Under the pieces are notes generated by a model. It was not told the DNA's origin, did no database searches, and saw nothing but the letters and a program-made list of their open reading frames with translations. Positions 1 to 64,000 of a stretch of 64,000 nt of DNA are shown here, one piece after another. Within the stretch, counting starts at the first letter, position 1, and each line of letters starts with the position of its first letter. Origin of the DNA: a virus. A program made the position numbers and the translations under genes. The stretch is taken from the IMG/VR virus record IMGVR_UViG_3300009419_000013, positions 1-64,000 of that record. The stretch is one strand, 5' to 3'.

Positions 1-1
1 A

Positions 2-2986
2 TATTATATTAAATGGGAAACTAATGTTTATGAAAATGACAATCTTATTTATTCTGATGTTCTTAATCTGGAAGGAAAAAGGGTCTATATCTCATTCGAT
101 TCGAGATCATTGGGAGATACATTGGCTTGGATTCCCTATGTAGAGGAATTTAGAAAAATCCATAACTGCGATGTTATAGTTTCAACTTTTCTTAATTATC
201 TATTTGCGAATCAATATAAAAGCATAGAATTTGTAAATCCTGGTGATATTGTTAATAACATATATGCACAATATAATATTGGTTGGTATTATGACGATAA
301 GGGTAATGTTGATTATGATAGGGTACCCAACGATTTCAGAAAACAACCTTTGCAGAAAACAGCAACTGATATATTAGGTTTAGAATATAAAGAAATTAGA
401 CCGTTACTTAATTTACCAAAGACTAGCAAAAAGAAAAAAGTTGGGATAGGTATACATTCAACAGCTCAATCAAAATACTGGAATAATAAATATGGATGGC
501 AGGAAGTTGTTGATTATCTTTTATCGATGGGATATGAGGTCATGTTATATTCGAAAGAGAATGACGGATATATGGGTAATTATCATCCGTCAGGAATATC
601 CAAATTTGAAGGTGATGGATTATCAACGTTAATTGATGATTTATCTACCTGTGAATTCTTTATCGGTTTATCCAGTGGACTTTCTTGGCTAGCTTGGTCC
701 GTCGACATACCGGTTATTCTCATATCAGGATTCACCGAAAAATATTGTGAACCATCTATTGGAACATATAGAATAATAAACGAGGATGTTTGTCATGGAT
801 GTTTTAACAGGGAAAGACTTGATGCAGGTGATTGGAATTGGTGTCCTGATCATAAAAATACTGATAGAATGTTTGAATGTACAAAAAGTATAAAATCTAG
901 CCAGGTAATAAAGGAAATTAAAAAAATTATAATGGGCGATAATGTCGTTGAAGTTGAATCTGTTGAATCTGTTGAATCTGATGATAGCATAACTATTGTA
1001 TTGTCGCATGCGGATAATCAATGGAGAAAGAATTTATTGAGGGAGTGTATCGAAAAAATAAGAGGCGAAATAATATTATCTTCAAATTACCCTGTAGATT
1101 CAGATATACAGGAATTATGTGATTGGGTTTTATATACCAAAAACAATCCCTTGTTATTGAAAGATGAGTTTGAGAAATATGACGTCAGCTATAATTATTG
1201 GCATTTTGATGAAAATGGTAGAAAAGTATATTCCCCGATGGAATACGAGCATGGTTATGCAGCATATACATTAATTCAGAATGGTATTAAATTGGCAAAT
1301 CAACTAGGAAAGAAAAAAATTCACGTAATAAATTATGACTATATTATAGATAATCAAACAATATTAAGAAATAACAAAAAGCTTGATGATTTCGATTGTG
1401 TATTTTATTTCTATGATGACAATACCTACGATTTTAATTCGTATTGTAGTGGATTTTTCTCTGGTAAAATAGACGTATTAGATTCCTTCTACGGTAAGTT
1501 TATGTCAAAGGATGATTACTATACTAAAAATAACGTGAATGTTCAGCTTGAAAAAAATCTGTACGATTTTTATAAATCTTCAGAATTTAAAATATTTACC
1601 GATAAATTTAGTGTTTTAAAAAAATTAAACGTAACGAATAGAGAGGGAGTATTAATGTTTGCTAATTCCGAAGATTTCAATAGGTTTAAATATATTAGTG
1701 ACAAATACGAATGCGACAAGACATCGAGCCACGAATATCATAAAATATATCCGGCCATATTAGATCCGATGATCAATGATGAATTTTCATTATTTGAAAT
1801 AGGAATAGATAGAGGTAAATCTGTAAATCTATGGAGAGAATACCTAAAGAATGCCAAAATTTATGGTATGGATATAGGTCATGAATGGACTCATGACAGA
1901 GGAAAAATATTTAAAGGTGATCAGAATAATATAGACGACCTTAATTTCGTAATTGATAGAATAGATAGATGTAAGATCATCATAGATGATGGCTCGCATA
2001 AACCAGATCATCAGATAAAAACATTTCACCATTTGTTTGTAAATCTCCTTTCGGCTGGGGGTTACTATATTATAGAGGATATTGAAACATCATATTGGGA
2101 TCCTGCATCATTTTTATATGGTTATGAAATGGGATATCTAAATATAGTTGATTATTTTACTAAATTTAACCACCAGGTAAATTTTAAATATAATGGACAT
2201 CAGAATGAATTAAATATCGAATATATTAAATTTGCTTCCAACTGTATTATAATTAAAAAATATGATTCACCAGAGCAGGACAAGGACACTGACAATTCTG
2301 GTTTGTTCGATTCCTTTAATTGGGGTAACCAAACTAGAACATATAAAAATACGATGATAAACGAATTAATTACTGAGAATATCTATCAGAAATTTTTTAG
2401 CGTTGACTCGGGTGATATAGTTCTTGATATTGGTGCAAGTCTAGGACCTTTTACCTATTCGATATTAAATAAAAATCCTAAGCATGTATATTGTTTTGAA
2501 CCATATAATGAGTTTTTTGAAATATTGGTTAAAAATACGGAGGGCAAGCAAGTAACAAATATTAATGCTGGAATATCAAATAGTGATGGTACAGCGGATA
2601 ATGATAAGTTGCTTTTTAATTCTGATGTGAGCACACAATCGTCTATGAATAGTATAACATTTAAAAAATTTATAAACGATAACAATTTAGAAAGAATAGA
2701 TTTTTTAAAAACCGATTGTGAGGGAGGTGAGTATGAAATATTCAATTCTGAAAATTTTGATTATATAAAGAATAATGTCAAGAAGATATCTGGTGAATGG
2801 CATCTGAACGAGAATTATGAACCAGGTATAAAGGATAAATTTAGAAAATTTAGAGATCTTTATCTTAAAAATTTTGATAAATATGAAGTATTTTCCATCG
2901 ATGGTATAGATATTAAATGGGATTTATGGAATGAGCATTTTATTGAATATTATAATGAGGTATTGATATACATTGATAATAGGTAA
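2..2986 (+). CDS. Heptosyltransferase-like / dual methyltransferase fusion protein (5' partial)
   Basis: The reading frame is open to the left edge, so the true start lies outside the window; the first in-frame start-like codon is a TTG at 110, inside a conserved segment (SFDSRSLGDTLAWIPYVEEF), so it is not the start. Up to about nt 940 the protein resembles bacterial autotransporter heptosyltransferases (TibC/Aah family), including the cysteine cluster CHGC, NWC and FEC that binds iron in that family. An acidic VES-repeat linker (about 945-985) leads to a second region (1000-1650) of glycosyltransferase-like appearance that I cannot assign. From about 1690 to 2260 is a class I methyltransferase of the macrocin/TylF type (EIGIDRGKS, later IIDDGSHKPDHQ, IIEDIETSYW). 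From about 2310 the C-terminus is an FkbM-type methyltransferase (VLDIGASLGPFT, FLKTDCEGGEYEI). The likely role is building and methylating a heptose-containing glycan; the acceptor is unknown. Confidence 0.75.
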   Translation, partial: YYIKWETNVYENDNLIYSDVLNLEGKRVYISFDSRSLGDTLAWIPYVEEFRKIHNCDVIVSTFLNYLFANQYKSIEFVNPGDIVNNIYAQYNIGWYYDDKGNVDYDRVPNDFRKQPLQKTATDILGLEYKEIRPLLNLPKTSKKKKVGIGIHSTAQSKYWNNKYGWQEVVDYLLSMGYEVMLYSKENDGYMGNYHPSGISKFEGDGLSTLIDDLSTCEFFIGLSSGLSWLAWSVDIPVILISGFTEKYCEPSIGTYRIINEDVCHGCFNRERLDAGDWNWCPDHKNTDRMFECTKSIKSSQVIKEIKKIIMGDNVVEVESVESVESDDSITIVLSHADNQWRKNLLRECIEKIRGEIILSSNYPVDSDIQELCDWVLYTKNNPLLLKDEFEKYDVSYNYWHFDENGRKVYSPMEYEHGYAAYTLIQNGIKLANQLGKKKIHVINYDYIIDNQTILRNNKKLDDFDCVFYFYDDNTYDFNSYCSGFFSGKIDVLDSFYGKFMSKDDYYTKNNVNVQLEKNLYDFYKSSEFKIFTDKFSVLKKLNVTNREGVLMFANSEDFNRFKYISDKYECDKTSSHEYHKIYPAILDPMINDEFSLFEIGIDRGKSVNLWREYLKNAKIYGMDIGHEWTHDRGKIFKGDQNNIDDLNFVIDRIDRCKIIIDDGSHKPDHQIKTFHHLFVNLLSAGGYYIIEDIETSYWDPASFLYGYEMGYLNIVDYFTKFNHQVNFKYNGHQNELNIEYIKFASNCIIIKKYDSPEQDKDTDNSGLFDSFNWGNQTRTYKNTMINELITENIYQKFFSVDSGDIVLDIGASLGPFTYSILNKNPKHVYCFEPYNEFFEILVKNTEGKQVTNINAGISNSDGTADNDKLLFNSDVSTQSSMNSITFKKFINDNNLERIDFLKTDCEGGEYEIFNSENFDYIKNNVKKISGEWHLNENYEPGIKDKFRKFRDLYLKNFDKYEVFSIDGIDIKWDLWNEHFIEYYNEVLIYIDNR

Positions 2987-2988
2987 TT

Positions 2989-3360
2989 ATGAAAATAGAG
3001 GTTTCAGTTGGTGAGATAGTAGATAAGCTATCAATATTAAATATAAAGAAGGATAATATACTTGACAAGTCAAAATTGAATAATATTATTAATGAGTTTG
3101 ATTATCTTTACCCGATAGTATTTGAGCACCTTTTAGTAGAACAAGAAGATTTTTACTCACTGTTGAATATAAATAAAAAATTATGGGAGATAGAGGACGA
3201 AATAAGATTGCTAGAAAATTCAAAAAAATTCGATGATGAATTTATAGAATTAGCAAGATCTGTTTATATAACTAACGACAAAAGAGCGGAAATTAAAAAG
3301 TATATAAATTTAAAATATGGTTCTATTTTTACCGAAGAAAAATCATACGAGAAATACTAA
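2989..3360 (+). CDS. DUF6165-like protein linked to glycosyltransferase gene
   Basis: A 123-residue soluble protein beginning two bases after the stop of the glycan-modifying fusion and ending just before a terminator, so the two are co-transcribed. The pattern is MKIEVSVGEIVDKLSIL at the start, LWEIEDEIRLLE in the middle and ELARSVYITNDKRAEIKKYI near the end. From memory this matches the DUF6165 family, small helical proteins often encoded next to glycosyltransferases. No catalytic motif is visible. A role as a partner in glycan synthesis is inferred from its position only. Confidence 0.65.
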   Translation: MKIEVSVGEIVDKLSILNIKKDNILDKSKLNNIINEFDYLYPIVFEHLLVEQEDFYSLLNINKKLWEIEDEIRLLENSKKFDDEFIELARSVYITNDKRAEIKKYINLKYGSIFTEEKSYEKY

Positions 3361-3374
3361 GAATATAAATTAAG

Positions 3375-3410
3375 AAAATGCTGGATCATAAGTCCAGCAT
3401 TTTCTTTTTG
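3375..3410 (+). terminator. Rho-independent terminator after the glycan module
   Basis: A perfect 11-bp stem (3375-3385 with 3393-3403), a 7-base loop and a T-rich tract. It closes the glycan-module transcript, and the GATATATA late-promoter candidate for the next gene starts at 3411. Confidence 0.9.
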
Positions 3411-3418
3411 GATATATA
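3411..3418 (+). promoter_or_regulatory. Candidate late promoter GATATATA
   Basis: GATATATA, 25 bases upstream of the ATG at 3436 and directly after a terminator, so transcription of the structural genes must restart about here. One of nine exact copies placed 24-38 bases before a start codon. Confidence 0.65.
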
Positions 3419-3435
3419 CATAAATAATTAAAAAA

Positions 3436-5925
3436 ATGAGTTTCGTACCAGAAGATAAGTTTCCAAAGCCAACCACTCCTGTATATAATACCAGTGGTGA
3501 GCAATATAATCTATCTGATCAAAGATTTAATTATCATGATGGATTACAAAATACAGACAAAGTAAAGAGCTCATCGACTGATAATATATTCTCTACTCCG
3601 GAGGGTGCAATGGCTAGATCTCAGCAGATAGGTTGTGGCGGATATCATCAGGTATCAATAAACGGAGAAACTTTTTATAAACCGTGCGAAGACTCATCCT
3701 ATTATGATTTAAGAATAGAACAGCTAGATAGTGCATTAAACTTCACCTATATAGGTAATTATAGGGTTCTATCATGGGATAAACCTTTCGAGAACGTTAC
3801 TAAATTTAACGGATGGATAATAGATGCATCGAATAGTAATAACTCGGGATCCATATTAGATGCGAATGATATCGCAATAGATTTTAGATATAGTATAGAT
3901 GGTAAAAGTTGGTCATTATGGACAAACGTAGGTACTGCTTTAAATGGGCTAACTAATGAATTTTCAACTCTCTTTGATATAGCATTAAATCCTAATAATA
4001 AATTTTATCCTGAATTTAGATTTACCTCAGTTCTTATTAATGATGATGGTACTATAATCTATAATACCGAAGAACCTATAGATCCTACTATAGTTATAGT
4101 TTCTTTTGAATTGGATCTAGACTATGGTCCAACACCGGAGGTTGTTATATACAAGCCAGCGCCGGTTTGCACTAATGAGGTTTCATCCAGACCTGTTGTA
4201 TTTTCAAACTGTAATTTTACTTTTAATCCATATGCTGTTAATCGTGCTTTAAATCTATACCAGGATCTTAGTTTAATGGTTAATAATGTTTTTGGTCTAG
4301 AAGCAAATTATTATTCAATACAGCCACAAGCTAGAGGAAAGGATGTTATACTTAGGGAATACACTCTATTTAATGTAGTGGATGAGAAATGTGTTAAGAT
4401 AGTAGTTCCACAAAATCAGTTTCCTGACAATAAAATGAACTTTGATCCTTTTGGGCTCCAGTTTGAGGAACCTTTTGAAATACAGATTGATAAAAGGTAT
4501 TTCGAAAGTATATTTGGTAAGGGATCACAACCAAGGAAGAGAGATATACTTTATTTTCCTATTGCAAATAGAATATATGAAATAAATTCAACTTACCTTT
4601 TCAGGGATTTTATGAATTCCCCTGTTTACTTTAAAGTTGAGCTTAAGAAATATACTCCTAAGAGTAATACGTATTTTCAGGACCCTGCATATAAGGAGGA
4701 ATTAGAGGGAATATCTTTAACTACAAGTGATCTATTTGGAGTTGAAACTAGAGACGAAGAAACGAAAGCTACCAAGCCACAGCAATATGCAACCACGATA
4801 ACCCAATTGTCTCAGGATCCTATAAGATCATATATCTATAAGGAGCTTCAAACAATTGAATATGATCTAAATAATAACTGGACCATAGTTGCTAATAATT
4901 ATTATGATTTATCTGCATCATTTAATGATGATTCCGAATTCGGATATGATCCGGACAGATATAGAAATGCAATTAGATATAAATTCTTACCAAAATCTGA
5001 TTCGTCCACGGAATTAGCATTTACTACATGGTTTAATATAAGAAATTACTATGACAATCAGCAATTATTAAGAAGACCATATCCTGTAATAAACTTGACT
5101 CTAGAGAATTCTACCGATGATTTACTATACTTTAATTCATTCCCTAAAAGGCATAGACTTGAAAGCTGGCAATCATACGCATCAAATCCTAATGGATATG
5201 TAGCTATCAAAGGTGACAAACATCATTCAGGAGGATATCAGGTAGTCTCAGTTTTGGATGAATATAGGTTCACTGTTGTTAATAATAACACAGTTTTTTC
5301 CGAAGGAACCATAATATGGAGAATGCAAAAAGCACAAAGCCGAAATTTGATTAGCGGTTTATATCAGGATGTTGATGATTCGATAAAAGGATTCAGGGTG
5401 GATATAGTACATTCCGGAGTAATGGATGATACAGGTAACCAGTTTTTAGAGACTGGTAGTTTAGTTATAAGATTGAATGATACAATAATAAACTCGCCTC
5501 TACAATTTACACCAGTTTATGGTGATTGGTATTCAATCGTTGTAAACTTTTCCAATGTTTATAAACAGATTTCTGCAAATGTATGGGAAATGTCATATGA
5601 TCCTGTAAATCCTAATGAGCAGACCAGTAAACTTAACAAGGTTCATGAGGTCGTAAGAATGTTTACTGACCCTATATTGTTCAATGCTCCATCTGTAATA
5701 AATAACGATACAGCTAGTCCATTCTATGGTACTGATGATAATACATATAAAATATTCACTGGTCCAATATTCTTAACTAATATTAGATTATTTAAAAATA
5801 TGATAGATATAGATACACAGTCTACAGTTCTAAATCAGAATGTAGTTAGAGATGCACAATTAGCACACATAATAGATAACGCAAAACCATTATTAAAAGC
5901 ACCTAAGTTTGCTAGAAATAGATAA
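3436..5925 (+). CDS. Large virion structural protein, function unknown
   Basis: 829 residues, with no signal peptide or membrane segment. It is rich in Asn, Tyr, Asp and Ser and in predicted beta structure, as is usual for virion proteins. Residues about 540-790 look like a concanavalin-A-type jelly roll (AFTTWFNIRN, GYVAIKGDKHHSGGYQVVS, GDWYSIVVNFSNVYKQ, GPIFLTNIRLFKNM), which is inferred from the pattern of aromatic-rich strands. It is the first gene of the terminase-sheath-tube operon and ends three bases before the small terminase candidate. I do not recognise a T4 counterpart. A neck, baseplate or fibre protein would all fit. Confidence 0.6.
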   Translation: MSFVPEDKFPKPTTPVYNTSGEQYNLSDQRFNYHDGLQNTDKVKSSSTDNIFSTPEGAMARSQQIGCGGYHQVSINGETFYKPCEDSSYYDLRIEQLDSALNFTYIGNYRVLSWDKPFENVTKFNGWIIDASNSNNSGSILDANDIAIDFRYSIDGKSWSLWTNVGTALNGLTNEFSTLFDIALNPNNKFYPEFRFTSVLINDDGTIIYNTEEPIDPTIVIVSFELDLDYGPTPEVVIYKPAPVCTNEVSSRPVVFSNCNFTFNPYAVNRALNLYQDLSLMVNNVFGLEANYYSIQPQARGKDVILREYTLFNVVDEKCVKIVVPQNQFPDNKMNFDPFGLQFEEPFEIQIDKRYFESIFGKGSQPRKRDILYFPIANRIYEINSTYLFRDFMNSPVYFKVELKKYTPKSNTYFQDPAYKEELEGISLTTSDLFGVETRDEETKATKPQQYATTITQLSQDPIRSYIYKELQTIEYDLNNNWTIVANNYYDLSASFNDDSEFGYDPDRYRNAIRYKFLPKSDSSTELAFTTWFNIRNYYDNQQLLRRPYPVINLTLENSTDDLLYFNSFPKRHRLESWQSYASNPNGYVAIKGDKHHSGGYQVVSVLDEYRFTVVNNNTVFSEGTIIWRMQKAQSRNLISGLYQDVDDSIKGFRVDIVHSGVMDDTGNQFLETGSLVIRLNDTIINSPLQFTPVYGDWYSIVVNFSNVYKQISANVWEMSYDPVNPNEQTSKLNKVHEVVRMFTDPILFNAPSVINNDTASPFYGTDDNTYKIFTGPIFLTNIRLFKNMIDIDTQSTVLNQNVVRDAQLAHIIDNAKPLLKAPKFARNR

Positions 5926-5928
5926 ATT

Positions 5929-6717
5929 ATGCCAAGAAGAAAACCAAAACCGGAAAAAGTTCTGGAAGAAAAGATTAAAGAAAGTTTAGACTCCATTATA
6001 ATGGAGGAAGCATTGGATAATATAGCAGCTGATACCGAAGATCTACCAAGATTAAAAAGTACTGAAGTTATGGATTTTGCAACAGAAAAATCCACTGCAT
6101 TATCTGAGGCGAAGGCTCTTTTAGATTCAATATCCAATTTTTATTTAGATTCTGCAGCGAAAACCGATGCAACACATGTTGAATTTAAAAAGAAGATGGA
6201 CACGATGAATATATCAGCAATGATGTTTCAGTTGAAATCATCTCAACATGCGATTACTAAATTATTAGAGGAAATAGATCTCGGTAATATGCACCCTAGA
6301 CTATTCGAAGTTCTTGCTCAATTACAATCCCAGATTATGCAGATGCCCAAGGACTATCAGGGATATCTTGAAAAAATGGAACAGAACTACAAGAAAACTA
6401 GAATAGAATCTGATGAAAAGAGGCATTCCAATGGTGTCGTAATGGATCAGGAATACACTTCCGATGGTTCATATGCACCGATCCCTAATAGCTCGGATGG
6501 TATTAGATCCAGAGGTACCAGAGGTATAATGGAGGGACTACGCGATATTATAAATAGCTCAGAAGTTGTTGATATAACTCCGGAGATGGTTGATCCTAAC
6601 GCGGTAGTTAACGCTAGACAGAAGAAAATAATAGACGCTAATAATCCTAGAAGCATACAGGAGGATCTAGATTCCGGTATGGAGGATTATTCTATCGAAG
6701 ACGATATATTAGAATAA
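5929..6717 (+). CDS. Putative small terminase subunit (gp16-like)
   Basis: 262 residues, highly charged. The N-terminus is Lys/Arg-rich, a helical middle (about residues 50-170) is probably coiled coil, and the C-terminal tail is acidic. It lies ten bases upstream of the large terminase gene, where T4 gene 16 lies relative to gene 17. The small terminase recognises phage DNA and regulates the packaging motor. The assignment rests mainly on synteny, helical character and size (T4 gp16 is smaller, 164 residues), since no diagnostic motif is visible. Confidence 0.55.
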   Translation: MPRRKPKPEKVLEEKIKESLDSIIMEEALDNIAADTEDLPRLKSTEVMDFATEKSTALSEAKALLDSISNFYLDSAAKTDATHVEFKKKMDTMNISAMMFQLKSSQHAITKLLEEIDLGNMHPRLFEVLAQLQSQIMQMPKDYQGYLEKMEQNYKKTRIESDEKRHSNGVVMDQEYTSDGSYAPIPNSSDGIRSRGTRGIMEGLRDIINSSEVVDITPEMVDPNAVVNARQKKIIDANNPRSIQEDLDSGMEDYSIEDDILE

Positions 6718-6726
6718 AGCGAAACT

Positions 6727-8547
6727 ATGAGTAATTTACCTGCAGCTGAACAGCAAGAAACCTCCTATTGGACAACCGCTAGGGTTGATGAGTTATTAAG
6801 AAGAGTTGATGAGGACGGACTTGATTACAAGGAAGTTGACAATCCTTTTCATGACCAAGATCCGGAGCTAAAAAGATCTAATATACTTTGGGAATATACC
6901 AGTGAAGAAATACTGGAAATGAAGAAGTGTGCGGAGGATGTTAGTTATTTTGCTAAATATTGTAAAGTAATGACTGATACCGGTTTAGATTACATACGTC
7001 TTAGGGATTATCAGACATCAGTTCTTAAGGAATATCAGAATCATAGATTTAATATATTCTTAGCCCCTAGACAGGTTGGTAAATCAATAACCTCATCCAT
7101 CATATTAGTTTGGTATCTTCTTTTTAACCATGATAAAAATGCGATGATTCTTGCTAACGTAGGTGATACCGCGGAGGAGTTAATGGATAAGATAAAATCC
7201 ATTATAAAGGGACTTCCTTTTTATATGAAACCTGGTATGGTTGTCAATAACGTTATGACAATGAGATTTGATAATGGATGCAGGGTATTAGCTAAAACTA
7301 CAACAAAAACATCAGGTATTGGTTTTACCATACATTTTCTATATATGGATGAGTTCGCTCATATTAATCCAAATTTCATGGAGGCTTTCTTCAGATCAAC
7401 TTACCCCACAGTATCATCATCCAAAGTTTCCCGAATAATAATAACATCAACCCCAAATGGAATGAATAAGTTTTATGACATTTATCAAGGTGCAATAACG
7501 GGGGAAAATAGTTTTAATCCGATTAGGGTTGACTGGTGGCAAGTTCCGGGTAGAGACGATGAATGGAAAAAGAGGGAAATTGGTAACTTAGGAAGTGAGG
7601 AATTATTTAATCAGGAATATGGTAATCAATTTTTAAGCTCATCTAGCTTACTTTTAGGTTCGGATGAATTAAAAAAGATTAGAAGAAATGAGGTTGAGTA
7701 TGAATGGAGGGAATTAAGCTCACTGCATTACGGTGATGTAAATTATGAGAATCTATTATGGCATCCAAAGTTTGATATAGATAAGTGCGATCAGCCCGGG
7801 AAAAAATTTGTTATCTCCATAGATTTGAGTGGTGGTGGTAATGGAGACTTTACGGTTATAAATATATTTAAGGTAACACCTTTACCTAAGTTCATAATAG
7901 AGAAAATAGAGGAATTTGAGGACGAAGCCGATTTTTTTGGCCTGGTCCAGGTTGGTGTATTCAGAGATAATGAAATAAAACTCGAAGAAGTGACAAAACT
8001 TCTACAGTTATTATGTAGCGAAATATTTACTGTTGATAGGGTTAAGATAGCTTTAGAGATGAATTATAAAGGTGAATTGTTATATGATAAATTAATGGCC
8101 AGGGATGACTTTTTTGATGAGATGTTTTTATTTACTAAACATACGGAGGCAGCTAGAATAATGAAGGTTGGTATAAAGTATAATGAGAAAAATAAAATGA
8201 AATATTGTGAGATGCTCAGGGGGCTAATAAAAAGTGACAGAATACTAGTTAATGATAAAAAATGGACCGTACCCGAGCTTTTTACTTTTGGCTTAAATAA
8301 TAGGGGAACATACTCCAGTCAGAGTGGCCATGATGATGTTGCAATGACGCTAGTCAATTTACCCGGCTTATTCGAGGGATATGATTTTAATCAATTAGTT
8401 GGCGAGGTGTTTGATGAGCTTGAGGATAATTCATATAAGGATCTTATAATAAGTAAACTTGAAGGAGGACAGATAAGCGAAGATGAAGGAAGAGGACCAA
8501 GTACTAAGGATGGAAGAATGTTTGGTGATTTTAATAACATGATGTAA
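6727..8547 (+). CDS. gp17: Terminase large subunit (gp17-like packaging ATPase/nuclease)
   Basis: 606 residues, close to T4 gp17 (610). The N-terminal ATPase carries Walker A LAPRQVGKS (residues 112-120), Walker B FLYMDE (204-209, D208/E209) and a coupling motif TSTPNG (240-245). The C-terminal RNase H-like nuclease has its first acidic residue at D366 (SIDLSGGGNGDF), a second around E444 (ALEMNYKGE) and the final HDD at 535-537. The enzyme pumps DNA into the prohead through the portal and cuts it at headful completion. All catalytic residues appear intact. It follows the small terminase candidate and precedes the sheath gene. Confidence 0.95.
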   Translation: MSNLPAAEQQETSYWTTARVDELLRRVDEDGLDYKEVDNPFHDQDPELKRSNILWEYTSEEILEMKKCAEDVSYFAKYCKVMTDTGLDYIRLRDYQTSVLKEYQNHRFNIFLAPRQVGKSITSSIILVWYLLFNHDKNAMILANVGDTAEELMDKIKSIIKGLPFYMKPGMVVNNVMTMRFDNGCRVLAKTTTKTSGIGFTIHFLYMDEFAHINPNFMEAFFRSTYPTVSSSKVSRIIITSTPNGMNKFYDIYQGAITGENSFNPIRVDWWQVPGRDDEWKKREIGNLGSEELFNQEYGNQFLSSSSLLLGSDELKKIRRNEVEYEWRELSSLHYGDVNYENLLWHPKFDIDKCDQPGKKFVISIDLSGGGNGDFTVINIFKVTPLPKFIIEKIEEFEDEADFFGLVQVGVFRDNEIKLEEVTKLLQLLCSEIFTVDRVKIALEMNYKGELLYDKLMARDDFFDEMFLFTKHTEAARIMKVGIKYNEKNKMKYCEMLRGLIKSDRILVNDKKWTVPELFTFGLNNRGTYSSQSGHDDVAMTLVNLPGLFEGYDFNQLVGEVFDELEDNSYKDLIISKLEGGQISEDEGRGPSTKDGRMFGDFNNMM

Positions 8548-8578
8548 TAGCATAACACATAATTCCCATTTTGATTTT

Positions 8579-8586
8579 GATATATA
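8579..8586 (+). promoter_or_regulatory. Candidate late promoter GATATATA before the tail sheath gene
   Basis: An exact octamer in the 69-base gap between terminase and sheath, 38 bases before the ATG. No terminator precedes it, so it would add transcription of the abundant sheath protein on top of read-through. Confidence 0.6.
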
Positions 8587-8616
8587 GTCTAGAAGCAAAA
8601 ATATCTTTAATAAATA

Positions 8617-11600
8617 ATGGCAAATAAGGTAAAAATAGACTATTCTCAATTCAGAGCATCTGGAGTCTACACACTTGAGTTTGACGCATCTCAGAATGTT
8701 ATATTAACATCACAAACGATAAGACTGGTTGTTGGGTTTTCTAACAAGGGTCCTTTTAATACTCCGGTTTATATACCGGATGTTACTACAATGATATCGA
8801 TATTTGGAGATGTTGATAGATCATTAGAAAACAAGGGATCTTTTTTCCAAAGATCTATATTAACATGTTTAAATACAGGTCCTGTTTTCGCGTTAAATCT
8901 TTTAAGATTAAATGATGATGAGGAGACTGCAAATCCCGATAAAGTTACATATCAATCATATTCACTTGATACTGAAGAGTATAACGGTGAGGTAACTAGT
9001 AGATTATATTCATCCTACTATAACAAGGAGAGATTTTGGTTCGCTGATCCTAATTACTTTCTTGCTACATTAAGTGTTGCCGATCAAGGTAAGTTATTTA
9101 ATTTAACTAATCTTGGTAAGTCTCCGATGAGTATAATTACCAGAAAATCTACTGATTCATCTAGACCTCTTAGAGGATATGATATTTTCGCAATTGATTG
9201 GTATGGTGCGGATAACGTACCTAGCTTTATGCACCCATATGACTATATGGCTGACTATTTCATTGATGTTATTGCAGTATTCGGTGATTGGACAAATTAC
9301 CAAGCATTATCACTGGATCCTAGATGGAGCACATATTTTACCGATAATGGATTCATAAAAAGTAGAATTGATAGTTTCCTATCTGAACCTGATGTATCTA
9401 TAGTTACCTCAGTTACTGGATGTATTATCCCTGATTTTGTTGACCTTAATGGTGTTACTCAATACATTCAAGTATTAATAAACAATGGCACTCCTTCTAC
9501 TGGACTATTTTGTGCAATAGATGAACAAGCTTTTGATGATATATGTGCTAATGGATCTAAGATAGATCTAGTAGGTAATCACCTTATTGATGAATTAACT
9601 GGTGATAGTGACTTAGCTACTCCTAGAATCAATTTCTTAAGCTATGATCAAGTTCTTGTTGCTGATTATCTTTATACACAAAATGTAATAGGTGTAACCG
9701 GAGCTACCGGATTCAACAGCGCTACCGGAGCAACAGTTTATACTACGGGAGCTAAAGTAGGTACTTTATATACATTAACTGGAAATTCAGGGGCAACAGC
9801 TGGTATCGTTCAGCAATCATTTTTACCTTACGATCCTAATGCATATGATGGTGGATTACACTATCTACAAACTAGCGGAGCATATGGAACAACAGCGGGA
9901 TATTTACAAAATGCAGCCAATGTTAATTCACTTAAGACTTTCTTAACGGTAACATCATCGAATGACGAAAAATTCATACTGGGTGTAGTTTCTGGATATA
10001 CTGGAGGTTTAACCGGCGCATTACTTAATCAATTTGCTGAGGCTGATTTGGTTAAACTTAAAGTTACTGGTACCAGAGACATTTCAGGAACTCTTAGAAT
10101 TTTCTGGACGCATCCATTAGATACATCATTCTATAGAGGACAAGGTATAACAGTTACTCCAACATTTAATTTAACCTCATATAATACGGGAGCTTCTGGA
10201 AGTAATCCTTCATTCTATACTAATGCTTACCAATTTGGTAATTCTGATTATCTTGATATCATCAACGTAGCTACACCTAGTGGAGTTACAGGACCAGGAG
10301 CACCTGCAGGAACATCAAATGTACTTGTCGGATATAACGCTTCCCCACTTTTCCAAGATAATAAATATGCTGAAATCACTGATGGAGATCTTGCTTGGAC
10401 CAGCGCGGATGGAACTTCCCTTAGATACCTAGGCTTTGAATCAACAGTTGATAAGGATCAGTTTAATATGGTTTATACCAGAGCATTTAGTAACGTATCA
10501 AGAGCTAACGAAACGATTACAAACATACCAGCATTTGCTAGCACTTATGCTTCAAATAATATAGGTCTTCCTGTAGGACCACAAAATTTTGACATAATTT
10601 CGCAGGAAGGTTCGATTAACCAATTTGTAGATTGTACCAAAATAGACGTTACCACATTCTTGGTTACATTGGATAGTAATAGTAATGTTCCATTCTCGGT
10701 AGGAGATTTGGTAGTTTCTACTGATCTTGATATATGTGAACCTGCTACAGGGAACAGACAAAGTAGATTAGCAAAGATAACTTCTGTTGCTATGACAACA
10801 ACTCTAGGAACATATAGAGTTACTTCTGCTAGACCGGTTCTTTATTATACATCAGGAACAGGAGTAAGAGTTCAAAAATTCAAATCTATTGCTCAGTTTA
10901 CAAGATCTTTTGATTTCAGTTATTTAAGTGGATTCACTATGAATGAATCACATAGACCAAACGGAAGTGATGCTAGGATTTCTGAAATATTGGATGTTAT
11001 GTATGACACCAATATAGCTAAAACACTGGCTGCTAAGGACGTTATATCATTCAGATACATCGTGGATACTTTCTCTGGTCAAATATTACCTAACTCTAAA
11101 TACCAATTAAGTAGATTGGCTAAGCTTAGACAACAGGCATTAGCATTAATCAACGCTCCTTCAATGGCTCAATTTAGAGCAAGTACGGATCCTAGATTTA
11201 CTGATGCGCCTACAGCTTCTAATCCATATCCAAGATTAAATACTGCTTATATTGTAGACGGTGGTAATTTATCACTAAACCCATCTTACACATTTAGTTT
11301 ACCTAGTGAGGATGAAGGAGCTAAATATGCTGCTTTTTATTCACCTTACATTACAGTAAGAGAAAATAATAGAAACGTGGAAGTTCCACCTTCTGCTTAT
11401 GTTTCTAATAACTTCCTAAGAAAATTTGCAAACGGGGAACCTTATGCAATTATAGCAGGACAGAAAAGAGGGGTTATTAGTGGAGGTAATATAGTTGGAG
11501 TTGAGTATGATTTTACTGATGAAGATAGAGGAAATCTTGAACCATTCGGAATCAACCCAATTATAAAAAGAAGAGGTATCGGAGTGGTTATTTTTGGTAA

Positions 11601-11970
11601 CCAAACTGCATATCAGCAAGTTAATTCCGCATTTAACCTTGTTCACGTTAGAGATTTACTAATCAGTGTAGAAAATGATGTACAAGAAATATTAGCAAAT
11701 TATCTATTTGACTTCAATGACGATTCTATCAGACTTGAAATAAAAACATTAGTAGATAACTATCTGGATGGTGTTAGAGCAGGTGGGGGTATTTATGCTT
11801 ATCAGACTGTTATGGATGCTTCTAATAATACACCTGCAATCATTGATATGAATATGGGTATAATTGACATCATAATCGAACCAGCTAGAGGTATACAGAA
11901 ATTCATTAATAGAATCACTGTTACCAGAACTGGCGGAATCGCATCAGGAGGATTTATACAATTTGCATAA
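8617..11970 (+). CDS. gp18: Tail sheath protein (gp18-like), unusually long
   Basis: 1117 residues, against 659 for T4 gp18. The N-terminus is the typical sheath start (YSQFRASGVYTLEF, then QTIRLVVGFSNKGPFNTPVY), which forms the interlinking strands. The C-terminus has the conserved sheath domain (FINRITVTRTGGIASGGF), preceded by a helix-rich segment with DVQEILANYLFDFN. The extra length is a central insertion (about residues 350-620) rich in Gly, Thr and Ala, with several TGATG-like steps, suggesting one or more surface domains on the outside of the sheath. It precedes the two tube genes, as in T4. Confidence 0.9.
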   Translation: MANKVKIDYSQFRASGVYTLEFDASQNVILTSQTIRLVVGFSNKGPFNTPVYIPDVTTMISIFGDVDRSLENKGSFFQRSILTCLNTGPVFALNLLRLNDDEETANPDKVTYQSYSLDTEEYNGEVTSRLYSSYYNKERFWFADPNYFLATLSVADQGKLFNLTNLGKSPMSIITRKSTDSSRPLRGYDIFAIDWYGADNVPSFMHPYDYMADYFIDVIAVFGDWTNYQALSLDPRWSTYFTDNGFIKSRIDSFLSEPDVSIVTSVTGCIIPDFVDLNGVTQYIQVLINNGTPSTGLFCAIDEQAFDDICANGSKIDLVGNHLIDELTGDSDLATPRINFLSYDQVLVADYLYTQNVIGVTGATGFNSATGATVYTTGAKVGTLYTLTGNSGATAGIVQQSFLPYDPNAYDGGLHYLQTSGAYGTTAGYLQNAANVNSLKTFLTVTSSNDEKFILGVVSGYTGGLTGALLNQFAEADLVKLKVTGTRDISGTLRIFWTHPLDTSFYRGQGITVTPTFNLTSYNTGASGSNPSFYTNAYQFGNSDYLDIINVATPSGVTGPGAPAGTSNVLVGYNASPLFQDNKYAEITDGDLAWTSADGTSLRYLGFESTVDKDQFNMVYTRAFSNVSRANETITNIPAFASTYASNNIGLPVGPQNFDIISQEGSINQFVDCTKIDVTTFLVTLDSNSNVPFSVGDLVVSTDLDICEPATGNRQSRLAKITSVAMTTTLGTYRVTSARPVLYYTSGTGVRVQKFKSIAQFTRSFDFSYLSGFTMNESHRPNGSDARISEILDVMYDTNIAKTLAAKDVISFRYIVDTFSGQILPNSKYQLSRLAKLRQQALALINAPSMAQFRASTDPRFTDAPTASNPYPRLNTAYIVDGGNLSLNPSYTFSLPSEDEGAKYAAFYSPYITVRENNRNVEVPPSAYVSNNFLRKFANGEPYAIIAGQKRGVISGGNIVGVEYDFTDEDRGNLEPFGINPIIKRRGIGVVIFGNQTAYQQVNSAFNLVHVRDLLISVENDVQEILANYLFDFNDDSIRLEIKTLVDNYLDGVRAGGGIYAYQTVMDASNNTPAIIDMNMGIIDIIIEPARGIQKFINRITVTRTGGIASGGFIQFA

Positions 11971-12000
11971 TATCCCAACCAAAGATAAATATTAATAACT

Positions 12001-12555
12001 ATGGCAGGATTACCACATTTTCAAAATTCACTTTCAGGAACAAATAGATTTGAACCTGTTTACCTGAATCAATTTGAAGTTACTATAATTCCACCAGCTG
12101 CAGTAGCTGGTGGTGAAATTCTATTGCAGCACGTAACTAAAGTTAGCGGGCTATCATTAGATAAACACCCTGGATTAGCTACTCAGAAATATAAGTTTGC
12201 TAAAAGAAACTATGCTGGTGCTAAACCAGACCAAACGTACCTTGATTTAAGTTTAAGCTTCAATGTCAATCTTAACGATGATAATTCGATGTATGTATTT
12301 AAGACTTTAAGACAATGGTCAGATCTTATTTACAATCCGTTAACTGGAGCTATGGGACTTAAAAATGATTATGTTGGAACGATAGTAGTATCAATTTTCA
12401 ATAAGCAAGGTGACGTTTATAGAAGAATTACATGTAAGGATGCTTTTATAACTAAGCCAATAAGTCCAATGAATCTTAACTATACATCAACCGATCTTTA
12501 TAAAATAGATGATCTTCAATGGGCGGTTGATTACTGGGAAGATTTATTCCTATAA
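12001..12555 (+). CDS. gp19: Tail tube protein, copy 1 (gp19-like)
   Basis: 184 residues (T4 gp19 is 163). It has the tube pattern: an N-terminal strand (FEPVYLNQFEVTIIPP), a central segment (LDLSLSFNVNLNDDNSM), LRQWSDLIYNPLTGAMG, and a C-terminal YWEDLFL. It forms the inner tube through which DNA is ejected. The start and end (MAGLPHF and DYWEDLFL) are shared with the following gene, showing that the two are paralogues. It begins 30 bases after the sheath stop, so it probably shares the sheath transcript. Confidence 0.9.
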   Translation: MAGLPHFQNSLSGTNRFEPVYLNQFEVTIIPPAAVAGGEILLQHVTKVSGLSLDKHPGLATQKYKFAKRNYAGAKPDQTYLDLSLSFNVNLNDDNSMYVFKTLRQWSDLIYNPLTGAMGLKNDYVGTIVVSIFNKQGDVYRRITCKDAFITKPISPMNLNYTSTDLYKIDDLQWAVDYWEDLFL

Positions 12556-12571
12556 AAATTAAAAAATATAA

Positions 12572-13147
12572 ATGGCAGGATTACCACATTTTACGAACTC
12601 TAGAGCAGCGATAAACAATTTCGAACCTGTTTATCTTAACCAGTTTGAGGTTATCATTAACCCACCTGCTGGTATAGTCGATGCGTCAACGACATTCAAC
12701 GGTGAAGGTATATTAGCGCAGCAAGTTAAATCTATCACAGGATTGGCTGTTGATATAACTGCTAATGACCCAATACAGCAAAATTATAAATTTGCTACTA
12801 GAAGATATGCTGGTGGTGAACCATCAACAACAGATATGACCCTATCGATGGAATTTGAGGTCAATCTGAATGATGCCAATTCAATGACTGTCTATAAAAT
12901 ACTTAGACAATGGTCAGATTTAATCTATAATCCATTAACTGGAGCGATGGGTCTTAAATCGGATTATGTTGGATCCATGAGTATATCAATATTCAATAAG
13001 AGAGGTGACGTATTCAGAAGAATTAGAATACCATCTTGCTTTTTAAGTGAAGCAATAAATCCGATGGAGCTTGATTATGAAACTCCAGCAATATACACAA
13101 TTAATGCTAGCTGGATATGTGATTACTGGGAAGATTTATTCTTATAA
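12572..13147 (+). CDS. gp19: Tail tube protein, copy 2 (gp19-like paralogue)
   Basis: 191 residues, clearly homologous to the preceding gene over its whole length, with the same MAGLPHF start, the same LRQWSDLIYNPLTGAMGLK block and the same C-terminus. It carries a seven-residue net expansion, mostly around residues 35-60. Both copies keep the conserved tube features, so neither looks like a decaying duplicate. They may form one mixed tube or supply distinct rings, for example the tail terminus or the baseplate junction. The gene ends 23 bases before a terminator. Confidence 0.88.
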   Translation: MAGLPHFTNSRAAINNFEPVYLNQFEVIINPPAGIVDASTTFNGEGILAQQVKSITGLAVDITANDPIQQNYKFATRRYAGGEPSTTDMTLSMEFEVNLNDANSMTVYKILRQWSDLIYNPLTGAMGLKSDYVGSMSISIFNKRGDVFRRIRIPSCFLSEAINPMELDYETPAIYTINASWICDYWEDLFL

Positions 13148-13170
13148 TATTTTTTTTAATAATATTTTAA

Positions 13171-13199
13171 AAAAAGAGGTCAAATTTTGGCCTCTTTTT
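13171..13199 (+). terminator. Terminator after the tail tube genes
   Basis: A stem of about 11 bp (13171-13181 with 13189-13199, one G-T pair), a 7-base loop and a run of T. It ends the terminase-sheath-tube transcript. Confidence 0.85.
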
Positions 13200-13208
13200 C
13201 TGTGTTTG

Positions 13209-13216
13209 GTTATATA
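13209..13216 (+). promoter_or_regulatory. Variant late promoter GTTATATA
   Basis: One mismatch from GATATATA, nine bases after a terminator and 32 bases before the ATG at 13241. That spacing matches the exact copies and favours this ATG over the in-frame ATG at 13217, which abuts the motif. Confidence 0.5.
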
Positions 13217-13240
13217 ATGAGTAAAGATAAATTAATTAAT

Positions 13241-14311
13241 ATGGATAACATATCACCAGAACAAATACTGAGAGAAAAAGAATTAGCTAGCGGATTTGTT
13301 TATGACGATCCCGTAGTGGATCAAAATGAGATTACCGAATCAAGTGAATCTATAAATAGAACATTACAACAACCGATTGTTGAGGAATCACCTAAAAAAA
13401 GTGAGCCACCTAAAACCAATAATATTGAAGAACCAATTACTTCCATGGGTAAGGCACAATCGGCTAGTCCAGCATTTGATAGCGGATGGAAGAATGTTCC
13501 AGTTACTATATTACCATCAGGAGGCTTATTCTATCCGGAGGGAACCAGAATAGCTATACGTGCTGCTGAAGTAAGAGAGATAAGACACTTTTCTACCATC
13601 GATGAAGATGATAGATTGGACATAGAGGAAAAGTTAAGCTACGTGCTCGAAAGATGCCTTAGAATGGATTTTCCTGGGGAAGGAGTTGTTAGCTATCTCG
13701 ACATCAAGCAAGAAGATAGATTTTTCCTAATATTGGCGATAAGAGATTTAACATTTGTAAAGGGTGAAAATTCAATAATACTGAAGACCAATAAAAAATG
13801 TAAGGAAACACCGGAGTGTCCATTTAATGATGGTATAGAATTAAGAACGGGTGTACTTGGTTCGTATGATATGGATCCTAAGGTGATGTCTTATTATAAT
13901 ACTGAAACCAGAAGCTTTATTTTTGATGTAAAGAAAATAAATAAGGTAATAGAAATGACCGTTCCTAGTATAGGGGTTTCAAATAAGATCAGTGAATTCG
14001 TGATAAAATCAGGAATAAATGGATCGGATATAGACGAGGGATTTTTAAAAATTGCACCATTCATATTTAAGGAATGGAGGGAACTAACAATTGATTCTAT
14101 CAAGATAAAGATGAGGGAGTCTGATTACTGGACAAAAGAAGAATATAGTTTATATTATGAACTTTCCGATAAAATTAGAATAGGCACTAATTTGGAGGTT
14201 AAACAAAAATGCCCAGTATGCGGTGATGAGGAGGTCACCGCTGATATCAACTTTCCCAGCGGGCTCAGATCTCTTTTCGTTATTTCAGATATCTTTGGAG
14301 AACTTCTTTGA
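13241..14311 (+). CDS. gp26: gp26-like baseplate/tail assembly protein, probable zero-frame product of a frameshift pair
   Basis: 356 residues from the ATG at 13241. Upstream in-frame starts at 13217 and 13187 are rejected because the first abuts the promoter motif and the second lies in the terminator. The first 80 residues are polar and probably disordered. The rest resembles the T4 gp26 baseplate family: LPSGGLFYPEG, a long helical part, then KCPVCGDEEV. Two cysteine pairs (CKETPEC and CPVC) could bind zinc. The gene sits between the tail tube and tape measure genes, the usual position of tail-assembly chaperones. Its last codons are CTT CTT TGA, overlapping a second frame that continues to 14483. 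Confidence 0.72.
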   Translation: MDNISPEQILREKELASGFVYDDPVVDQNEITESSESINRTLQQPIVEESPKKSEPPKTNNIEEPITSMGKAQSASPAFDSGWKNVPVTILPSGGLFYPEGTRIAIRAAEVREIRHFSTIDEDDRLDIEEKLSYVLERCLRMDFPGEGVVSYLDIKQEDRFFLILAIRDLTFVKGENSIILKTNKKCKETPECPFNDGIELRTGVLGSYDMDPKVMSYYNTETRSFIFDVKKINKVIEMTVPSIGVSNKISEFVIKSGINGSDIDEGFLKIAPFIFKEWRELTIDSIKIKMRESDYWTKEEYSLYYELSDKIRIGTNLEVKQKCPVCGDEEVTADINFPSGLRSLFVISDIFGELL

Positions 14312-14483
14312 TATTAAATTTAGATTATGGAAGGAACATGGATTGGATCCTGAATGGATAGAATCTATACCGTATTATGAATATCAGATATGGATCGACA
14401 AGCTTAATTCCGTTATAGAGTTAGAAAATGCTGAGAATCAAGCAGCCGGAGGTCTTACTCAATTATTTAGCTTTACTAAATAA
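14226..14483 (+). CDS. Overlapping downstream frame, probable +1 frameshift extension of the gp26-like protein
   Basis: This frame overlaps the end of the gp26-like gene by 86 bases if read from the ATG at 14226. A shorter start is the TTG at 14295. The protein-like part (DIKFRLWKEHGLDPEWIESI and an acidic helical tail) begins exactly at the upstream stop. The upstream gene ends CTT TGA, and a +1 slip on CTT reads directly into GAT ATT AAA of this frame, as in the bacterial prfB site. A GGAG lies five bases before the slip codon. The position just upstream of the tape measure is where many tailed phages make a short and a frameshift-extended chaperone. Independent translation remains possible. 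Confidence 0.6.
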   Translation: MRRSPLISTFPAGSDLFSLFQISLENFFDIKFRLWKEHGLDPEWIESIPYYEYQIWIDKLNSVIELENAENQAAGGLTQLFSFTK

Positions 14484-14490
14484 GGAATTG

Positions 14491-14498
14491 AATATATA
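14491..14498 (+). promoter_or_regulatory. Variant late promoter AATATATA before the tape measure gene
   Basis: One mismatch from GATATATA, 20 bases before the ATG at 14511 in a 27-base gap. Closer to the start than the exact copies. Confidence 0.35.
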
Positions 14499-14510
14499 CA
14501 TTAATAAATT

Positions 14511-16073
14511 ATGGCAGACCAGAAACTAATATCGAGCATATTTGATCTCACTAAAAATGTGGATAAACTTTCTGGTGACATCAAAAAGAATGCTGCCAGT
14601 ACATCCGAGTTGGCTGCAGCTCAGGAAAAAAGTGCGGAAAGCACTAAAGATCTAGGTAAAGTAGCTGATAGCATAAAGGGATTAGATCTAAAAAGTTTGA
14701 AGGGTGAATTTTCACAGCTTACCAAAAGTATTGGTGGTCTTGACTTTAAGGGTCTTTCTGGTGATCTTAAAGCACTCGACTTCAAAGGATTATCTAAGGA
14801 TTTAAAATCATTGGACTTTAAGGGATTAACACAAGGAATAAAAGGTCTCGATCTTAAGGGAATTGTTAGTGGTGCTAAAGGATTAGATATTAAAGGGCTT
14901 TCTGGATCATTGGGAGATATTGGATCCCTTAAAGATACAATATCAGGATCACTTGGTGGTTTGCTAAAAGGCGGTAAGGGACTTTTAGGTGCATTCGAGA
15001 AGGGAGGACCAGTCAACAAAACAGGACAATACCTTGTCGGTGAAAAAGGACCGGAAATAGTTAAACTACAGCAAGGATCTGCTGTTATACCCAATAACAT
15101 ATTAAAAGCAAGACAAGATATTTTAAAAAAACTTGGAACTGATGCTCCGAGCGAGAAGGAAATATCGAATAAAAGGAAGGAACTTCTTTCATCAGATCCC
15201 CTATATTATGACGGTGAACCAGGCTGGTTAGAGGAAGATATTAATTCATATCTGGAAGGTCTCCAGGGAAAATCAACATCTGAATTTACACAGGAGGACC
15301 TAAAGAAATTAACCAAACCAGTAGATGCTAAAGCTGAAGCATTAGTAAATCCACTGGAAGCTCAAATTAAGGCTTCGAATAAAGAAAAAAATAAGGAAGA
15401 TAAATCCAAATTGAAAGAAAAAAAGGATGGATTATTTTCTAAAATTTTTGGAAAGAAAGATAAAAACGAAACCGAGGGTGAGGGAAAAAAATCAAAGTTT
15501 TCCGATCTGATATCTAAGGGTGGTGACCTACTAAAAGAAAACAAGGATGCCCTGAAAGGAAAGGCTTCCGAATTAGGATTAAGCGGAATGTCTGATATTC
15601 TTAAATCTAAAGGTGCTCCTGAAGGGATCATGAAATCCATCAAAGGTTTAAATAAGAAATCCGGAGGAGGTGAATCAGGTGGATTATTAAGTTCTGTTAA
15701 GGGATTGGTTAAGAAATCTGGAGATGACGAATCAGGTGGAATTAAGAGCGATATAGTTAAGCTATCTAAGAAGGAGAAAAAAAGTGGTTCGCCTAACGAA
15801 CCAATGCAGACGTCGCCAAATCAGGATACTAATGTTAAAAAAGCTGCAGAGGGAGCAATATCTAATAAAGCATCAGAATCATCCAATGCTGAAACAGTCA
15901 AATCCAAATCGGATTCAGCATCTTCGTCATCCGATGGAGGGGCAGGTCAAGTAACTGGAGCTGACCTAGCTGAAATAAAAATTCTTTTAGCAAAAATGGC
16001 AGCTAGTTTGGAAGGTACTTTGAGTGTTTCCCCATTAGAATCGCCATTTAGACCGGATTCTAGAAAATTCTAA
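14511..16073 (+). CDS. Tape measure protein (gp29 position)
   Basis: 520 residues (T4 gp29 is 590). Residues 163-196 carry the motif common in tape measure proteins: a GGPV turn, YLVGEKGPEIV and GSAVIPNN. Residues 77-130 are a 12-residue repeat built on LDFKGLS/T with changing flanks. The rest is Lys/Ser/Gly-rich and low in complexity, likely extended helix packed inside the tail tube. It follows the assembly-chaperone pair, as expected, and its length would fit a tail of roughly T4 size. It is the last gene before the early-type promoter of the deaminase gene. Confidence 0.65.
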   Translation: MADQKLISSIFDLTKNVDKLSGDIKKNAASTSELAAAQEKSAESTKDLGKVADSIKGLDLKSLKGEFSQLTKSIGGLDFKGLSGDLKALDFKGLSKDLKSLDFKGLTQGIKGLDLKGIVSGAKGLDIKGLSGSLGDIGSLKDTISGSLGGLLKGGKGLLGAFEKGGPVNKTGQYLVGEKGPEIVKLQQGSAVIPNNILKARQDILKKLGTDAPSEKEISNKRKELLSSDPLYYDGEPGWLEEDINSYLEGLQGKSTSEFTQEDLKKLTKPVDAKAEALVNPLEAQIKASNKEKNKEDKSKLKEKKDGLFSKIFGKKDKNETEGEGKKSKFSDLISKGGDLLKENKDALKGKASELGLSGMSDILKSKGAPEGIMKSIKGLNKKSGGGESGGLLSSVKGLVKKSGDDESGGIKSDIVKLSKKEKKSGSPNEPMQTSPNQDTNVKKAAEGAISNKASESSNAETVKSKSDSASSSSDGGAGQVTGADLAEIKILLAKMAASLEGTLSVSPLESPFRPDSRKF

Positions 16074-16092
16074 AAATAAACATCATTTTTAT

Positions 16093-16123
16093 TTTTTTTA
16101 CTCGATTTAATTTCTTATATTTG
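16093..16123 (+). promoter_or_regulatory. Bacteroidetes-type promoter before dCMP deaminase
   Basis: TTTTTTTA (16093-16100), 15 bases, then TATATTTG (16116-16123), matching the Bacteroidetes -7 consensus TAnnTTTG. The ATG follows at 16150. Nearly the same arrangement precedes the ligase gene. Confidence 0.75.
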
Positions 16124-16149
16124 TGAGAAATTAAATATCCCATGATACA

Positions 16150-16728
16150 ATGGCTCAAGATGATAGTATAATAAAATTGCCAGTTGGGTATAGCCACAGG
16201 AAGAATCTATCTTTTATAGATTCCGAATTTTTGAATCTTCCTTATTGGAGAATAGAAAAAGACGAGCATGATAGTGAATCGTATCACGTCTATGTAGCTG
16301 AAAATCTTGAATCTATAATAAGTCATAGAAGTGACGAAATATATTTAGAAATGGCTGGGGTCTGGTCAAAAAATTCACACTGTAAAAGAATGCAAGTTGG
16401 TTGTCTAATTGTCAAAAATAAGTCAATTATTTCTGATGGTTATAACGGTTCACCCTCCGGGTTTCCGAATGTGTGTGAATCAGATACAAATGATACCTTG
16501 CCATACGTTTTACATGCCGAGGCAAATGCAATAACAAAGTTAGCCAGGGGAACTCAAAGTTCCAATAATTCAACATTATATGTTACATTATCGCCATGTT
16601 TTGAGTGCTCCAAATTAATAATACAATCTGGAATAAAGCGGGTTTTATTTTCCGAAGTATATAGGAAACCTGAATCGATTGCTTTTTTAGCAGAGGCCGG
16701 AATAGAAATAATCAAATTGACCAAATAA
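16150..16728 (+). CDS. Deoxycytidylate (dCMP) deaminase
   Basis: 192 residues (T4 cd is 193). The zinc and catalytic residues are present: H122-A-E124 and PCFEC with C140 and C143. The substrate-side segment DGYNGSPSGF (about residues 96-105) is typical of the dCMP deaminase family. The enzyme makes dUMP for thymidylate synthesis. It has about 55 extra N-terminal residues before the core fold. It heads a four-gene operon under a host-like promoter, consistent with early or middle expression; the sigma factor gene starts five bases after its stop. Confidence 0.88.
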   Translation: MAQDDSIIKLPVGYSHRKNLSFIDSEFLNLPYWRIEKDEHDSESYHVYVAENLESIISHRSDEIYLEMAGVWSKNSHCKRMQVGCLIVKNKSIISDGYNGSPSGFPNVCESDTNDTLPYVLHAEANAITKLARGTQSSNNSTLYVTLSPCFECSKLIIQSGIKRVLFSEVYRKPESIAFLAEAGIEIIKLTK

Positions 16729-16732
16729 AAAC

Positions 16733-17365
16733 ATGCAAAAGAAAGAAAAAAACATCCAAAAATTAGCGGAAGATTTCATATTGGCTAGAACTGATTCGGC
16801 GTTTAGCCTTTTATTTGAAAGACTTAGACCTGGAATACTTAATCACTGTTTCCTTATTGTAAAAGAGCAAGAATTAGCACAGGATGCTTTTTTAAACACC
16901 ATGACAAAGATATGGACAAAAATCGAACAGTATAATGGTGAACGTGGGAATTTTTCTACATGGTGTTATAATATAGCTAGGAACGAATCATTACTTCTGA
17001 TGAAATCTAGGAAAAGATATTATAATCACAGCGACAGCGAACTTGAATTCTTATCTTCTAAAAATACCATAGGTGATCTCGGTGGAATTTATATGATAGA
17101 GGATGATCCGACAAATACATTTTTTAATGACGGGGAAAGCTTGGATGTAATATACGAATCAGTTTTGGATGAGATTAGAGCACTGCCCGAATTATATAGG
17201 GATATAATGATAGATCGAGAGATAAATAATATGAAGTATAAAGATATAGCTGAAAAATACGACATAAAGAAAAGATCTATAGCTACCAGAATAAGAAGAG
17301 CTAGATGTAAAATTAGAAAAAGCATAGACGGAAACATTACGCTTATAAGCGGATATAAAAAATAA
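16733..17365 (+). CDS. ECF-like RNA polymerase sigma factor
   Basis: 210 residues with the two domains of a minimal sigma-70 family factor. Region 2 spans about residues 40-95 (ELAQDAFLNTMTKIW, FSTWCYNIARNESLLLMK). Region 4 spans about residues 140-200, with a helix-turn-helix (MKYKDIAEKYDIKKRSIATR). An acidic linker joins them. It should redirect host RNA polymerase to a phage promoter class. The genome also encodes a gp55-like factor at 23881, so this one may serve a separate, perhaps middle, class. It is co-transcribed with dCMP deaminase. Confidence 0.82.
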   Translation: MQKKEKNIQKLAEDFILARTDSAFSLLFERLRPGILNHCFLIVKEQELAQDAFLNTMTKIWTKIEQYNGERGNFSTWCYNIARNESLLLMKSRKRYYNHSDSELEFLSSKNTIGDLGGIYMIEDDPTNTFFNDGESLDVIYESVLDEIRALPELYRDIMIDREINNMKYKDIAEKYDIKKRSIATRIRRARCKIRKSIDGNITLISGYKK

Positions 17366-17372
17366 AGCTTTT

Positions 17373-17807
17373 ATGTTAAAATTAATTAAAGTGATTAAGG
17401 AAATAATTCTATATAGAGAATATTCCAAAATAATTAAGAAGGAATCAAAGAATGCACAGCTTTGGAGCAGAAGAAAATTAAGACTTGATTTTTTTAATAG
17501 AATATACACAGTTATAAATTTACCGCCTGAGGTTTTATATGCCACTGATTTACCTAAGGAATCAAGACCTTCATTCGTTATAAGCGAAACTAAGGATATT
17601 AACGACTATCTCAAAGCTTTAAATCTTGAGGAATTACTTACAATGTGGATCGAACCAGTAAAAGGTACTGATGAGGAGTCATATCTTGTTGTTTATCAAT
17701 TTTTATTTAGATATTTGAGCTGGCTTTGGATAATCAGGTTTTTATTTGAGATAGCTATAGTGGTAACCATAATATATAATTTGAATTGGATAATATCTTT
17801 ATTTTAA
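17373..17807 (+). CDS. Unknown protein with a C-terminal membrane anchor
   Basis: 144 residues. The N-terminal 60 are basic (many Lys/Arg) and probably helical. The last 35 are hydrophobic (YLSWLWIIRFLFEIAIVVTIIY), consistent with one or two membrane helices at the C-terminus. Its stop abuts the ATG of the nuclease gene, so translation may be coupled. I do not recognise the family. A membrane-tethered partner of its neighbours is possible but unsupported. Confidence 0.6.
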   Translation: MLKLIKVIKEIILYREYSKIIKKESKNAQLWSRRKLRLDFFNRIYTVINLPPEVLYATDLPKESRPSFVISETKDINDYLKALNLEELLTMWIEPVKGTDEESYLVVYQFLFRYLSWLWIIRFLFEIAIVVTIIYNLNWIISLF

Positions 17808-18614
17808 ATGATTACTGATAAATTCAAAGAGGATCTGGAAAAAAAATTAGAATTTTTTAATGATCCTAAATTTGTATTCAATGAGGATATACATGTTTAT
17901 AGATATGATGGTATAAAGTTCGATTCGGTCACTACATTTTTAAAGAATTTTAAAACCCCTTTTAATAAGGAATATTGGTCAAAAAAGAAAGCTCAGGAAA
18001 GAGGAGTTGATGTATCATTAGTTTTAAATGAATGGCAGAATAAAGCAGATACTGCTAACGATCTAGGTACAAGAGTCCATAAATTCATAGAAGATTTTTG
18101 GAGCGGACTCAATCCGGTTAATCCGAATGATGGCAGCGAATATTCAAAAAGAATCGATAAATTTATGCTAGCATATAATAAGGTTCTTAAATACATGGTT
18201 CCCCTTAAATCTGAGCTTAGAGTTTTTTCTAAAAAATGGAGAATAGCTGGAACCATAGATCAACCATTTCTTTTTTATGATACTAAGAGGGAAAAGATAT
18301 TTCTCATAATAGGGGACTGGAAAACAAATGGAGAATTTAAGGATGATAATCATCCGAAGGGAAGATATCAGAAATTACTAAGACCTTTTACTAATCTATA
18401 TGCAAATCATCATAATGAGTATTCTATACAGATAAGTATGTATAGATTAATACTTGAGGAGGAATTGGGAATAGAAACCGAGAGTGGATTTCTTTGCCAT
18501 ATAGGTCCAGACGAAGCTCCAAAGATATTCCCAGCGAAGGATTTAAGAGAACCTTTAAGAGCTTATCTAAACCAAAATAGAGAAAATAATTTGGATATTT
18601 TTGATCTAAACTAG
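17808..18614 (+). CDS. PD-(D/E)XK nuclease, RecB/Cas4-like
   Basis: 268 residues with the RecB-family nuclease motifs in order: GTRVH (87-91, catalytic His), AGTID (147-151), IGDWKT (168-173, the D-x-K core) and QISMY (208-212, the Q-x3-Y motif). No helicase domain or iron-sulfur cysteine set is seen. Such proteins act as 5'-3' or 3'-5' DNA exonucleases in recombination or host DNA degradation. It starts directly after the upstream stop in the deaminase-sigma operon. Confidence 0.8.
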   Translation: MITDKFKEDLEKKLEFFNDPKFVFNEDIHVYRYDGIKFDSVTTFLKNFKTPFNKEYWSKKKAQERGVDVSLVLNEWQNKADTANDLGTRVHKFIEDFWSGLNPVNPNDGSEYSKRIDKFMLAYNKVLKYMVPLKSELRVFSKKWRIAGTIDQPFLFYDTKREKIFLIIGDWKTNGEFKDDNHPKGRYQKLLRPFTNLYANHHNEYSIQISMYRLILEEELGIETESGFLCHIGPDEAPKIFPAKDLREPLRAYLNQNRENNLDIFDLN

Positions 18615-18658
18615 AAACAAATATAGAATAATAACTAAAATAATAAAAATATAATATT

Positions 18659-19180
18659 ATGAAGAAGAAAGAATCAGAAGCGATGGAAAATCAATTCCCT
18701 GGTGGATCTACTGAGATTGATTTCAGTAATGATCCCATCATGAGTAGTCTTAACATCGATAACGAATTGGTAAAATCGTTAGAAAATTCAATTTCTGAAA
18801 AAAAGGAAGAAATAAAAAATAAAGTTTATGCTGTTTCTTTCGATGACAAACTTTTTGATGAGTATGATAGATTTATTGCTGATTATGCAGAATGGACTTC
18901 TACGGAGGCATTAGGAATTGTGCAAGTTAACAAAACTATCCAGAAAATTAAAAAAGAGGGTATTAAGGATGGTGTAATTTATTTAGGTGCTTTACCTCTA
19001 GAAGCAAGCCATTATTTTCTTTCCAAATCTAAAGGAACAGGAAAGGAAAGCGCTGAATCATTTATAAGACTTTATAAGCCTTTGGACATGGCATTATCGG
19101 ATGCTAAATCTGATGTAGCGGAGGTTAAAGATTTAGAAAAGCAATTAGCCGCAGCAATGCAGGGTGTTACATTGGGATAA
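18659..19180 (+). CDS. Unknown acidic helical protein
   Basis: 173 residues with no membrane segment and no known motif. An alternative in-frame ATG at 18683 would remove eight charged residues. The centre (about 55-135) contains a compact block with DEYDRFIADYAEWTSTEALG and ALPLEASHYFLSK; the C-terminus is a helix ending QLAAAMQG. It is followed by a terminator, so it closes the operon that starts at the deaminase or has its own unrecognised promoter in the AT-rich 44-base leader. Confidence 0.6.
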   Translation: MKKKESEAMENQFPGGSTEIDFSNDPIMSSLNIDNELVKSLENSISEKKEEIKNKVYAVSFDDKLFDEYDRFIADYAEWTSTEALGIVQVNKTIQKIKKEGIKDGVIYLGALPLEASHYFLSKSKGTGKESAESFIRLYKPLDMALSDAKSDVAEVKDLEKQLAAAMQGVTLG

Positions 19181-19205
19181 TTCTGAATTTATTTATAGGT
19201 TTTCT

Positions 19206-19230
19206 AAAGCTAGCATTTGCTAGCTTTTTT
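19206..19230 (+). terminator. Terminator closing the deaminase-sigma operon
   Basis: A perfect 9-bp stem (19206-19214 with 19219-19227), a 4-base loop and a T tract. GATATATA follows seven bases later. Confidence 0.9.
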
Positions 19231-19236
19231 TATGTG

Positions 19237-19244
19237 GATATATA
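19237..19244 (+). promoter_or_regulatory. Candidate late promoter GATATATA
   Basis: An exact octamer directly after a terminator and 33 bases before the ATG at 19270. Confidence 0.65.
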
Positions 19245-19269
19245 ATGAATAAATTAAAATAAATTAGTT

Positions 19270-19554
19270 ATGTTAGAAAAAATTAAAAACAATGCTTGGT
19301 CGATAAACATGGTTTTACTTTTATTAGTATTACTGAGACAATGCGGGGTTAATAGGGATATTGATAGGCTCGAAAAAAATTCAAAATCTACAAAGGTTGT
19401 AGTTGATTCACTACTTATCATTACCCCCTCAAATACTGAGATGAGGGAGGAAATGAATCAAACGATGTTTAATTTCCTGATATACGAGGATGATTTTGAT
19501 AAAGGAAAAACTTCTCTGTCTGAAATAAAATCGAAGATAAATGAATCAAAATAA
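19270..19554 (+). CDS. Small membrane-anchored protein
   Basis: 94 residues. One strongly hydrophobic segment near the N-terminus (SINMVLLLLVLL, about residues 11-22) is followed by a cysteine and a charged helical domain that may form a coiled coil. The topology resembles that of small phage lysis or spanin subunits, but no family signature is present. It overlaps the next membrane-protein gene by 14 bases, suggesting a two-component membrane unit. Confidence 0.55.
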   Translation: MLEKIKNNAWSINMVLLLLVLLRQCGVNRDIDRLEKNSKSTKVVVDSLLIITPSNTEMREEMNQTMFNFLIYEDDFDKGKTSLSEIKSKINESK

Positions 19555-20197
19555 GAGAGAATCCACCATAAAGTGGTTTATCATTGGTACTTTTGTTACT
19601 CTATATTTAATAGTTTCAATCATATCAACTATTCACGTTATTGATTTTTTTAGATTATCCAATCCTGATTGGCTAGCTATATCTTTGGCATTAGCATTTG
19701 AAATAGGTGCTGCTGCATCTTTGGCATCCTTAATAGCTCTTGATAAGATGAATAAAACTATAGTTTGGATGCTATTTATTATCCTTACTTTAATGCAAGC
19801 TATGGGTAATACCTATTATGCATATACTAATCTCTCCGATTTTTCCAAATGGAGTGAGCTATTTGGCTTGGTTGAGGAGGAGATAATATACCAGAAAAGA
19901 ATTCTATCATTGATAAGTGGTGCTATACTTCCCTTAGTTTCTTTAGGATTTATAAAATCACTGGTTGATTACATAAGACCAGATTCAGACTCCAAGGAAA
20001 ATTCTAGCCATATTCCTATGGATATCCCTGAATCTGATGATGTACAGATCGATGAGGTGGATGAAATCGTAGAAACCCCTATTGCCGATAGCTCCAATGA
20101 AATAAAATTAAAGTCAATTGACGCTGGAGGAAGTGGGGCGGAATTAAAAGACTTGGTGTACAAGGATGGACATGTAGATCCAACCATTCTTAAATAA
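19541..20197 (+). CDS. Multi-pass membrane protein with acidic cytoplasmic tail
   Basis: 218 residues. Four hydrophobic segments are visible at about 11-35, 43-65, 71-90 and 117-140. They are followed by about 75 polar, Asp/Glu/Ser-rich residues without hydrophobic stretches. It overlaps the preceding membrane-protein gene by 14 bases. No holin or transporter family is recognised. Its place among late virion genes would suit a lysis or superinfection-exclusion role, but that is inference. Confidence 0.55.
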   Translation: MNQNKRESTIKWFIIGTFVTLYLIVSIISTIHVIDFFRLSNPDWLAISLALAFEIGAAASLASLIALDKMNKTIVWMLFIILTLMQAMGNTYYAYTNLSDFSKWSELFGLVEEEIIYQKRILSLISGAILPLVSLGFIKSLVDYIRPDSDSKENSSHIPMDIPESDDVQIDEVDEIVETPIADSSNEIKLKSIDAGGSGAELKDLVYKDGHVDPTILK

Positions 20198-20204
20198 ATA
20201 TATA
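20197..20204 (+). promoter_or_regulatory. Variant late promoter AATATATA
   Basis: One mismatch from GATATATA, 24 bases before the TTG start at 20221. Confidence 0.4.
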
Positions 20205-20220
20205 AAAAAATTATAAAGAT

Positions 20221-20898
20221 TTGTCAAATACAGAAAACCAAAACGTAGATAATTTCGATGGAGGATCTGCAGCATCCTCTGGACCAATCGAATTTATAGG
20301 TGGTTCGTCAGAATTTGCTACTGATCCTCTGGGTGGTGCTACCGCGGGATTTAATACATTATATACTAATATTGCTCTTACTTATCCTGATATTGATAGA
20401 GTAAAGGCAACATTTGAAAGATTTAATGATCCAAGTGAGATTAGATTTATAAAGGAAGCTCTCACTGTAACGAAGCAGTCACAGACCTTAAATAAGCTGG
20501 AATTGGTTGATTTCTTTCACCCTCTGCAAAATTTTTCGGAGTATCAGAAACAAAGTATGATAATAGGTCCAAGATCATCAGTCAATATAGATGCTGGATC
20601 TTTCTATGGCACCACGGGCGAGGTTTCAATGTTTATCGCTAAGGCAAATTATCTTCCCGAGGCTGGGGATAATGATAGAATTTTATTTTGGGACTATAAG
20701 GCTAATGCCAGAAATATTATGGGAAGCATAATGATTTTGACCGGTGCGGTAAAAAATGGTTCACAATGGAGAGGATGGGACATGGATCCATTTTCAACAT
20801 ATGGACATACTGGGGATGCTAATAGTTCCCAAGGAGGTTTTATATTCACTAATCCAACGGATTATAGTGTTAACCTAACAGTAATAGCAGCTAATTAA
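20221..20898 (+). CDS. Virion-associated protein, paralogue A
   Basis: 225 residues from a TTG start; no in-frame ATG lies before the conserved part. The first 45 residues are Ser/Gly-rich and probably flexible. The C-terminal 130 residues share a pattern with the next gene: an Ala-rich strand, ILFWDYKANARNIMG, MILTG, WRGWD, then a final GGFIFTNPTDYSV block. It appears to be a beta-sandwich. Two tandem copies among late genes suggest capsid decoration or neck proteins. No T4 counterpart is recognised. Confidence 0.6.
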   Translation: MSNTENQNVDNFDGGSAASSGPIEFIGGSSEFATDPLGGATAGFNTLYTNIALTYPDIDRVKATFERFNDPSEIRFIKEALTVTKQSQTLNKLELVDFFHPLQNFSEYQKQSMIIGPRSSVNIDAGSFYGTTGEVSMFIAKANYLPEAGDNDRILFWDYKANARNIMGSIMILTGAVKNGSQWRGWDMDPFSTYGHTGDANSSQGGFIFTNPTDYSVNLTVIAAN

Positions 20899-20899
20899 T

Positions 20900-21385
20900 A
20901 TGGCAACACAACCAATAACTTGTCCGTATCTGGTAGACGAAGGATTTAGATTCTATAATGGTAATCTAGTATTGGATAATGGACAGACGAATAATCCACC
21001 GGTGTATTTACCTATGGATGATATTGAATTAAAAGTTGATACGTTTGCAAGAAATCGAGCAATACTAAGAGTATCTAGCTGTTTTCTTTTAAGCCAAAGT
21101 GATATTGCTAATGTTGATGGCTACGTTGATTTTATAGCAATAAAAGCGATATTTCCAGCTAATATAGTGGAATCTAAGAAATATATAACTTGGGAATATC
21201 AAGGTGTCACTAATTATATGGGAGAATTAATGATTCTTAGCGGCAAGATGCTTTCGTCAACAGATTCAACTTTCGAGGGGTGGAATTTGGCTAAACCAGG
21301 TACTACTTTTAATAACGGTGGTATAACTTTTTGTAATCCGCATACCGATATCGAGATAAGATTAGAAATATTAATAGGATCCTAA
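20900..21385 (+). CDS. Virion-associated protein, paralogue B
   Basis: 161 residues, starting two bases after paralogue A. It lacks the Ser/Gly-rich N-terminal extension and keeps the same core order: ITWEYQGVTNYMG, LMILSG, FEGWNL, then GGITFCNPHTDIEIR. Identity with paralogue A is modest, so the duplication is old. Both copies have kept intact frames. Function unknown. Confidence 0.6.
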   Translation: MATQPITCPYLVDEGFRFYNGNLVLDNGQTNNPPVYLPMDDIELKVDTFARNRAILRVSSCFLLSQSDIANVDGYVDFIAIKAIFPANIVESKKYITWEYQGVTNYMGELMILSGKMLSSTDSTFEGWNLAKPGTTFNNGGITFCNPHTDIEIRLEILIGS

Positions 21386-21437
21386 AAATCGCTATTAAAA
21401 TGAAATATATAATGTAAAAGTTTCTTGTCCCTTGATG

Positions 21438-21445
21438 GATATATA
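21438..21445 (+). promoter_or_regulatory. Candidate late promoter GATATATA
   Basis: An exact octamer in an 82-base intergenic gap, 30 bases before the ATG at 21468. Confidence 0.65.
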
Positions 21446-21467
21446 AACTGTAAAAAAAAATTTAACC

Positions 21468-23639
21468 ATGGACTTCATAAACCAAGTAAAAAAATTAAAA
21501 GAAGTAACTAAATCACCTGAGGTTAGAACTCTATGTGAAAGTTTTCTTAGCGGAGGATCAGTTTCGGAGAGCGATCTAGTTAAATCTATTAATGAACATA
21601 ATATAACTCCAGACTTCGTATCTAACACACAAAATCATTTAGATATGATAAGAAAAGAGGAGGCAGAACTTTCTAAAAAGAATGCTGCAGCTCTTATGGA
21701 ATCTTGGGGTGGTTTGAAAAATGCATCTTTAAACAATGCAGGATCATACATCTCTAGAAAAGAAGAGAAAGAAGATAGATCACTTTTAGAAAGCTTATCA
21801 CAATTAGAGGGAAGTAATTTAGATTCTACTGCTAAATCATTTATCAAATCACAAGAGGTAAATAATTTAGGAATAAGATTAGCATTAAATTCTATTAAAG
21901 AATCTTCAATTTATAGCTATCCAAAAGCTAAAATTATGGTTGAACAATATAGTAATCTTTTGGAAAATAAAGGAGTCCCTGAATTTTCTTTGGTTCATAA
22001 TTTTCTAAATGATATTAAATCTTTATCTTGGGATAAAGACGTAGCTCAAGTTGCTGAATCTGTTAAGGAGAAATCTGAATCATTGAGCAGAGAAATAGAG
22101 GTAGCTAAAGTTTTAGAGGCTTTAAAGAACAGCGGTAACTCTTCATTCTATTCTGAATTAAACGAAACCTTGAATGATTGGTTGGTATCTGAAGAAAAAT
22201 CTAATGGCCTACTTGTTAGAAATATTTCGAAATGGAATTTCAATCCGATGGTTAGAGGATTAATAAACTATCTTAATGTTAATGAAACTGAAGATAAAAG
22301 AAAATTAGAAATTCCTGAAATGATACAGGGAGAATCTAGTGTATCGAGAGTATACTCTCCAGTTTTATTAGAAAATGGTAGATCCCTATTTTACCTAGGT
22401 GGATTCATATTTGAGGCTAATGAAGACGGTTTAAGAAAAATATCAGATAAAGAAATATCATCATTGCCACAGGAATATCTTTCATTAGTTTATACCTATG
22501 GTAAAAAACATGTTAGAGTTAATGAAAATGGAATCTTTATTAAATTAGGAAAAAGCATAGTTAGACTGGTTGAAGAAAATGACGAGGTAACTGCTTATAT
22601 GGGAAAAACTAGATTGAAATTTAGTGATCCTAGTGGTCTTGCTAAAATTGTTGGATTGGAATCAGGGTCTTATTTCGGAGTTAATGAATCTGATGTAGTT
22701 AATGACATAATGAATCTTTATACTAATTACAGTAACATCGTAGAATTAGACTTTGCTAAAAGTTTAACATCTAATGTATATGAAGGAGTTGGAGTTAATT
22801 TATTCAAATGGATGGATCAAATTTATCTTCAGAAGATAAATGATTCAATGAATGAGAATTCAATACATAAAGTAACTGGAACACAAGCAGTTTCGGTTGT
22901 TAAAAATTATCTTAGATATGACATCTCTGAAGGTTTAACAGAATTTTTAGAAGGTGAAAGTAAGGTTAAATCTGTTATGATCAACGATAGAGAGAAAGTT
23001 ATTTCAAACATATCTAAAGTTGATGAAGAATTAAATAAAATAAATACACTAATAGGATCAAGCCCACTATACGGTGAATCAGATCAGATTAAAGCAGCTA
23101 AAAAAATGCTTGAATCCGAACTTGTTATGCTAAGAGAAAAGTGGAACCAAATAAATCTTGAAATTGAAAAGATAGATCTTGATATTAACATAAGTGGAAG
23201 CTTAGATTTATTCGAGGATGAAAAATTTAATATCGGTTCTTACATAAAGGTTAAGGAGTCTGGGGAGACTGGAAAAATTATATCTATGGATGGTACATCA
23301 GGAAGATATACAGTATTACTAGACAACGGTAAGACATCTGACTTTTTAATAAATGAAATTAGTGATCTTGAGGAAGCATTATCTCAGGCAGCTGAAAAGA
23401 ATGCTGAATCGTCTGACGAAGATGGTGAGGAAGAGGTTAAAGAATCTAATAATCTTAATAAATCAGATCTTTCAATAGAGGAGCAAAAAAATATACTAAA
23501 GAATTTTGCTAATATGCACGGATTTACTAAAGCACCTAAAGGTGAAACGGAAGAAAAAATAGAACTAGGCTTAGATAGCTTACACGGTTACAATATTTCG
23601 ATGAATGAAGAATCTAGTGAAGATTTAAAAAAAAAGTAA
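21468..23639 (+). CDS. Large head-associated protein with probable -1 frameshift extension
   Basis: 723 residues in the zero frame, mostly helical and charged, with no membrane segment. Residues about 270-430 form a beta-rich part (SVSRVYSPVLLENGRSLFYL, AYMGKTRLKFSD). Residues about 515-580 are coiled coil. Residues about 590-630 look like a small SH3-like barrel (YIKVKESGETGKIISMDG, YTVLLDNGKTSDF). The C-terminus is acidic. It contains a VNES tetrapeptide like those in other head proteins, suggesting prohead protease processing. The frame stops at 23637-23639 immediately after A AAA AAG, the dnaX-type slippery sequence. I do not recognise the family; a scaffold or internal head protein is my best guess. 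Confidence 0.6.
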   Translation: MDFINQVKKLKEVTKSPEVRTLCESFLSGGSVSESDLVKSINEHNITPDFVSNTQNHLDMIRKEEAELSKKNAAALMESWGGLKNASLNNAGSYISRKEEKEDRSLLESLSQLEGSNLDSTAKSFIKSQEVNNLGIRLALNSIKESSIYSYPKAKIMVEQYSNLLENKGVPEFSLVHNFLNDIKSLSWDKDVAQVAESVKEKSESLSREIEVAKVLEALKNSGNSSFYSELNETLNDWLVSEEKSNGLLVRNISKWNFNPMVRGLINYLNVNETEDKRKLEIPEMIQGESSVSRVYSPVLLENGRSLFYLGGFIFEANEDGLRKISDKEISSLPQEYLSLVYTYGKKHVRVNENGIFIKLGKSIVRLVEENDEVTAYMGKTRLKFSDPSGLAKIVGLESGSYFGVNESDVVNDIMNLYTNYSNIVELDFAKSLTSNVYEGVGVNLFKWMDQIYLQKINDSMNENSIHKVTGTQAVSVVKNYLRYDISEGLTEFLEGESKVKSVMINDREKVISNISKVDEELNKINTLIGSSPLYGESDQIKAAKKMLESELVMLREKWNQINLEIEKIDLDINISGSLDLFEDEKFNIGSYIKVKESGETGKIISMDGTSGRYTVLLDNGKTSDFLINEISDLEEALSQAAEKNAESSDEDGEEEVKESNNLNKSDLSIEEQKNILKNFANMHGFTKAPKGETEEKIELGLDSLHGYNISMNEESSEDLKKK

Positions 23640-23791
23640 GCCGTAACTTTTATTTTGCTCCTAAGGGGGAAAATCAGAATAAACCAGGCGAGACTTTTGT
23701 TCAATCTTCTGATGGTAAATTAAGTAAAGCTCCCGATGGCAAAGAAATAGAATCCTCCGACGAAGACGAGGAGGAAGAGGATAAGGAATAA
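23629..23791 (+). other. -1 frameshift site (A AAA AAG) and 51-residue C-terminal extension
   Basis: Nine A at 23627-23635 followed by G place the heptamer A AAA AAG (about 23630-23636) in the zero frame directly before the TAA stop. A -1 slip continues through a 51-residue open frame (from GTA at 23636 to the stop at 23789-23791). The extension contains KLSKAPDGKEIESSDEDEEE, close in composition to the C-terminus of the main frame. Its stop falls at the base of the terminator hairpin, as a real gene end would. A true single-base deletion or a base-calling error in the A run would give the same picture. Confidence 0.65.
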
Positions 23792-23826
23792 AAAGAATGT
23801 AGCTCATGAGCTACATTCTTTTTTTA
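23791..23826 (+). terminator. Terminator after the frameshift gene
   Basis: A perfect 14-bp stem (23791-23804 with 23809-23822), a 4-base loop and a T run. Confidence 0.92.
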
Positions 23827-23880
23827 TGAAATCATTTATCTGTTTTATACTAAAACTATAAACCAACCAAATAACAAACA

Positions 23881-24240
23881 ATGGCTAAAGAATATGTTAA
23901 AAACAGCGAGCTTTTAGCAGCTGTAATAGAATCTAAAAGTAAGGGTCAACTTACACCCGATACAATAGATATGTTTATGTTAATGATAAACGGAATATCT
24001 AAAAAAATGTCATATAAGGATCCGGAGGATAAAGAGGATTGTATGGCATTTGCAATGGAGGATCTTTGTAAATATTGGAATAGATTTAATCCTGAAAAAT
24101 CAAATAATCCATTTGCTTATTATACACAGATAGCTAAAAATGGATTTGCTAAGGGATGGAAAAAAATACATCCTCCGAAAAATCCTAAAACAATACCTTT
24201 TAGCTATATAACGGGTGAGGATAATTCGTATAACGTTTAA
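23881..24240 (+). CDS. gp55: Late transcription sigma factor (gp55-like)
   Basis: 119 residues (T4 gp55 is 185). It matches the gp55 core from memory: YVKNSELLAAVIE at the start, DTIDMFMLMINGISKKM, a helix with MAFAMEDLCKYWNRFNPEKS, then NPFAYYTQIAKNGFAKGWKK. The family is a reduced sigma-region-2 protein that directs host RNA polymerase to late promoters. The long C-terminal tail with the sliding-clamp-binding peptide of T4 gp55 is missing; the protein ends about 20 residues after the core. It is the natural candidate reader of the GATATATA sites. It follows a terminator, and its own promoter is not clear. Confidence 0.82.
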   Translation: MAKEYVKNSELLAAVIESKSKGQLTPDTIDMFMLMINGISKKMSYKDPEDKEDCMAFAMEDLCKYWNRFNPEKSNNPFAYYTQIAKNGFAKGWKKIHPPKNPKTIPFSYITGEDNSYNV

Positions 24241-24246
24241 TCTATT

Positions 24247-24732
24247 ATGGTAGATATAAAGAAAGTAAAACCTAACGGTGATCACAAATCTGGAAAATAT
24301 GCACCAAGAAATCCGGATAAGTATATAGGTGATATACATAATATCATCTATAGATCTTCATGGGAATATAGATTCTGTATCTACTGCGATACTAATGATT
24401 CTATATTAAAATGGAGTTCAGAGCCAGTTGCTATAGATTATTATAATCCTCTCGATAAAAAAGATCATAAGTATAATGTAGATTTCTATATAAAGGTGCA
24501 AAGGGAGGATCAAACCGAGCAGGACTGGATAATAGAAATAAAACCCGAAAACCAGACAAAGAAACCTATATATGAAGGTGTTAATACATTAGCAAAACTT
24601 AAATCATACAATAGAAATATGCAGATTTGGATAACAAATCAAGCAAAATTTAAAGCTGCTAAATTATGGGCAGAGAAGAGGGGATATAAATTCGGAGTTG
24701 TTGATGAGAATTTTTTATTTAAAAGTAAATAA
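24247..24732 (+). CDS. gp4: Head completion nuclease (gp4-like)
   Basis: 161 residues, the size of T4 gp4 (150). It shows the TnsA/PD-(D/E)XK-like pattern of that family: IYRSSWEYRF with E40, WSSEPVAIDYY, YNVDFYIK with D79, WIIEIKP with E97/K99, and a C-terminal helix (NQAKFKAAKLWAEKRGYKF). In T4 this protein acts late in head completion, before tail joining. It starts seven bases after gp55 and overlaps the next gene by one base (TAATG). Confidence 0.85.
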   Translation: MVDIKKVKPNGDHKSGKYAPRNPDKYIGDIHNIIYRSSWEYRFCIYCDTNDSILKWSSEPVAIDYYNPLDKKDHKYNVDFYIKVQREDQTEQDWIIEIKPENQTKKPIYEGVNTLAKLKSYNRNMQIWITNQAKFKAAKLWAEKRGYKFGVVDENFLFKSK

Positions 24733-25334
24733 TGTACTCTGATCTTGTTTTGGAATATAAAGATTCCATTGAAATTGGTAAGAATGTATTTACCGAGACT
24801 GATTTATATTTTTCTGATAACTATTTCTTTTCTAACAAGGAAATGATACAATTCAAACCTCCCTTTGTACCTGGAACAATATATAATTTCAACTATTTAA
24901 CGGATACTAGACTAAGTGAAACTAGAAAATTCATAGACAGAAGACCATTGATATTATGTACGAATGTATATCAAAATCCGAATTCTGGTACGATTATAGA
25001 GGGAATAGATATTATAACGGTTCCTCCCCGCATAAGAATAGATATAATAGGGAATTTTTATGATCAGTTTTATTCGCAGGTAGAATCAAATTATTTATCG
25101 TTCCAATCAGGAGGTGCAATTACACCAGTTAATTTAAAAAAGCCGCTATTAGAAAATCTGTTAAGAAACACCGGATATAATTTCTCATTATTTGGTTTTA
25201 AATATAAATTTATAAGAAATCCAAGAATAATATCTAATAAAGATTGGGCCAAAATTCCATATCTTACCGATAGTAACATAGAGGGGTTAAGCTTACAAAC
25301 GATATATAAGGAATATCAATCGAAATTAATTTAA
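24732..25334 (+). CDS. Head completion/connector candidate
   Basis: 200 residues, co-translated with gp4 through a TAATG overlap and placed just before the portal genes. The pattern is PGTIYNFNYL, then DRRPLILC, then GIDIITVPPRIRIDIIGNF. It weakly recalls proteins annotated in other T4-like phages as DNA end protector or head completion proteins (PG-x-Y-x-F, D-x-x-PL, GxN-x(3)-P-x-x-R). I am not certain of that link. No membrane segment or catalytic motif is visible. Confidence 0.45.
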   Translation: MYSDLVLEYKDSIEIGKNVFTETDLYFSDNYFFSNKEMIQFKPPFVPGTIYNFNYLTDTRLSETRKFIDRRPLILCTNVYQNPNSGTIIEGIDIITVPPRIRIDIIGNFYDQFYSQVESNYLSFQSGGAITPVNLKKPLLENLLRNTGYNFSLFGFKYKFIRNPRIISNKDWAKIPYLTDSNIEGLSLQTIYKEYQSKLI

Positions 25335-25371
25335 TCTTTTGACTAGAATAAAACATATACTTTATAAATAA

Positions 25372-26970
25372 ATGGCAGGTTTTGTAGATAATAATGATCC
25401 TTCTCAAACTCCGGTAATACAGAGAATTAGAGATTCTGTAAGAAAAATTAGTTCATTTGGTATGAAATACGATGACATGGTCATTCGTAATTCACAGGCT
25501 GTTGGTGTTACTGAGGCTGCTTTTCTTAATAAGAATAAGTCCAATGTCGAGGACGAAAGCATGCTATGGACCTTAGCTAAGCAGGATATATCATCCAGAC
25601 AATTTATAGGATATTTTGATAAGGACTATAAGGGAAAGAGAGACTATCTTAGAAAATTCTCATTAAATCCTGAAGTTGAATGGGTTCTTGATACCATATG
25701 TGACGAGGCAATATCTTATGATCCATCGAATTTCTTTGCTTATCCTGATTTCATAGATCTTAGCGACGTTAATGAAAAAATAAAGGAAGATTTATATGAC
25801 TCTTATAAAAAACTTTATGATGTTTGGGGATTTTCCGATGATATAACAGCTTGGCAATATTTCAGACAATTTATAATAGATGGATTTCTTGCATTTGAGA
25901 TAATCTATGATAATAAGGGTGATAATATAATCGGATTTAAGGAATTGGATCCAATTACACTTATACCTAGTGTGGAGAAACAAATAGATGGTAGCTATCT
26001 TAGCACCTGGACACAGTATCCTCAGGATCCCAAGAGAAAAAGAGTATTATATGATCCGCAAATCATCTACATATCATATGCTAAGGGTAATAGCATATCA
26101 AGAATTAGCTACATAGAAAGATTAATAAGACCTTATAATATTCTAAGAATTATAGAATATACTAGGGTTATATGGTCGGTCATGAATGCATCATTTAAAC
26201 TTAAGATGACCATTCCAATAGGAAGCAAATCCCAACAGAAGGGTATGCAAACTTTGGGTGAGTTAATGAGTATCTATAAGGAAGATATTCAGCTGAATGA
26301 TGATAGTGGTGAACTTACTGTGGATGGTAGACCTAAAATACAATTCTATAAGAATTATCTGATGCCTTCAGGTGTTAATGGTACACCAACTATAGAACCT
26401 ATAAATACTGAGGGTCCTAATCTTAATGATCCTCAGCCTTTATCATACTTCTTTGACAAGTACATCCTTGAATCTAAAGTTCCACCATCCAGATTTCATA
26501 ATCCTGATGGCGGAACAACTTCGCCATATTCAAATGGTGCGGAAGGACTTGATAAGGAGGAAATTAGATTTGCTAAATTTATATCTAGACTTAGATCGGT
26601 ATTTCAGGAGATATTACTAAAACCTTTATGGATACAGATGGTCAAGAAACATAAATCACTTGATGAGGATTTTATGTTTAAGAGTCAGCTTGGATTAGAT
26701 TACGTTTCTGATAACCCATTCAAATTAAATCAGGAGATGGATTTAATAAATAAAAGGAAGGAAGCAGTCGTTGCAATGACCGGATTAATGGGGGATGAGG
26801 AAAAACCATATTTCTCTAGCGCATTTCTTATAGAGACTTTTCTTGGAATATCTAAACAGGATATCGATGCTAATAAAGAGGCATTAGAAAGAAAAGAGAA
26901 GGAGAAGAAAAAAGAGGAAGGTAAAAAAGAAGAGGGTGGAGAAGAGGAAGCTCCAGAAGTAACACTATAA
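25372..26970 (+). CDS. gp20: Portal protein, copy 1 (gp20-like)
   Basis: 532 residues (T4 gp20 is 524). Portal features run in order: YDDMVIRNSQAVG near the N-terminus, RKFSLNPEVEWVLDTICDEA, FIIDGFLAFEIIYD, IIYISYAKGN, SYIERLIRPYNILRIIEYTRVIW, and the IQFYKNYLMP segment before the clip/crown. The dodecameric portal forms the DNA channel and binds terminase. The C-terminus is a Lys/Glu-rich tail ending EEAPEVTL. The next gene, five bases downstream, encodes a second complete portal. Confidence 0.9.
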   Translation: MAGFVDNNDPSQTPVIQRIRDSVRKISSFGMKYDDMVIRNSQAVGVTEAAFLNKNKSNVEDESMLWTLAKQDISSRQFIGYFDKDYKGKRDYLRKFSLNPEVEWVLDTICDEAISYDPSNFFAYPDFIDLSDVNEKIKEDLYDSYKKLYDVWGFSDDITAWQYFRQFIIDGFLAFEIIYDNKGDNIIGFKELDPITLIPSVEKQIDGSYLSTWTQYPQDPKRKRVLYDPQIIYISYAKGNSISRISYIERLIRPYNILRIIEYTRVIWSVMNASFKLKMTIPIGSKSQQKGMQTLGELMSIYKEDIQLNDDSGELTVDGRPKIQFYKNYLMPSGVNGTPTIEPINTEGPNLNDPQPLSYFFDKYILESKVPPSRFHNPDGGTTSPYSNGAEGLDKEEIRFAKFISRLRSVFQEILLKPLWIQMVKKHKSLDEDFMFKSQLGLDYVSDNPFKLNQEMDLINKRKEAVVAMTGLMGDEEKPYFSSAFLIETFLGISKQDIDANKEALERKEKEKKKEEGKKEEGGEEEAPEVTL

Positions 26971-26974
26971 TAAG

Positions 26975-28591
26975 ATGGCAGGATTTTTAGACTTTTTAAA
27001 ACCGAATCAATCAGCTTTAGGTAATATACTAAAGAATCTTGGAAACATATCAAAATTTGGTATGCAGTACGATGATATGGTTGTAAAAAATTCTCAGGCT
27101 ATTGGTAAGACTGAGGGATTTTTCTATAATCAGGATGGTAATGGGTTTACACAGAATGATGCTTTCTATTGGACATCATCGTATCAAGACACCAAGGTAA
27201 GAAAATATATTGCATATTTTGACCGTGATTATATCGAGAAGAGGAATTACCTTAGAAAATTTTCACTTAACGGTGAGATAGAGTTTATATTAGATACTAT
27301 AACTGATGAAGCAATAGTGTATGATGATAGAAATTATTTTGCTCAGCCATCGTTTATAAATCTTGATCTTAAGGATAAGGTAAAAGATAAGATCTCGGAG
27401 CATTACAATAAGATCTATAATGTATTTGGATTTCAGAACACAATACTTGGGTGGCAATATTTTAAACAGTTTCTAATTGATGGATTTCTTGCATTTGAAA
27501 TAATATATGATAGCAAGGGAAAAAATGTGATTGGATTTAAAGAATTGGACCCAACCTCTCTTCAGCCTATAGTAGAAAAGATTGGTGAGGAAGAACATAA
27601 ACAATTCTGGATTCAGTATCCAAAAAACCCACAAATGACCAGAAAGCTAACTAATGAGCAGGTCATTTATATTTCATATGCTAAGGGAAATATGATAACT
27701 AGAGTTAGTTATGTAGAAAGACTAGTTAGGTCATATAATATTCTTAGAATAATGGAGAATTCTAGAATTATATGGAACGTAATGAATTCGTCATATAGAT
27801 TGAAATTTATTATACCTATTGGTACACAGTCTCAACAAAAAGCAATGCAGAATCTTGGTCAGTTAATGTCGAATTATAAGGAGGATATTAATATAAATGA
27901 TTCTTCTGGAGAATTAACAATAAACGGTAAACCCAAAATTCAATTCTATAAGAATTATTTATTTCCTGAAAAGGACGGTCAGAGTCCTCAGATAGAATCA
28001 CTTAATCCTAGTGGACCTGATTTTAATGTTATGGAGAATGTGGTTTATTTCTTCAATAAGCTTAAAATGGATTCAAAAATACCTTATGCTAGATTTGCAT
28101 CCAGAAATAGTACACCAGGTAATTATCAGACAAGCATAGATCAATTGGAAAGAGATGAAATTAGATTTGAAAAATTTCTGAGAAGACTTAGATCAATTTT
28201 CCAAGAGATATTAACTAAGCCTCTTTATATACAGATGTGTCTTGATAATCCCGAATTATCAAGGGATAAGAACTTTAAAGCAAATATAGGTCTTAATTAC
28301 AATAGAGACAGCGAATTCGAGGAAATGGTTGAAATGAGTAATTACACTAAGAGAACTGAATTTATAACTGGACTTGGCGAACTTAAGGTTAAGATAGGCG
28401 AGGAGGAGAAGGGATATTTCGATAAGAACTTTTTAATACAAAGATTTCTTGGTATGAACCCGGATCAAATAAGAATGAATGAAAAGTATAAGGAAGCTGA
28501 AGCAAAACTAGCTGAAAAAGCAGGCGGTGAAGCACCACCTGAAGGAGAAGCACCAGCTGAAGGCGAGGAAGCACCTGAGGTAACCCTATAA
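26975..28591 (+). CDS. gp20: Portal protein, copy 2 (gp20-like paralogue)
   Basis: 538 residues, alignable to copy 1 end to end without large gaps: FGMQYDDMVVKNSQAIG, YLRKFSLNGEIEFILDTITDEA, FLIDGFLAFEIIYD, VIYISYAKGNM, KPKIQFYKNYL. The two diverge through most of the sequence but share the last eight residues EEAPEVTL exactly. All portal blocks are kept, so this is not a pseudogene. Having two portal genes is unusual, since one portal ring sits at a single capsid vertex. A mixed ring, or different use at different assembly stages, is possible. Confidence 0.88.
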   Translation: MAGFLDFLKPNQSALGNILKNLGNISKFGMQYDDMVVKNSQAIGKTEGFFYNQDGNGFTQNDAFYWTSSYQDTKVRKYIAYFDRDYIEKRNYLRKFSLNGEIEFILDTITDEAIVYDDRNYFAQPSFINLDLKDKVKDKISEHYNKIYNVFGFQNTILGWQYFKQFLIDGFLAFEIIYDSKGKNVIGFKELDPTSLQPIVEKIGEEEHKQFWIQYPKNPQMTRKLTNEQVIYISYAKGNMITRVSYVERLVRSYNILRIMENSRIIWNVMNSSYRLKFIIPIGTQSQQKAMQNLGQLMSNYKEDININDSSGELTINGKPKIQFYKNYLFPEKDGQSPQIESLNPSGPDFNVMENVVYFFNKLKMDSKIPYARFASRNSTPGNYQTSIDQLERDEIRFEKFLRRLRSIFQEILTKPLYIQMCLDNPELSRDKNFKANIGLNYNRDSEFEEMVEMSNYTKRTEFITGLGELKVKIGEEEKGYFDKNFLIQRFLGMNPDQIRMNEKYKEAEAKLAEKAGGEAPPEGEAPAEGEEAPEVTL

Positions 28592-28619
28592 ATTATTAAT
28601 CTTTAATCTTTATTAATTT

Positions 28620-29585
28620 TTGAACTTAATAGATAAATTTGGATCTGTTAGAATATTGATTATTGGTGACGTGATGCTAGATCATTATGTTCATGGTAGC
28701 GTTACTAGGATATCACCGGAGGCACCTGTACCTATATTGGATGTAACTCGTTCCGAATATTATTTAGGTGGATCTGGTAATGTTCTACTGAACATAAAAT
28801 CAATGGGTGGTAAGGCCGATATAATTACCATGACAGGGGAGGACATTCATGGCGATATGATCGATGAGCTAATATCTGAACATAGTAATAACTCATTCGT
28901 TCTAAAGGATAGGTTAAGAAAAACAACATTAAAATCGAGATACATTTCAGGATCCAATCAATTATTCAGAGTTGATGAGGAAAGCAAAGATTATCTGGAT
29001 CCCTTATTGGAGGAGAAAATAATCTCAGTATTCAATGATACATTTCTTAATTATGATTGTATATTGATAGAGGATTATAACAAAGGACTATTGACACCAG
29101 GTATAATAAAGAATGTGATATCCAGATGTAATTCTTCAGGAATTCCAGTTATAGTGGATCCTAAGATTTTTAATGTACCTAGCTACTCTGGATGCAAATT
29201 ACTAAAACCTAATTTATACGAATTTTCCATAATGACAGGGTTAGATTGTTCAGATTTAGATCTTACTGAACTGGAGGTTCATGCTCGTCAATTTATATCC
29301 GATAATAATATTGATTCGATGCTAGTAACTTTATCTGATAAAGGACTGATTTACGTAGATGTAAATGAATCTGTTTATGATCCAGGATACCCGATGGATG
29401 TTTATGATGTTTCCGGTGCTGGAGATACTGTTATCTCTATTTTAGCATTATGTATGGTAAGCAATATAGATATTAAAAAATCATTATCCATCTGTAATAT
29501 AGCTGCATCCATAGCATGCTCGAAGTCCGGGATAGCTTCAGTTGGTATAAATGAAATTCTAAATTCCAAATTTTATACATTCTAA
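28620..29585 (+). CDS. PfkB-family heptose kinase (HldE/RfaE kinase-domain-like)
   Basis: 321 residues from a TTG start. It has the pattern of the N-terminal kinase domain of HldE: ILIIGDVMLDHYVHG, RISPEAPVP, YLGGSGNVLLNI (substrate site), EDYNKGLLT, IVDPK and the C-terminal PfkB signature DVSGAGDT (263-270, catalytic Asp). HldE phosphorylates D-glycero-D-manno-heptose 7-phosphate toward ADP-heptose. The adenylyltransferase domain of HldE is absent. The heptosyltransferase-like gene at the window start would use such a donor. It precedes the ligase promoter. Confidence 0.8.
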   Translation: MNLIDKFGSVRILIIGDVMLDHYVHGSVTRISPEAPVPILDVTRSEYYLGGSGNVLLNIKSMGGKADIITMTGEDIHGDMIDELISEHSNNSFVLKDRLRKTTLKSRYISGSNQLFRVDEESKDYLDPLLEEKIISVFNDTFLNYDCILIEDYNKGLLTPGIIKNVISRCNSSGIPVIVDPKIFNVPSYSGCKLLKPNLYEFSIMTGLDCSDLDLTELEVHARQFISDNNIDSMLVTLSDKGLIYVDVNESVYDPGYPMDVYDVSGAGDTVISILALCMVSNIDIKKSLSICNIAASIACSKSGIASVGINEILNSKFYTF

Positions 29586-29617
29586 TTTTTTTACTCCGTA
29601 TATTTTTTCTATATTTG
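29586..29617 (+). promoter_or_regulatory. Bacteroidetes-type promoter before DNA ligase
   Basis: TTTTTTTA (29586-29593), 16 bases, TATATTTG (29610-29617), and an ATG at 29634. It shares the TATATTTGTGA core with the deaminase promoter. Confidence 0.75.
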
Positions 29618-29633
29618 TGAAAAAATAAATAAG

Positions 29634-30965
29634 ATGATAGAAGAAATTAGAATTTTTTGTAGCTTAGAAAAAATGACCGGAAACGGATCTCAAAAATCTA
29701 AGCAAGATCTCATAATGAAATCGATGAATGATAGGATGGAATACATTCTCGATGTTTGCTTCAATCCATTCGTTACAACAAAACTACATAGGATAGGTTT
29801 TAATGATGAATTATCGGAACCTAATGAAAATCATTGGAATGATTTTAAAAGTCTCGTAGAAGACTTAAAAAAAGCCCCAGCTGCTAATGATCTATTAAGA
29901 GAAAGAGCGCAATCTCTTATATCAACTAAAATATCGGATGATCCAGAGGAAGATCTTGAACTTAGAACAATATTGATGAAGATTGTTACTAAGAGAATGA
30001 ATATTGGGATTGGTGCAAAGTTAATAAACAAAGCTGTTGGAAAGGAATTAATTCCTGATCCATCATTGATGTTAGCAACCGACGACGAGAAAGTGATGTC
30101 CTCATGGGATTCAGTTTATTGTGAGGAAAAATATGATGGCGTTCGTGTTATAGCATTATATAAGAATGGTGAATTTTCATATTTTACTAGAGCATTCAAC
30201 GAATTGGACTCTAGCTATTTTCCTAGAATAACATTTGCATTAAAAACTGCCATTATAAATAGTGGAATAATTGGTGATTGGTTTTTTGACGGTGAGCTAA
30301 CAGATCTTAATAGAAAATCGGTTAGTGGCAAGGTTACTCAGATACTTAGAGGAACTGCAAATAGTAATATTGAGGATGGATTTCTATTCAATGTTTTTGA
30401 CTTCGAGGAGCACTCAACACTTTCTCATGGTTCTGGTGTAATTGATTATTTAACTAGAAGAGATACACTCGAAAGAATATTATCTTATGTTCCTGCCGAT
30501 TCTCCTATAAAATTAGCACAATTATGGAAACTCGATTCCGTTGCGGACGTTACAAAAATCTATAAGGATATTGTAGCTCTCGGAGGCGAGGGAGTTATTT
30601 GTAAATCCAATTCTGTATATGAATGTAAAAGATCAAAAACTTGGATTAAAATAAAGGAAGTTAATGAATGCGATCTGGAGGTTTGTGGATGGTATCCTGG
30701 AGAGGGAAAAAGAGAGGGACTTATAGGTGGATTTATCTGTACTGATAAGTCAAAGACACTGAATGTCAAGGTAGGATCTGGATTTACCGATGAGGATTTA
30801 AAATTATTTAGTGTTGATCCTAATTCTTATATTGGAAAAATAATTGCTGTTCAATATAATGTTGTTATAACTGATAAGCATGATAATAGATCATTATTTC
30901 TTCCTAGATTGGTCGAAGTTAGATACGATAAAAATGAATCCGATGATCTTTCCTCGAAATTTTAA
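29634..30965 (+). CDS. gp30: ATP-dependent DNA ligase (gp30-like)
   Basis: 443 residues (T4 gp30 is 487). The adenylation motif is EKYDGVR with the nucleotide-binding Lys at 166. Further ligase motifs are DWFFDGEL, VFDFEE, EGVICKS and KTWIKIKE, followed by the OB-fold part (VCGWYPGEGKREGLIGGF). The N-terminal helical region (1-150) is typical of phage and archaeal ligases. It joins Okazaki fragments and repairs nicks. It leads the replication block and is under a host-type promoter. Confidence 0.93.
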   Translation: MIEEIRIFCSLEKMTGNGSQKSKQDLIMKSMNDRMEYILDVCFNPFVTTKLHRIGFNDELSEPNENHWNDFKSLVEDLKKAPAANDLLRERAQSLISTKISDDPEEDLELRTILMKIVTKRMNIGIGAKLINKAVGKELIPDPSLMLATDDEKVMSSWDSVYCEEKYDGVRVIALYKNGEFSYFTRAFNELDSSYFPRITFALKTAIINSGIIGDWFFDGELTDLNRKSVSGKVTQILRGTANSNIEDGFLFNVFDFEEHSTLSHGSGVIDYLTRRDTLERILSYVPADSPIKLAQLWKLDSVADVTKIYKDIVALGGEGVICKSNSVYECKRSKTWIKIKEVNECDLEVCGWYPGEGKREGLIGGFICTDKSKTLNVKVGSGFTDEDLKLFSVDPNSYIGKIIAVQYNVVITDKHDNRSLFLPRLVEVRYDKNESDDLSSKF

Positions 30966-30998
30966 GAAACAACTTACCTAATTAGCGATAAAAATAGT

Positions 30999-31943
30999 AT
31001 GATAAAAGAATTATTGACAGAAAAACTTAGGCCTAAAGAGCTAAGACATATGATTCTGCCTTCTAGAATTTCTAAGATATTTGAGAATGGCCTTGGACAT
31101 AATGTTTTATTAAGCGGGCCTCCTGGTTGCGGAAAAACAACGCTAGCTAAAATACTGGCCTCGCCATATCCTAGCTTATTCATAAATGTTTCGGATGAAA
31201 GTTCAGTTGAAACTATTAGAGTTAAGATAACTGATTTTTGCTCAACCATCTCCGTGATGGATGGTAAATCTTCTAAGAAAATAGTAATATTGGATGAGTT
31301 TGATGGTGCATCCGATCAATTTTATAAAGCACTTAGAGGAACTATAGAAAAGTTTGCTACAAATACAAGATTTGTTGCTACTTGTAACTATATAAATAAG
31401 GTTCCTGATGCTATACAGAGTAGATTTGAAGTAATCGATTTCAACCCGGTAACTACTGAGGAAGATGATGCTTTAAAAGGTGAATGGAGAAAGAGAGTCA
31501 ATTTAATCTTAGGTAAACTTAATATAGCAATTGATGATGAATCAATTCTTGAATTTCAAAAAAATTACTATCCGGACTTTAGATCTGCATTAAATAAAAT
31601 ACAGACATGGACTCTTGAGGGAGTTACTGTTGTAGATTCTGCAAAGATAAAAGAATTTGGCTGGTCATACGAGGAACTATATTCTCTTATAGTTACTTCG
31701 AAGGATCCCGTTAAGAATTATCAGGCTATAGTTGGCGAATATCAGGGTAAGGTTGACGAAGTCATGTCAGCTTTAGGCGAGGAGTTTATCGATTGGATAA
31801 TAAACAATAAACCAGATCTTATTAAGATAATTCCAGCTGTGGTAGTATTAGTTGCTGAGCACCAGGCTCAAAGAATACAGGTCATAGATCCTATGGTATC
31901 TCTTCTTTCGTTAGTATTCCAGATACAGAAATTAGTTGTGTAA
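30999..31943 (+). CDS. gp44: Sliding clamp loader ATPase (gp44-like)
   Basis: 314 residues (T4 gp44 is 319). AAA+ motifs: Walker A GPPGCGKTT (40-48), Walker B VILDEFD (96-102), sensor 1 FVATCNY and the SRF arginine-finger motif (141-143). It loads the sliding clamp onto primed DNA together with a small subunit (gp62 in T4), which is not identified here. The stop is followed at once by the ATG of the kinase gene. Confidence 0.92.
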   Translation: MIKELLTEKLRPKELRHMILPSRISKIFENGLGHNVLLSGPPGCGKTTLAKILASPYPSLFINVSDESSVETIRVKITDFCSTISVMDGKSSKKIVILDEFDGASDQFYKALRGTIEKFATNTRFVATCNYINKVPDAIQSRFEVIDFNPVTTEEDDALKGEWRKRVNLILGKLNIAIDDESILEFQKNYYPDFRSALNKIQTWTLEGVTVVDSAKIKEFGWSYEELYSLIVTSKDPVKNYQAIVGEYQGKVDEVMSALGEEFIDWIINNKPDLIKIIPAVVVLVAEHQAQRIQVIDPMVSLLSLVFQIQKLVV

Positions 31944-32489
31944 ATGGAAAGGAAAAGAGTTATATTGGTCGGTAAAGGAGGATCGGGTAAGGATCATGCT
32001 AGAAAAGTACTTGAAGATATCGGGTTTAGGTATTGTGTATCACATACTACCAGACCTCCGAGAATAGGTGAGATAGAAGGCAAGGATTATTATTACATAA
32101 GCAGAGACTCAGCATCGCATCATTATATAGCAAAAGATCTATTCTATGAATATGTTATATTTAACGGATGGGTTTACGGAACATCCAGGGAAGAATTTGA
32201 AATTGCGGATCTTTTTATAATGACTCCTTCCGGGATATCTAAAATAAAACCTGAGGACAGAGATGAATCATTTATAATCTACTTCGATATTCAGGAGGAT
32301 GTAAGAAAGGAAAGATTGTCTGAGAGAAGAGATGCTGATGATGTCACAAGGAGATTAGCTGCAGACGATTCGGATTTTTCTGAGTTTAAAGATTTCGATT
32401 TTAGAGTTATAGATCCATTGTTTGACATAAAATCAATTTGGGCGAAAATAAAGATGGAACATTCCATCAAAATAAAGGATAAATTATGA
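31944..32489 (+). CDS. Guanylate-kinase-like dNMP kinase
   Basis: 181 residues. The P-loop is GKGGSGKD (10-17), and SHTTRPPRIGE followed by GKDYYY (33-50) is the GMP-binding segment of guanylate kinases. The Lys after the glycine-rich loop is conserved, but the usual Ser/Thr is replaced by Asp-His. It probably phosphorylates (d)GMP or another dNMP. It starts directly after the clamp loader stop and overlaps the RNase H gene by four bases (ATGA). Confidence 0.78.
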   Translation: MERKRVILVGKGGSGKDHARKVLEDIGFRYCVSHTTRPPRIGEIEGKDYYYISRDSASHHYIAKDLFYEYVIFNGWVYGTSREEFEIADLFIMTPSGISKIKPEDRDESFIIYFDIQEDVRKERLSERRDADDVTRRLAADDSDFSEFKDFDFRVIDPLFDIKSIWAKIKMEHSIKIKDKL

Positions 32490-33625
32490 TTAATATACTG
32501 GTTGATGGAAATTACATATTCCATAAGACTTTCGGAGTTTTCGGAGGATACGGGAAAGCCGATCCCGGTAAGATATTAAAATCTAAAAGTGAACAGGGAG
32601 CTTTTATTAGAAAAGTTTCTACTGATCTATGCTCATCACTTAAGCTTTTACCAACTGGGGGAAGAATGATATTTACCACTGATAGCAGAAGCTGGAGAAA
32701 GGATGTTGAGATAGAGGATGGTGGATATAAATCAGGTAGAGTCAGAGATGATGAAACTGATTGGACCATATTTTTTGAACTTATGAAATCATTTGGCGAC
32801 CATATGGAAAAAATGGGATTTATTTTTTCCAGAGTTGATGGTGCGGAGGGCGATGACCTCCTGATGTATTGGAGTAATTATTTCAACAGTAACGGTGAAA
32901 ATTGTATTATCATAACTGGTGATAAAGATTTACATCAGCTATCTAGAAATACCGACAACTCATGGACAGCAGTTTGGAACAATAATTCTAAAAAAAATGT
33001 TCTATCAGTTCCCCAGGGATGGAAAGAATCTTGGTTAAATAAGGATGAGAGTGTCAGCATATTTAATATGGCTTCCGCAATTTCACCTGAGAAGGAATCT
33101 TTTAAGGTTTTTCTAAAAAAAGTTGAGATAGAGGAAATCGATAGTGACTTCTTCATATTAAATAAAGTGTTGGTTGGTGATAAGGGCGATTCGGTGCCTA
33201 GTGTTTGGGAGACTGTTAACGGCACAAGAACTATGGGATTTACACCTAAGAAAGCTGAATCGGTCCATGAGGCATTCAAATTATCTGAATGGAAATCCTT
33301 GGATTTTAAACAGATGCTAGATTCTCCAGATTTCCTGAATTGGTTAGCTGGGATGGTTTTAAGATCATCAAAATCTGTTGACAGCTCAGATAATAGAAAA
33401 AAAGTAAAAGCAAACATTGAAAGAAACTTTAAACTTATGTGGCTTAATCAGTTAATGATACCTGATTTTGTTGCTTCTGGTTGTAATTTGGAAATAGAAA
33501 GAGGTGTTTCACTACTTAGAAAACCTATAACACTGGATAGAATAAAGATATTGGAGGGAACCGAATGGGTCACGTCTGGTTATCAACCTAAGGGATTTGA
33601 TCCGTTTGAACATATACTAGACTAA
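32486..33625 (+). CDS. rnh: 5'-3' exonuclease / RNase H (T4 Rnh, FEN-1 type)
   Basis: 379 residues (T4 RNase H is 305). Acidic metal-binding residues are at the usual places: LVDGNY (D7), TTDSRSWRK (D66), EGDD (121-124) and TGDKDLHQL (D146, D148). The H3TH-like segment LVGDKGDSVPSVW follows. The enzyme removes RNA primers and flaps during lagging-strand synthesis, in line with its place next to clamp loader and ligase. It overlaps the kinase gene by ATGA. Confidence 0.88.
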   Translation: MINILVDGNYIFHKTFGVFGGYGKADPGKILKSKSEQGAFIRKVSTDLCSSLKLLPTGGRMIFTTDSRSWRKDVEIEDGGYKSGRVRDDETDWTIFFELMKSFGDHMEKMGFIFSRVDGAEGDDLLMYWSNYFNSNGENCIIITGDKDLHQLSRNTDNSWTAVWNNNSKKNVLSVPQGWKESWLNKDESVSIFNMASAISPEKESFKVFLKKVEIEEIDSDFFILNKVLVGDKGDSVPSVWETVNGTRTMGFTPKKAESVHEAFKLSEWKSLDFKQMLDSPDFLNWLAGMVLRSSKSVDSSDNRKKVKANIERNFKLMWLNQLMIPDFVASGCNLEIERGVSLLRKPITLDRIKILEGTEWVTSGYQPKGFDPFEHILD

Positions 33626-33627
33626 CT

Positions 33628-34050
33628 ATGCAGCTTTTTGACATAATAAAAAATATATTTTCCACTAACAATAAAACGTGGAACCAGGTAGGAAGAATAG
33701 ATAAATCCAGAAATTTTTTCATGATTAATAGGATTATGGCTATTCAATTTCCGGTACAAGCAAACCAATTTAATAGGATGCGTATAGTACCTGGTCCGGT
33801 AGTAGACTGGTGGAGAAATACATTATCTGGCAGATATTCAAAGCCACCTAATTGGATATACACAAAAACGAAAAAGACCTCGGTCGAAGATAAAACGAAG
33901 GAATCTAAGAATTTTGACCAGGTGGAGATCTTTATAAGAGAAAAATATTCAGTTTCAAAAAGGGAACTTTCCGATATAAAAAGATTTTATCCTGATAGAT
34001 ATAATAAATGGATATCCGATGTTGCAGATCAGCTAGGTATTCAAAAATAA
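33628..34050 (+). CDS. Unknown replication-cluster protein
   Basis: 140 residues, basic, beginning two bases after the RNase H stop. It contains KTWNQVGRIDKSRNFFMINR and MAIQFPVQANQFNRM, then a basic linker and a helical C-terminus. The first block looks conserved and DNA-binding in character. It lies near the clamp loader ATPase, in the area where T4 carries the small clamp loader subunit gene 62, but I see no match to gp62. Function unknown. Confidence 0.5.
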   Translation: MQLFDIIKNIFSTNNKTWNQVGRIDKSRNFFMINRIMAIQFPVQANQFNRMRIVPGPVVDWWRNTLSGRYSKPPNWIYTKTKKTSVEDKTKESKNFDQVEIFIREKYSVSKRELSDIKRFYPDRYNKWISDVADQLGIQK

Positions 34051-34062
34051 GATATATAATAA

Positions 34063-34599
34063 ATGAAGGGTAAAAATAGTAAGTTAATAGACAAAGTTAT
34101 TTTAAGTCTGGACTGGGATACAATTTTTGAGGTTAATAAATGCTTTAAAATAGGTGTCGGTGAGGGGATTTCAGGAATTCCTGGACTTAAAAGAAAACCC
34201 TTCCTAACCGGGGTAACTAAAAATGATATAAAAAACGAGCTTAAAAATTTACTTAAGCACGTAATCGAGAATGATATATCTGAATTTATATACAGCCACT
34301 GGATGATTTTTTGGAACAATGCTGAATGGTCACTAGAGGAACTAAATAAGATAAAAGATGATATGGACGATTCTGAAGATTATTATGATGATCATCTGGT
34401 AATAGATTCAACTCTAGAGGTTATATATTCACCTCAGAGGGTGTTAGCTATGGAACCAGTTTCTATAACTAGTATATCAGGTGAAGATTCTGATGAAACT
34501 AAGTTGGAAGAAATGCTAAAAAAAGCTCTGGAAAACGAACACTATGAATTAGCTTCGAAAATTAGAGATGTGCTGAAGATACAGAAAAACCAGCAATGA
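34063..34599 (+). CDS. Unknown protein with a C-terminal UVR-type motif
   Basis: 178 residues. The N-terminal two thirds are unrecognised, with an acidic patch at about 100-120. The last 28 residues (KLEEMLKKALENEHYELASK and IRDVL) match the UVR motif of UvrB/UvrC/ClpC-type proteins, a helical hairpin for protein-protein contacts. That suggests an adaptor. An octamer GATATATA lies only 12 bases before the ATG, too close to act like the other late promoters. Confidence 0.5.
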   Translation: MKGKNSKLIDKVILSLDWDTIFEVNKCFKIGVGEGISGIPGLKRKPFLTGVTKNDIKNELKNLLKHVIENDISEFIYSHWMIFWNNAEWSLEELNKIKDDMDDSEDYYDDHLVIDSTLEVIYSPQRVLAMEPVSITSISGEDSDETKLEEMLKKALENEHYELASKIRDVLKIQKNQQ

Positions 34600-34614
34600 T
34601 AAAGGATACATACT

Positions 34615-35100
34615 TTGATGAAACACTTAAAATCTATATATGAATTTGATTCTGCCTTTGGTGATAGCTATGGGTATGGAGGTGCTAATGGGGTTCTTAA
34701 AATAAACTATAAGCCATTTAGCGATTTATCGGTATCTGTAGGACAAGATCCTAATATCGAGACAACAGTGAAAGGCTCACAATTTACCATAGGTGATATA
34801 GTTATTGCTAGTCCCATAGATTCTGATTCGAAAAAGAAAGTAATTGGTGTTATAGTTAGATCATTTAGAAACCCAGATAATAAACAATATAGATATTTTA
34901 TACAAGTTTATAACAAGGGTAAAGAAACTGAAAGAGTAATAGAGGTAAAATCTGATTCTATAAAATTTGCTCCAGGCGGAGAACATGGAAACATGGAAAC
35001 TGTATCTAAAATGAAAGCAAGCGATGTTCCTGCTTCAGCATACAATTCAAAAACGGTATACAGTGCGAGCGAACTTGGACTTGAAACTACCGGGGGCTAA
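34615..35100 (+). CDS. Unknown small protein
   Basis: 161 residues; the start may be the TTG at 34615 or the adjacent ATG at 34618. The first residues (MKHLKSIYEFDSAF) weakly resemble the F-x-x-F N-terminal boxes of head-associated proteins in this genome. The middle (FTIGDIVIASPIDSDSKKKV, then YFIQVYNKGKETERVIEVKS) looks like a small SH3-like barrel. Function unknown. Confidence 0.45.
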   Translation: MMKHLKSIYEFDSAFGDSYGYGGANGVLKINYKPFSDLSVSVGQDPNIETTVKGSQFTIGDIVIASPIDSDSKKKVIGVIVRSFRNPDNKQYRYFIQVYNKGKETERVIEVKSDSIKFAPGGEHGNMETVSKMKASDVPASAYNSKTVYSASELGLETTGG

Positions 35101-35141
35101 GAAACCAAAACGACTTTATACGGTACAATAATAAAAAGATT

Positions 35142-36041
35142 ATGGTATCAGGAAGCAATCCAAATATTTCATATTTAGGTTTACCTAAGGCTCTAGCACT
35201 AGGAAGTTTTTATATAAGATCCCACGAGGAAATATTAACACTTATATTAGACCTTGCAAATACAAACCTTTCAATAGGATCCAATATGATTTGCTTAGAT
35301 CTTAATGAAATGGATTTTCATGAGGATTTTTTTAATATAGTTAGTGATGAGGAAGATCCCAAATTATCATCTATAATAGATTCCATAAATTTAATATTAA
35401 ACAAAAATTCAATTAGAGTATCATTCTTTATAGGAAAGGAATACTTTATGGGTAGCCAATTGGAGGGTGTTAAGGAATCAACGGTAAGAGTGATAAATTC
35501 AATCTCCGCCCTACTGGACTTAATTGGTGTGGATTATCCTTCGATAATAATTAGGGTTGGATCAGCTTACGGTAATAGAAAGCAAACGATGTCCAATTTC
35601 TGTAGCCGAATAAAATTATTAGACAAAAATGCGGTAGATAAATTATGTGTTACTAATGACGAAAAACCAAGTCTATTTTCTGTGACAGATTTACTTACTG
35701 GAATATATTACGAAACTAAAATACCCATATGTTTTAGAACATTGGCTCATCATTTTAATAACGGTGGATTAAGTATAAGAGAAGCAATGTTTTTGAGTTC
35801 GTCCACCTGGAAGAATGAACATATACCATTTTTTATACATTCAGAATCATCGGATGTCAATGATGATGGAATCTCCCTTTCACCTAATCCTTCAGCGTAT
35901 TTAAAAAATAGAATACCAACTTTTGGTCTTTCGTGTGATATTATAATAGAATCTCCTGAGAGGGAAAATAGTTATATTCATTATATTAAAAATCAAAAAT
36001 CCTTACCACCTGTTGTAATTAATAAAATATCCGGTAAATAA
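35142..36041 (+). CDS. UV-damage endonuclease (UVDE)-like TIM-barrel protein
   Basis: 299 residues. The order of segments fits UVDE: YLGLPKAL at the start, a helical part, SIIIRVGSAYGNRKQTMSNF, LCVTNDEKPS, TKIPICFRTLAHHFNN and a late FFIHSES. In classical UVDE the corresponding blocks are HVGGxxGDK, LENDD and DxHHH, so several metal-ligand positions here differ. It may be a divergent or altered-specificity nuclease. It stands between the replication block and the exonuclease gene, in keeping with DNA repair. Confidence 0.6.
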   Translation: MVSGSNPNISYLGLPKALALGSFYIRSHEEILTLILDLANTNLSIGSNMICLDLNEMDFHEDFFNIVSDEEDPKLSSIIDSINLILNKNSIRVSFFIGKEYFMGSQLEGVKESTVRVINSISALLDLIGVDYPSIIIRVGSAYGNRKQTMSNFCSRIKLLDKNAVDKLCVTNDEKPSLFSVTDLLTGIYYETKIPICFRTLAHHFNNGGLSIREAMFLSSSTWKNEHIPFFIHSESSDVNDDGISLSPNPSAYLKNRIPTFGLSCDIIIESPERENSYIHYIKNQKSLPPVVINKISGK

Positions 36042-36073
36042 TTTTTTTATATCGGAATAATAAATTAAATTTA
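36042..36073 (+). promoter_or_regulatory. Probable Bacteroidetes-type promoter before the exonuclease gene
   Basis: TTTTTTTA (36042-36049), 16 bases, TAAATTTA (36066-36073), and an ATG at 36092. The layout is that of the deaminase and ligase promoters, with the last consensus base changed from G to A. Confidence 0.55.
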
Positions 36074-36091
36074 CAGCTTAATATAAATAAG

Positions 36092-36793
36092 ATGCTAAGA
36101 AAAGAAGCAATACAAAATCTACTATATTTCGATGTTGAAACTGCAGCATTGTATCCAACTTTGGAAACAATGTATAAAGAAAATTACCGATTATATCATC
36201 TCTGGATGAAGAGGGAGGAATATTATAGGGGTGCTTATCCAGCTTTAGCTGACATGGATTCATTATCAATATACAAACAAAAGGCTGGACTTGAGCCTGA
36301 ATTTTCAAGAGTTGTTTGTGTTTCGTTTGGTACTTTTACCGAGGACGGTGACCAAAAATATGTTTCTTTTTCTGGTAATGATGAAAAGGAAATATTAAAT
36401 AAAGCAAATAAGGTATTTAATAATGCCATGGCTAAAGGATGGAAACTTTGTGGCCATAATATAAAAGGATTTGATGTTCCTTGCTTAGGTAAGAGAATGA
36501 TTTATAATGGTATAAATCCTTCTGGTAACCTTCAAATATGGGATAAGAAACCATGGGAGGTTCCTTATATGGATACTTCCGATATATTTGCATTTGGTAG
36601 TTGGATGCATCAGAAATACTTAAGTCTTGATTTATTAACATGCTCTTTGGACATAGATTCGCCAAAGGATGATATGGACGGATCTAAGGTTAATGATGTT
36701 TTCTGGATCGATAAGGATTTTGAAAAAATAGAATTGTATTGTGAATCCGACGTTAGAGCTGTAATGACAGTAATGGAAAAAATTTGTTTCTAA
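36092..36793 (+). CDS. DEDDy 3'-5' exonuclease
   Basis: 233 residues with the exonuclease motifs: Exo I YFDVET (D14, E16), Exo II GHNIKGFDVPC (D128) and Exo III YCESD (Y216, D220). The Y-x3-D spacing marks the DEDDy class, as in family B DNA polymerase proofreading domains. No polymerase domain is attached, so it may proofread in trans or trim DNA ends. It is alone between a host-type promoter and a terminator. Confidence 0.82.
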   Translation: MLRKEAIQNLLYFDVETAALYPTLETMYKENYRLYHLWMKREEYYRGAYPALADMDSLSIYKQKAGLEPEFSRVVCVSFGTFTEDGDQKYVSFSGNDEKEILNKANKVFNNAMAKGWKLCGHNIKGFDVPCLGKRMIYNGINPSGNLQIWDKKPWEVPYMDTSDIFAFGSWMHQKYLSLDLLTCSLDIDSPKDDMDGSKVNDVFWIDKDFEKIELYCESDVRAVMTVMEKICF

Positions 36794-36853
36794 ATTGACG
36801 ATAATTAAAAATAATAAGCTTACATAATATAATATAAAATAGCTAATACATTT

Positions 36854-36889
36854 AAAAGCTTTCCTTGATATATAGAGGAAAGCTTTTTT
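36854..36889 (+). terminator. Terminator whose loop holds a GATATATA promoter
   Basis: A perfect 12-bp stem (36854-36865 with 36876-36887) with six T. The 10-base loop contains GATATATA at 36867-36874. Confidence 0.88.
36867..36874 (+). promoter_or_regulatory. Candidate late promoter inside a terminator loop
   Basis: GATATATA lies 24 bases before the GTG start at 36891. A transcript beginning about seven bases downstream would have almost no leader and would include only the 3' arm of the hairpin, so it would not self-terminate. Confidence 0.6.
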
Positions 36890-36890
36890 C

Positions 36891-37706
36891 GTGAATACAG
36901 TATTAGATTTTAATGATTTTTTAAATAATAATGAGATTACTCTTAACGAAAGAGAGAGTAGTCCATATTACCATGACGTTTTAAATCCAGTTTTCTGGAC
37001 ACAAGGAAAAACAAAATCTGGTGAGACCCCTTGGGTTTTTGATCAGAGAGTTAGAAGAAAACTTATTAGAATAGCTGAAGATTTTTATACAAAATTTGAA
37101 GACATTCTGGGTGATAGAGCAATAAGAGATATCCAACTAACCGGATCATTAGCAAATTTTAACTATACAGATTTTTCTGATCTTGATGTTCATGTTCTTA
37201 TTAACATGGATGGCATAGATGACGATAATCCAAAAATATTAAAATCCGCAATCGACGGTATTAAATTTGTATGGAATCTTAGACATAACATAACAATAAG
37301 AGGTTATGACGTTGAACTATACCTGCAAGACCAACATGAGCCACATACTGCATCCGCATTATTTTCATTAAAAAATAATGATTGGATAAGAAAACCAGTT
37401 TATAATTTTCCGGAGATTGATGATATGGATGTGGAAAAAAAGTATTCTGCTATAGCTTCAGATATAGAGGAACTGCAGACAAGACTTATAACCACCGATA
37501 TCTTACCATCAAATGCTAAAACATTATATAGCAGAGCATCTAAATTAAAATCAAAAATCCAAAAAATGAGAAAAGAGGAGCTTGCTAAAGGTGGTGAAAT
37601 GGCAATAGGAAATCTTGTTTTTAAAAAGCTTAGAAATTCTGGATATATAGAGAAATTAATAGATTTGATCTCCAAATCTTATGATAAAATTTACACTGAA
37701 AAATAA
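36891..37706 (+). CDS. Polymerase-beta-type nucleotidyltransferase, possibly packaged in the head
   Basis: 271 residues from a GTG start; no ATG lies nearby in frame. The nucleotidyltransferase core is LTGSLANF followed by SDLDVHVL: Gly85-Ser86 and D97-x-D99 form the metal-binding GS-x(10)-DxD signature, and a third acidic residue may lie in GYDVELYL (138-145). The C-terminus is helical. The substrate is unknown. The N-terminus LDFNDFLNNNEITLNE resembles a capsid-targeting sequence, with a cleavage-like LNE at residues 18-20. The gene lies directly before the head morphogenesis cluster. Confidence 0.68.
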   Translation: MNTVLDFNDFLNNNEITLNERESSPYYHDVLNPVFWTQGKTKSGETPWVFDQRVRRKLIRIAEDFYTKFEDILGDRAIRDIQLTGSLANFNYTDFSDLDVHVLINMDGIDDDNPKILKSAIDGIKFVWNLRHNITIRGYDVELYLQDQHEPHTASALFSLKNNDWIRKPVYNFPEIDDMDVEKKYSAIASDIEELQTRLITTDILPSNAKTLYSRASKLKSKIQKMRKEELAKGGEMAIGNLVFKKLRNSGYIEKLIDLISKSYDKIYTEK

Positions 37707-37713
37707 TTAGATT

Positions 37714-40302
37714 ATGATAATATTATTACCAGCAGGAACTAGATATAAGATAGGGAATAATTTTCCTCTTATGACAATTCCATTAGATATGCCAAATGCA
37801 CAGAGTACCTCGTTCGAGGATTTTCAGTGGTGGGCATTATCTTCGGATTTTCAAAAATGGTTAAAAAAGAATCCTAGAAAATGGGTTGCTGAATCAAATG
37901 ATCTTGAAAAATACGAGGGATCGGTTTCTGAATATCTAAAGGAAAATTACAGTTTCTTAGATCCATTGAACGATGTTAATGAATCTGACGTGTTATCGTT
38001 TGAAGATTTTTCTAGAGAAAAGATGGTTTTTGAAGACGAGAAAGGTGATGCAGATAGCGCAGAGTATAAGGAAGCCATAAAATTTCATTTTGCATACAAT
38101 AGTTTAAAAAGTAAGGGTAAAATAGTTGATTCAATGACCGCATCGGATATCAAGAAAGGTGACGATAAAGCGGTTTTCCTATTATTGGAGGATCCTGCTA
38201 ATGGTGAAAACATGCTGGAAACAATGAAGGCCTATAGAATGACAGGCTATATCGATGTTGACGGTAAATCTAAGATAAGACTTATTGATGTTAGCGAGAT
38301 GCTACCTGGTGGACCAATAAAAGACGACGAGAAAGCTGAAGATGTTATAGGAAAGGTTGTACAGGATGCTGCAGTAATAGCTGCTGCTGGGGGTGTGGGA
38401 CTTGTTCTTTATAGTGCTTTAAAAGTTGCTGGTGGGGGATTAGCTGCTAGAGCTTTACTTAAAACAATTCAAGGATTTTCTCCCAATGCAGGGAAAGCAG
38501 CAGCTTCCGCTGCTCCTTCACTACTTGGTAAAATAAGAGCTGGCGGAGTTAAAGGCATTAAAAGTCTATGGGGAGGTGTTAAAGATATCGCTACATTAAA
38601 AAATACGAGGGCTTTGGCAACCAGGGGATTTAAAGGTGCTAAGGCAGCTTATACTTTAGGTAAAGTTGGAGTTGGTGGTGCTATTAAGGCTTTTGCTAAA
38701 GGAGTAACGAGAGGCGGTAGCAAACTAGGAAGTAGAGCAATACCTTTTGTTGGTGAGGTTCTTATGATTATAGATGCTGTTGGATCTACTTGGAATTGGT
38801 ATAGTGATAATCAAGCTCCTAGATATGGTGAAGTCGAATCTTTTGCAAAAAATGAAATGGATCCTTCTAAGTTGCCAATTGGCGTACCTATTACTGTATG
38901 TTGGTCACAACCAGCTAGTGGTGCTTTGGGTACAGGGATAAGCTTCCTATTCAGTAATGAAACTAGAACTACTGCGGAACTAATTAAGATAGGTGACAAG
39001 AATGGTGAATCAATATTTATAATGACTCAGATTAATTCTAAGGAGGTTCAGAAATCCCTTGCAAGCCACGATCTAACATTGATATCTTTGGATAACAGTA
39101 ACGTGGTTAATGATCAGGCAGAATCTAAAGATGGAGTACTTGCTCAAATAGGTACGGCTATCCAAAGAACTTTTGATAATGAGGATCTTGATTTTAAAAT
39201 ATCACATATAGATGGAATAAATGATATTGCCGCTATGTTTAATTTTCAGGGTATTTGTGACTGGAGCGAATTTGAAACCGCATATCAGTCAGCTGGTGAT
39301 CAATTGATAGTGGTAGATCCTAATGCTCCTGAAACCTATGAATTTTACTACAAGGACAATGAAGAGAATGTGGTAAATGTCTCTGGTAGAATAGTATCAA
39401 ATGATGAACTTAAGAATTCAAGTCCGGAAGAACTTCAAAATATATTCTATTCCGAGGAAATAGAAGGATCAGCAGAAAAGAAGAATGAGGAACACGATAA
39501 TTCTGATATTCTAGGTGAGCTAATTAATGAATCAACTATGATAACTAGTTTTAATGACTTCAGTAATAGACTATCAGGAATATATGAGAATAAGGACGTT
39601 GATTCTAAGAAGGAAAAAACAACTCTCGAATTAAGCCGTGAGCAATCCAGTACTGCAGCTGAGGTTGCTGTCTATGTTGTTACGGAGAGAGAATATGCAG
39701 ATCCCGAGCTTAGAAAATATAAGGTTGGTGTATTCAGAAACTTTATGATAAATGCAGACGATTATAAGGCTAAAGTTAATTCACCGATTGAGGTTGAGAC
39801 AAATACTGTTAATGAAGATATAGATGAGCCTAAAAGAGGAGTTTATGTATTTAAAAAAGAAGCAGATAAACCTAAACCTAAACCTAGCGAAGAAGAGGAA
39901 ATTAAAAGAAATACTCAGCCTTTGACTGATGAGGATCCTAAGAATGACGATCAGAAGGTGAAGGATGATTATTATATAACTGTTGATCCTAAGGACGTAG
40001 TTATAAAGGACAAAAAGAATTCGACCGTAATAAGGGATAACAGTTTTGCTGGTGGAATTAATCTGGTTGATACCTTCCTTACCGATAAGGATAAGGAGAT
40101 TATGAATATAGCAAATTGGAAAGCAGTAACATATGCCAAGGCATCACTAGATACAAGAGGTGACATAATAGAGGTTAAAGTAAAGAATAAATTTGCACCA
40201 TTCGGAGATAAGGTAAGAAAGTTTAAAGTATCTGATGGTGAAGCATTTGAAATAGCTAAAAAATTTGCTACTGAAGTTGAAAGTAGAATAAAATATCAAT
40301 AA
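37714..40302 (+). CDS. Large head-cluster protein with Gly/Ala-rich membrane-active centre
   Basis: 862 residues, starting seven bases after the nucleotidyltransferase. Residues about 210-370 are rich in Gly, Ala, Leu and Lys (VIAAAGGVGLVLYSALKVAG, AARALLKTIQ, IPFVGEVLMIIDAVGS). That is an amphipathic, hydrophobic region like those of ejected internal virion proteins. Two protease-like sites precede F-x-x-F boxes: VNES then SFEDF near residue 88, and INES then SFNDF near residue 605. The C-terminal 100 residues form a lysine-rich domain. No enzyme motif is seen. A head-packaged, ejected protein is the best inference. Confidence 0.55.
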   Translation: MIILLPAGTRYKIGNNFPLMTIPLDMPNAQSTSFEDFQWWALSSDFQKWLKKNPRKWVAESNDLEKYEGSVSEYLKENYSFLDPLNDVNESDVLSFEDFSREKMVFEDEKGDADSAEYKEAIKFHFAYNSLKSKGKIVDSMTASDIKKGDDKAVFLLLEDPANGENMLETMKAYRMTGYIDVDGKSKIRLIDVSEMLPGGPIKDDEKAEDVIGKVVQDAAVIAAAGGVGLVLYSALKVAGGGLAARALLKTIQGFSPNAGKAAASAAPSLLGKIRAGGVKGIKSLWGGVKDIATLKNTRALATRGFKGAKAAYTLGKVGVGGAIKAFAKGVTRGGSKLGSRAIPFVGEVLMIIDAVGSTWNWYSDNQAPRYGEVESFAKNEMDPSKLPIGVPITVCWSQPASGALGTGISFLFSNETRTTAELIKIGDKNGESIFIMTQINSKEVQKSLASHDLTLISLDNSNVVNDQAESKDGVLAQIGTAIQRTFDNEDLDFKISHIDGINDIAAMFNFQGICDWSEFETAYQSAGDQLIVVDPNAPETYEFYYKDNEENVVNVSGRIVSNDELKNSSPEELQNIFYSEEIEGSAEKKNEEHDNSDILGELINESTMITSFNDFSNRLSGIYENKDVDSKKEKTTLELSREQSSTAAEVAVYVVTEREYADPELRKYKVGVFRNFMINADDYKAKVNSPIEVETNTVNEDIDEPKRGVYVFKKEADKPKPKPSEEEEIKRNTQPLTDEDPKNDDQKVKDDYYITVDPKDVVIKDKKNSTVIRDNSFAGGINLVDTFLTDKDKEIMNIANWKAVTYAKASLDTRGDIIEVKVKNKFAPFGDKVRKFKVSDGEAFEIAKKFATEVESRIKYQ

Positions 40303-40336
40303 TTGGAAAAGTATTAAAATTATTTGATTTAGAATT

Positions 40337-40344
40337 GATATATA
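40337..40344 (+). promoter_or_regulatory. Candidate late promoter GATATATA before protease-scaffold
   Basis: An exact octamer in a 68-base gap, 34 bases before the ATG at 40371. Confidence 0.65.
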
Positions 40345-40370
40345 AATAACATAAAAAACACAATTAAGAA

Positions 40371-42341
40371 ATGCCAACAACCCAAAAGCTTAATGAAGAT
40401 TTAGTTTTCATCCTTGAAAGACAGGAGAGAGTACTTGAATCTAAGAAGACAGATTCGGAGGATGATTATGTTCTGGAAGGTATAGCAGCTGTTTTCGGAA
40501 AAGAAAACAATAATAATAGAATATACGAGGAAAATGAATATTTGCCTCATTTAGACTATCTTAAAGACAAAATCGCACAGAAGAGACTGGTTGGCGAATT
40601 GGATCATCCTGAAAAATTCGACGTTTCTCTTAAGAATATTTCTCATATTATAGAGGATCTCGCATATGATAAGGATAAGAGAGAACTTAAAATAAAGGTT
40701 AGACTTCTTGATACACCAGCTGGTATTATAGCTAAGAAATTAGTTGATGCCGGAGTACCACTTTCAATATCATCAAGAGCAGCTGGTTCAGTTGGTAATG
40801 ATAAAAAGGTTCAGATCAAGAAAATATTTACTTATGATTTAGTTGCTGATCCTGGTTTTCAGGATGCACAATTGGAAAGAGTATATGAAAGTGCAGGATT
40901 TAGTTTCGAAGACGTTTATAAAATGAGAAACAATACAATTTTAAACGGATTAACTTGCGTTAATGAATCTTTCGGTCTTAAAAATGAATCTTCAATGAAG
41001 ATATATAAAGTTGAAAATAACGAAGAATTCAACAATCTCGTAACAAAAACAGAAAAAAATAAAGAAATCCTTATGGAGAATAAAGAATTTGTTACTGCTG
41101 ATGACCTAAATCAATATTCTATTTTCTTGAAGAAAGAAATGGATTCAATGAAATCGGCTATAGCAGAAATTAACGAAAAGAGAGACTCAATTCAAGAATC
41201 TGAAAAAACATCTAATGATGATGTTGTTACAGCATTGGAAGAAAGAGTAGCTAAATTGGAAAAATATTCTGAGTACTTAGCTGAAAACTTAGATAACGCA
41301 ATTAAGTATGGAGAATACGTTGCTGAAAATCTAGATCAAAACATAACATATTCTAAGTATTTAGCTGAGAATTTGGATAAAAACATTTCTTATTCTAAAT
41401 ATTTAGCTGAGAATGTTGATAAATCTATATCTTATTCTGAATATGTAGCGGAGAGTGTAGATAAGAATATAGAGTATTCTAAATATTTAGCTGAAAAGGT
41501 AGATCAAAATATTTCATATTCTGAATACTTAGCTGAAAATGTTGATAATAGTATTTCTTACAGCGAGCACTTAGCAGAAAACTTAAATAAAGGTATTGCT
41601 TATACTGAATACGTTGCAGAAAAATTAAACGATGGTATCGAATATGCCGAGTATTTAGGAGAAAATCTAAATAAAAATATTCAATATTCAGACTATTTAG
41701 CTGAAAATCTAAATAAAGGTTTAGATTATTCTGAGTATTTAGCTGAAAAAGTTAAAAGATCTATATCTTACAGTGAATATATAGCAGAAAGCTTAAATAA
41801 TTCTGATATGAAATCAGTAGGACAAGATTTAATGGAAAGTGCATCAGTATCAGCATCAGCAGGTTTAAACGAATCTGGATTTGCAGGTAATTATGACAAC
41901 CTTTCAGACAAAATTGATAGTTTGGTAGAATCAGTTAAAACACAAAAAACTGAATCAAATATAAACGAAGCTTCAAAATCATTTGAAGCGCCAGCCAACA
42001 CACAAAAGGCACAAGAATCAGCTCTTAATGAAAACGAGAGCACAACAAAAACAGGTCTTAAGTTTATTGACGAAATGCCTGAAGAATTTGCACAAGTTTG
42101 GGAATCACTTAATGAAGGACACAAGCAATCAATCGTTGCTCAAAGTAACTTCTATAGATTAGATTCTCCTTACCAAATCAAAAACTTCTGGTCAACAAGA
42201 CAACTTGGAACCAAAACAGTTGGAGTTCAAAAATTGAACGAGAGCGAAGAAACAGTGCCAAGTGCAACAACACAAGCTTATTCAAGCGATTACATGGCTT
42301 CGATAGCTGCTGCACTAGAGCAAAAATTTCCAAAAAGATAA
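40371..42341 (+). CDS. gp21: Prohead protease fused to a repeat scaffold (gp21-gp22-like)
   Basis: 656 residues; T4 gp21 alone is 212. Residues 1-190 are the protease, with the catalytic His in GELDHPE (H79) and the Ser in SISSR (132-136). Residues 298-479 are thirteen 14-residue repeats of the type YSEYLAENLDKNI, a heptad-like coiled coil. Residues 560-656 form a C-terminal domain ahead of the capsid gene. Sites of the form VNES (197-200), LNES (499-502), INEA, LNEG and LNES fall between these parts. They suggest self-cleavage that frees the protease and breaks up the scaffold. In T4 the protease (gp21) and main scaffold (gp22) are separate proteins. Confidence 0.85.
   Translation: MPTTQKLNEDLVFILERQERVLESKKTDSEDDYVLEGIAAVFGKENNNNRIYEENEYLPHLDYLKDKIAQKRLVGELDHPEKFDVSLKNISHIIEDLAYDKDKRELKIKVRLLDTPAGIIAKKLVDAGVPLSISSRAAGSVGNDKKVQIKKIFTYDLVADPGFQDAQLERVYESAGFSFEDVYKMRNNTILNGLTCVNESFGLKNESSMKIYKVENNEEFNNLVTKTEKNKEILMENKEFVTADDLNQYSIFLKKEMDSMKSAIAEINEKRDSIQESEKTSNDDVVTALEERVAKLEKYSEYLAENLDNAIKYGEYVAENLDQNITYSKYLAENLDKNISYSKYLAENVDKSISYSEYVAESVDKNIEYSKYLAEKVDQNISYSEYLAENVDNSISYSEHLAENLNKGIAYTEYVAEKLNDGIEYAEYLGENLNKNIQYSDYLAENLNKGLDYSEYLAEKVKRSISYSEYIAESLNNSDMKSVGQDLMESASVSASAGLNESGFAGNYDNLSDKIDSLVESVKTQKTESNINEASKSFEAPANTQKAQESALNENESTTKTGLKFIDEMPEEFAQVWESLNEGHKQSIVAQSNFYRLDSPYQIKNFWSTRQLGTKTVGVQKLNESEETVPSATTQAYSSDYMASIAAALEQKFPKR
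41262..41807 (+). repeat. Thirteen 42-bp coding repeats in the scaffold region
   Basis: Thirteen in-frame units of 14 codons (consensus [SE]YS[EK]Y[LV]AEN[LV][DN]K[NG]I). The DNA of the units has diverged more than the protein, so the array is old and under selection at the protein level. Confidence 0.9.
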
Positions 42342-42357
42342 AAAATAAAAACAAATC

Positions 42358-44049
42358 ATGAAATTGATCAACGAACAAGAAATCTATGATACATGGTCTC
42401 CGATTATCGAGAGCAAAGCTGGTATCACAGAAGAAGGAAAAAAAGGATGGTTGACTAAATATTGTCATTATCATTCATTAAACGAGTCTGCAGGTGCTTA
42501 TAACACTTTAGGAGTTGTTAACGGTATGGGTGCAGTTGCGCCACCAGCATACCCAGGTATGGCATCTTTCCAAGGTGGTAATGCTAACGCTGGTTTCTAT
42601 AACACAGGAAATCAAGGATCTGGAGATAAATTCCCATCATTATTGCCATTAGCTATTCAGGTAGCTGCTAAGACTGTAGGTTTTGATATCGTTCCTGTTA
42701 TCCCTATGTCAGGACCAACTGGTATCTTATCTTACTTAGATTACGTATATTCAGGTGGTAAAATTGCTGGTGCTACATCTGCTACTTCAGGAGATTCATT
42801 AGCTAAAGCTCCTACAATGATTAAATTCCCAGTTGCACAAGGATCTTCTGCAGGTCTTACTGGTGCTACTGCTGGAACATTCGCAGTAGGTACTGTTTAC
42901 ACAGTTACTAATGGAGGTGTATTAACACTTAAATTCGTAGGTTTATCAAGAATCGATGGTTTCCCAATCTTCGAAATCGAAAACATTACTGATGGTTACA
43001 ATGTTGCTGGTATTATTACAGCTTCAGGAAGTTTCAACGTTGCTACTTCTACAATGTTTACTGCAGGTTCTGCACAATTAGTTAAAGCTTTAGAAGATCA
43101 TATCCAAGGATTCTCTGGTGCTGGTTTCAACAACACCGCTGACTGGCAAGGTCCTTACGTAGATGGTACTAAAACTTACAACCCTATGTTAAGAGGAGTT
43201 GGTGAGTCTACTTACTACAACTCAATGGGTCTTTCTACTTTCACTAAATTCGTGGAGGCTGAAACTTTCCAAGTTGCTGCTTCAGTTACAACTGAGCAAA
43301 TCCAAGATCTTAACAAACAATTCGGTATCGACGTTATCTCAATGATCGAGAACGCATTGGTTAATGAGGTTTCTCAAGCAATTAACAAACACATCTTATC
43401 AAGAGCATTCGCTTTAGGTTGGTCTAACCATAACCAATTCTTCAATGTTGAAAACCAAAACCTTAACTTGAACTTAGTTCTTGGTGGTGGTGCTGGTACA
43501 ACTTTAGCTTATGTTAACAAATCAGATGCTACACAATCTATGCCTATCCCAGCTGGACCAGCTACAGGAGGTTACGAGAACTTATCAACTTTACAAAGAA
43601 GATTATTCTCAAGAATCCTTGCAGGTGCTAACGTGGTAGCTAATAGAGGTAGAAGAGGTCCTGCTAACTTCGTAGTAACGAATGCAGCAGTTGCAAGTGC
43701 ACTTCAAGATATTTCTCAATTCACTTTCGCTCCATTCTCTAATACACTTACTCAAAATAACGGTACTTTATACCCTGTAGGTTCTCTTGCTGGTATGACA
43801 GTTTACGTAGATCAGAATATGAACTATAGCGATACAAGAGTATTAATTGGTAGAAAAGGTGGTGATGATGAACCAGGATTAAAATTCATGCCTTACATGA
43901 TGGCAGAATCGATTCAGACTATCTCTGAAGGTACAATGTCACCTAAAATCGCGGTTAAATCTAGATACGCTTTAGTAGAAGCTGGTTTCTTACCTGAAAC
44001 TATGTACTTAACATTATTCGTTAACGTACCTGCTGGTGGTTTAGCATAA
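42358..44049 (+). CDS. gp23: Major capsid protein (gp23-like)
   Basis: 563 residues (T4 gp23 is 521). The N-terminus (INEQEIYDTWSPIIES) matches the gp23 propeptide start. A likely cleavage site is LNES (41-44), shorter than the 65-residue T4 propeptide. Conserved gp23 blocks follow: a FDIVPVIPMSGPTGILSYLD segment, then EDLNK-type helix QIQDLNKQFGIDVISMIENA, and FMPYMMAESIQTISEGTMSP near the C-terminus. Codon choice shifts toward C-ending codons such as AAC and TTC compared with neighbours, as expected for the most abundant protein. It lies 17 bases after the protease-scaffold gene and before a strong terminator. Confidence 0.95.
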   Translation: MKLINEQEIYDTWSPIIESKAGITEEGKKGWLTKYCHYHSLNESAGAYNTLGVVNGMGAVAPPAYPGMASFQGGNANAGFYNTGNQGSGDKFPSLLPLAIQVAAKTVGFDIVPVIPMSGPTGILSYLDYVYSGGKIAGATSATSGDSLAKAPTMIKFPVAQGSSAGLTGATAGTFAVGTVYTVTNGGVLTLKFVGLSRIDGFPIFEIENITDGYNVAGIITASGSFNVATSTMFTAGSAQLVKALEDHIQGFSGAGFNNTADWQGPYVDGTKTYNPMLRGVGESTYYNSMGLSTFTKFVEAETFQVAASVTTEQIQDLNKQFGIDVISMIENALVNEVSQAINKHILSRAFALGWSNHNQFFNVENQNLNLNLVLGGGAGTTLAYVNKSDATQSMPIPAGPATGGYENLSTLQRRLFSRILAGANVVANRGRRGPANFVVTNAAVASALQDISQFTFAPFSNTLTQNNGTLYPVGSLAGMTVYVDQNMNYSDTRVLIGRKGGDDEPGLKFMPYMMAESIQTISEGTMSPKIAVKSRYALVEAGFLPETMYLTLFVNVPAGGLA

Positions 44050-44069
44050 TCCTAACCAACTTAAATATT

Positions 44070-44100
44070 AAAACCCTAGGACTATCCTAGGGTTTTTTTT
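44070..44100 (+). terminator. Terminator after the major capsid gene
   Basis: A perfect 10-bp GC-rich stem (44071-44080 with 44086-44095), a 5-base loop and a T run. The next GATATATA lies nine bases after the T run. Confidence 0.93.
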
Positions 44101-44108
44101 ATTGTTGG

Positions 44109-44116
44109 GATATATA
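44109..44116 (+). promoter_or_regulatory. Candidate late promoter GATATATA
   Basis: An exact octamer following the capsid terminator, 33 bases before the ATG at 44142. Confidence 0.68.
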
Positions 44117-44141
44117 GATTATAAAAATTAAAGAATTCAAT

Positions 44142-45284
44142 ATGAAAAATCTACCTTCATTCGAGGAATATAAAAAATATGATCATTTTCTGGAAAGAAC
44201 TGAAATCGATTTAGTGACTGAACTTAGATCACTTGAAACTGCTGATCCTTATCATTCGGTTAATGAGGGACAAATTATGAATTCATTAAAAAATACTTTG
44301 TCCAAGTTCTTTTTAGGTTCAGCATCCAGGGTAAATATGTTGGATGAGGCTAGAAAGATAATACTTGAGCTTGAGCTTGATTTAATAGAAAAAAGGCACG
44401 AATTTGAATTAAGTGTGGATAAAATAAATTCTCAGATTGATGAATTAAGTAAAACTGAGGAGAATGATAAAGTTGTTGCACTTGGTAAGGAAAGGGAGGC
44501 TAAAGCTAAAGAAATGGAGGCTTACATAAAGGCTCAGAGGCTTAAAATTAAAAAATCTAAGGAAGTTGCTAATAAATTAGTTGACGGTAATGCCAGAAGA
44601 AGAGAATATCTTATGGCAGGATATTCTGAGGACGAAATTGCTATTGCTGAATTGGAATATAAATTAGCTAAGGAAAGATCGGAGGAATCATCGGTTCTTA
44701 AAGATTATGAAGATAAGATAAAAACTGCCAAAGCTGAATATGAAGAAAAAAGCTCGGATCTTAAATCAAAAATGGAGGATGTAGAGAAGGAAAAGGAGGA
44801 TGATGAATCCACCGGTAACTTAAAAGTCGATCCACGTGAGGAGAAGAAAAAGATTTCAAGTAGAAAGGGTAGGGATATCATACAGAGAAAAAATGAATTA
44901 GAGAAGGATATAGCTGATATCAGATCTTCTATTGAAAGAAAATTGAATAGGTTATCAGATAAAATAAGCAAAGCAAAAGCACCAATCAGTGCTAGATCTA
45001 TGAATCCATATAAGATGGATCTTTTAGAATTGGCATCCTCTCTTGATTCAAAAACAAATCTTCTGACGCTATTTAGAAATTTGGGTAAAACAGAGAATGA
45101 AATAACTAACAGTCTTAAGGGTGAGTCTGATTTTACTAAAATGGCAAATCAGATAAATCAAGTTATAATCGACGGTAATGATGCTAATTCTGGTACTAAG
45201 AAGATTATAAGCGAAGTATTTTCTGGAGGTAATACAGTTACTGTTGACATTATAAATTCAGCTAAGAAAAAACTAAATAAATAA
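44142..45284 (+). CDS. Coiled-coil internal head protein candidate
   Basis: 380 residues, rich in Glu, Lys, Asp and Ser. Long heptad-like stretches cover about residues 65-290. The N-terminus is MKNLPSFEEYKKYDHFLE, an F-x-x-Y box followed by an acidic site, and a VNEG tetrapeptide occurs at residues 40-43. Both features resemble T4 internal proteins that enter the prohead through a short targeting peptide cut by the protease. No enzyme motif is visible. It is the first gene of the operon behind the capsid terminator. Confidence 0.55.
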   Translation: MKNLPSFEEYKKYDHFLERTEIDLVTELRSLETADPYHSVNEGQIMNSLKNTLSKFFLGSASRVNMLDEARKIILELELDLIEKRHEFELSVDKINSQIDELSKTEENDKVVALGKEREAKAKEMEAYIKAQRLKIKKSKEVANKLVDGNARRREYLMAGYSEDEIAIAELEYKLAKERSEESSVLKDYEDKIKTAKAEYEEKSSDLKSKMEDVEKEKEDDESTGNLKVDPREEKKKISSRKGRDIIQRKNELEKDIADIRSSIERKLNRLSDKISKAKAPISARSMNPYKMDLLELASSLDSKTNLLTLFRNLGKTENEITNSLKGESDFTKMANQINQVIIDGNDANSGTKKIISEVFSGGNTVTVDIINSAKKKLNK

Positions 45285-45290
45285 TAAATA

Positions 45291-46181
45291 ATGACTCTTA
45301 AATTTAAAGAATGGAATGAGCTGAATGAAGCTAATATCTTTGATAAAGTTAAAGATTGGTTTAGTGTTAATTTCGGAGGTGCTCTAAATAAGATGGAGAA
45401 TCTAATTACTGAATATAGATCTGCCGAGGAGGAGTATATCGACGAATGGGAAAAGGTTAACATAGAATTGGATAAACTGGATCTGCAAAAGGACCAAACA
45501 AAATCAGACCCTGCCGAATATAAGAAGATCGAGAGATATATTCAGAGAAATCAAGAATTGCTTTCTAATATGAAGAAAGCTCATGTTAAGAAGATAGATC
45601 ACATAATGGTCAAAGTAAAATCTCTAATAAATGATAATGCTAAACTTAGAACATATTGGGAGGTTAATAAAACCAGAGTTGATTCGGAGATAGCAGAGGA
45701 TATGTACAAGAGATCAAAGGATCTTGCCGACGAGACATTATCTAGGGATCTTTATAATAAATACAAGGATTCGGTACTAAGAGCAAAGAAAAAGGACGAA
45801 GAATTTAAGGAAAAATATGGTGATCTATTAAAAGGATCTTATAAGAAGACAACACCAGCTCAACAGAAATCTACTTCAAAATCAGGTATATCTGAAGCCA
45901 CATTAGATCTTTATATAACTATGTCGCTTAGCGAGTTTACCAAGGAGATAGAATCTCTGGATCCTAAGGAGAGAAAGGAATTGACAAATCTTCTAATAAA
46001 GAACCGAAATGAGCTATATGTTCAGATGGATATGGAAAGGGAAAATATAAACTCCTTGATATCTAAGGGCCAATTAACAAAGGAAGAGGCTTCTAAGGAA
46101 CTAAAAGACATCAGAGAGAAACACATGAATGATATAAGAGAATTAAGATCTAAAATAACAATATCCAGAAAGAATGCTTAA
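45291..46181 (+). CDS. Coiled-coil protein with capsid-targeting-like N-terminus
   Basis: 296 residues. The start MTLKFKEWNELNEANIF combines an F-x-x-W box with LNEA at residues 11-14, the clearest match in this genome to a T4-type targeting peptide (MKTYQEFIAEA in T4 internal proteins). The rest is a long charged coiled coil (about 40-290). It overlaps the next gene by eight bases. An internal head protein is inferred. Confidence 0.55.
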   Translation: MTLKFKEWNELNEANIFDKVKDWFSVNFGGALNKMENLITEYRSAEEEYIDEWEKVNIELDKLDLQKDQTKSDPAEYKKIERYIQRNQELLSNMKKAHVKKIDHIMVKVKSLINDNAKLRTYWEVNKTRVDSEIAEDMYKRSKDLADETLSRDLYNKYKDSVLRAKKKDEEFKEKYGDLLKGSYKKTTPAQQKSTSKSGISEATLDLYITMSLSEFTKEIESLDPKERKELTNLLIKNRNELYVQMDMERENINSLISKGQLTKEEASKELKDIREKHMNDIRELRSKITISRKNA

Positions 46182-46428
46182 TTTCAAAGATTTTAAAATG
46201 AATGAGATCGAAGGGAAGGGTAGGGTTCAAGAAATTAAACTCGAAATAACAAAAAAATTCGATGATATAAAGGAAGCTAAAGCTTCTAAAAAGGAGGGTG
46301 ATGTTAATTCCGAAGTTACCAGTATAGATAAACAAGCATTAATATATGCTGAAATTTCTGGCCTCATGAAAGAATTATCTGCAGAGATTAAAAAATTACC
46401 AAAGGAGGAGTCCTCTAATATATACTAA
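46174..46428 (+). CDS. Small internal head protein candidate
   Basis: 84 residues, lysine- and glutamate-rich, helical. The start MLNFKDFKMNEIEGK has an F-x-x-F box and an MNE at residues 9-11. Size, charge and N-terminus resemble the small internal proteins of T4. It overlaps the upstream gene by eight bases and ends three bases before the next ATG. Confidence 0.52.
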   Translation: MLNFKDFKMNEIEGKGRVQEIKLEITKKFDDIKEAKASKKEGDVNSEVTSIDKQALIYAEISGLMKELSAEIKKLPKEESSNIY

Positions 46429-46430
46429 AT

Positions 46431-48923
46431 ATGATGAATAAGAAGAACCCATATATTAATAATCCAATAGCTTCAATGCTTTTTGAAAGCTATAATTCAG
46501 GCATATTGGAAAATGAAAAAGTTGATGCATTATTAAATAAAATAGCAGATAATGCTCTTAATACATTTAAAATATTAACATTTGATCTAGCTCCCAAAAG
46601 GGATAGAAATCCTGATGTTATGAGAGTTAAGTTATCTGATATATCTAACTCCACTAATGTTAAGGAGCTTACCGCAAAACTTGTGGATTATTCTGATGAT
46701 AATGAATTATCAAATTCTAAATATGCTGAGGCTAAGAGACTTTATTTACAGTCATTAAATAAGTTTGCGGAAGCTTTAAATAGAGCTTCAGAGATTTCTA
46801 AGAGTAAGGATGAGGTCATTTTAAAAAGCTTTAAATTGGCTCCTATGAAGCTCCAAAGTAGTCTTGATAATATTGCTAAACAGGCTGAGGACGAAGCAAA
46901 AATAAAAGCAACTAGTGAATCTTTTGAATATCTAGGCGATGCTGTAAATGAATCTATATTTACTGGATACAGAGGAAGGATAGAAAAACTAAAAAAATTG
47001 TTAACTAATCTTATTTCATCTGCGGAAGGAAAAAATCAGAAGAATGGATATGGTAGGGATTGGAAAAGAACTTTCATTGATCTTGACGAGAAAAGAAAAG
47101 TTCTTGATACAACCAGATCTGGATTTGGTGAGAAGGATAAAAAATCATTGGATGAACTGGAGAAGCAAGTAAATAAATTTCAGGATGAATTTAATAACGT
47201 TTTAGTTCAAACTGCTAATAGATCACTACAAGCTCTAGAGGATGATGAAGAAATTTATACGACATATAGCGATGTTGGTGAGTTAACAAATGTAGCATTA
47301 GATTTGTTAACAAGAGCAAAAGCACAATACACACTAGCTGATAAGGAGATTGTTGATGATTATGATGCTCAGGAGTCAACATTCAATAAAACTTTATTTC
47401 CTTTGAAAAGAGGAGACAAGGACTCTGATAAAAAAATGAAAGGGAGTGGACTTGTTTATGCTATACAGAATGCTATATCGAATGGAATACCATCAGCCGG
47501 TAAATTAATAAGATCTAAAGGTGGACCTAATGGAATATATGGACCTGCTACAACATCTGTTATCACAACCATACAGAAGCTATCAGGTAATAAGAATGCC
47601 AATGGCGAAATTGATAAGAATTTACTGGAGGATATAATAGCATCTGACTGGGTTTCTGAAAAAGATAAAAAAGCAATACAGAAGTCGATAGATTCAGCTA
47701 GAATAAAAATGAATGAATCAGCTTTTGGTAGTTTTGATTTTATTGGAATAGACTCTTTCATATCTTCAATAAATGAGGGAAAGATAGTAATTAATAATTC
47801 TGAATTTGAGAAGGAACTATCTAATCAATATAAAGAGGTCAAGTCAAAAACATCATCGACTGAGGGATCAGGTGTTAAAAAGTCCGCCAATTCTAGCGGT
47901 ACTGTTAAGGAACTTGCTAAAGCGCTAAGACAAAATTATAGTCTTAAAGTCGAGTCTGATGATTTTCTTAAAACCGATGGTTCGCTTAAGGCATCATTCA
48001 GTCCTCAGTTTATTGGTGCCTGGAACAAGGCAGTAAATAAGGTTGAAAAAACGAAGGATGATTATTCATATTTCTTTTTCTCTGGTGGAGTGTATCCGAT
48101 TAAATTATCGTCAACTTCACTTAAGAATCCTGCTAACTGGAATAAATGGGCGGATTCAAGACAGCTAAAGGGATTGGGTAATGATGATGCGGTTGATTTC
48201 CTTAGTGATTATCTTAGAAATTGGAAAACTTTTGGTATGGTTAAACCTGATAGTAGATGGAATGGTATAAAATCTGTGATTAAAGTGAGAGAAGATTCTG
48301 ATCTTGCATCAGCTTATGAAATGATGGAGACATCAATACAGAATAAAGGAATTCCTTTCATTGATTTTGATAATTTAAAGGGTGATATAACCAAGGCATT
48401 TAATATGGCTCTACAGAAGTCTGAGAAATCGCCAGATCTTGGAGTGGAGGATTTCACTGCTGTTAATGATTTTATGGTTATGTTATCTAATGCTGTATCC
48501 TTCGATGGTAAAAAATTCATAAGCTGTATAAAGTGGATACATGACCATGTGCTGGGTGAGACGGTAGCCAAAAGGATATCTAAGGATTCCATTTACATGG
48601 AGAGAAGTCTATCTGATGATGAAATACTAAGTTATGTTGGAAGTGATATTAAATTGGTTAAGAGATCATCCATAGGTTCCGGATGGGGAAAAAAATTAGC
48701 TGATAGCAAGAATAGCCCTAGCGAGGATCTTTCTGGATTTGGTCCTTTAATATATTTGAAAGATACTGATTCGAAATATAAAAAAGTACTTGGAGTAAAT
48801 ACTTTCTATATTGCAGCTGATATTTACCCTTCTCTTAAATCACATATTAGAAGAATGAATGCTACTAACTTTGACCAGATACCTCAATTTAAACCCTTTA
48901 AATGCGTGGATGTTAATCTCTAA
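46431..48923 (+). CDS. Large head-cluster protein with peptidoglycan-binding-like segment
   Basis: 830 residues, mostly helical. Near residues 345-395 is a segment like a peptidoglycan-binding domain (IYGPATTSVITTIQKLSG, then NGEIDKNLLEDI). Three protease-like sites occur: VNES near residue 180, MNES near 427 and INEG near 446. The last two flank an F-rich box (FGSFDFIGIDSFISS), so a C-terminal half of about 400 residues could be released after cleavage. The C-terminal domain is unrecognised. A cell-wall-related protein packaged in the head is one reading. The gene ends the operon before a terminator. Confidence 0.5.
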   Translation: MMNKKNPYINNPIASMLFESYNSGILENEKVDALLNKIADNALNTFKILTFDLAPKRDRNPDVMRVKLSDISNSTNVKELTAKLVDYSDDNELSNSKYAEAKRLYLQSLNKFAEALNRASEISKSKDEVILKSFKLAPMKLQSSLDNIAKQAEDEAKIKATSESFEYLGDAVNESIFTGYRGRIEKLKKLLTNLISSAEGKNQKNGYGRDWKRTFIDLDEKRKVLDTTRSGFGEKDKKSLDELEKQVNKFQDEFNNVLVQTANRSLQALEDDEEIYTTYSDVGELTNVALDLLTRAKAQYTLADKEIVDDYDAQESTFNKTLFPLKRGDKDSDKKMKGSGLVYAIQNAISNGIPSAGKLIRSKGGPNGIYGPATTSVITTIQKLSGNKNANGEIDKNLLEDIIASDWVSEKDKKAIQKSIDSARIKMNESAFGSFDFIGIDSFISSINEGKIVINNSEFEKELSNQYKEVKSKTSSTEGSGVKKSANSSGTVKELAKALRQNYSLKVESDDFLKTDGSLKASFSPQFIGAWNKAVNKVEKTKDDYSYFFFSGGVYPIKLSSTSLKNPANWNKWADSRQLKGLGNDDAVDFLSDYLRNWKTFGMVKPDSRWNGIKSVIKVREDSDLASAYEMMETSIQNKGIPFIDFDNLKGDITKAFNMALQKSEKSPDLGVEDFTAVNDFMVMLSNAVSFDGKKFISCIKWIHDHVLGETVAKRISKDSIYMERSLSDDEILSYVGSDIKLVKRSSIGSGWGKKLADSKNSPSEDLSGFGPLIYLKDTDSKYKKVLGVNTFYIAADIYPSLKSHIRRMNATNFDQIPQFKPFKCVDVNL

Positions 48924-48943
48924 TAATATTATTAAATTTTATA

Positions 48944-48970
48944 AAAACGGCCCAAATTGGGTCGTTTTTT
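48944..48970 (+). terminator. Terminator after the internal-protein operon
   Basis: A 10-bp stem with one G-T pair, a 5-base loop and a T run. No GATATATA follows; the 66 bases before the kinase gene are AT-rich without a clear promoter match. Confidence 0.85.
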
Positions 48971-49036
48971 AGTGTTTATAGAAAAAATATATGAAATCAT
49001 ATTGTTCTAATTGCATATAACTTCTAAACTTTAAGA

Positions 49037-49603
49037 ATGATTTATGTATTCGAAGGGGTTAGAAACTCCGGTAAAACCTATCTATCAAACCATATATCCG
49101 ATGAATTTGGAATAGAAAGATTTCAATTCAATTTTGGATCATATTTTAATTTACTTGATCTGGAGAGTAAAAATAACAGAGAGGCTCATTCGTTCTCTAT
49201 GGGCAAGGAACTTATGTTAATGCAGCTAGCTAAAGATCTGTCAGATAAATCAATTGGTAATTTTATACATGATAGGGGAATTCTTACTGTTTTATCATGG
49301 GGATTATCGGAAAATAGAATAAGCAAGGATGATGTAATTAAGCAGCTTGAGTTTATAAGGGATAATGAGCTTCTTTCTAATATAGTTATAATTCATATAA
49401 AGGGAAACAATCCAAATAGGAGCGATAGAAATAAAGATCAATGGGATTATGCGGATAACGACGATTCTGAATCAATAGCATTTGATTACGTTAAGAAAAA
49501 GCTTATTGAAATATGTAACATTGAGATCCATACAATTACTAACAGATTTGACTTGGAATCAGTTTCTCATCTGGATCTTTTATTTAAAAATTTAATAGAT
49601 TAA
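49037..49603 (+). CDS. P-loop (deoxy)nucleotide kinase
   Basis: 188 residues. The P-loop is GVRNSGKT (7-14), and a DR motif follows in NFIHDRGILTVLSWG, as in thymidylate and deoxynucleoside kinases. The lid region with two or more Arg is not clear. It probably phosphorylates a (d)NMP or a nucleoside, but substrate cannot be read from the sequence. It ends five bases before the amidotransferase gene, so the two are co-transcribed. Confidence 0.65.
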   Translation: MIYVFEGVRNSGKTYLSNHISDEFGIERFQFNFGSYFNLLDLESKNNREAHSFSMGKELMLMQLAKDLSDKSIGNFIHDRGILTVLSWGLSENRISKDDVIKQLEFIRDNELLSNIVIIHIKGNNPNRSDRNKDQWDYADNDDSESIAFDYVKKKLIEICNIEIHTITNRFDLESVSHLDLLFKNLID

Positions 49604-49608
49604 TTGAT

Positions 49609-51018
49609 ATGTGTGGTATACTACTAACAACCGGAGCAAAGACTAATCCAGAGATATTAGATTCTATAAGTCATAGAGGTATAGAGAAATCAACGGAGAC
49701 TATAGGTAACATAACAATGTGTCACCACAGACTGCCAATACAGACACTTGATGGTGATGATTGGAGTCAACCTATCGAGATGTCGGAGGGTGTATATCTT
49801 ATGTTCAATGGAGAAATATTTAATTATGATTCGACTCTGTTCGAATCGGATACTGAATATCTATGCAATCTATTCGGAAAATTTAAAAGCGGAGGTACGT
49901 TAGGATTTTTTGCTGCGATGTATCTTCCGCATATAGTTAAATGGGATGGTTTTTGGGCCATCGTTATATATGATTCTAAGACAGGTAACATAATAACTTT
50001 TACTGACCCCCTTGGTAAGAAATGTTTATATAAAAATGAGCTTGGTGAGATTTGCTCCGAGATGAAGGGATTATATACGGACAATTCAAATATAGATGAT
50101 AAGTTTATAAGTTCCGTTAGAAAATGGGGATATAATAAGGATGACCGGACTCCATATACAAATATAAAAAGATTATTACCCAATAAAATATATTCATATA
50201 ATATTGGATCGCCGTCATTTGAAAACATCTATCATGAATACTATAGATCTTGGGATCTACCAATTCCTGAGCTTATTGATGCTGACTATGATACACATAT
50301 GGAATGGCTATGGTCAAAGATGATCGAAAGTGTTCAGAATAGATTGGTTTCCAGAAATTATCCGATCTCGATATTGGTGTCAGGCGGGTTGGATTCTGCT
50401 ATTATAGCAGGTATTCTTAAGGAGATGAATGCTAATGTAACATGGTTTAGTATAGAGAATGGCGAAACCCCGTTTGTTAATGATTTAAGCAGCCATTTAA
50501 GCACTCCTGTTAATTTTCTAGACTATTCTATGGATAGTGATAAAAATGCTCTTATATACGCTAAATGGAACGAAAGTCCGATAGATCTAGGATCTGTTAT
50601 CCCGCAATATCATTTATTTGAAGCTATTAAGAAAAATACTGATTACAGGATTGTTATAAGCGGTGATGGATCGGATGAATTGTTTGGTGGATATTCAAGA
50701 ATACATGAATATGATTCACAAAAATCGGATATATTCGAGGAGCTTAGCTTTTATCATTTACCTAGACTTGACAAGATGTCAATGGCTCACACATTGGAAC
50801 TTAGAAGTCCTTTTCTAAATCTGGATATAGTTAGATTCGCTATGCATCTCCCACTGGAATGGAGAAAGGATAAAAAAATATTAAAGGACACATTTGGTCC
50901 ACTTTTACCAGCATCCATCGTAGATAGAAAAAAGGAGGCACTTAAGAATCCTGAAATAAAGCAAGACAAAATAGCATATAGACATAAAGCGGTGGATCTT
51001 TTTCTTTCCCTTGCTTAG
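49609..51018 (+). CDS. Asparagine-synthetase-like glutamine amidotransferase (AsnB family)
   Basis: 469 residues (E. coli AsnB is 554). The mature N-terminal nucleophile Cys2 (MCGI) is intact, with SHRG, HHRLPI and FNGEI of the class II glutaminase domain. The synthetase domain has the PPi-loop SGGLDSA (258-264) and SGDGSDELFGGY (351-362), followed by LPRLDKMSMAHTLELRSPFL. All key motifs appear functional. It would transfer glutamine-derived ammonia to an adenylated acid. The substrate may be aspartate or a phage-specific molecule. The protein is shorter mainly at the C-terminus. Confidence 0.85.
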   Translation: MCGILLTTGAKTNPEILDSISHRGIEKSTETIGNITMCHHRLPIQTLDGDDWSQPIEMSEGVYLMFNGEIFNYDSTLFESDTEYLCNLFGKFKSGGTLGFFAAMYLPHIVKWDGFWAIVIYDSKTGNIITFTDPLGKKCLYKNELGEICSEMKGLYTDNSNIDDKFISSVRKWGYNKDDRTPYTNIKRLLPNKIYSYNIGSPSFENIYHEYYRSWDLPIPELIDADYDTHMEWLWSKMIESVQNRLVSRNYPISILVSGGLDSAIIAGILKEMNANVTWFSIENGETPFVNDLSSHLSTPVNFLDYSMDSDKNALIYAKWNESPIDLGSVIPQYHLFEAIKKNTDYRIVISGDGSDELFGGYSRIHEYDSQKSDIFEELSFYHLPRLDKMSMAHTLELRSPFLNLDIVRFAMHLPLEWRKDKKILKDTFGPLLPASIVDRKKEALKNPEIKQDKIAYRHKAVDLFLSLA

Positions 51019-51042
51019 TGGATGTTTATTATTTTCTGATTG

Positions 51043-51050
51043 GATATATA
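51043..51050 (+). promoter_or_regulatory. Candidate late promoter GATATATA
   Basis: An exact octamer in the 50-base gap after the amidotransferase gene, 26 bases before the ATG at 51069. Confidence 0.65.
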
Positions 51051-51068
51051 GTTTAAATAAAAAATAAG

Positions 51069-51731
51069 ATGCAGAGAATACTTAGACTAGATCAATTTAA
51101 GAGCGATGCTATATCTTTAGAGGAGAATATAGACATTTCAGGAATACTTGGTAAGGTTATACCATCACTGGGAACTGGATTTATCAAAACACTTAAACAG
51201 AAATTAGCAGCAGTGCTGATGGAAAAAATAGGGGTTAAAGAAAATTCAAAATTTTCTATTATTATACAGGAACTAGTGGATTCAATAGAATTTAAAGAAA
51301 TGCCAGGCTTAATAACTGGTGAAAATGCAAATGCAGAATTTCTAGCACCTAGACTAGCTCAGGCTGTGCAAGAATATATACAAAGAAAAGGTATGGATTC
51401 TTTAATCGAGCCTTTTGGTTTGGAACCTAACGGATGGATGTATTCGACCATTAGAGAATCATTACAAGGTGAATTAGGTAAAGAAAAATTAACAGCATTT
51501 TTCATGTCTGCATTTTCTGATGAACCAATAGGAGCAAAAACTATCTCCTCATTAAGCTCTAAAGAAAAAGAAGCATTTAAGAGTGAATTTTTACAAAAAG
51601 CTTCCAAATCTTATCCAACTTCAGCTTCCGCAAGAAATTTAACTTCTGATAGTAAGGAAAATGGTGGTGGTGGAGTATTAGATACTCTATCTGGAATTTG
51701 GGACGGTTTTGTTTCAGGTGCTAAAAAATAA
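51069..51731 (+). CDS. Head-associated protein candidate
   Basis: 220 residues. The N-terminus (LRLDQFKSDAISLEEN) resembles the targeting boxes of the head cluster. The middle is a compact helical domain (about 25-175), and the end is a Gly-rich linker followed by a short amphipathic helix (LDTLSGIWDGFVSGAKK). The C-terminal helix could bind membrane or another protein. No known family is recognised. It is late-expressed, judging by the promoter. Confidence 0.5.
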   Translation: MQRILRLDQFKSDAISLEENIDISGILGKVIPSLGTGFIKTLKQKLAAVLMEKIGVKENSKFSIIIQELVDSIEFKEMPGLITGENANAEFLAPRLAQAVQEYIQRKGMDSLIEPFGLEPNGWMYSTIRESLQGELGKEKLTAFFMSAFSDEPIGAKTISSLSSKEKEAFKSEFLQKASKSYPTSASARNLTSDSKENGGGGVLDTLSGIWDGFVSGAKK

Positions 51732-51755
51732 ATTAATAACAAAAATAAAATAATT

Positions 51756-51827
51756 ATGAAAGCTATTTGCAATTTAATAACCAGGTTAACATTCGGTATT
51801 GTTTGTTTTGGTTTATGTAAAAAATAA
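51756..51827 (+). CDS. Possible 23-residue cysteine-containing micropeptide
   Basis: An ATG after an A/T-rich leader opens MKAICNLITRLTFGIVCFGL-CKK, with a basic start, a hydrophobic core with three Cys, and a Lys-Lys end. It fits neatly between flanking genes, 24 bases after one stop and 11 bases before the next ATG. Short length prevents any stronger claim. Confidence 0.35.
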   Translation: MKAICNLITRLTFGIVCFGLCKK

Positions 51828-51838
51828 AATTATAGAAT

Positions 51839-52186
51839 ATGAACGTACAGGACGTAGAAAAAAGAGAGGTTCTTGATTATAAACAATTTTTAGGTAAAGT
51901 CCATGATGATACTTATAAACCTTTCGCAGCGGACAATCAAAAAGATTCTAGTGATAGAACGGGTCTTTCAACAATAAAGAGAGAACCAGCTTTTGATTTT
52001 GTTGGTTATGCAGATTCGGTATTTGGTAATAAATCCAAAATAGATGTACCTGCTTATAGAATAGATATGGATGGAAAGCAGGGAGAAGTAGATGCTCAGC
52101 AATTTGGAAATATGTTTAATATGGATACTAGTGAATCGAATGATAATTCTGAATACACTTTTATAAAAAATCTTAGTGATTTTTAA
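51839..52186 (+). CDS. Unknown small acidic protein
   Basis: 115 residues, polar and probably mostly disordered, with Asp/Ser/Asn-rich stretches. REVLDYKQFLGKVHDD near the start resembles the head-cluster N-terminal boxes (Y-x-x-F). It contains no membrane segment or enzyme motif. It ends just before the bidirectional terminator and closes the operon that begins at 51069. Confidence 0.5.
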   Translation: MNVQDVEKREVLDYKQFLGKVHDDTYKPFAADNQKDSSDRTGLSTIKREPAFDFVGYADSVFGNKSKIDVPAYRIDMDGKQGEVDAQQFGNMFNMDTSESNDNSEYTFIKNLSDF

Positions 52187-52203
52187 ATTTATCATTAAAA
52201 TAA

Positions 52204-52237
52204 AAAAAAGGCTTCGTTCTAAAACGAAGCCTTTTTT
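52204..52237. terminator. Bidirectional terminator between convergent genes
   Basis: A perfect 15-bp stem (52204-52218 with 52223-52237) with A and T runs on both sides, so it can stop transcription from left and right. The stop codon of the minus-strand gene overlaps its right edge. Confidence 0.93.
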
Positions 52238-52961
52238 ATGATATTTTCTCTATAAACTTTTCTTTTGCTAACCTATATATTTCCGAGTTTTCCTCGAAAT
52301 TTTCATATATCTGAATTACGTATAGACTCGGTGATGATTTTTTTTCTAGATTGGACTCAGCCAATATTTCATGATAAATGTATTCGTAATTCAAAGAAAA
52401 TTTAGAATTCTTTAAATATATTCTTTTTAATATACATATTTCCTTATCCCCCTCATCGGTTTTCATCGTTAATGATCCTTGCCAATGATAAGGTATGATT
52501 TTATCATTTATCATGTTTCTGATTATAAGAATTCCAGAATTTGATTTTTTGTTTAAATTCTTTTCTATTTCTGTTTCAACCTCAAATATCTTTATCTTTG
52601 ATTCCTCATCCTTTAGTATATCCATGCATATTTCTGAATATTCATATAATGTTTCCAGTGAGCTATCTACTATATTTAATATCTTTTCCCTGGTTGATTC
52701 GTCAAGAGCATTAAATTTAAAATTGACTATAATATCTCTATCCTCGGGTTTCCAACCATTAAATGATTTTAACTCCACCGAATTTTTTGATTTAAAGTTT
52801 GTTAATATTCTAAGTAATCTAGAAACCTCCCTTAGAGTGGAGTAGCAATTCTCGGAGTTTAGATTTTTACTGAGCTCTTTTAGATAATCCAGTAGAATAT
52901 ACTCCTTATGCTCCTGATCGATTGGCTCCTTTATGAACCAAATTGGACTTATATTTTTCAT
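52236..52961 (-). CDS. Unknown protein, the only minus-strand gene
   Basis: 241 residues from the ATG at 52961. A longer frame runs to 53045, but its first 28 residues would cover the region needed for the divergent promoter, and the family-like start MKNISPIWFIKEPIDQEHKE begins here. The protein is helical and charged, with a beta-rich C-terminal third. No motif is recognised. An AAATATAT on the minus strand (52986-52993) about 30 bases upstream may be its promoter. Its orientation and own terminator suggest a later insertion. Confidence 0.6.
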   Translation of the reverse strand: MKNISPIWFIKEPIDQEHKEYILLDYLKELSKNLNSENCYSTLREVSRLLRILTNFKSKNSVELKSFNGWKPEDRDIIVNFKFNALDESTREKILNIVDSSLETLYEYSEICMDILKDEESKIKIFEVETEIEKNLNKKSNSGILIIRNMINDKIIPYHWQGSLTMKTDEGDKEICILKRIYLKNSKFSLNYEYIYHEILAESNLEKKSSPSLYVIQIYENFEENSEIYRLAKEKFIEKIS

Positions 52962-53015
52962 TTCTTTTAAATGGAATCTTATTTTATATATTTGATTAGA
53001 TAAAAAGTTACGAAT

Positions 53016-53023
53016 GATATATA
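53016..53023 (+). promoter_or_regulatory. Candidate late promoter GATATATA
   Basis: An exact octamer in the divergent intergenic region, 32 bases before the ATG at 53048; transcription must start here because the upstream gene is on the other strand. Confidence 0.7.
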
Positions 53024-53047
53024 CAATAACTAAAATAAAATTCAAAT

Positions 53048-53479
53048 ATGGCTAAAATATATGATTATGCTGCATTCGCTGGTAGTTCCAAAGGTGCCAA
53101 ATATAACGATTACTCATTTGGGGTTGAATTAAAATATATTGATATAGACATATATGATAGACCGGAGGAATATTCAAATATTTCTGACGCTAAAGTTTTC
53201 ATTGATTATTCGGTTGATCTTATTGTTAATAAAGCTGGAATAGAGGGGATGAATTTTAATATTAGCTCTGTTGAACTTGAATTTATGGTTGATGATCACC
53301 CAAACGAGGATAAGGAATTTGACATAGACCTAATACCTGGTAAAACTATAGACTTTAGTCAGCTTAAAATTGACACTAAGGAAAATACAATACCTTCATA
53401 TCCAGCAAATGTATCCATTAATATGAGAAACTCGACGGATCCTAAAAATTTCGAAATAACCGTAGAGTTCGGAAAATAA
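53048..53479 (+). CDS. Unknown beta-rich protein
   Basis: 143 residues with alternating hydrophobic strands and many Asp/Tyr. It has no signal peptide, membrane segment or catalytic motif. The fold looks like a small beta-sandwich. It heads an operon of unknown proteins that leads into the baseplate genes, so a structural role is possible. Confidence 0.5.
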   Translation: MAKIYDYAAFAGSSKGAKYNDYSFGVELKYIDIDIYDRPEEYSNISDAKVFIDYSVDLIVNKAGIEGMNFNISSVELEFMVDDHPNEDKEFDIDLIPGKTIDFSQLKIDTKENTIPSYPANVSINMRNSTDPKNFEITVEFGK

Positions 53480-53486
53480 TTTAAAG

Positions 53487-54422
53487 ATGAGACATAGAGT
53501 AGTAAATTTTTCACAGTTTAATTTATCCGAATCCGATATAAATAATGAATATAACGTGCCCGGTATAAACAATTATATGACCGATGGATATGAAATATCT
53601 GCATTAGATTGTACCGAATCGGAAACCGAGGATGGTAAAATATTTATCAGAAAAGATACCGGAACATCTGTGCTATTATCTTTTGGTGACACTGAGTGTG
53701 ATATTTGGATACCCAAGGATTCAATTGAAATAAAAAAATTGGATGGTGCTTATATATTGACAATATCACCTGATTCAAAATGGTTTAATCGACCTGAAAA
53801 TAGAATTATAGTGGAAGACTTTATAGAGGGATTTGATTCTTATAGAATCGATAAATCCTCTAGCAATAAGAGAAACATTGACAACGTATTTGATGACATA
53901 TCAACACTATTGGATATGCTTGGTTTGAATATCAATATTAATAATATCGAGATGATATCCGACAATGAGTATGAGATAACATTAGATACTGGAATTTTCA
54001 TATCGCATAAGAGAAGAAGCAGCAGTGATATAATAGGAAATACCAAATTTTATTTGGATCCAAGTTCTTCCGTACCTGGGGTGGAGATAGTATCTACCAA
54101 AAACGGGATAAATTTAATTTCCGATATTCCTGATATCTCCAAGAATGAGATAGAGACGGATTTCGAAAAAATTAAAAATAATCCATATCACAGATATTTA
54201 TTAAAAAGACCTATCGGACTGGAAAGTAATAGTGACAGGGAGAACCTATACTCCCACTATCTGGAGGTTGCAAATTCCAATTTTAAGAATGATTCTAAAT
54301 CGGAAGACCCTAATATATCGGACTCCGGAAGATCGGGAATGGCATACATTAGAGGTATTAAGAAATTAATATCCGAATACATCTCTCCTGAAAAAATTAG
54401 GGAGATATCTCCCGATCTATAA
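53487..54422 (+). CDS. Unknown protein with targeting-like N-terminus
   Basis: 311 residues. The start RHRVVNFSQFNLSESDI has an F-x-x-F box and LSES, similar to the head-cluster N-termini. The rest alternates beta-rich parts (GTSVLLSFGDTECDIWIP) and an acidic middle, ending in a helical C-terminus. No family is recognised. It begins seven bases after the previous stop. Confidence 0.5.
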   Translation: MRHRVVNFSQFNLSESDINNEYNVPGINNYMTDGYEISALDCTESETEDGKIFIRKDTGTSVLLSFGDTECDIWIPKDSIEIKKLDGAYILTISPDSKWFNRPENRIIVEDFIEGFDSYRIDKSSSNKRNIDNVFDDISTLLDMLGLNININNIEMISDNEYEITLDTGIFISHKRRSSSDIIGNTKFYLDPSSSVPGVEIVSTKNGINLISDIPDISKNEIETDFEKIKNNPYHRYLLKRPIGLESNSDRENLYSHYLEVANSNFKNDSKSEDPNISDSGRSGMAYIRGIKKLISEYISPEKIREISPDL

Positions 54423-54460
54423 GACGAAACAAATTCCATTTACTTTAACTATAATTTCTG

Positions 54461-54736
54461 ATGGATTTAGCTCCTAATTTTTACCTAGAATCTAACCGGG
54501 TAATATTTATTAAAAAAATTAAAGGATATACCATAATAGAGATCAGAAGACATTCTAGTCCAATTATGGATAATATTATTGAGGTTTGGTACTATGATTC
54601 ACGTAAAAAAATAAAAGGTGAGTCATCATGGATAACCGATAATGATCTTATGTCGCATATTTCCTATTACCGAACTCTTGGTTTTACCGAGATGAGTATA
54701 GAAACAAATCCTAATAACAGGTCTAAAATAAAATAA
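54461..54736 (+). CDS. Unknown small protein
   Basis: 91 residues, basic, with alternating beta strands (KGYTIIEIRRHSS, IIEVWYYDSRKK). No motif or membrane segment. It stands in a run of small genes with near-zero spacing to the next one (2 bases). Confidence 0.45.
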   Translation: MDLAPNFYLESNRVIFIKKIKGYTIIEIRRHSSPIMDNIIEVWYYDSRKKIKGESSWITDNDLMSHISYYRTLGFTEMSIETNPNNRSKIK

Positions 54737-54738
54737 AG

Positions 54739-55407
54739 ATGATTAATTTTTTAAATCTCTTTTCTAAAAAATCTAAAAAAAAGAAAAAAATGGAGATAAG
54801 TCAGGAAACTTTGGAGGATGTTATTTCAAAGTACTCCGAAATGGAGTTTCAGTGGATAAAGGGTGAAGATATGTCAGTAACAGAGACATATAAAGATGTA
54901 AACTCCAATGGGGAGGACGTTTTCATTATTTTTAAGAGCGGAAAAAGGATAAACTTATCATTATTGGATGAATATATGGTTTGGTTCCCAGCAAACACAA
55001 GAATTCCAGAAACACCTGTTATTGATCAGAAACCAATTAGAGTTAAATCTGAGCCGATGGTTACATCTATCCAATATTCAGACCAGCCAAATGGTGCATT
55101 CGATGAATCTCCGATATATAAGTTATTAAAAAAACAGAAAAAAAATACTGTTGAGGTTTCAATAAAGCTTAAATTAAATTTACCATCGAAGGATTTATAT
55201 AATGTATTATGTCTTTCTTTTGATGATGCTGAAAAGGAAATAGTTGATTTTGTTTTGGATGACGTTAATATAGACGATATTAAGAGATCACTAGGCGAAT
55301 CAATAAGAAAATCCTATTATACTGCATCAAGCAAATCTAATGATTCAGCTAAGGAGCCTATAGTAACAAATAGAAGAAGAAATAATAGCACCACCAATGA
55401 AAAATAA
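54739..55407 (+). CDS. Unknown charged protein
   Basis: 222 residues. A Lys-rich N-terminus (KKSKKKKK, residues 10-17) precedes a folded middle (about 20-90). A linker follows, then a second domain at about 130-200 (VEVSIKLKLNLPSKDLYNVL). The C-terminal tail is Arg/Asn-rich. It overlaps the Nudix gene by 11 bases. Function unknown. Confidence 0.45.
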   Translation: MINFLNLFSKKSKKKKKMEISQETLEDVISKYSEMEFQWIKGEDMSVTETYKDVNSNGEDVFIIFKSGKRINLSLLDEYMVWFPANTRIPETPVIDQKPIRVKSEPMVTSIQYSDQPNGAFDESPIYKLLKKQKKNTVEVSIKLKLNLPSKDLYNVLCLSFDDAEKEIVDFVLDDVNIDDIKRSLGESIRKSYYTASSKSNDSAKEPIVTNRRRNNSTTNEK

Positions 55408-55981
55408 AGATAAAGTTTGCTACGAAGCTCCTAAATTTAAGGTTGTCGAAAGGGAGGGTAAAGCTGGTATAGTTTCGACAGTCGAGACCGTTATGATTTT
55501 ACCGTTCATTTCAGATGATCAAGGTTTACCCCTGATGTTGGGGGTCATTAAAGAACCTAATCTTTTTAGAGAGGGAGGTAATACCACAAGTTTGATTACT
55601 GGAACGTGTGATGATGAAGACCCCGATTATTTAGCTACAGCTAAAAGGGAGCTAAAAGAGGAATCTGGATATGATGTTGAAGATAGTTCGAAATGGTATT
55701 TTTTAGGAACTGTCACATCCAATAAGTTTGTACAGAAGGAATATCCATGTTTCGCTGTTAATGTTACCGATATTAAAAAGGGTAAAGCTGAAACTGATGG
55801 CTCTAAGCAGGAAAAAATGGCAGAATTTACTTTTATTCCTGCTAACGATGTTGTTAAATCTCAGGATGTTTTCATCCCAGCATTATTTCTAAAACTTTTT
55901 AAGTTTGTGGTTGGTATGGATTTGTATAATAGAGACGATTCAGTTTTTGGTAAGGATAAAGGATTTTCGGTAGATATTTAA
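55397..55981 (+). CDS. Nudix hydrolase-like protein
   Basis: 194 residues. The Nudix helix is present as RELKEESGYDV (R-E-x-x-E-E-x-G), preceded by GTCDDEDPDYLATA. The N-terminal part of the box differs by about one residue from G-x5-E-x7-REUxEExGU. A beta-strand frame surrounds it (MILPFISDDQGLPLMLGV, WYFLGTVTSNKF). Such enzymes hydrolyse nucleoside diphosphate-X compounds such as NDP-sugars, NADH or capped RNA. Substrate unknown. It overlaps the preceding gene. Confidence 0.75.
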   Translation: MKNKDKVCYEAPKFKVVEREGKAGIVSTVETVMILPFISDDQGLPLMLGVIKEPNLFREGGNTTSLITGTCDDEDPDYLATAKRELKEESGYDVEDSSKWYFLGTVTSNKFVQKEYPCFAVNVTDIKKGKAETDGSKQEKMAEFTFIPANDVVKSQDVFIPALFLKLFKFVVGMDLYNRDDSVFGKDKGFSVDI

Positions 55982-55992
55982 TTTTATATATT

Positions 55993-56289
55993 ATGAGTGC
56001 TAATAGAAGAGAGAGAAGAAAGTTATTGAGACAGTATGGTCTTTTAGATACGATTAAAAAGACATCGGTTGGATCCAGAATTGAGGAAGGTCAGAATACA
56101 CATAGATTAAATTTACAGAGAATCAAGAATGATCAATTAAAAAAAGATAGGGAAAGAATGGGTAATTCTGACACTACCGAGAATATTAATTTTTATCATG
56201 ATAGCAAGGATGAATATAGTGCATTTACTTCGATGCTTTCTTCCAAGAATTGGGAAAATTTAGATACTGGAGAGAAAGATGGAGAGTAA
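55993..56289 (+). CDS. Unknown basic small protein
   Basis: 98 residues, strongly basic in the first 50 (RRERRKLLRQ near the start), acidic at the end. It is probably helical and could bind nucleic acid or an acidic partner. It overlaps the next gene by 11 bases. Confidence 0.45.
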   Translation: MSANRRERRKLLRQYGLLDTIKKTSVGSRIEEGQNTHRLNLQRIKNDQLKKDRERMGNSDTTENINFYHDSKDEYSAFTSMLSSKNWENLDTGEKDGE

Positions 56290-56608
56290 AATGAAGATAA
56301 ATTTCTATATATCTAGATATTCTCCCAAGGAAGCTAAAAAAAGATCGACATACGGATCTGATTTTTATGTTGTTGATATAGCAAAGATAATAAGAGAACT
56401 TGGATATAGTACGGATGAACTTTCAGTAGAATCCGAATTTATCATAAATTACACTATTCGCAAGAAAATAATACAAGGAATATATAGTACAAAGTGTGAC
56501 GGTATACTTGTATGCTATAAGAATATATCTCCCGATTTTGTAGAAAATTTGGAGATCCTATTAGATGAATATTCAGAAGAATTCGAGTATGCTATCACAG
56601 ATCTTTAA
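56279..56608 (+). CDS. Unknown small protein
   Basis: 109 residues from the ATG at 56279; a second in-frame ATG at 56291 would shorten it by four residues. Alternating beta/alpha pattern (KINFYISRYS, FYVVDIAKIIRELGY, CDGILVCYKNIS). No motif recognised. It is the last small gene before the baseplate block. Confidence 0.45.
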   Translation: MESKMKINFYISRYSPKEAKKRSTYGSDFYVVDIAKIIRELGYSTDELSVESEFIINYTIRKKIIQGIYSTKCDGILVCYKNISPDFVENLEILLDEYSEEFEYAITDL

Positions 56609-56629
56609 AAAAAAAGATTTGTATAGTAA

Positions 56630-58501
56630 ATGGGTAGCCCAGCAAATTTAGTAGAAAAACAACAGAGAGGTATATCAAAGGACCTCATAGAGAAAGCAAG
56701 TAATCTTGGATCCAATAATCCTTTTAAGGGTCCAACTGCGAGAAGTTTATTCTATGAAGCTGCAAAAAGAAATCCTGGAAAATATGGACAATTCCTGTTC
56801 TATTCTTTAGGCAGTAACGAGAATGATTTCATAGATGCATATTATAGATCGGAAAATGCCCAATATAACAGAAGGGTATCCTCATTAAAATCTAAAAATC
56901 CATCAGCTGGATATTTAATATCACAAACCAATAGTTTAGAAAATTCATTAGCCAGTGCAGATTCAACTTTAGCTGGATTAAGCTCCAGCTTTGAGAGAGA
57001 TATAGTGGGTGGATTAGCAGCTCCTTATTCATGGAAGGATTTTTTATATGCTAAGCATTATGGTACTATACCTAATAATTATATGATAACTTTGAGAAGG
57101 TTTCCGACTCCAGTTCTGGATAATTTCTCAATACCTGCTATTGTTAAGGATTCAGATTCGTATAAAAAAGAGGGTGCAGGAAGACCTGTTGCACAGGCGG
57201 TAACATGGTTTGGCGGTAATACAGGTAATGCTCTAGGTGAGCTTATTTCATTTACTACTGGGCTAGAATGGACTCCTAAAACGCAGGAAAGTATAAAGGA
57301 AAGTAAATCTACGAGTAATGGATTTTTTGGAGATCTTCCATTCCAGTGGTTTTCGTCAGCTGCTAGAACTGCAACAGGAACTGATATATTAGCGAATGGG
57401 GTATCTTCTTTTGCAGAGGGTGCCGCAATTGCATTCGATCCAAATAATACTTCAATAGACGATCTTAGGGTTAGAGGACTTAGAGACAGAGCAAAGGACG
57501 GATCAGCTGGGCTTCTATCCGAATACATTTGGGTTCCCTTGGATGTAGTTAAACAAACACAGGTAAGGGATGAGGGTCTTAAATTCACTTGGGAATCCCT
57601 GGTTGTTAATTTTGAATATGAATTAACTTCAGTGGGTGAGGTTAATACAAAGGCAGCAATGCTTGATATATTAGGTAACATGCTATCAATAGGAACAAAT
57701 TATGGTAATTTTTTAACCCCTGATATAAGATATAATTCACAATTCCCAGCAATAGGGTTTCCTGGTGGAGATGCTGGTCTTGCATCATTCTATAGGGACC
57801 CACTACAATTTGTAATTGAATATGGCGATCAGTTAACTAATCCTACAAAAATAGCTACTGAAGCTGCTGGTGGTGCAACAGAAACTGGCGGATTTGGCTT
57901 GAATGGCGCAAATGGAAATAGTATGAATGATCTGAGATCTGAATTTGAAAGAATAGTCGGAGATGGTACTGATGCTAATAAGGGTGAAAAATTAACGGTT
58001 AGTAAGCTGAAGGAGCTCTCTGCCAAATTTGGATCAGGTTTCGGTAAATTACTTAAATTAACAGTTTTACCTGATTTTATAGAAAAATGGCAGGCACCTG
58101 CTAGTTTACTTACCGGTGCACCTATAGGCGAATGGCATTTAACTATAGGTAATCCATGTAATCCTATAGCAATGATCGGAAATCTTGTTTGTGACAGTGT
58201 TGATATATCTTTTGGTGATACATTAGGACCTGATGATTTTCCAACTACTCTAAAAGCAAAATTTACTTTGCTACATGGTAGAGATAGGGAGCGAGGTGAG
58301 ATAGAGAGTATATTTAATAGGGGTGATGGTAGACTTTATCAATCCAGCTTGGAAACATCGGCATCCGCTCAATCTTATAATTCACAAGCTGATGTTAATG
58401 GTAATCCTCTTAGCGAACAAACCATTAATAGATATTTGAATATGAATTCATATACCACCGAATTGACAGATCAGCTAGGCCCTAATATACCTCAACCTTA
58501 A
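56630..58501 (+). CDS. Baseplate / tail tube initiator protein candidate
   Basis: 623 residues, Gly/Asn/Ser-rich. Blocks such as NYMITLRRFPTP, LKFTWESLVVNFEYELTSVG, KAAMLDILGNMLSIGTNYGNF and LVCDSVDISFGD with LKAKFTLLHGRDRERGEI suggest a tube-like domain of the kind in T4 gp48/gp54, which cap the baseplate and start tube growth. The match is by pattern, not by clear similarity. It is the first of six consecutive baseplate genes. Confidence 0.5.
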   Translation: MGSPANLVEKQQRGISKDLIEKASNLGSNNPFKGPTARSLFYEAAKRNPGKYGQFLFYSLGSNENDFIDAYYRSENAQYNRRVSSLKSKNPSAGYLISQTNSLENSLASADSTLAGLSSSFERDIVGGLAAPYSWKDFLYAKHYGTIPNNYMITLRRFPTPVLDNFSIPAIVKDSDSYKKEGAGRPVAQAVTWFGGNTGNALGELISFTTGLEWTPKTQESIKESKSTSNGFFGDLPFQWFSSAARTATGTDILANGVSSFAEGAAIAFDPNNTSIDDLRVRGLRDRAKDGSAGLLSEYIWVPLDVVKQTQVRDEGLKFTWESLVVNFEYELTSVGEVNTKAAMLDILGNMLSIGTNYGNFLTPDIRYNSQFPAIGFPGGDAGLASFYRDPLQFVIEYGDQLTNPTKIATEAAGGATETGGFGLNGANGNSMNDLRSEFERIVGDGTDANKGEKLTVSKLKELSAKFGSGFGKLLKLTVLPDFIEKWQAPASLLTGAPIGEWHLTIGNPCNPIAMIGNLVCDSVDISFGDTLGPDDFPTTLKAKFTLLHGRDRERGEIESIFNRGDGRLYQSSLETSASAQSYNSQADVNGNPLSEQTINRYLNMNSYTTELTDQLGPNIPQP

Positions 58502-58516
58502 AAATAATAGATAAAA

Positions 58517-59107
58517 ATGGGACTTCTTCTGATAGATACTATATCAAGAAATAAATCAATATTTAATCCTTCATCCGATTTAGATTCCAATAAATTCGGG
58601 ATTTGGGATTTAACTAGAGCATCAATTACTTACGATAACGTGGATGTTAAAATAGGCGAGGTTTTTATTGTTGGCGATGATTATCAGATGAGACCAGATC
58701 TAATAGCAGCTATTAAATTTGGTGATCAGGGTAAAATGGGATCTCTGCTAAAGTTGAATAACATAAGCAATCCATTTGCGATGGACCAGAATAGGGTGCT
58801 GATGCTTCCAACCAGTAGCACGATAGACAGCACATTTAATGTTAAAAAATCTAAAAACCAGGCAGTCTCATCATCCAATACCAGTACTAACGCTAATCAG
58901 GTATTTAGAAATAACCAAGAACAGAAGAAGTTTAAGGTTAGTGATGGTAGAAAAAAGTTTTTGGATTCCAAAATAAAGAATGTTCCAGAAATGGCTTTAC
59001 CACCTAATGTTATGCAACCTAGTCAAAGAACAATAATTAAAAAGGATGGATTTATAATATTCGCTCCCGACTCAGGTGGTGGAGGATTAACACAGCCATC
59101 AAATTAA
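58517..59107 (+). CDS. Baseplate wedge protein (gp53-like)
   Basis: 196 residues, the size of T4 gp53 (196). The block MRPDLIAAIKFGD, LLKLNNISNPF and NRVLMLP (about residues 57-97) is typical of gp53/LysM-like baseplate subunits. The second half is Ser/Asn/Lys-rich and ends in a Gly-rich tail. In T4 gp53 joins wedges into the baseplate ring. It lies between the tube-initiator candidate and the hub gene. Confidence 0.55.
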   Translation: MGLLLIDTISRNKSIFNPSSDLDSNKFGIWDLTRASITYDNVDVKIGEVFIVGDDYQMRPDLIAAIKFGDQGKMGSLLKLNNISNPFAMDQNRVLMLPTSSTIDSTFNVKKSKNQAVSSSNTSTNANQVFRNNQEQKKFKVSDGRKKFLDSKIKNVPEMALPPNVMQPSQRTIIKKDGFIIFAPDSGGGGLTQPSN

Positions 59108-59119
59108 CATTAACCGATT

Positions 59120-60673
59120 ATGAATACTGATGACATAAAGATAATTTCATTGGCTTTAAATAATATGAAGCTGGATGAGATGCTTAAAGTTGATAAGTCG
59201 GGCGGATCCGGTAACGTACAGAAACTTAGGGATACTGGTGAGACATCACAATATTCGATAGGTTTGGAATCACCCTATATAATGATCAATGGATATCCGG
59301 TAAGTAAAGGGCTCACTAAATTCCATCTGGATTTGAATGGATTCTTACCTGTAATAAGGTTTTCTTTTAATGTATTGGAACCATTGTTTATTTCGGTTAG
59401 TTATCCCAAGGATGGAGATATAGTTTCAGTATATCTTAGATCACCAGGTGATCTATATAATCCGATGAGAATGGACTATAAGATATTATCCGTTGATGGT
59501 GGGGTATCCAGTAAATATTCGCCAACAGGTTCAGATCCAAATGGTATTAATTTTAAATTTTCAATAGTTGCTGAGTGTTATATACCGGGTTTATACTCGC
59601 CAGTCATAAAGTCATTCAGTAATAAATCATCAGCTGATGTTCTACTTGAGGTTTCACAGGAGCTTAATTTGGGGTTTGCTACAAATGAAAATGCTACTGT
59701 TGATGAGATGACGTGGATATGTCCAAATTATTCATATTATGATTTTATATCCGATGTTTGCATAAGATCATATAAAGATGATGAGACCAGCTTTTTTGAT
59801 TGCTGGGTTGATCAGTATTATAATGTTAATTTTGTAAATATGGGTACACAATTTGCATTTCAAGGTGATCCTAAACAGGAAGTAATGTTTATACCCGGTT
59901 ATACCTCGGATGGGATTAAGCCTGATGCAAATATACCGGGATCTTCTGCTGCAGCTCCAACAACAACACCGTTTGTTTTGACCAATATGCTAGGTGCGGG
60001 GATAACCCCATTTTTTATAAATGGATATACTCTAACCTCAAGATCAGGTAATGTTTCAAACTATTCCGGTTATGTCAATACGATTGGTTTTTATGACGAG
60101 AATACTACTGCGGAGACACCTTCTGAAAAATATACCAAATATGATATGGAATCACAAACACCGGAGAATATAGAAACCGGTATGATTTTACAAAAGGGTA
60201 GAGCAAGAGATAATGAATATAAGAATGAAACCAGAAGAGAATGGCTAGGACCAATTAATATTAATGTGGATGCAACTTATGGTGGAGTCCATGAAAATTA
60301 TTATCATACAAAAATGCAGAATATTATAAATATTTTGGATGTAAATAAACTAACCCTCGAAATAGAAATGAGTTCATATTTTGCTGGTGTCATAAAAGGA
60401 CAGGTCGTCCCTGTTTCAATATATGCATTTGATGGAGGACCAAGACAGCAAAACACTGGAAACCTTCCGAACAAGGAATCTAATAAAACTATGTCACCTA
60501 CTTTGGATTTATTTCTATCTGGGAATTATGTAGTTTTGGGTGTTGAAATATACTGGACCCCTAGCGGAGGTCTTAAACAAAAGCTGAATTTAAGTAGAAG
60601 AGCATGGACTGCTAATTCTTCAGGAGCTCTTCCTAAAGCTTTCCCAATATCCATACAAAGTGGACAATTCTAA
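59120..60673 (+). CDS. Baseplate hub protein (gp27-like)
   Basis: 517 residues (T4 gp27 is 391). The order fits the gp27/gpD hub fold: an N-terminal beta-barrel (YIMINGYPVSKGLTKFHLDL, VSVYLRSPGD), then SNKSSADVLLEVSQELNLGF and MTWICPNYSYYDFISDV. A FDCWVDQYYNVNFVNM block typical of late-control D proteins follows, then a second barrel. The C-terminus LKQKLNLSRRAW is also barrel-like. The hub binds the spike protein, whose gene is two genes downstream. Confidence 0.65.
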   Translation: MNTDDIKIISLALNNMKLDEMLKVDKSGGSGNVQKLRDTGETSQYSIGLESPYIMINGYPVSKGLTKFHLDLNGFLPVIRFSFNVLEPLFISVSYPKDGDIVSVYLRSPGDLYNPMRMDYKILSVDGGVSSKYSPTGSDPNGINFKFSIVAECYIPGLYSPVIKSFSNKSSADVLLEVSQELNLGFATNENATVDEMTWICPNYSYYDFISDVCIRSYKDDETSFFDCWVDQYYNVNFVNMGTQFAFQGDPKQEVMFIPGYTSDGIKPDANIPGSSAAAPTTTPFVLTNMLGAGITPFFINGYTLTSRSGNVSNYSGYVNTIGFYDENTTAETPSEKYTKYDMESQTPENIETGMILQKGRARDNEYKNETRREWLGPININVDATYGGVHENYYHTKMQNIINILDVNKLTLEIEMSSYFAGVIKGQVVPVSIYAFDGGPRQQNTGNLPNKESNKTMSPTLDLFLSGNYVVLGVEIYWTPSGGLKQKLNLSRRAWTANSSGALPKAFPISIQSGQF

Positions 60674-60707
60674 GGTTGAGATAAATAGTATAAATAATTT
60701 TTTTTAA

Positions 60708-63008
60708 ATGTCATTCGGAGCAACAGATCAACAAAGGAGTTTATTTCTAAAAGGCTTTAAATTATCGAAGCAAGGTAATTACGAGGATCCAACATATCTT
60801 GGATTTAAAATAGTATTCGATTTTGGTAATTTACCGGTTGGACCAGACGATGGTCTTCCGCCTAGTCCATTATTCAGGGATAGAAGTTATTTCTACGGTG
60901 CAGGTGCTAGTAATTTTGCAGAAAATCCATTCGGACAACCACAATATGATTCAGTTTCAGGATCAGCTGACGGTAAGGTAGCTTTCTATTCGGCTACTAG
61001 TTATCTGGAGGAAAGAGAATCTGATTTTGCTTATGGTGGAAAAAGATCTGATATGCTGAGACAGTTTAAATTGACTCTTAATGACATAGTAACAAATTCA
61101 CCATGGTTTATCCAATCAATAGGAGGTTTAGATAAATTAGCACAGGTTGGAAGACCTGGGTACAGTCCACAATCCGATGGCGGAGAATTTAATCCACAAA
61201 GAACAGGTGGTAAGGTATTGGAAATATCTACGCTAGAATCAATAAATCTTAGAATGTCTGCTTTGGCTGATTTATACAATCAGGCAACTTTCGATTATGA
61301 TAATATGAGGGAATTATTACCCAGAAACCTTAGAAAATTTAGAATGTATATTTTTGTTTCTGAGGTTAGAAATTTCTTTAAAACATCTAGACTTATAGGA
61401 TCATCAGCAGCATTAACAGCTATTGACAATCTATCAACATTACTTGGATCTGGTAATAATCCGGGGTCAAATTTGGGAGCTTCTACTGGTGTGGATTCAC
61501 AACAGAATGAGAATTTCAAAGCTCCAAATGCTAATATAAGTCCATCAAGCTCATTTAACTCATTTGTTGGTAATGTTGTAAATCAATCTGGACTTGATAA
61601 TGATCTATCACTTTTAAAAAATCAGCAGGATCAATCCGGTATAAAACCAGTTATGGTTTTTGAATGTAGAGGTTGTGAATTTGACTTTACCGAGAGTACA
61701 CCGATTTCAGATGACCTTAATATAGGAACATCAGCGGAAGCAGTTACACAGAAATTTAAAATTCATATAGACAGGGTTAGAGTTAGAAGTCAATATCCAA
61801 ATATTAGACAGGATGGGAAACCTTTAGTACTTGGTGATAGCTGGGATGGTGCTAGATCATCAGTTCAGAAAAATCCTAAGGATCAGGATGACATATTATC
61901 AATAGGAAGTCAATTGCTTACTAATTTTGTTAGTAATTCACTAAATGATTTAATTAATGAAGGTGTTGCAAATTTCATACAACCAAATTTACAAGGGCTA
62001 AATAAGCTAGCACTTGGTAATGCATATAGTTTTAATCCTGGAGAGATATTAACAAGTTTATCATTTAATAACGCTCAAAAATTCTTGGATGGTCTAGGAG
62101 GAGTTAATGCAGGTATCAGTAAAACTGATTTCCCTACTCCACAATCAACCGGATTAGGTGGTCCACCACAAAGAGCTTATCCTGCACCTGGTGGTGACGT
62201 TTATAGCAGAGTAGCTGGAGCTGATCTAGGCGTGCCTGAAAGAGTTTATCCTGAACCTAGTGGTGATGTCTACACTGGTGTACCAGGAGCTGATTTGGGT
62301 GCTCCTGACAGAGTTTATCCAGCTCCACAAGGTGATGTCTACTCTGGTGTACCAGGATCTGATCTAGGTGTACCTGGCAGGGTTTATCCAGCTCCTCAGG
62401 GTGATGTATATTCGGATGTTCCAGGTGCTGATTTAGGAGTTCCTGATAGGGTTTATCCAGCTCCACAAGGTGACGTGTATGATAATGTTCCTGGATCTGA
62501 TTTAGGCTCGCCTGATAGAGTTTACCCTGCTCCTGGTGGTGATGTGTATGCTAATGTACCAGGATCTGATCTGGGAGTTCCTGATAGAATATACCCTGAA
62601 TTTAATGATAGTGTTTATCCTGAGCCTGTACCAGGTCAAAATCTAGGAAATACTGAGAGAGTTTATAATGATGTTGAGCAATCAGCATCACTAGGTGAAT
62701 CACAAGTTTATACCGATGTAATTCCTCCACCTAGTAACGCCGAACTTAATCAATCGATATATCCTGCGGAAACACAAATAACCTCCAATGGTGAATTAAG
62801 AAGTCCTTCAAATACTTTTAACTCAACACCAACTCCGGTTTATCCAAGACAGGAAGTAAAATACAGAAGAGGTGATATAGGTAAGGTGTATCCATCGGTT
62901 AGCGGAGATTTCGATACATCGGATGAGAATCTAGGAAACTTAAAACCTGATACCAAATATAATATTAGTATAGATGGATTTAATCCAAAAAGCTCCGATT
63001 TTAATTAA
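60708..63008 (+). CDS. Tube-like baseplate protein with proline-rich C-terminal repeats
   Basis: 766 residues. The N-terminal 430 contain tube-like blocks (YLGFKIVFDFGNLP, FRMYIFVSEVRNFF, MVFECRGCEFDFTES, KFKIHIDRVRVRSQ) that resemble T4 gp48/gp54-type proteins. Residues about 489-650 are seven units of 23 residues on the pattern RVYPAPQGDVYSGVPGADLG plus VPD. The tail ends with further V-Y-P repeats. The repeat part has no hydrophobic core and probably forms an extended rod or binding surface. Function is inferred from context. Confidence 0.55.
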   Translation: MSFGATDQQRSLFLKGFKLSKQGNYEDPTYLGFKIVFDFGNLPVGPDDGLPPSPLFRDRSYFYGAGASNFAENPFGQPQYDSVSGSADGKVAFYSATSYLEERESDFAYGGKRSDMLRQFKLTLNDIVTNSPWFIQSIGGLDKLAQVGRPGYSPQSDGGEFNPQRTGGKVLEISTLESINLRMSALADLYNQATFDYDNMRELLPRNLRKFRMYIFVSEVRNFFKTSRLIGSSAALTAIDNLSTLLGSGNNPGSNLGASTGVDSQQNENFKAPNANISPSSSFNSFVGNVVNQSGLDNDLSLLKNQQDQSGIKPVMVFECRGCEFDFTESTPISDDLNIGTSAEAVTQKFKIHIDRVRVRSQYPNIRQDGKPLVLGDSWDGARSSVQKNPKDQDDILSIGSQLLTNFVSNSLNDLINEGVANFIQPNLQGLNKLALGNAYSFNPGEILTSLSFNNAQKFLDGLGGVNAGISKTDFPTPQSTGLGGPPQRAYPAPGGDVYSRVAGADLGVPERVYPEPSGDVYTGVPGADLGAPDRVYPAPQGDVYSGVPGSDLGVPGRVYPAPQGDVYSDVPGADLGVPDRVYPAPQGDVYDNVPGSDLGSPDRVYPAPGGDVYANVPGSDLGVPDRIYPEFNDSVYPEPVPGQNLGNTERVYNDVEQSASLGESQVYTDVIPPPSNAELNQSIYPAETQITSNGELRSPSNTFNSTPTPVYPRQEVKYRRGDIGKVYPSVSGDFDTSDENLGNLKPDTKYNISIDGFNPKSSDFN
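62172..62657 (+). repeat. Seven 69-bp coding repeats
   Basis: Seven in-frame units of 23 codons (the last is 24). Units two to six are closest to each other, in line with expansion by unequal exchange. Neighbouring units differ at synonymous sites too. Confidence 0.9.
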
Positions 63009-63011
63009 AAG

Positions 63012-63713
63012 ATGGAAAATAGAAAAACATATCTGGGTAAAATAGCGGATAACAAAGACCCTTTATATCAGGGTAGAGCAAAGATAAGTGTTTTTGGTAT
63101 ATTTGATGATATACCGGTTGAAGATTTGCCTTGGGCAGAACAGATACCTGGTGTTTCTTTTGGAGGTGGCGGGGTAGGTGGAAATATTTCCATCCCGAAA
63201 ATAGATTCTGTTGTTGCAGTTTATTTTGAGAATGAAAATTATTATAAGGTCTACTATGATTATATCAAGGAGATTGACCCCGTTCTTAAGGAGGAGCTAA
63301 AGACTGAGAATTCATACGAGGGCACACATTCTCTATTGTATGATAGTGAGTCTGAGTCCGGCGTGCTTAAAATGATTTACACCAGGAGTAAAGGCTTATT
63401 ATTTCAGCTTGGTGAAGCTTCGATCCAGATAGACACACAAAATGCGGGAACGGACAAGGAGAAACTCAGAATAGTTCTGAAAATGAATGAGGATGAGATA
63501 AGAATGGAAAAAAGCGGAGGAAAACAGAAGGTAATAGTTAAATCCGAAAATATTGAGCTCGGTGACGGAGCTGTAGAAAAACTCGTACTCGGAAATAAAT
63601 TTTTATCGCTATTTAATCAACATACCCACCCTACTGGTGTTGGACCTTCAGGTGTTCCCATTATTCCCATGGTTGACATACAGCATCTAAGTCAAGTATC
63701 TAAAACCAAATAA
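63012..63713 (+). CDS. Baseplate spike protein (gp5-like OB domain, no lysozyme)
   Basis: 233 residues (T4 gp5 is 575). The N-terminal OB-fold begins TYLGKIADNKDPLYQGRAKI and VFGIFDD, as in gp5 and VgrG. The end contains QHTHPTGVGPSGVPI, the motif found at the end of many simple spike proteins. Unlike T4 gp5, no lysozyme domain lies between. The triple beta-helix part is short (about residues 125-195). It punctures the outer membrane during infection. It follows the tube-like protein by three bases. Confidence 0.75.
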   Translation: MENRKTYLGKIADNKDPLYQGRAKISVFGIFDDIPVEDLPWAEQIPGVSFGGGGVGGNISIPKIDSVVAVYFENENYYKVYYDYIKEIDPVLKEELKTENSYEGTHSLLYDSESESGVLKMIYTRSKGLLFQLGEASIQIDTQNAGTDKEKLRIVLKMNEDEIRMEKSGGKQKVIVKSENIELGDGAVEKLVLGNKFLSLFNQHTHPTGVGPSGVPIIPMVDIQHLSQVSKTK

Positions 63714-63715
63714 CA

Positions 63716-64000
63716 ATGCCAGCAGATTGGACATCATTTATAAATAACGTTAGCCAGAAATTTGGATCGCAGGATCTTAAGGATTCTGATGATCTTGCTG
63801 AATATTTAACATCACAATATATTGCAGCAACCGTTAATAAGGCTCAATCACCATTCGGGAATCTACACAAGAAAGGCAAGGATTCAGTTATGAAATCTAA
63901 ATTTTCTGAGGCATTCAAAATGTTGGAGAAAGAGAGGGTTCCGTCCTTTGCTGATAAAGAAAGTGATCCGATGTATGCAGATCTTGAAGAGGCTATACCT
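63716..64000 (+). CDS. Baseplate-cluster protein, 3' partial
   Basis: 95 codons in the window, continuing past the right edge. It opens MPADWTSFINNVSQKF and continues with a helical, charged region. The ATG is two bases after the spike stop. Length and identity cannot be judged; a baseplate protein is likely from context. Confidence 0.6.
   Translation, partial: MPADWTSFINNVSQKFGSQDLKDSDDLAEYLTSQYIAATVNKAQSPFGNLHKKGKDSVMKSKFSEAFKMLEKERVPSFADKESDPMYADLEEAIP

Follow-up and report, generated by a model that had tools for sequence, protein, structure and literature searches.

A conserved A9 slippage site predicted to extend a candidate prohead protein in related large uncultured phages

Introduction

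The window analysed here, a stretch of 64,000 nt (positions 1 to 64,000 of the IMG/VR virus record IMGVR_UViG_3300009419_000013), contains a gene of 723 codons which ends in TTA AAA AAA AAG TAA and whose −1 frame stays open beyond the stop. This raises the question of whether the A run is a recoding site from which a second, longer protein is made and, if so, whether the ribosome or RNA polymerase slips on it, and what the function of such a protein pair may be. The initial annotation described a dnaX-type site, named transcriptional slippage as an alternative, and considered the product to be a head-associated protein in two forms.

Results

Organization of the site and its extension

Features of the locus are listed in Table 1. 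Two heptamers overlap in the 0 frame, A AAA AAA at 23627-23633 and A AAA AAG three nucleotides further on, the latter directly before the stop; all numbers given for this arrangement in the initial annotation hold. The −1 frame, which has a TGA at 23618-23620, opens at 23621 and ends with TAA at 23789-23791. Counted from GTA (23636) to GAA (23788), the extension comprises 51 residues, the length originally reported, and its termination at a terminator was likewise reproduced, the final TAA overlapping a perfect inverted repeat. A search against Pfam assigned the extension to no recognised family. In the family, the conserved tail is about 50-60 amino acids long and is composed of the motif SRNFYFAPK...FVQSS.GKLSKAPDGK or its relatives, followed by an acidic end. 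The module is present in one copy in each of 21 records.

Runs of nine A are rarer in the window than expected by chance (3 observed vs 9.5 expected), and the run at the slippage site is the only intragenic one. The other two, at 21452-21460 and 56607-56615, lie just upstream of gene starts.

Table 1 Features of the slippage locus and related features
Feature	Position	Strand	Basis or remark
Main ORF (short form), 723 aa	21468-23639	+	ORF, alignment, structure model, motif counts
A9 slippage run	23627-23635	+	Length 9 or 10 in every cluster
Heptamer A AAA AAG, in frame	23630-23636	+	A AAA AAC/T in most relatives
0-frame stop TAA, directly 3' of the run	23637-23639	+	Relatives use TAA, TAG or TGA
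−1 frame extension, 51 residues VSRNFYFAPKGENQNKPGETFVQSSDGKLSKAPDGKEIESSDEDEEEEDKE + stop	23636-23791	+	Frame reading, relatives, selection
Perfect 17-bp inverted repeat (17+17 nt), then T; terminator-like	23790-23823	.	Overlaps the extension stop
Next gene, late sigma factor-like (phrog_234)	23881-24240	+	Same neighbour in PTm1, 32% identity; in LR756500 by eye
Head maturation protease, long repetitive C-terminal part	40371-42341	+	Proposed enzyme cutting the main protein
Clade members with PF01471 insertion	L030 4001-6628; L032 4001-6793		

Conservation of the site among relatives

To follow the site through the family, IMG/VR was scanned using the main protein as well as alignments built from it, and this retrieved relatives down to ~43% identity; their 3' ends were clustered at 85% nucleotide identity into 49 clusters. 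None of these has fewer than nine A. The full pattern NNA AAA AAA AAZ (Z being C, T or G) with an adjacent stop and a homologous −1 module was found in 44 of the 49 clusters, so that the comparison with relatives called for in the initial annotation revealed conservation of both the site and the module. Distributed over 45 lineages, the final codon is AAC in 33, AAT in 6, AAG in 5 and AAA in 1. The label “dnaX-type” thus suits the window, where A AAA AAG is present, but not the family, in which AAG is the final codon in only 5/45 lineages. A second search, anchored on the downstream module only and designed to accept 6-11 A, disclosed 57 distinct sites, 52 with nine A and 5 with ten.

Departures from the common pattern are of several kinds. 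The run is ten A long in L101 and in L091, where the stop also comes one codon later, while in L088 the run lies in another phase and is followed by a later stop. In the L104 clade the module is fused in frame and only the fused form is encoded. In the L032/L106 clade it forms an ORF of its own, which begins with ATG (MSSNKILDFF...) and follows a main gene with an earlier stop (the A run is at 7867 of L106). According to these sequences, the ratio of two forms is dispensable in some clades, one having the fused form only and another a separate ORF. In two single contigs, L042 and L113, the main ORF is broken early by a stop.

The separate ORF of the L032/L106 clade speaks for independent translation of the module, by re-initiation or from an overlapping gene and without any fusion. 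Opposed to this, ATG, GTG and TTG are absent upstream and in the first 12 codons of the −1 frame in all 44 of 44 representatives, making this explanation very improbable. Readthrough of the stop was rejected, as the 0 frame carries no coding signal after it.

Selection on the run, the stop and the module

The −1 frame of the extension has a pN/pS of 0.32, whereas the remaining two frames give 1.24 and 1.68, and differences in the module fall mostly at third positions of the −1 frame. On a tree of the 44 representatives, no Fitch change was observed at any of the nine A; these taxa were chosen for the motif and the zeros are therefore partly a matter of construction, yet no cluster goes below nine A. 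Positions −12 and −1 from the stop, which flank the run, changed 10 and 6 times. In the codon preceding the lysines the third base is always A, although the residue varies (S, L, V, Q); comparable codon columns on the tree changed 14 times on average and at least 8 times.

The stop is also maintained. In the −1 frame, only CTA, CTG, TTA or GTA occurs as the codon following the run, indicating that the 0-frame stop is held in place, while CTT and CTC, common elsewhere in the module, are never found in this position. From the sequences themselves it is established that the site is conserved, that the run and the −1 module are under selection and that the stop is kept.

A frameshift mutation, an error of sequencing or assembly within the A run, or phase variation of the run was also considered, homopolymer runs being error-prone. 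Nevertheless, five contigs recovered from other metagenomes and nearly identical to this one have the same A9, as do the 49 clusters, the 57 distinct sites include no A-run variant that would join the frames in the same context, and the −1 frame is under purifying selection. We regard such an origin as very improbable. The earlier reservation that the reads could contain ten A is in part answered by the five contigs, the agreement being at contig level. By this evidence the site is a real, selected recoding site and not an assembly error or a pseudogene, and the fusion very likely arises through recoding of some kind. For the suggested two forms differing in their C-terminal tail, support at the sequence level comes from a conserved slip site that leads into a coding −1 frame.

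RNA polymerase or ribosome

Two mechanisms would generate nearly the same products. In the one we consider probable, most transcripts would contain nine A and yield the short protein, whose last residues before the adjacent stop are KKK or KKN. RNA polymerase, slipping on A9, would add one A in a fraction of transcripts, and this fraction would be read one base back into the longer protein with the conserved module and its acidic end. Slippage of bacterial RNA polymerase is efficient on a run of 9 A, and a selected run of about this length or more, the threshold for transcriptional slippage (PMC5009743), is what the family exhibits. In the other, which we hold to be possible, at clearly less than an even chance, the ribosome would undergo programmed −1 frameshifting on the two overlapping heptamers (A AAA AAA / A AAA AAN), aided by the 3'-adjacent stop.

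Several features are in accordance with ribosomal slippage. The 0-frame phase of the run permits a heptamer in nearly all lineages, including the phase-shifted L088; the window site offers two overlapping heptamers in frame; the position of the stop is constant, whether it is TAA, TAG or TGA; and the exclusion of CTT and CTC from the first −1 codon can be read in the same way. In addition, IS elements use A AAA AAC without a known stimulator (PMC4066793). On the other hand, a single heptamer requires fewer than the nine invariant A, and the final codon in 39 of 45 lineages is AAC or AAT, at which shifting by E. coli ribosomes is poor (PMC4066793). No conserved stimulator was found either. A consensus RNA structure downstream is absent in one clade and limited to 5 pairs without covariation in the other, a downstream stem-loop of the dnaX type was not detected (single-sequence z near −0.5 to −1), and an unsystematic look just upstream of the site revealed no obvious Shine-Dalgarno (SD)-like stimulator. 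SD-like 4-mers are depleted at gene starts in this genome (1/49, against a background of 15%).

It is the AAC/AAT codons in 39/45 lineages, the lack of a conserved hairpin and the depletion of SD-like sites that favour RNA polymerase, and transcriptional slippage in A9, put forward initially as the alternative, now appears the better of the two mechanisms. We infer that slippage occurs at some level and that RNA polymerase is its agent.

Architecture of the main protein

The main protein consists of a helical N-terminal part, beta domains, a coiled coil at residues ~497-571 and an acidic C-terminus, with a KOW/SH3-like fold at ~590-633 (a weak fold match). Comparisons with Pfam, PHROGs, PDB sequences and PDB folds gave nothing firm. 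The AlphaFold model is weak (pLDDT 67, pTM 0.33) and matches uncharacterised phage proteins, one of which, from Tenacibaculum phage PTm1, is as long as ORF-242. We took ORF-242 of PTm1 to be the counterpart on the basis of Foldseek and the shared sigma neighbour, the profile search having missed it. Judged by the protein ends, neither ORF-242 nor LR756500 carries the module.

In one clade, the main protein carries an insertion of one or two PF01471 peptidoglycan-binding domains at about residue 120 (Table 1). The C-terminal region, e.g. residues 700-911 of L166, contains repeated LAEAPG-like units and GYN(L/I)xE(S/A) motifs, the number of which varies between relatives.

Putative prohead protease sites

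The motif of the T4 prohead protease is L/I-X-E (PMC9026906), and we scored it as [LI]xE[SAG], i.e. with a small residue following. The main protein in the window contains seven such motifs. In the family, 13.4 were observed vs 3.2 expected (z 6), with respaced and reversed controls near 0; [VF]xE[SAG] is likewise enriched (z 3.6), and part of the signal may be a general sequence property. The window ORF itself has a modest excess (z 2.3) and ranks fourth there, with capsid and protease ORFs in the lead. Within PTm1, the counterpart (z 7.3) comes second, after the prohead core/protease ORF (z 12). In 40 of 48 representatives, a motif site falls no more than 26 residues ahead of the slip. Multiple putative L/I-X-E sites, as in prohead core proteins of the T4 type, are thus present, and they suggest that the main protein is a prohead core protein. 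“Head-associated”, a guess in the initial annotation, gains some plausibility from this enrichment. Searches of PHROGs and PDB gave no match to gp22, gp67, gp68 or internal proteins, and in PTm1 the counterpart gene has a DNA polymerase gene and a sigma factor gene as neighbours instead of head genes.

Neighbourhood and host

Two tandem portal protein genes, 51% identical, are located in the window at 25372-26970 and 26975-28591. The best-scoring portal relatives belong to huge phages without an assigned host, Lak phages of Prevotella, PTm1 of Tenacibaculum and PAU of Sphingomonas. A scan of bacterial genomes with the main protein found no relative, and so no direct host. Portal relatives, together with the lack of SD sites, which fits Bacteroidota, point to a host in this phylum. 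A link to published Bacteroidetes phages through bS21 was discarded, bS21 being found in 1 of 10 records.

Discussion

The closest parallels to the proposed polymerase slippage are bacterial genes, whereas the site described here is conserved across many phage lineages. Citrobacter rodentium tssM1 and Thermus thermophilus dnaX likewise use an A run (11 and 9, respectively) to make two length variants (PMC4256274, PMC5009743). In tssM1, RNA polymerase slippage of 20-25% proceeds without a stimulatory RNA structure or SD and the slipped product is the longer one, as here, although its run is situated 28 nt before its stop (PMC4256274) and does not abut it. E. coli dnaX shares A AAA AAG with the window. 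It differs in that its shift leads to a shorter product, in its downstream hairpin, of which no conserved equivalent was found, and in the AAC/AAT of most relatives.

Among phages, coat proteins of T7/T3, Lactobacillus A2 and Listeria PSA also occur in two forms, a short one and one that is extended at the C-terminus through a shift near the stop, but these are major coat or tail proteins (PMC5009743) and the one studied here represents another family. Purifying selection in the shifted frame is in line with a frame-extended phage structural protein. T4 gp22, gp67 and gp68 are also rich in L/I-x-E sites throughout, with the protease encoded in the same genome (PMC9026906); the main protein has no sequence match to them in PHROGs or PDB.

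We infer a location in the prohead and a role of the tail there. The main protein would reside in the prohead interior and be a substrate of the gp21-type head protease, with cleavage at L/I-x-E, the slip would set the number of copies carrying the extra tail, and this tail may bind the shell, the portal or another core protein. Taken as a whole, the proposal that programmed RNA polymerase slippage makes short and long forms of a prohead-interior protein is slightly less secure than the mechanism alone and still leans towards being correct. More tentatively, and with somewhat less than even confidence, it may be extended to a widespread group of large T4-related phages, probably of Bacteroidota, in which RNA polymerase slippage on the strictly conserved A9 would serve as a dosage device in head assembly, setting the ratio of two proteolysed forms of a core protein, the slipped tail docking or being released by the head protease.

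If programmed RNA polymerase slippage operates here, the locus provides a testable case of it in a tailed phage, the known examples we found being ribosomal. The natural series of AAG, AAC, AAT, fused and separate arrangements would be useful in telling the two mechanisms apart. An unannotated protein is flagged as a candidate prohead component, and gene calls in this large uncultured phage group would miss its tail.
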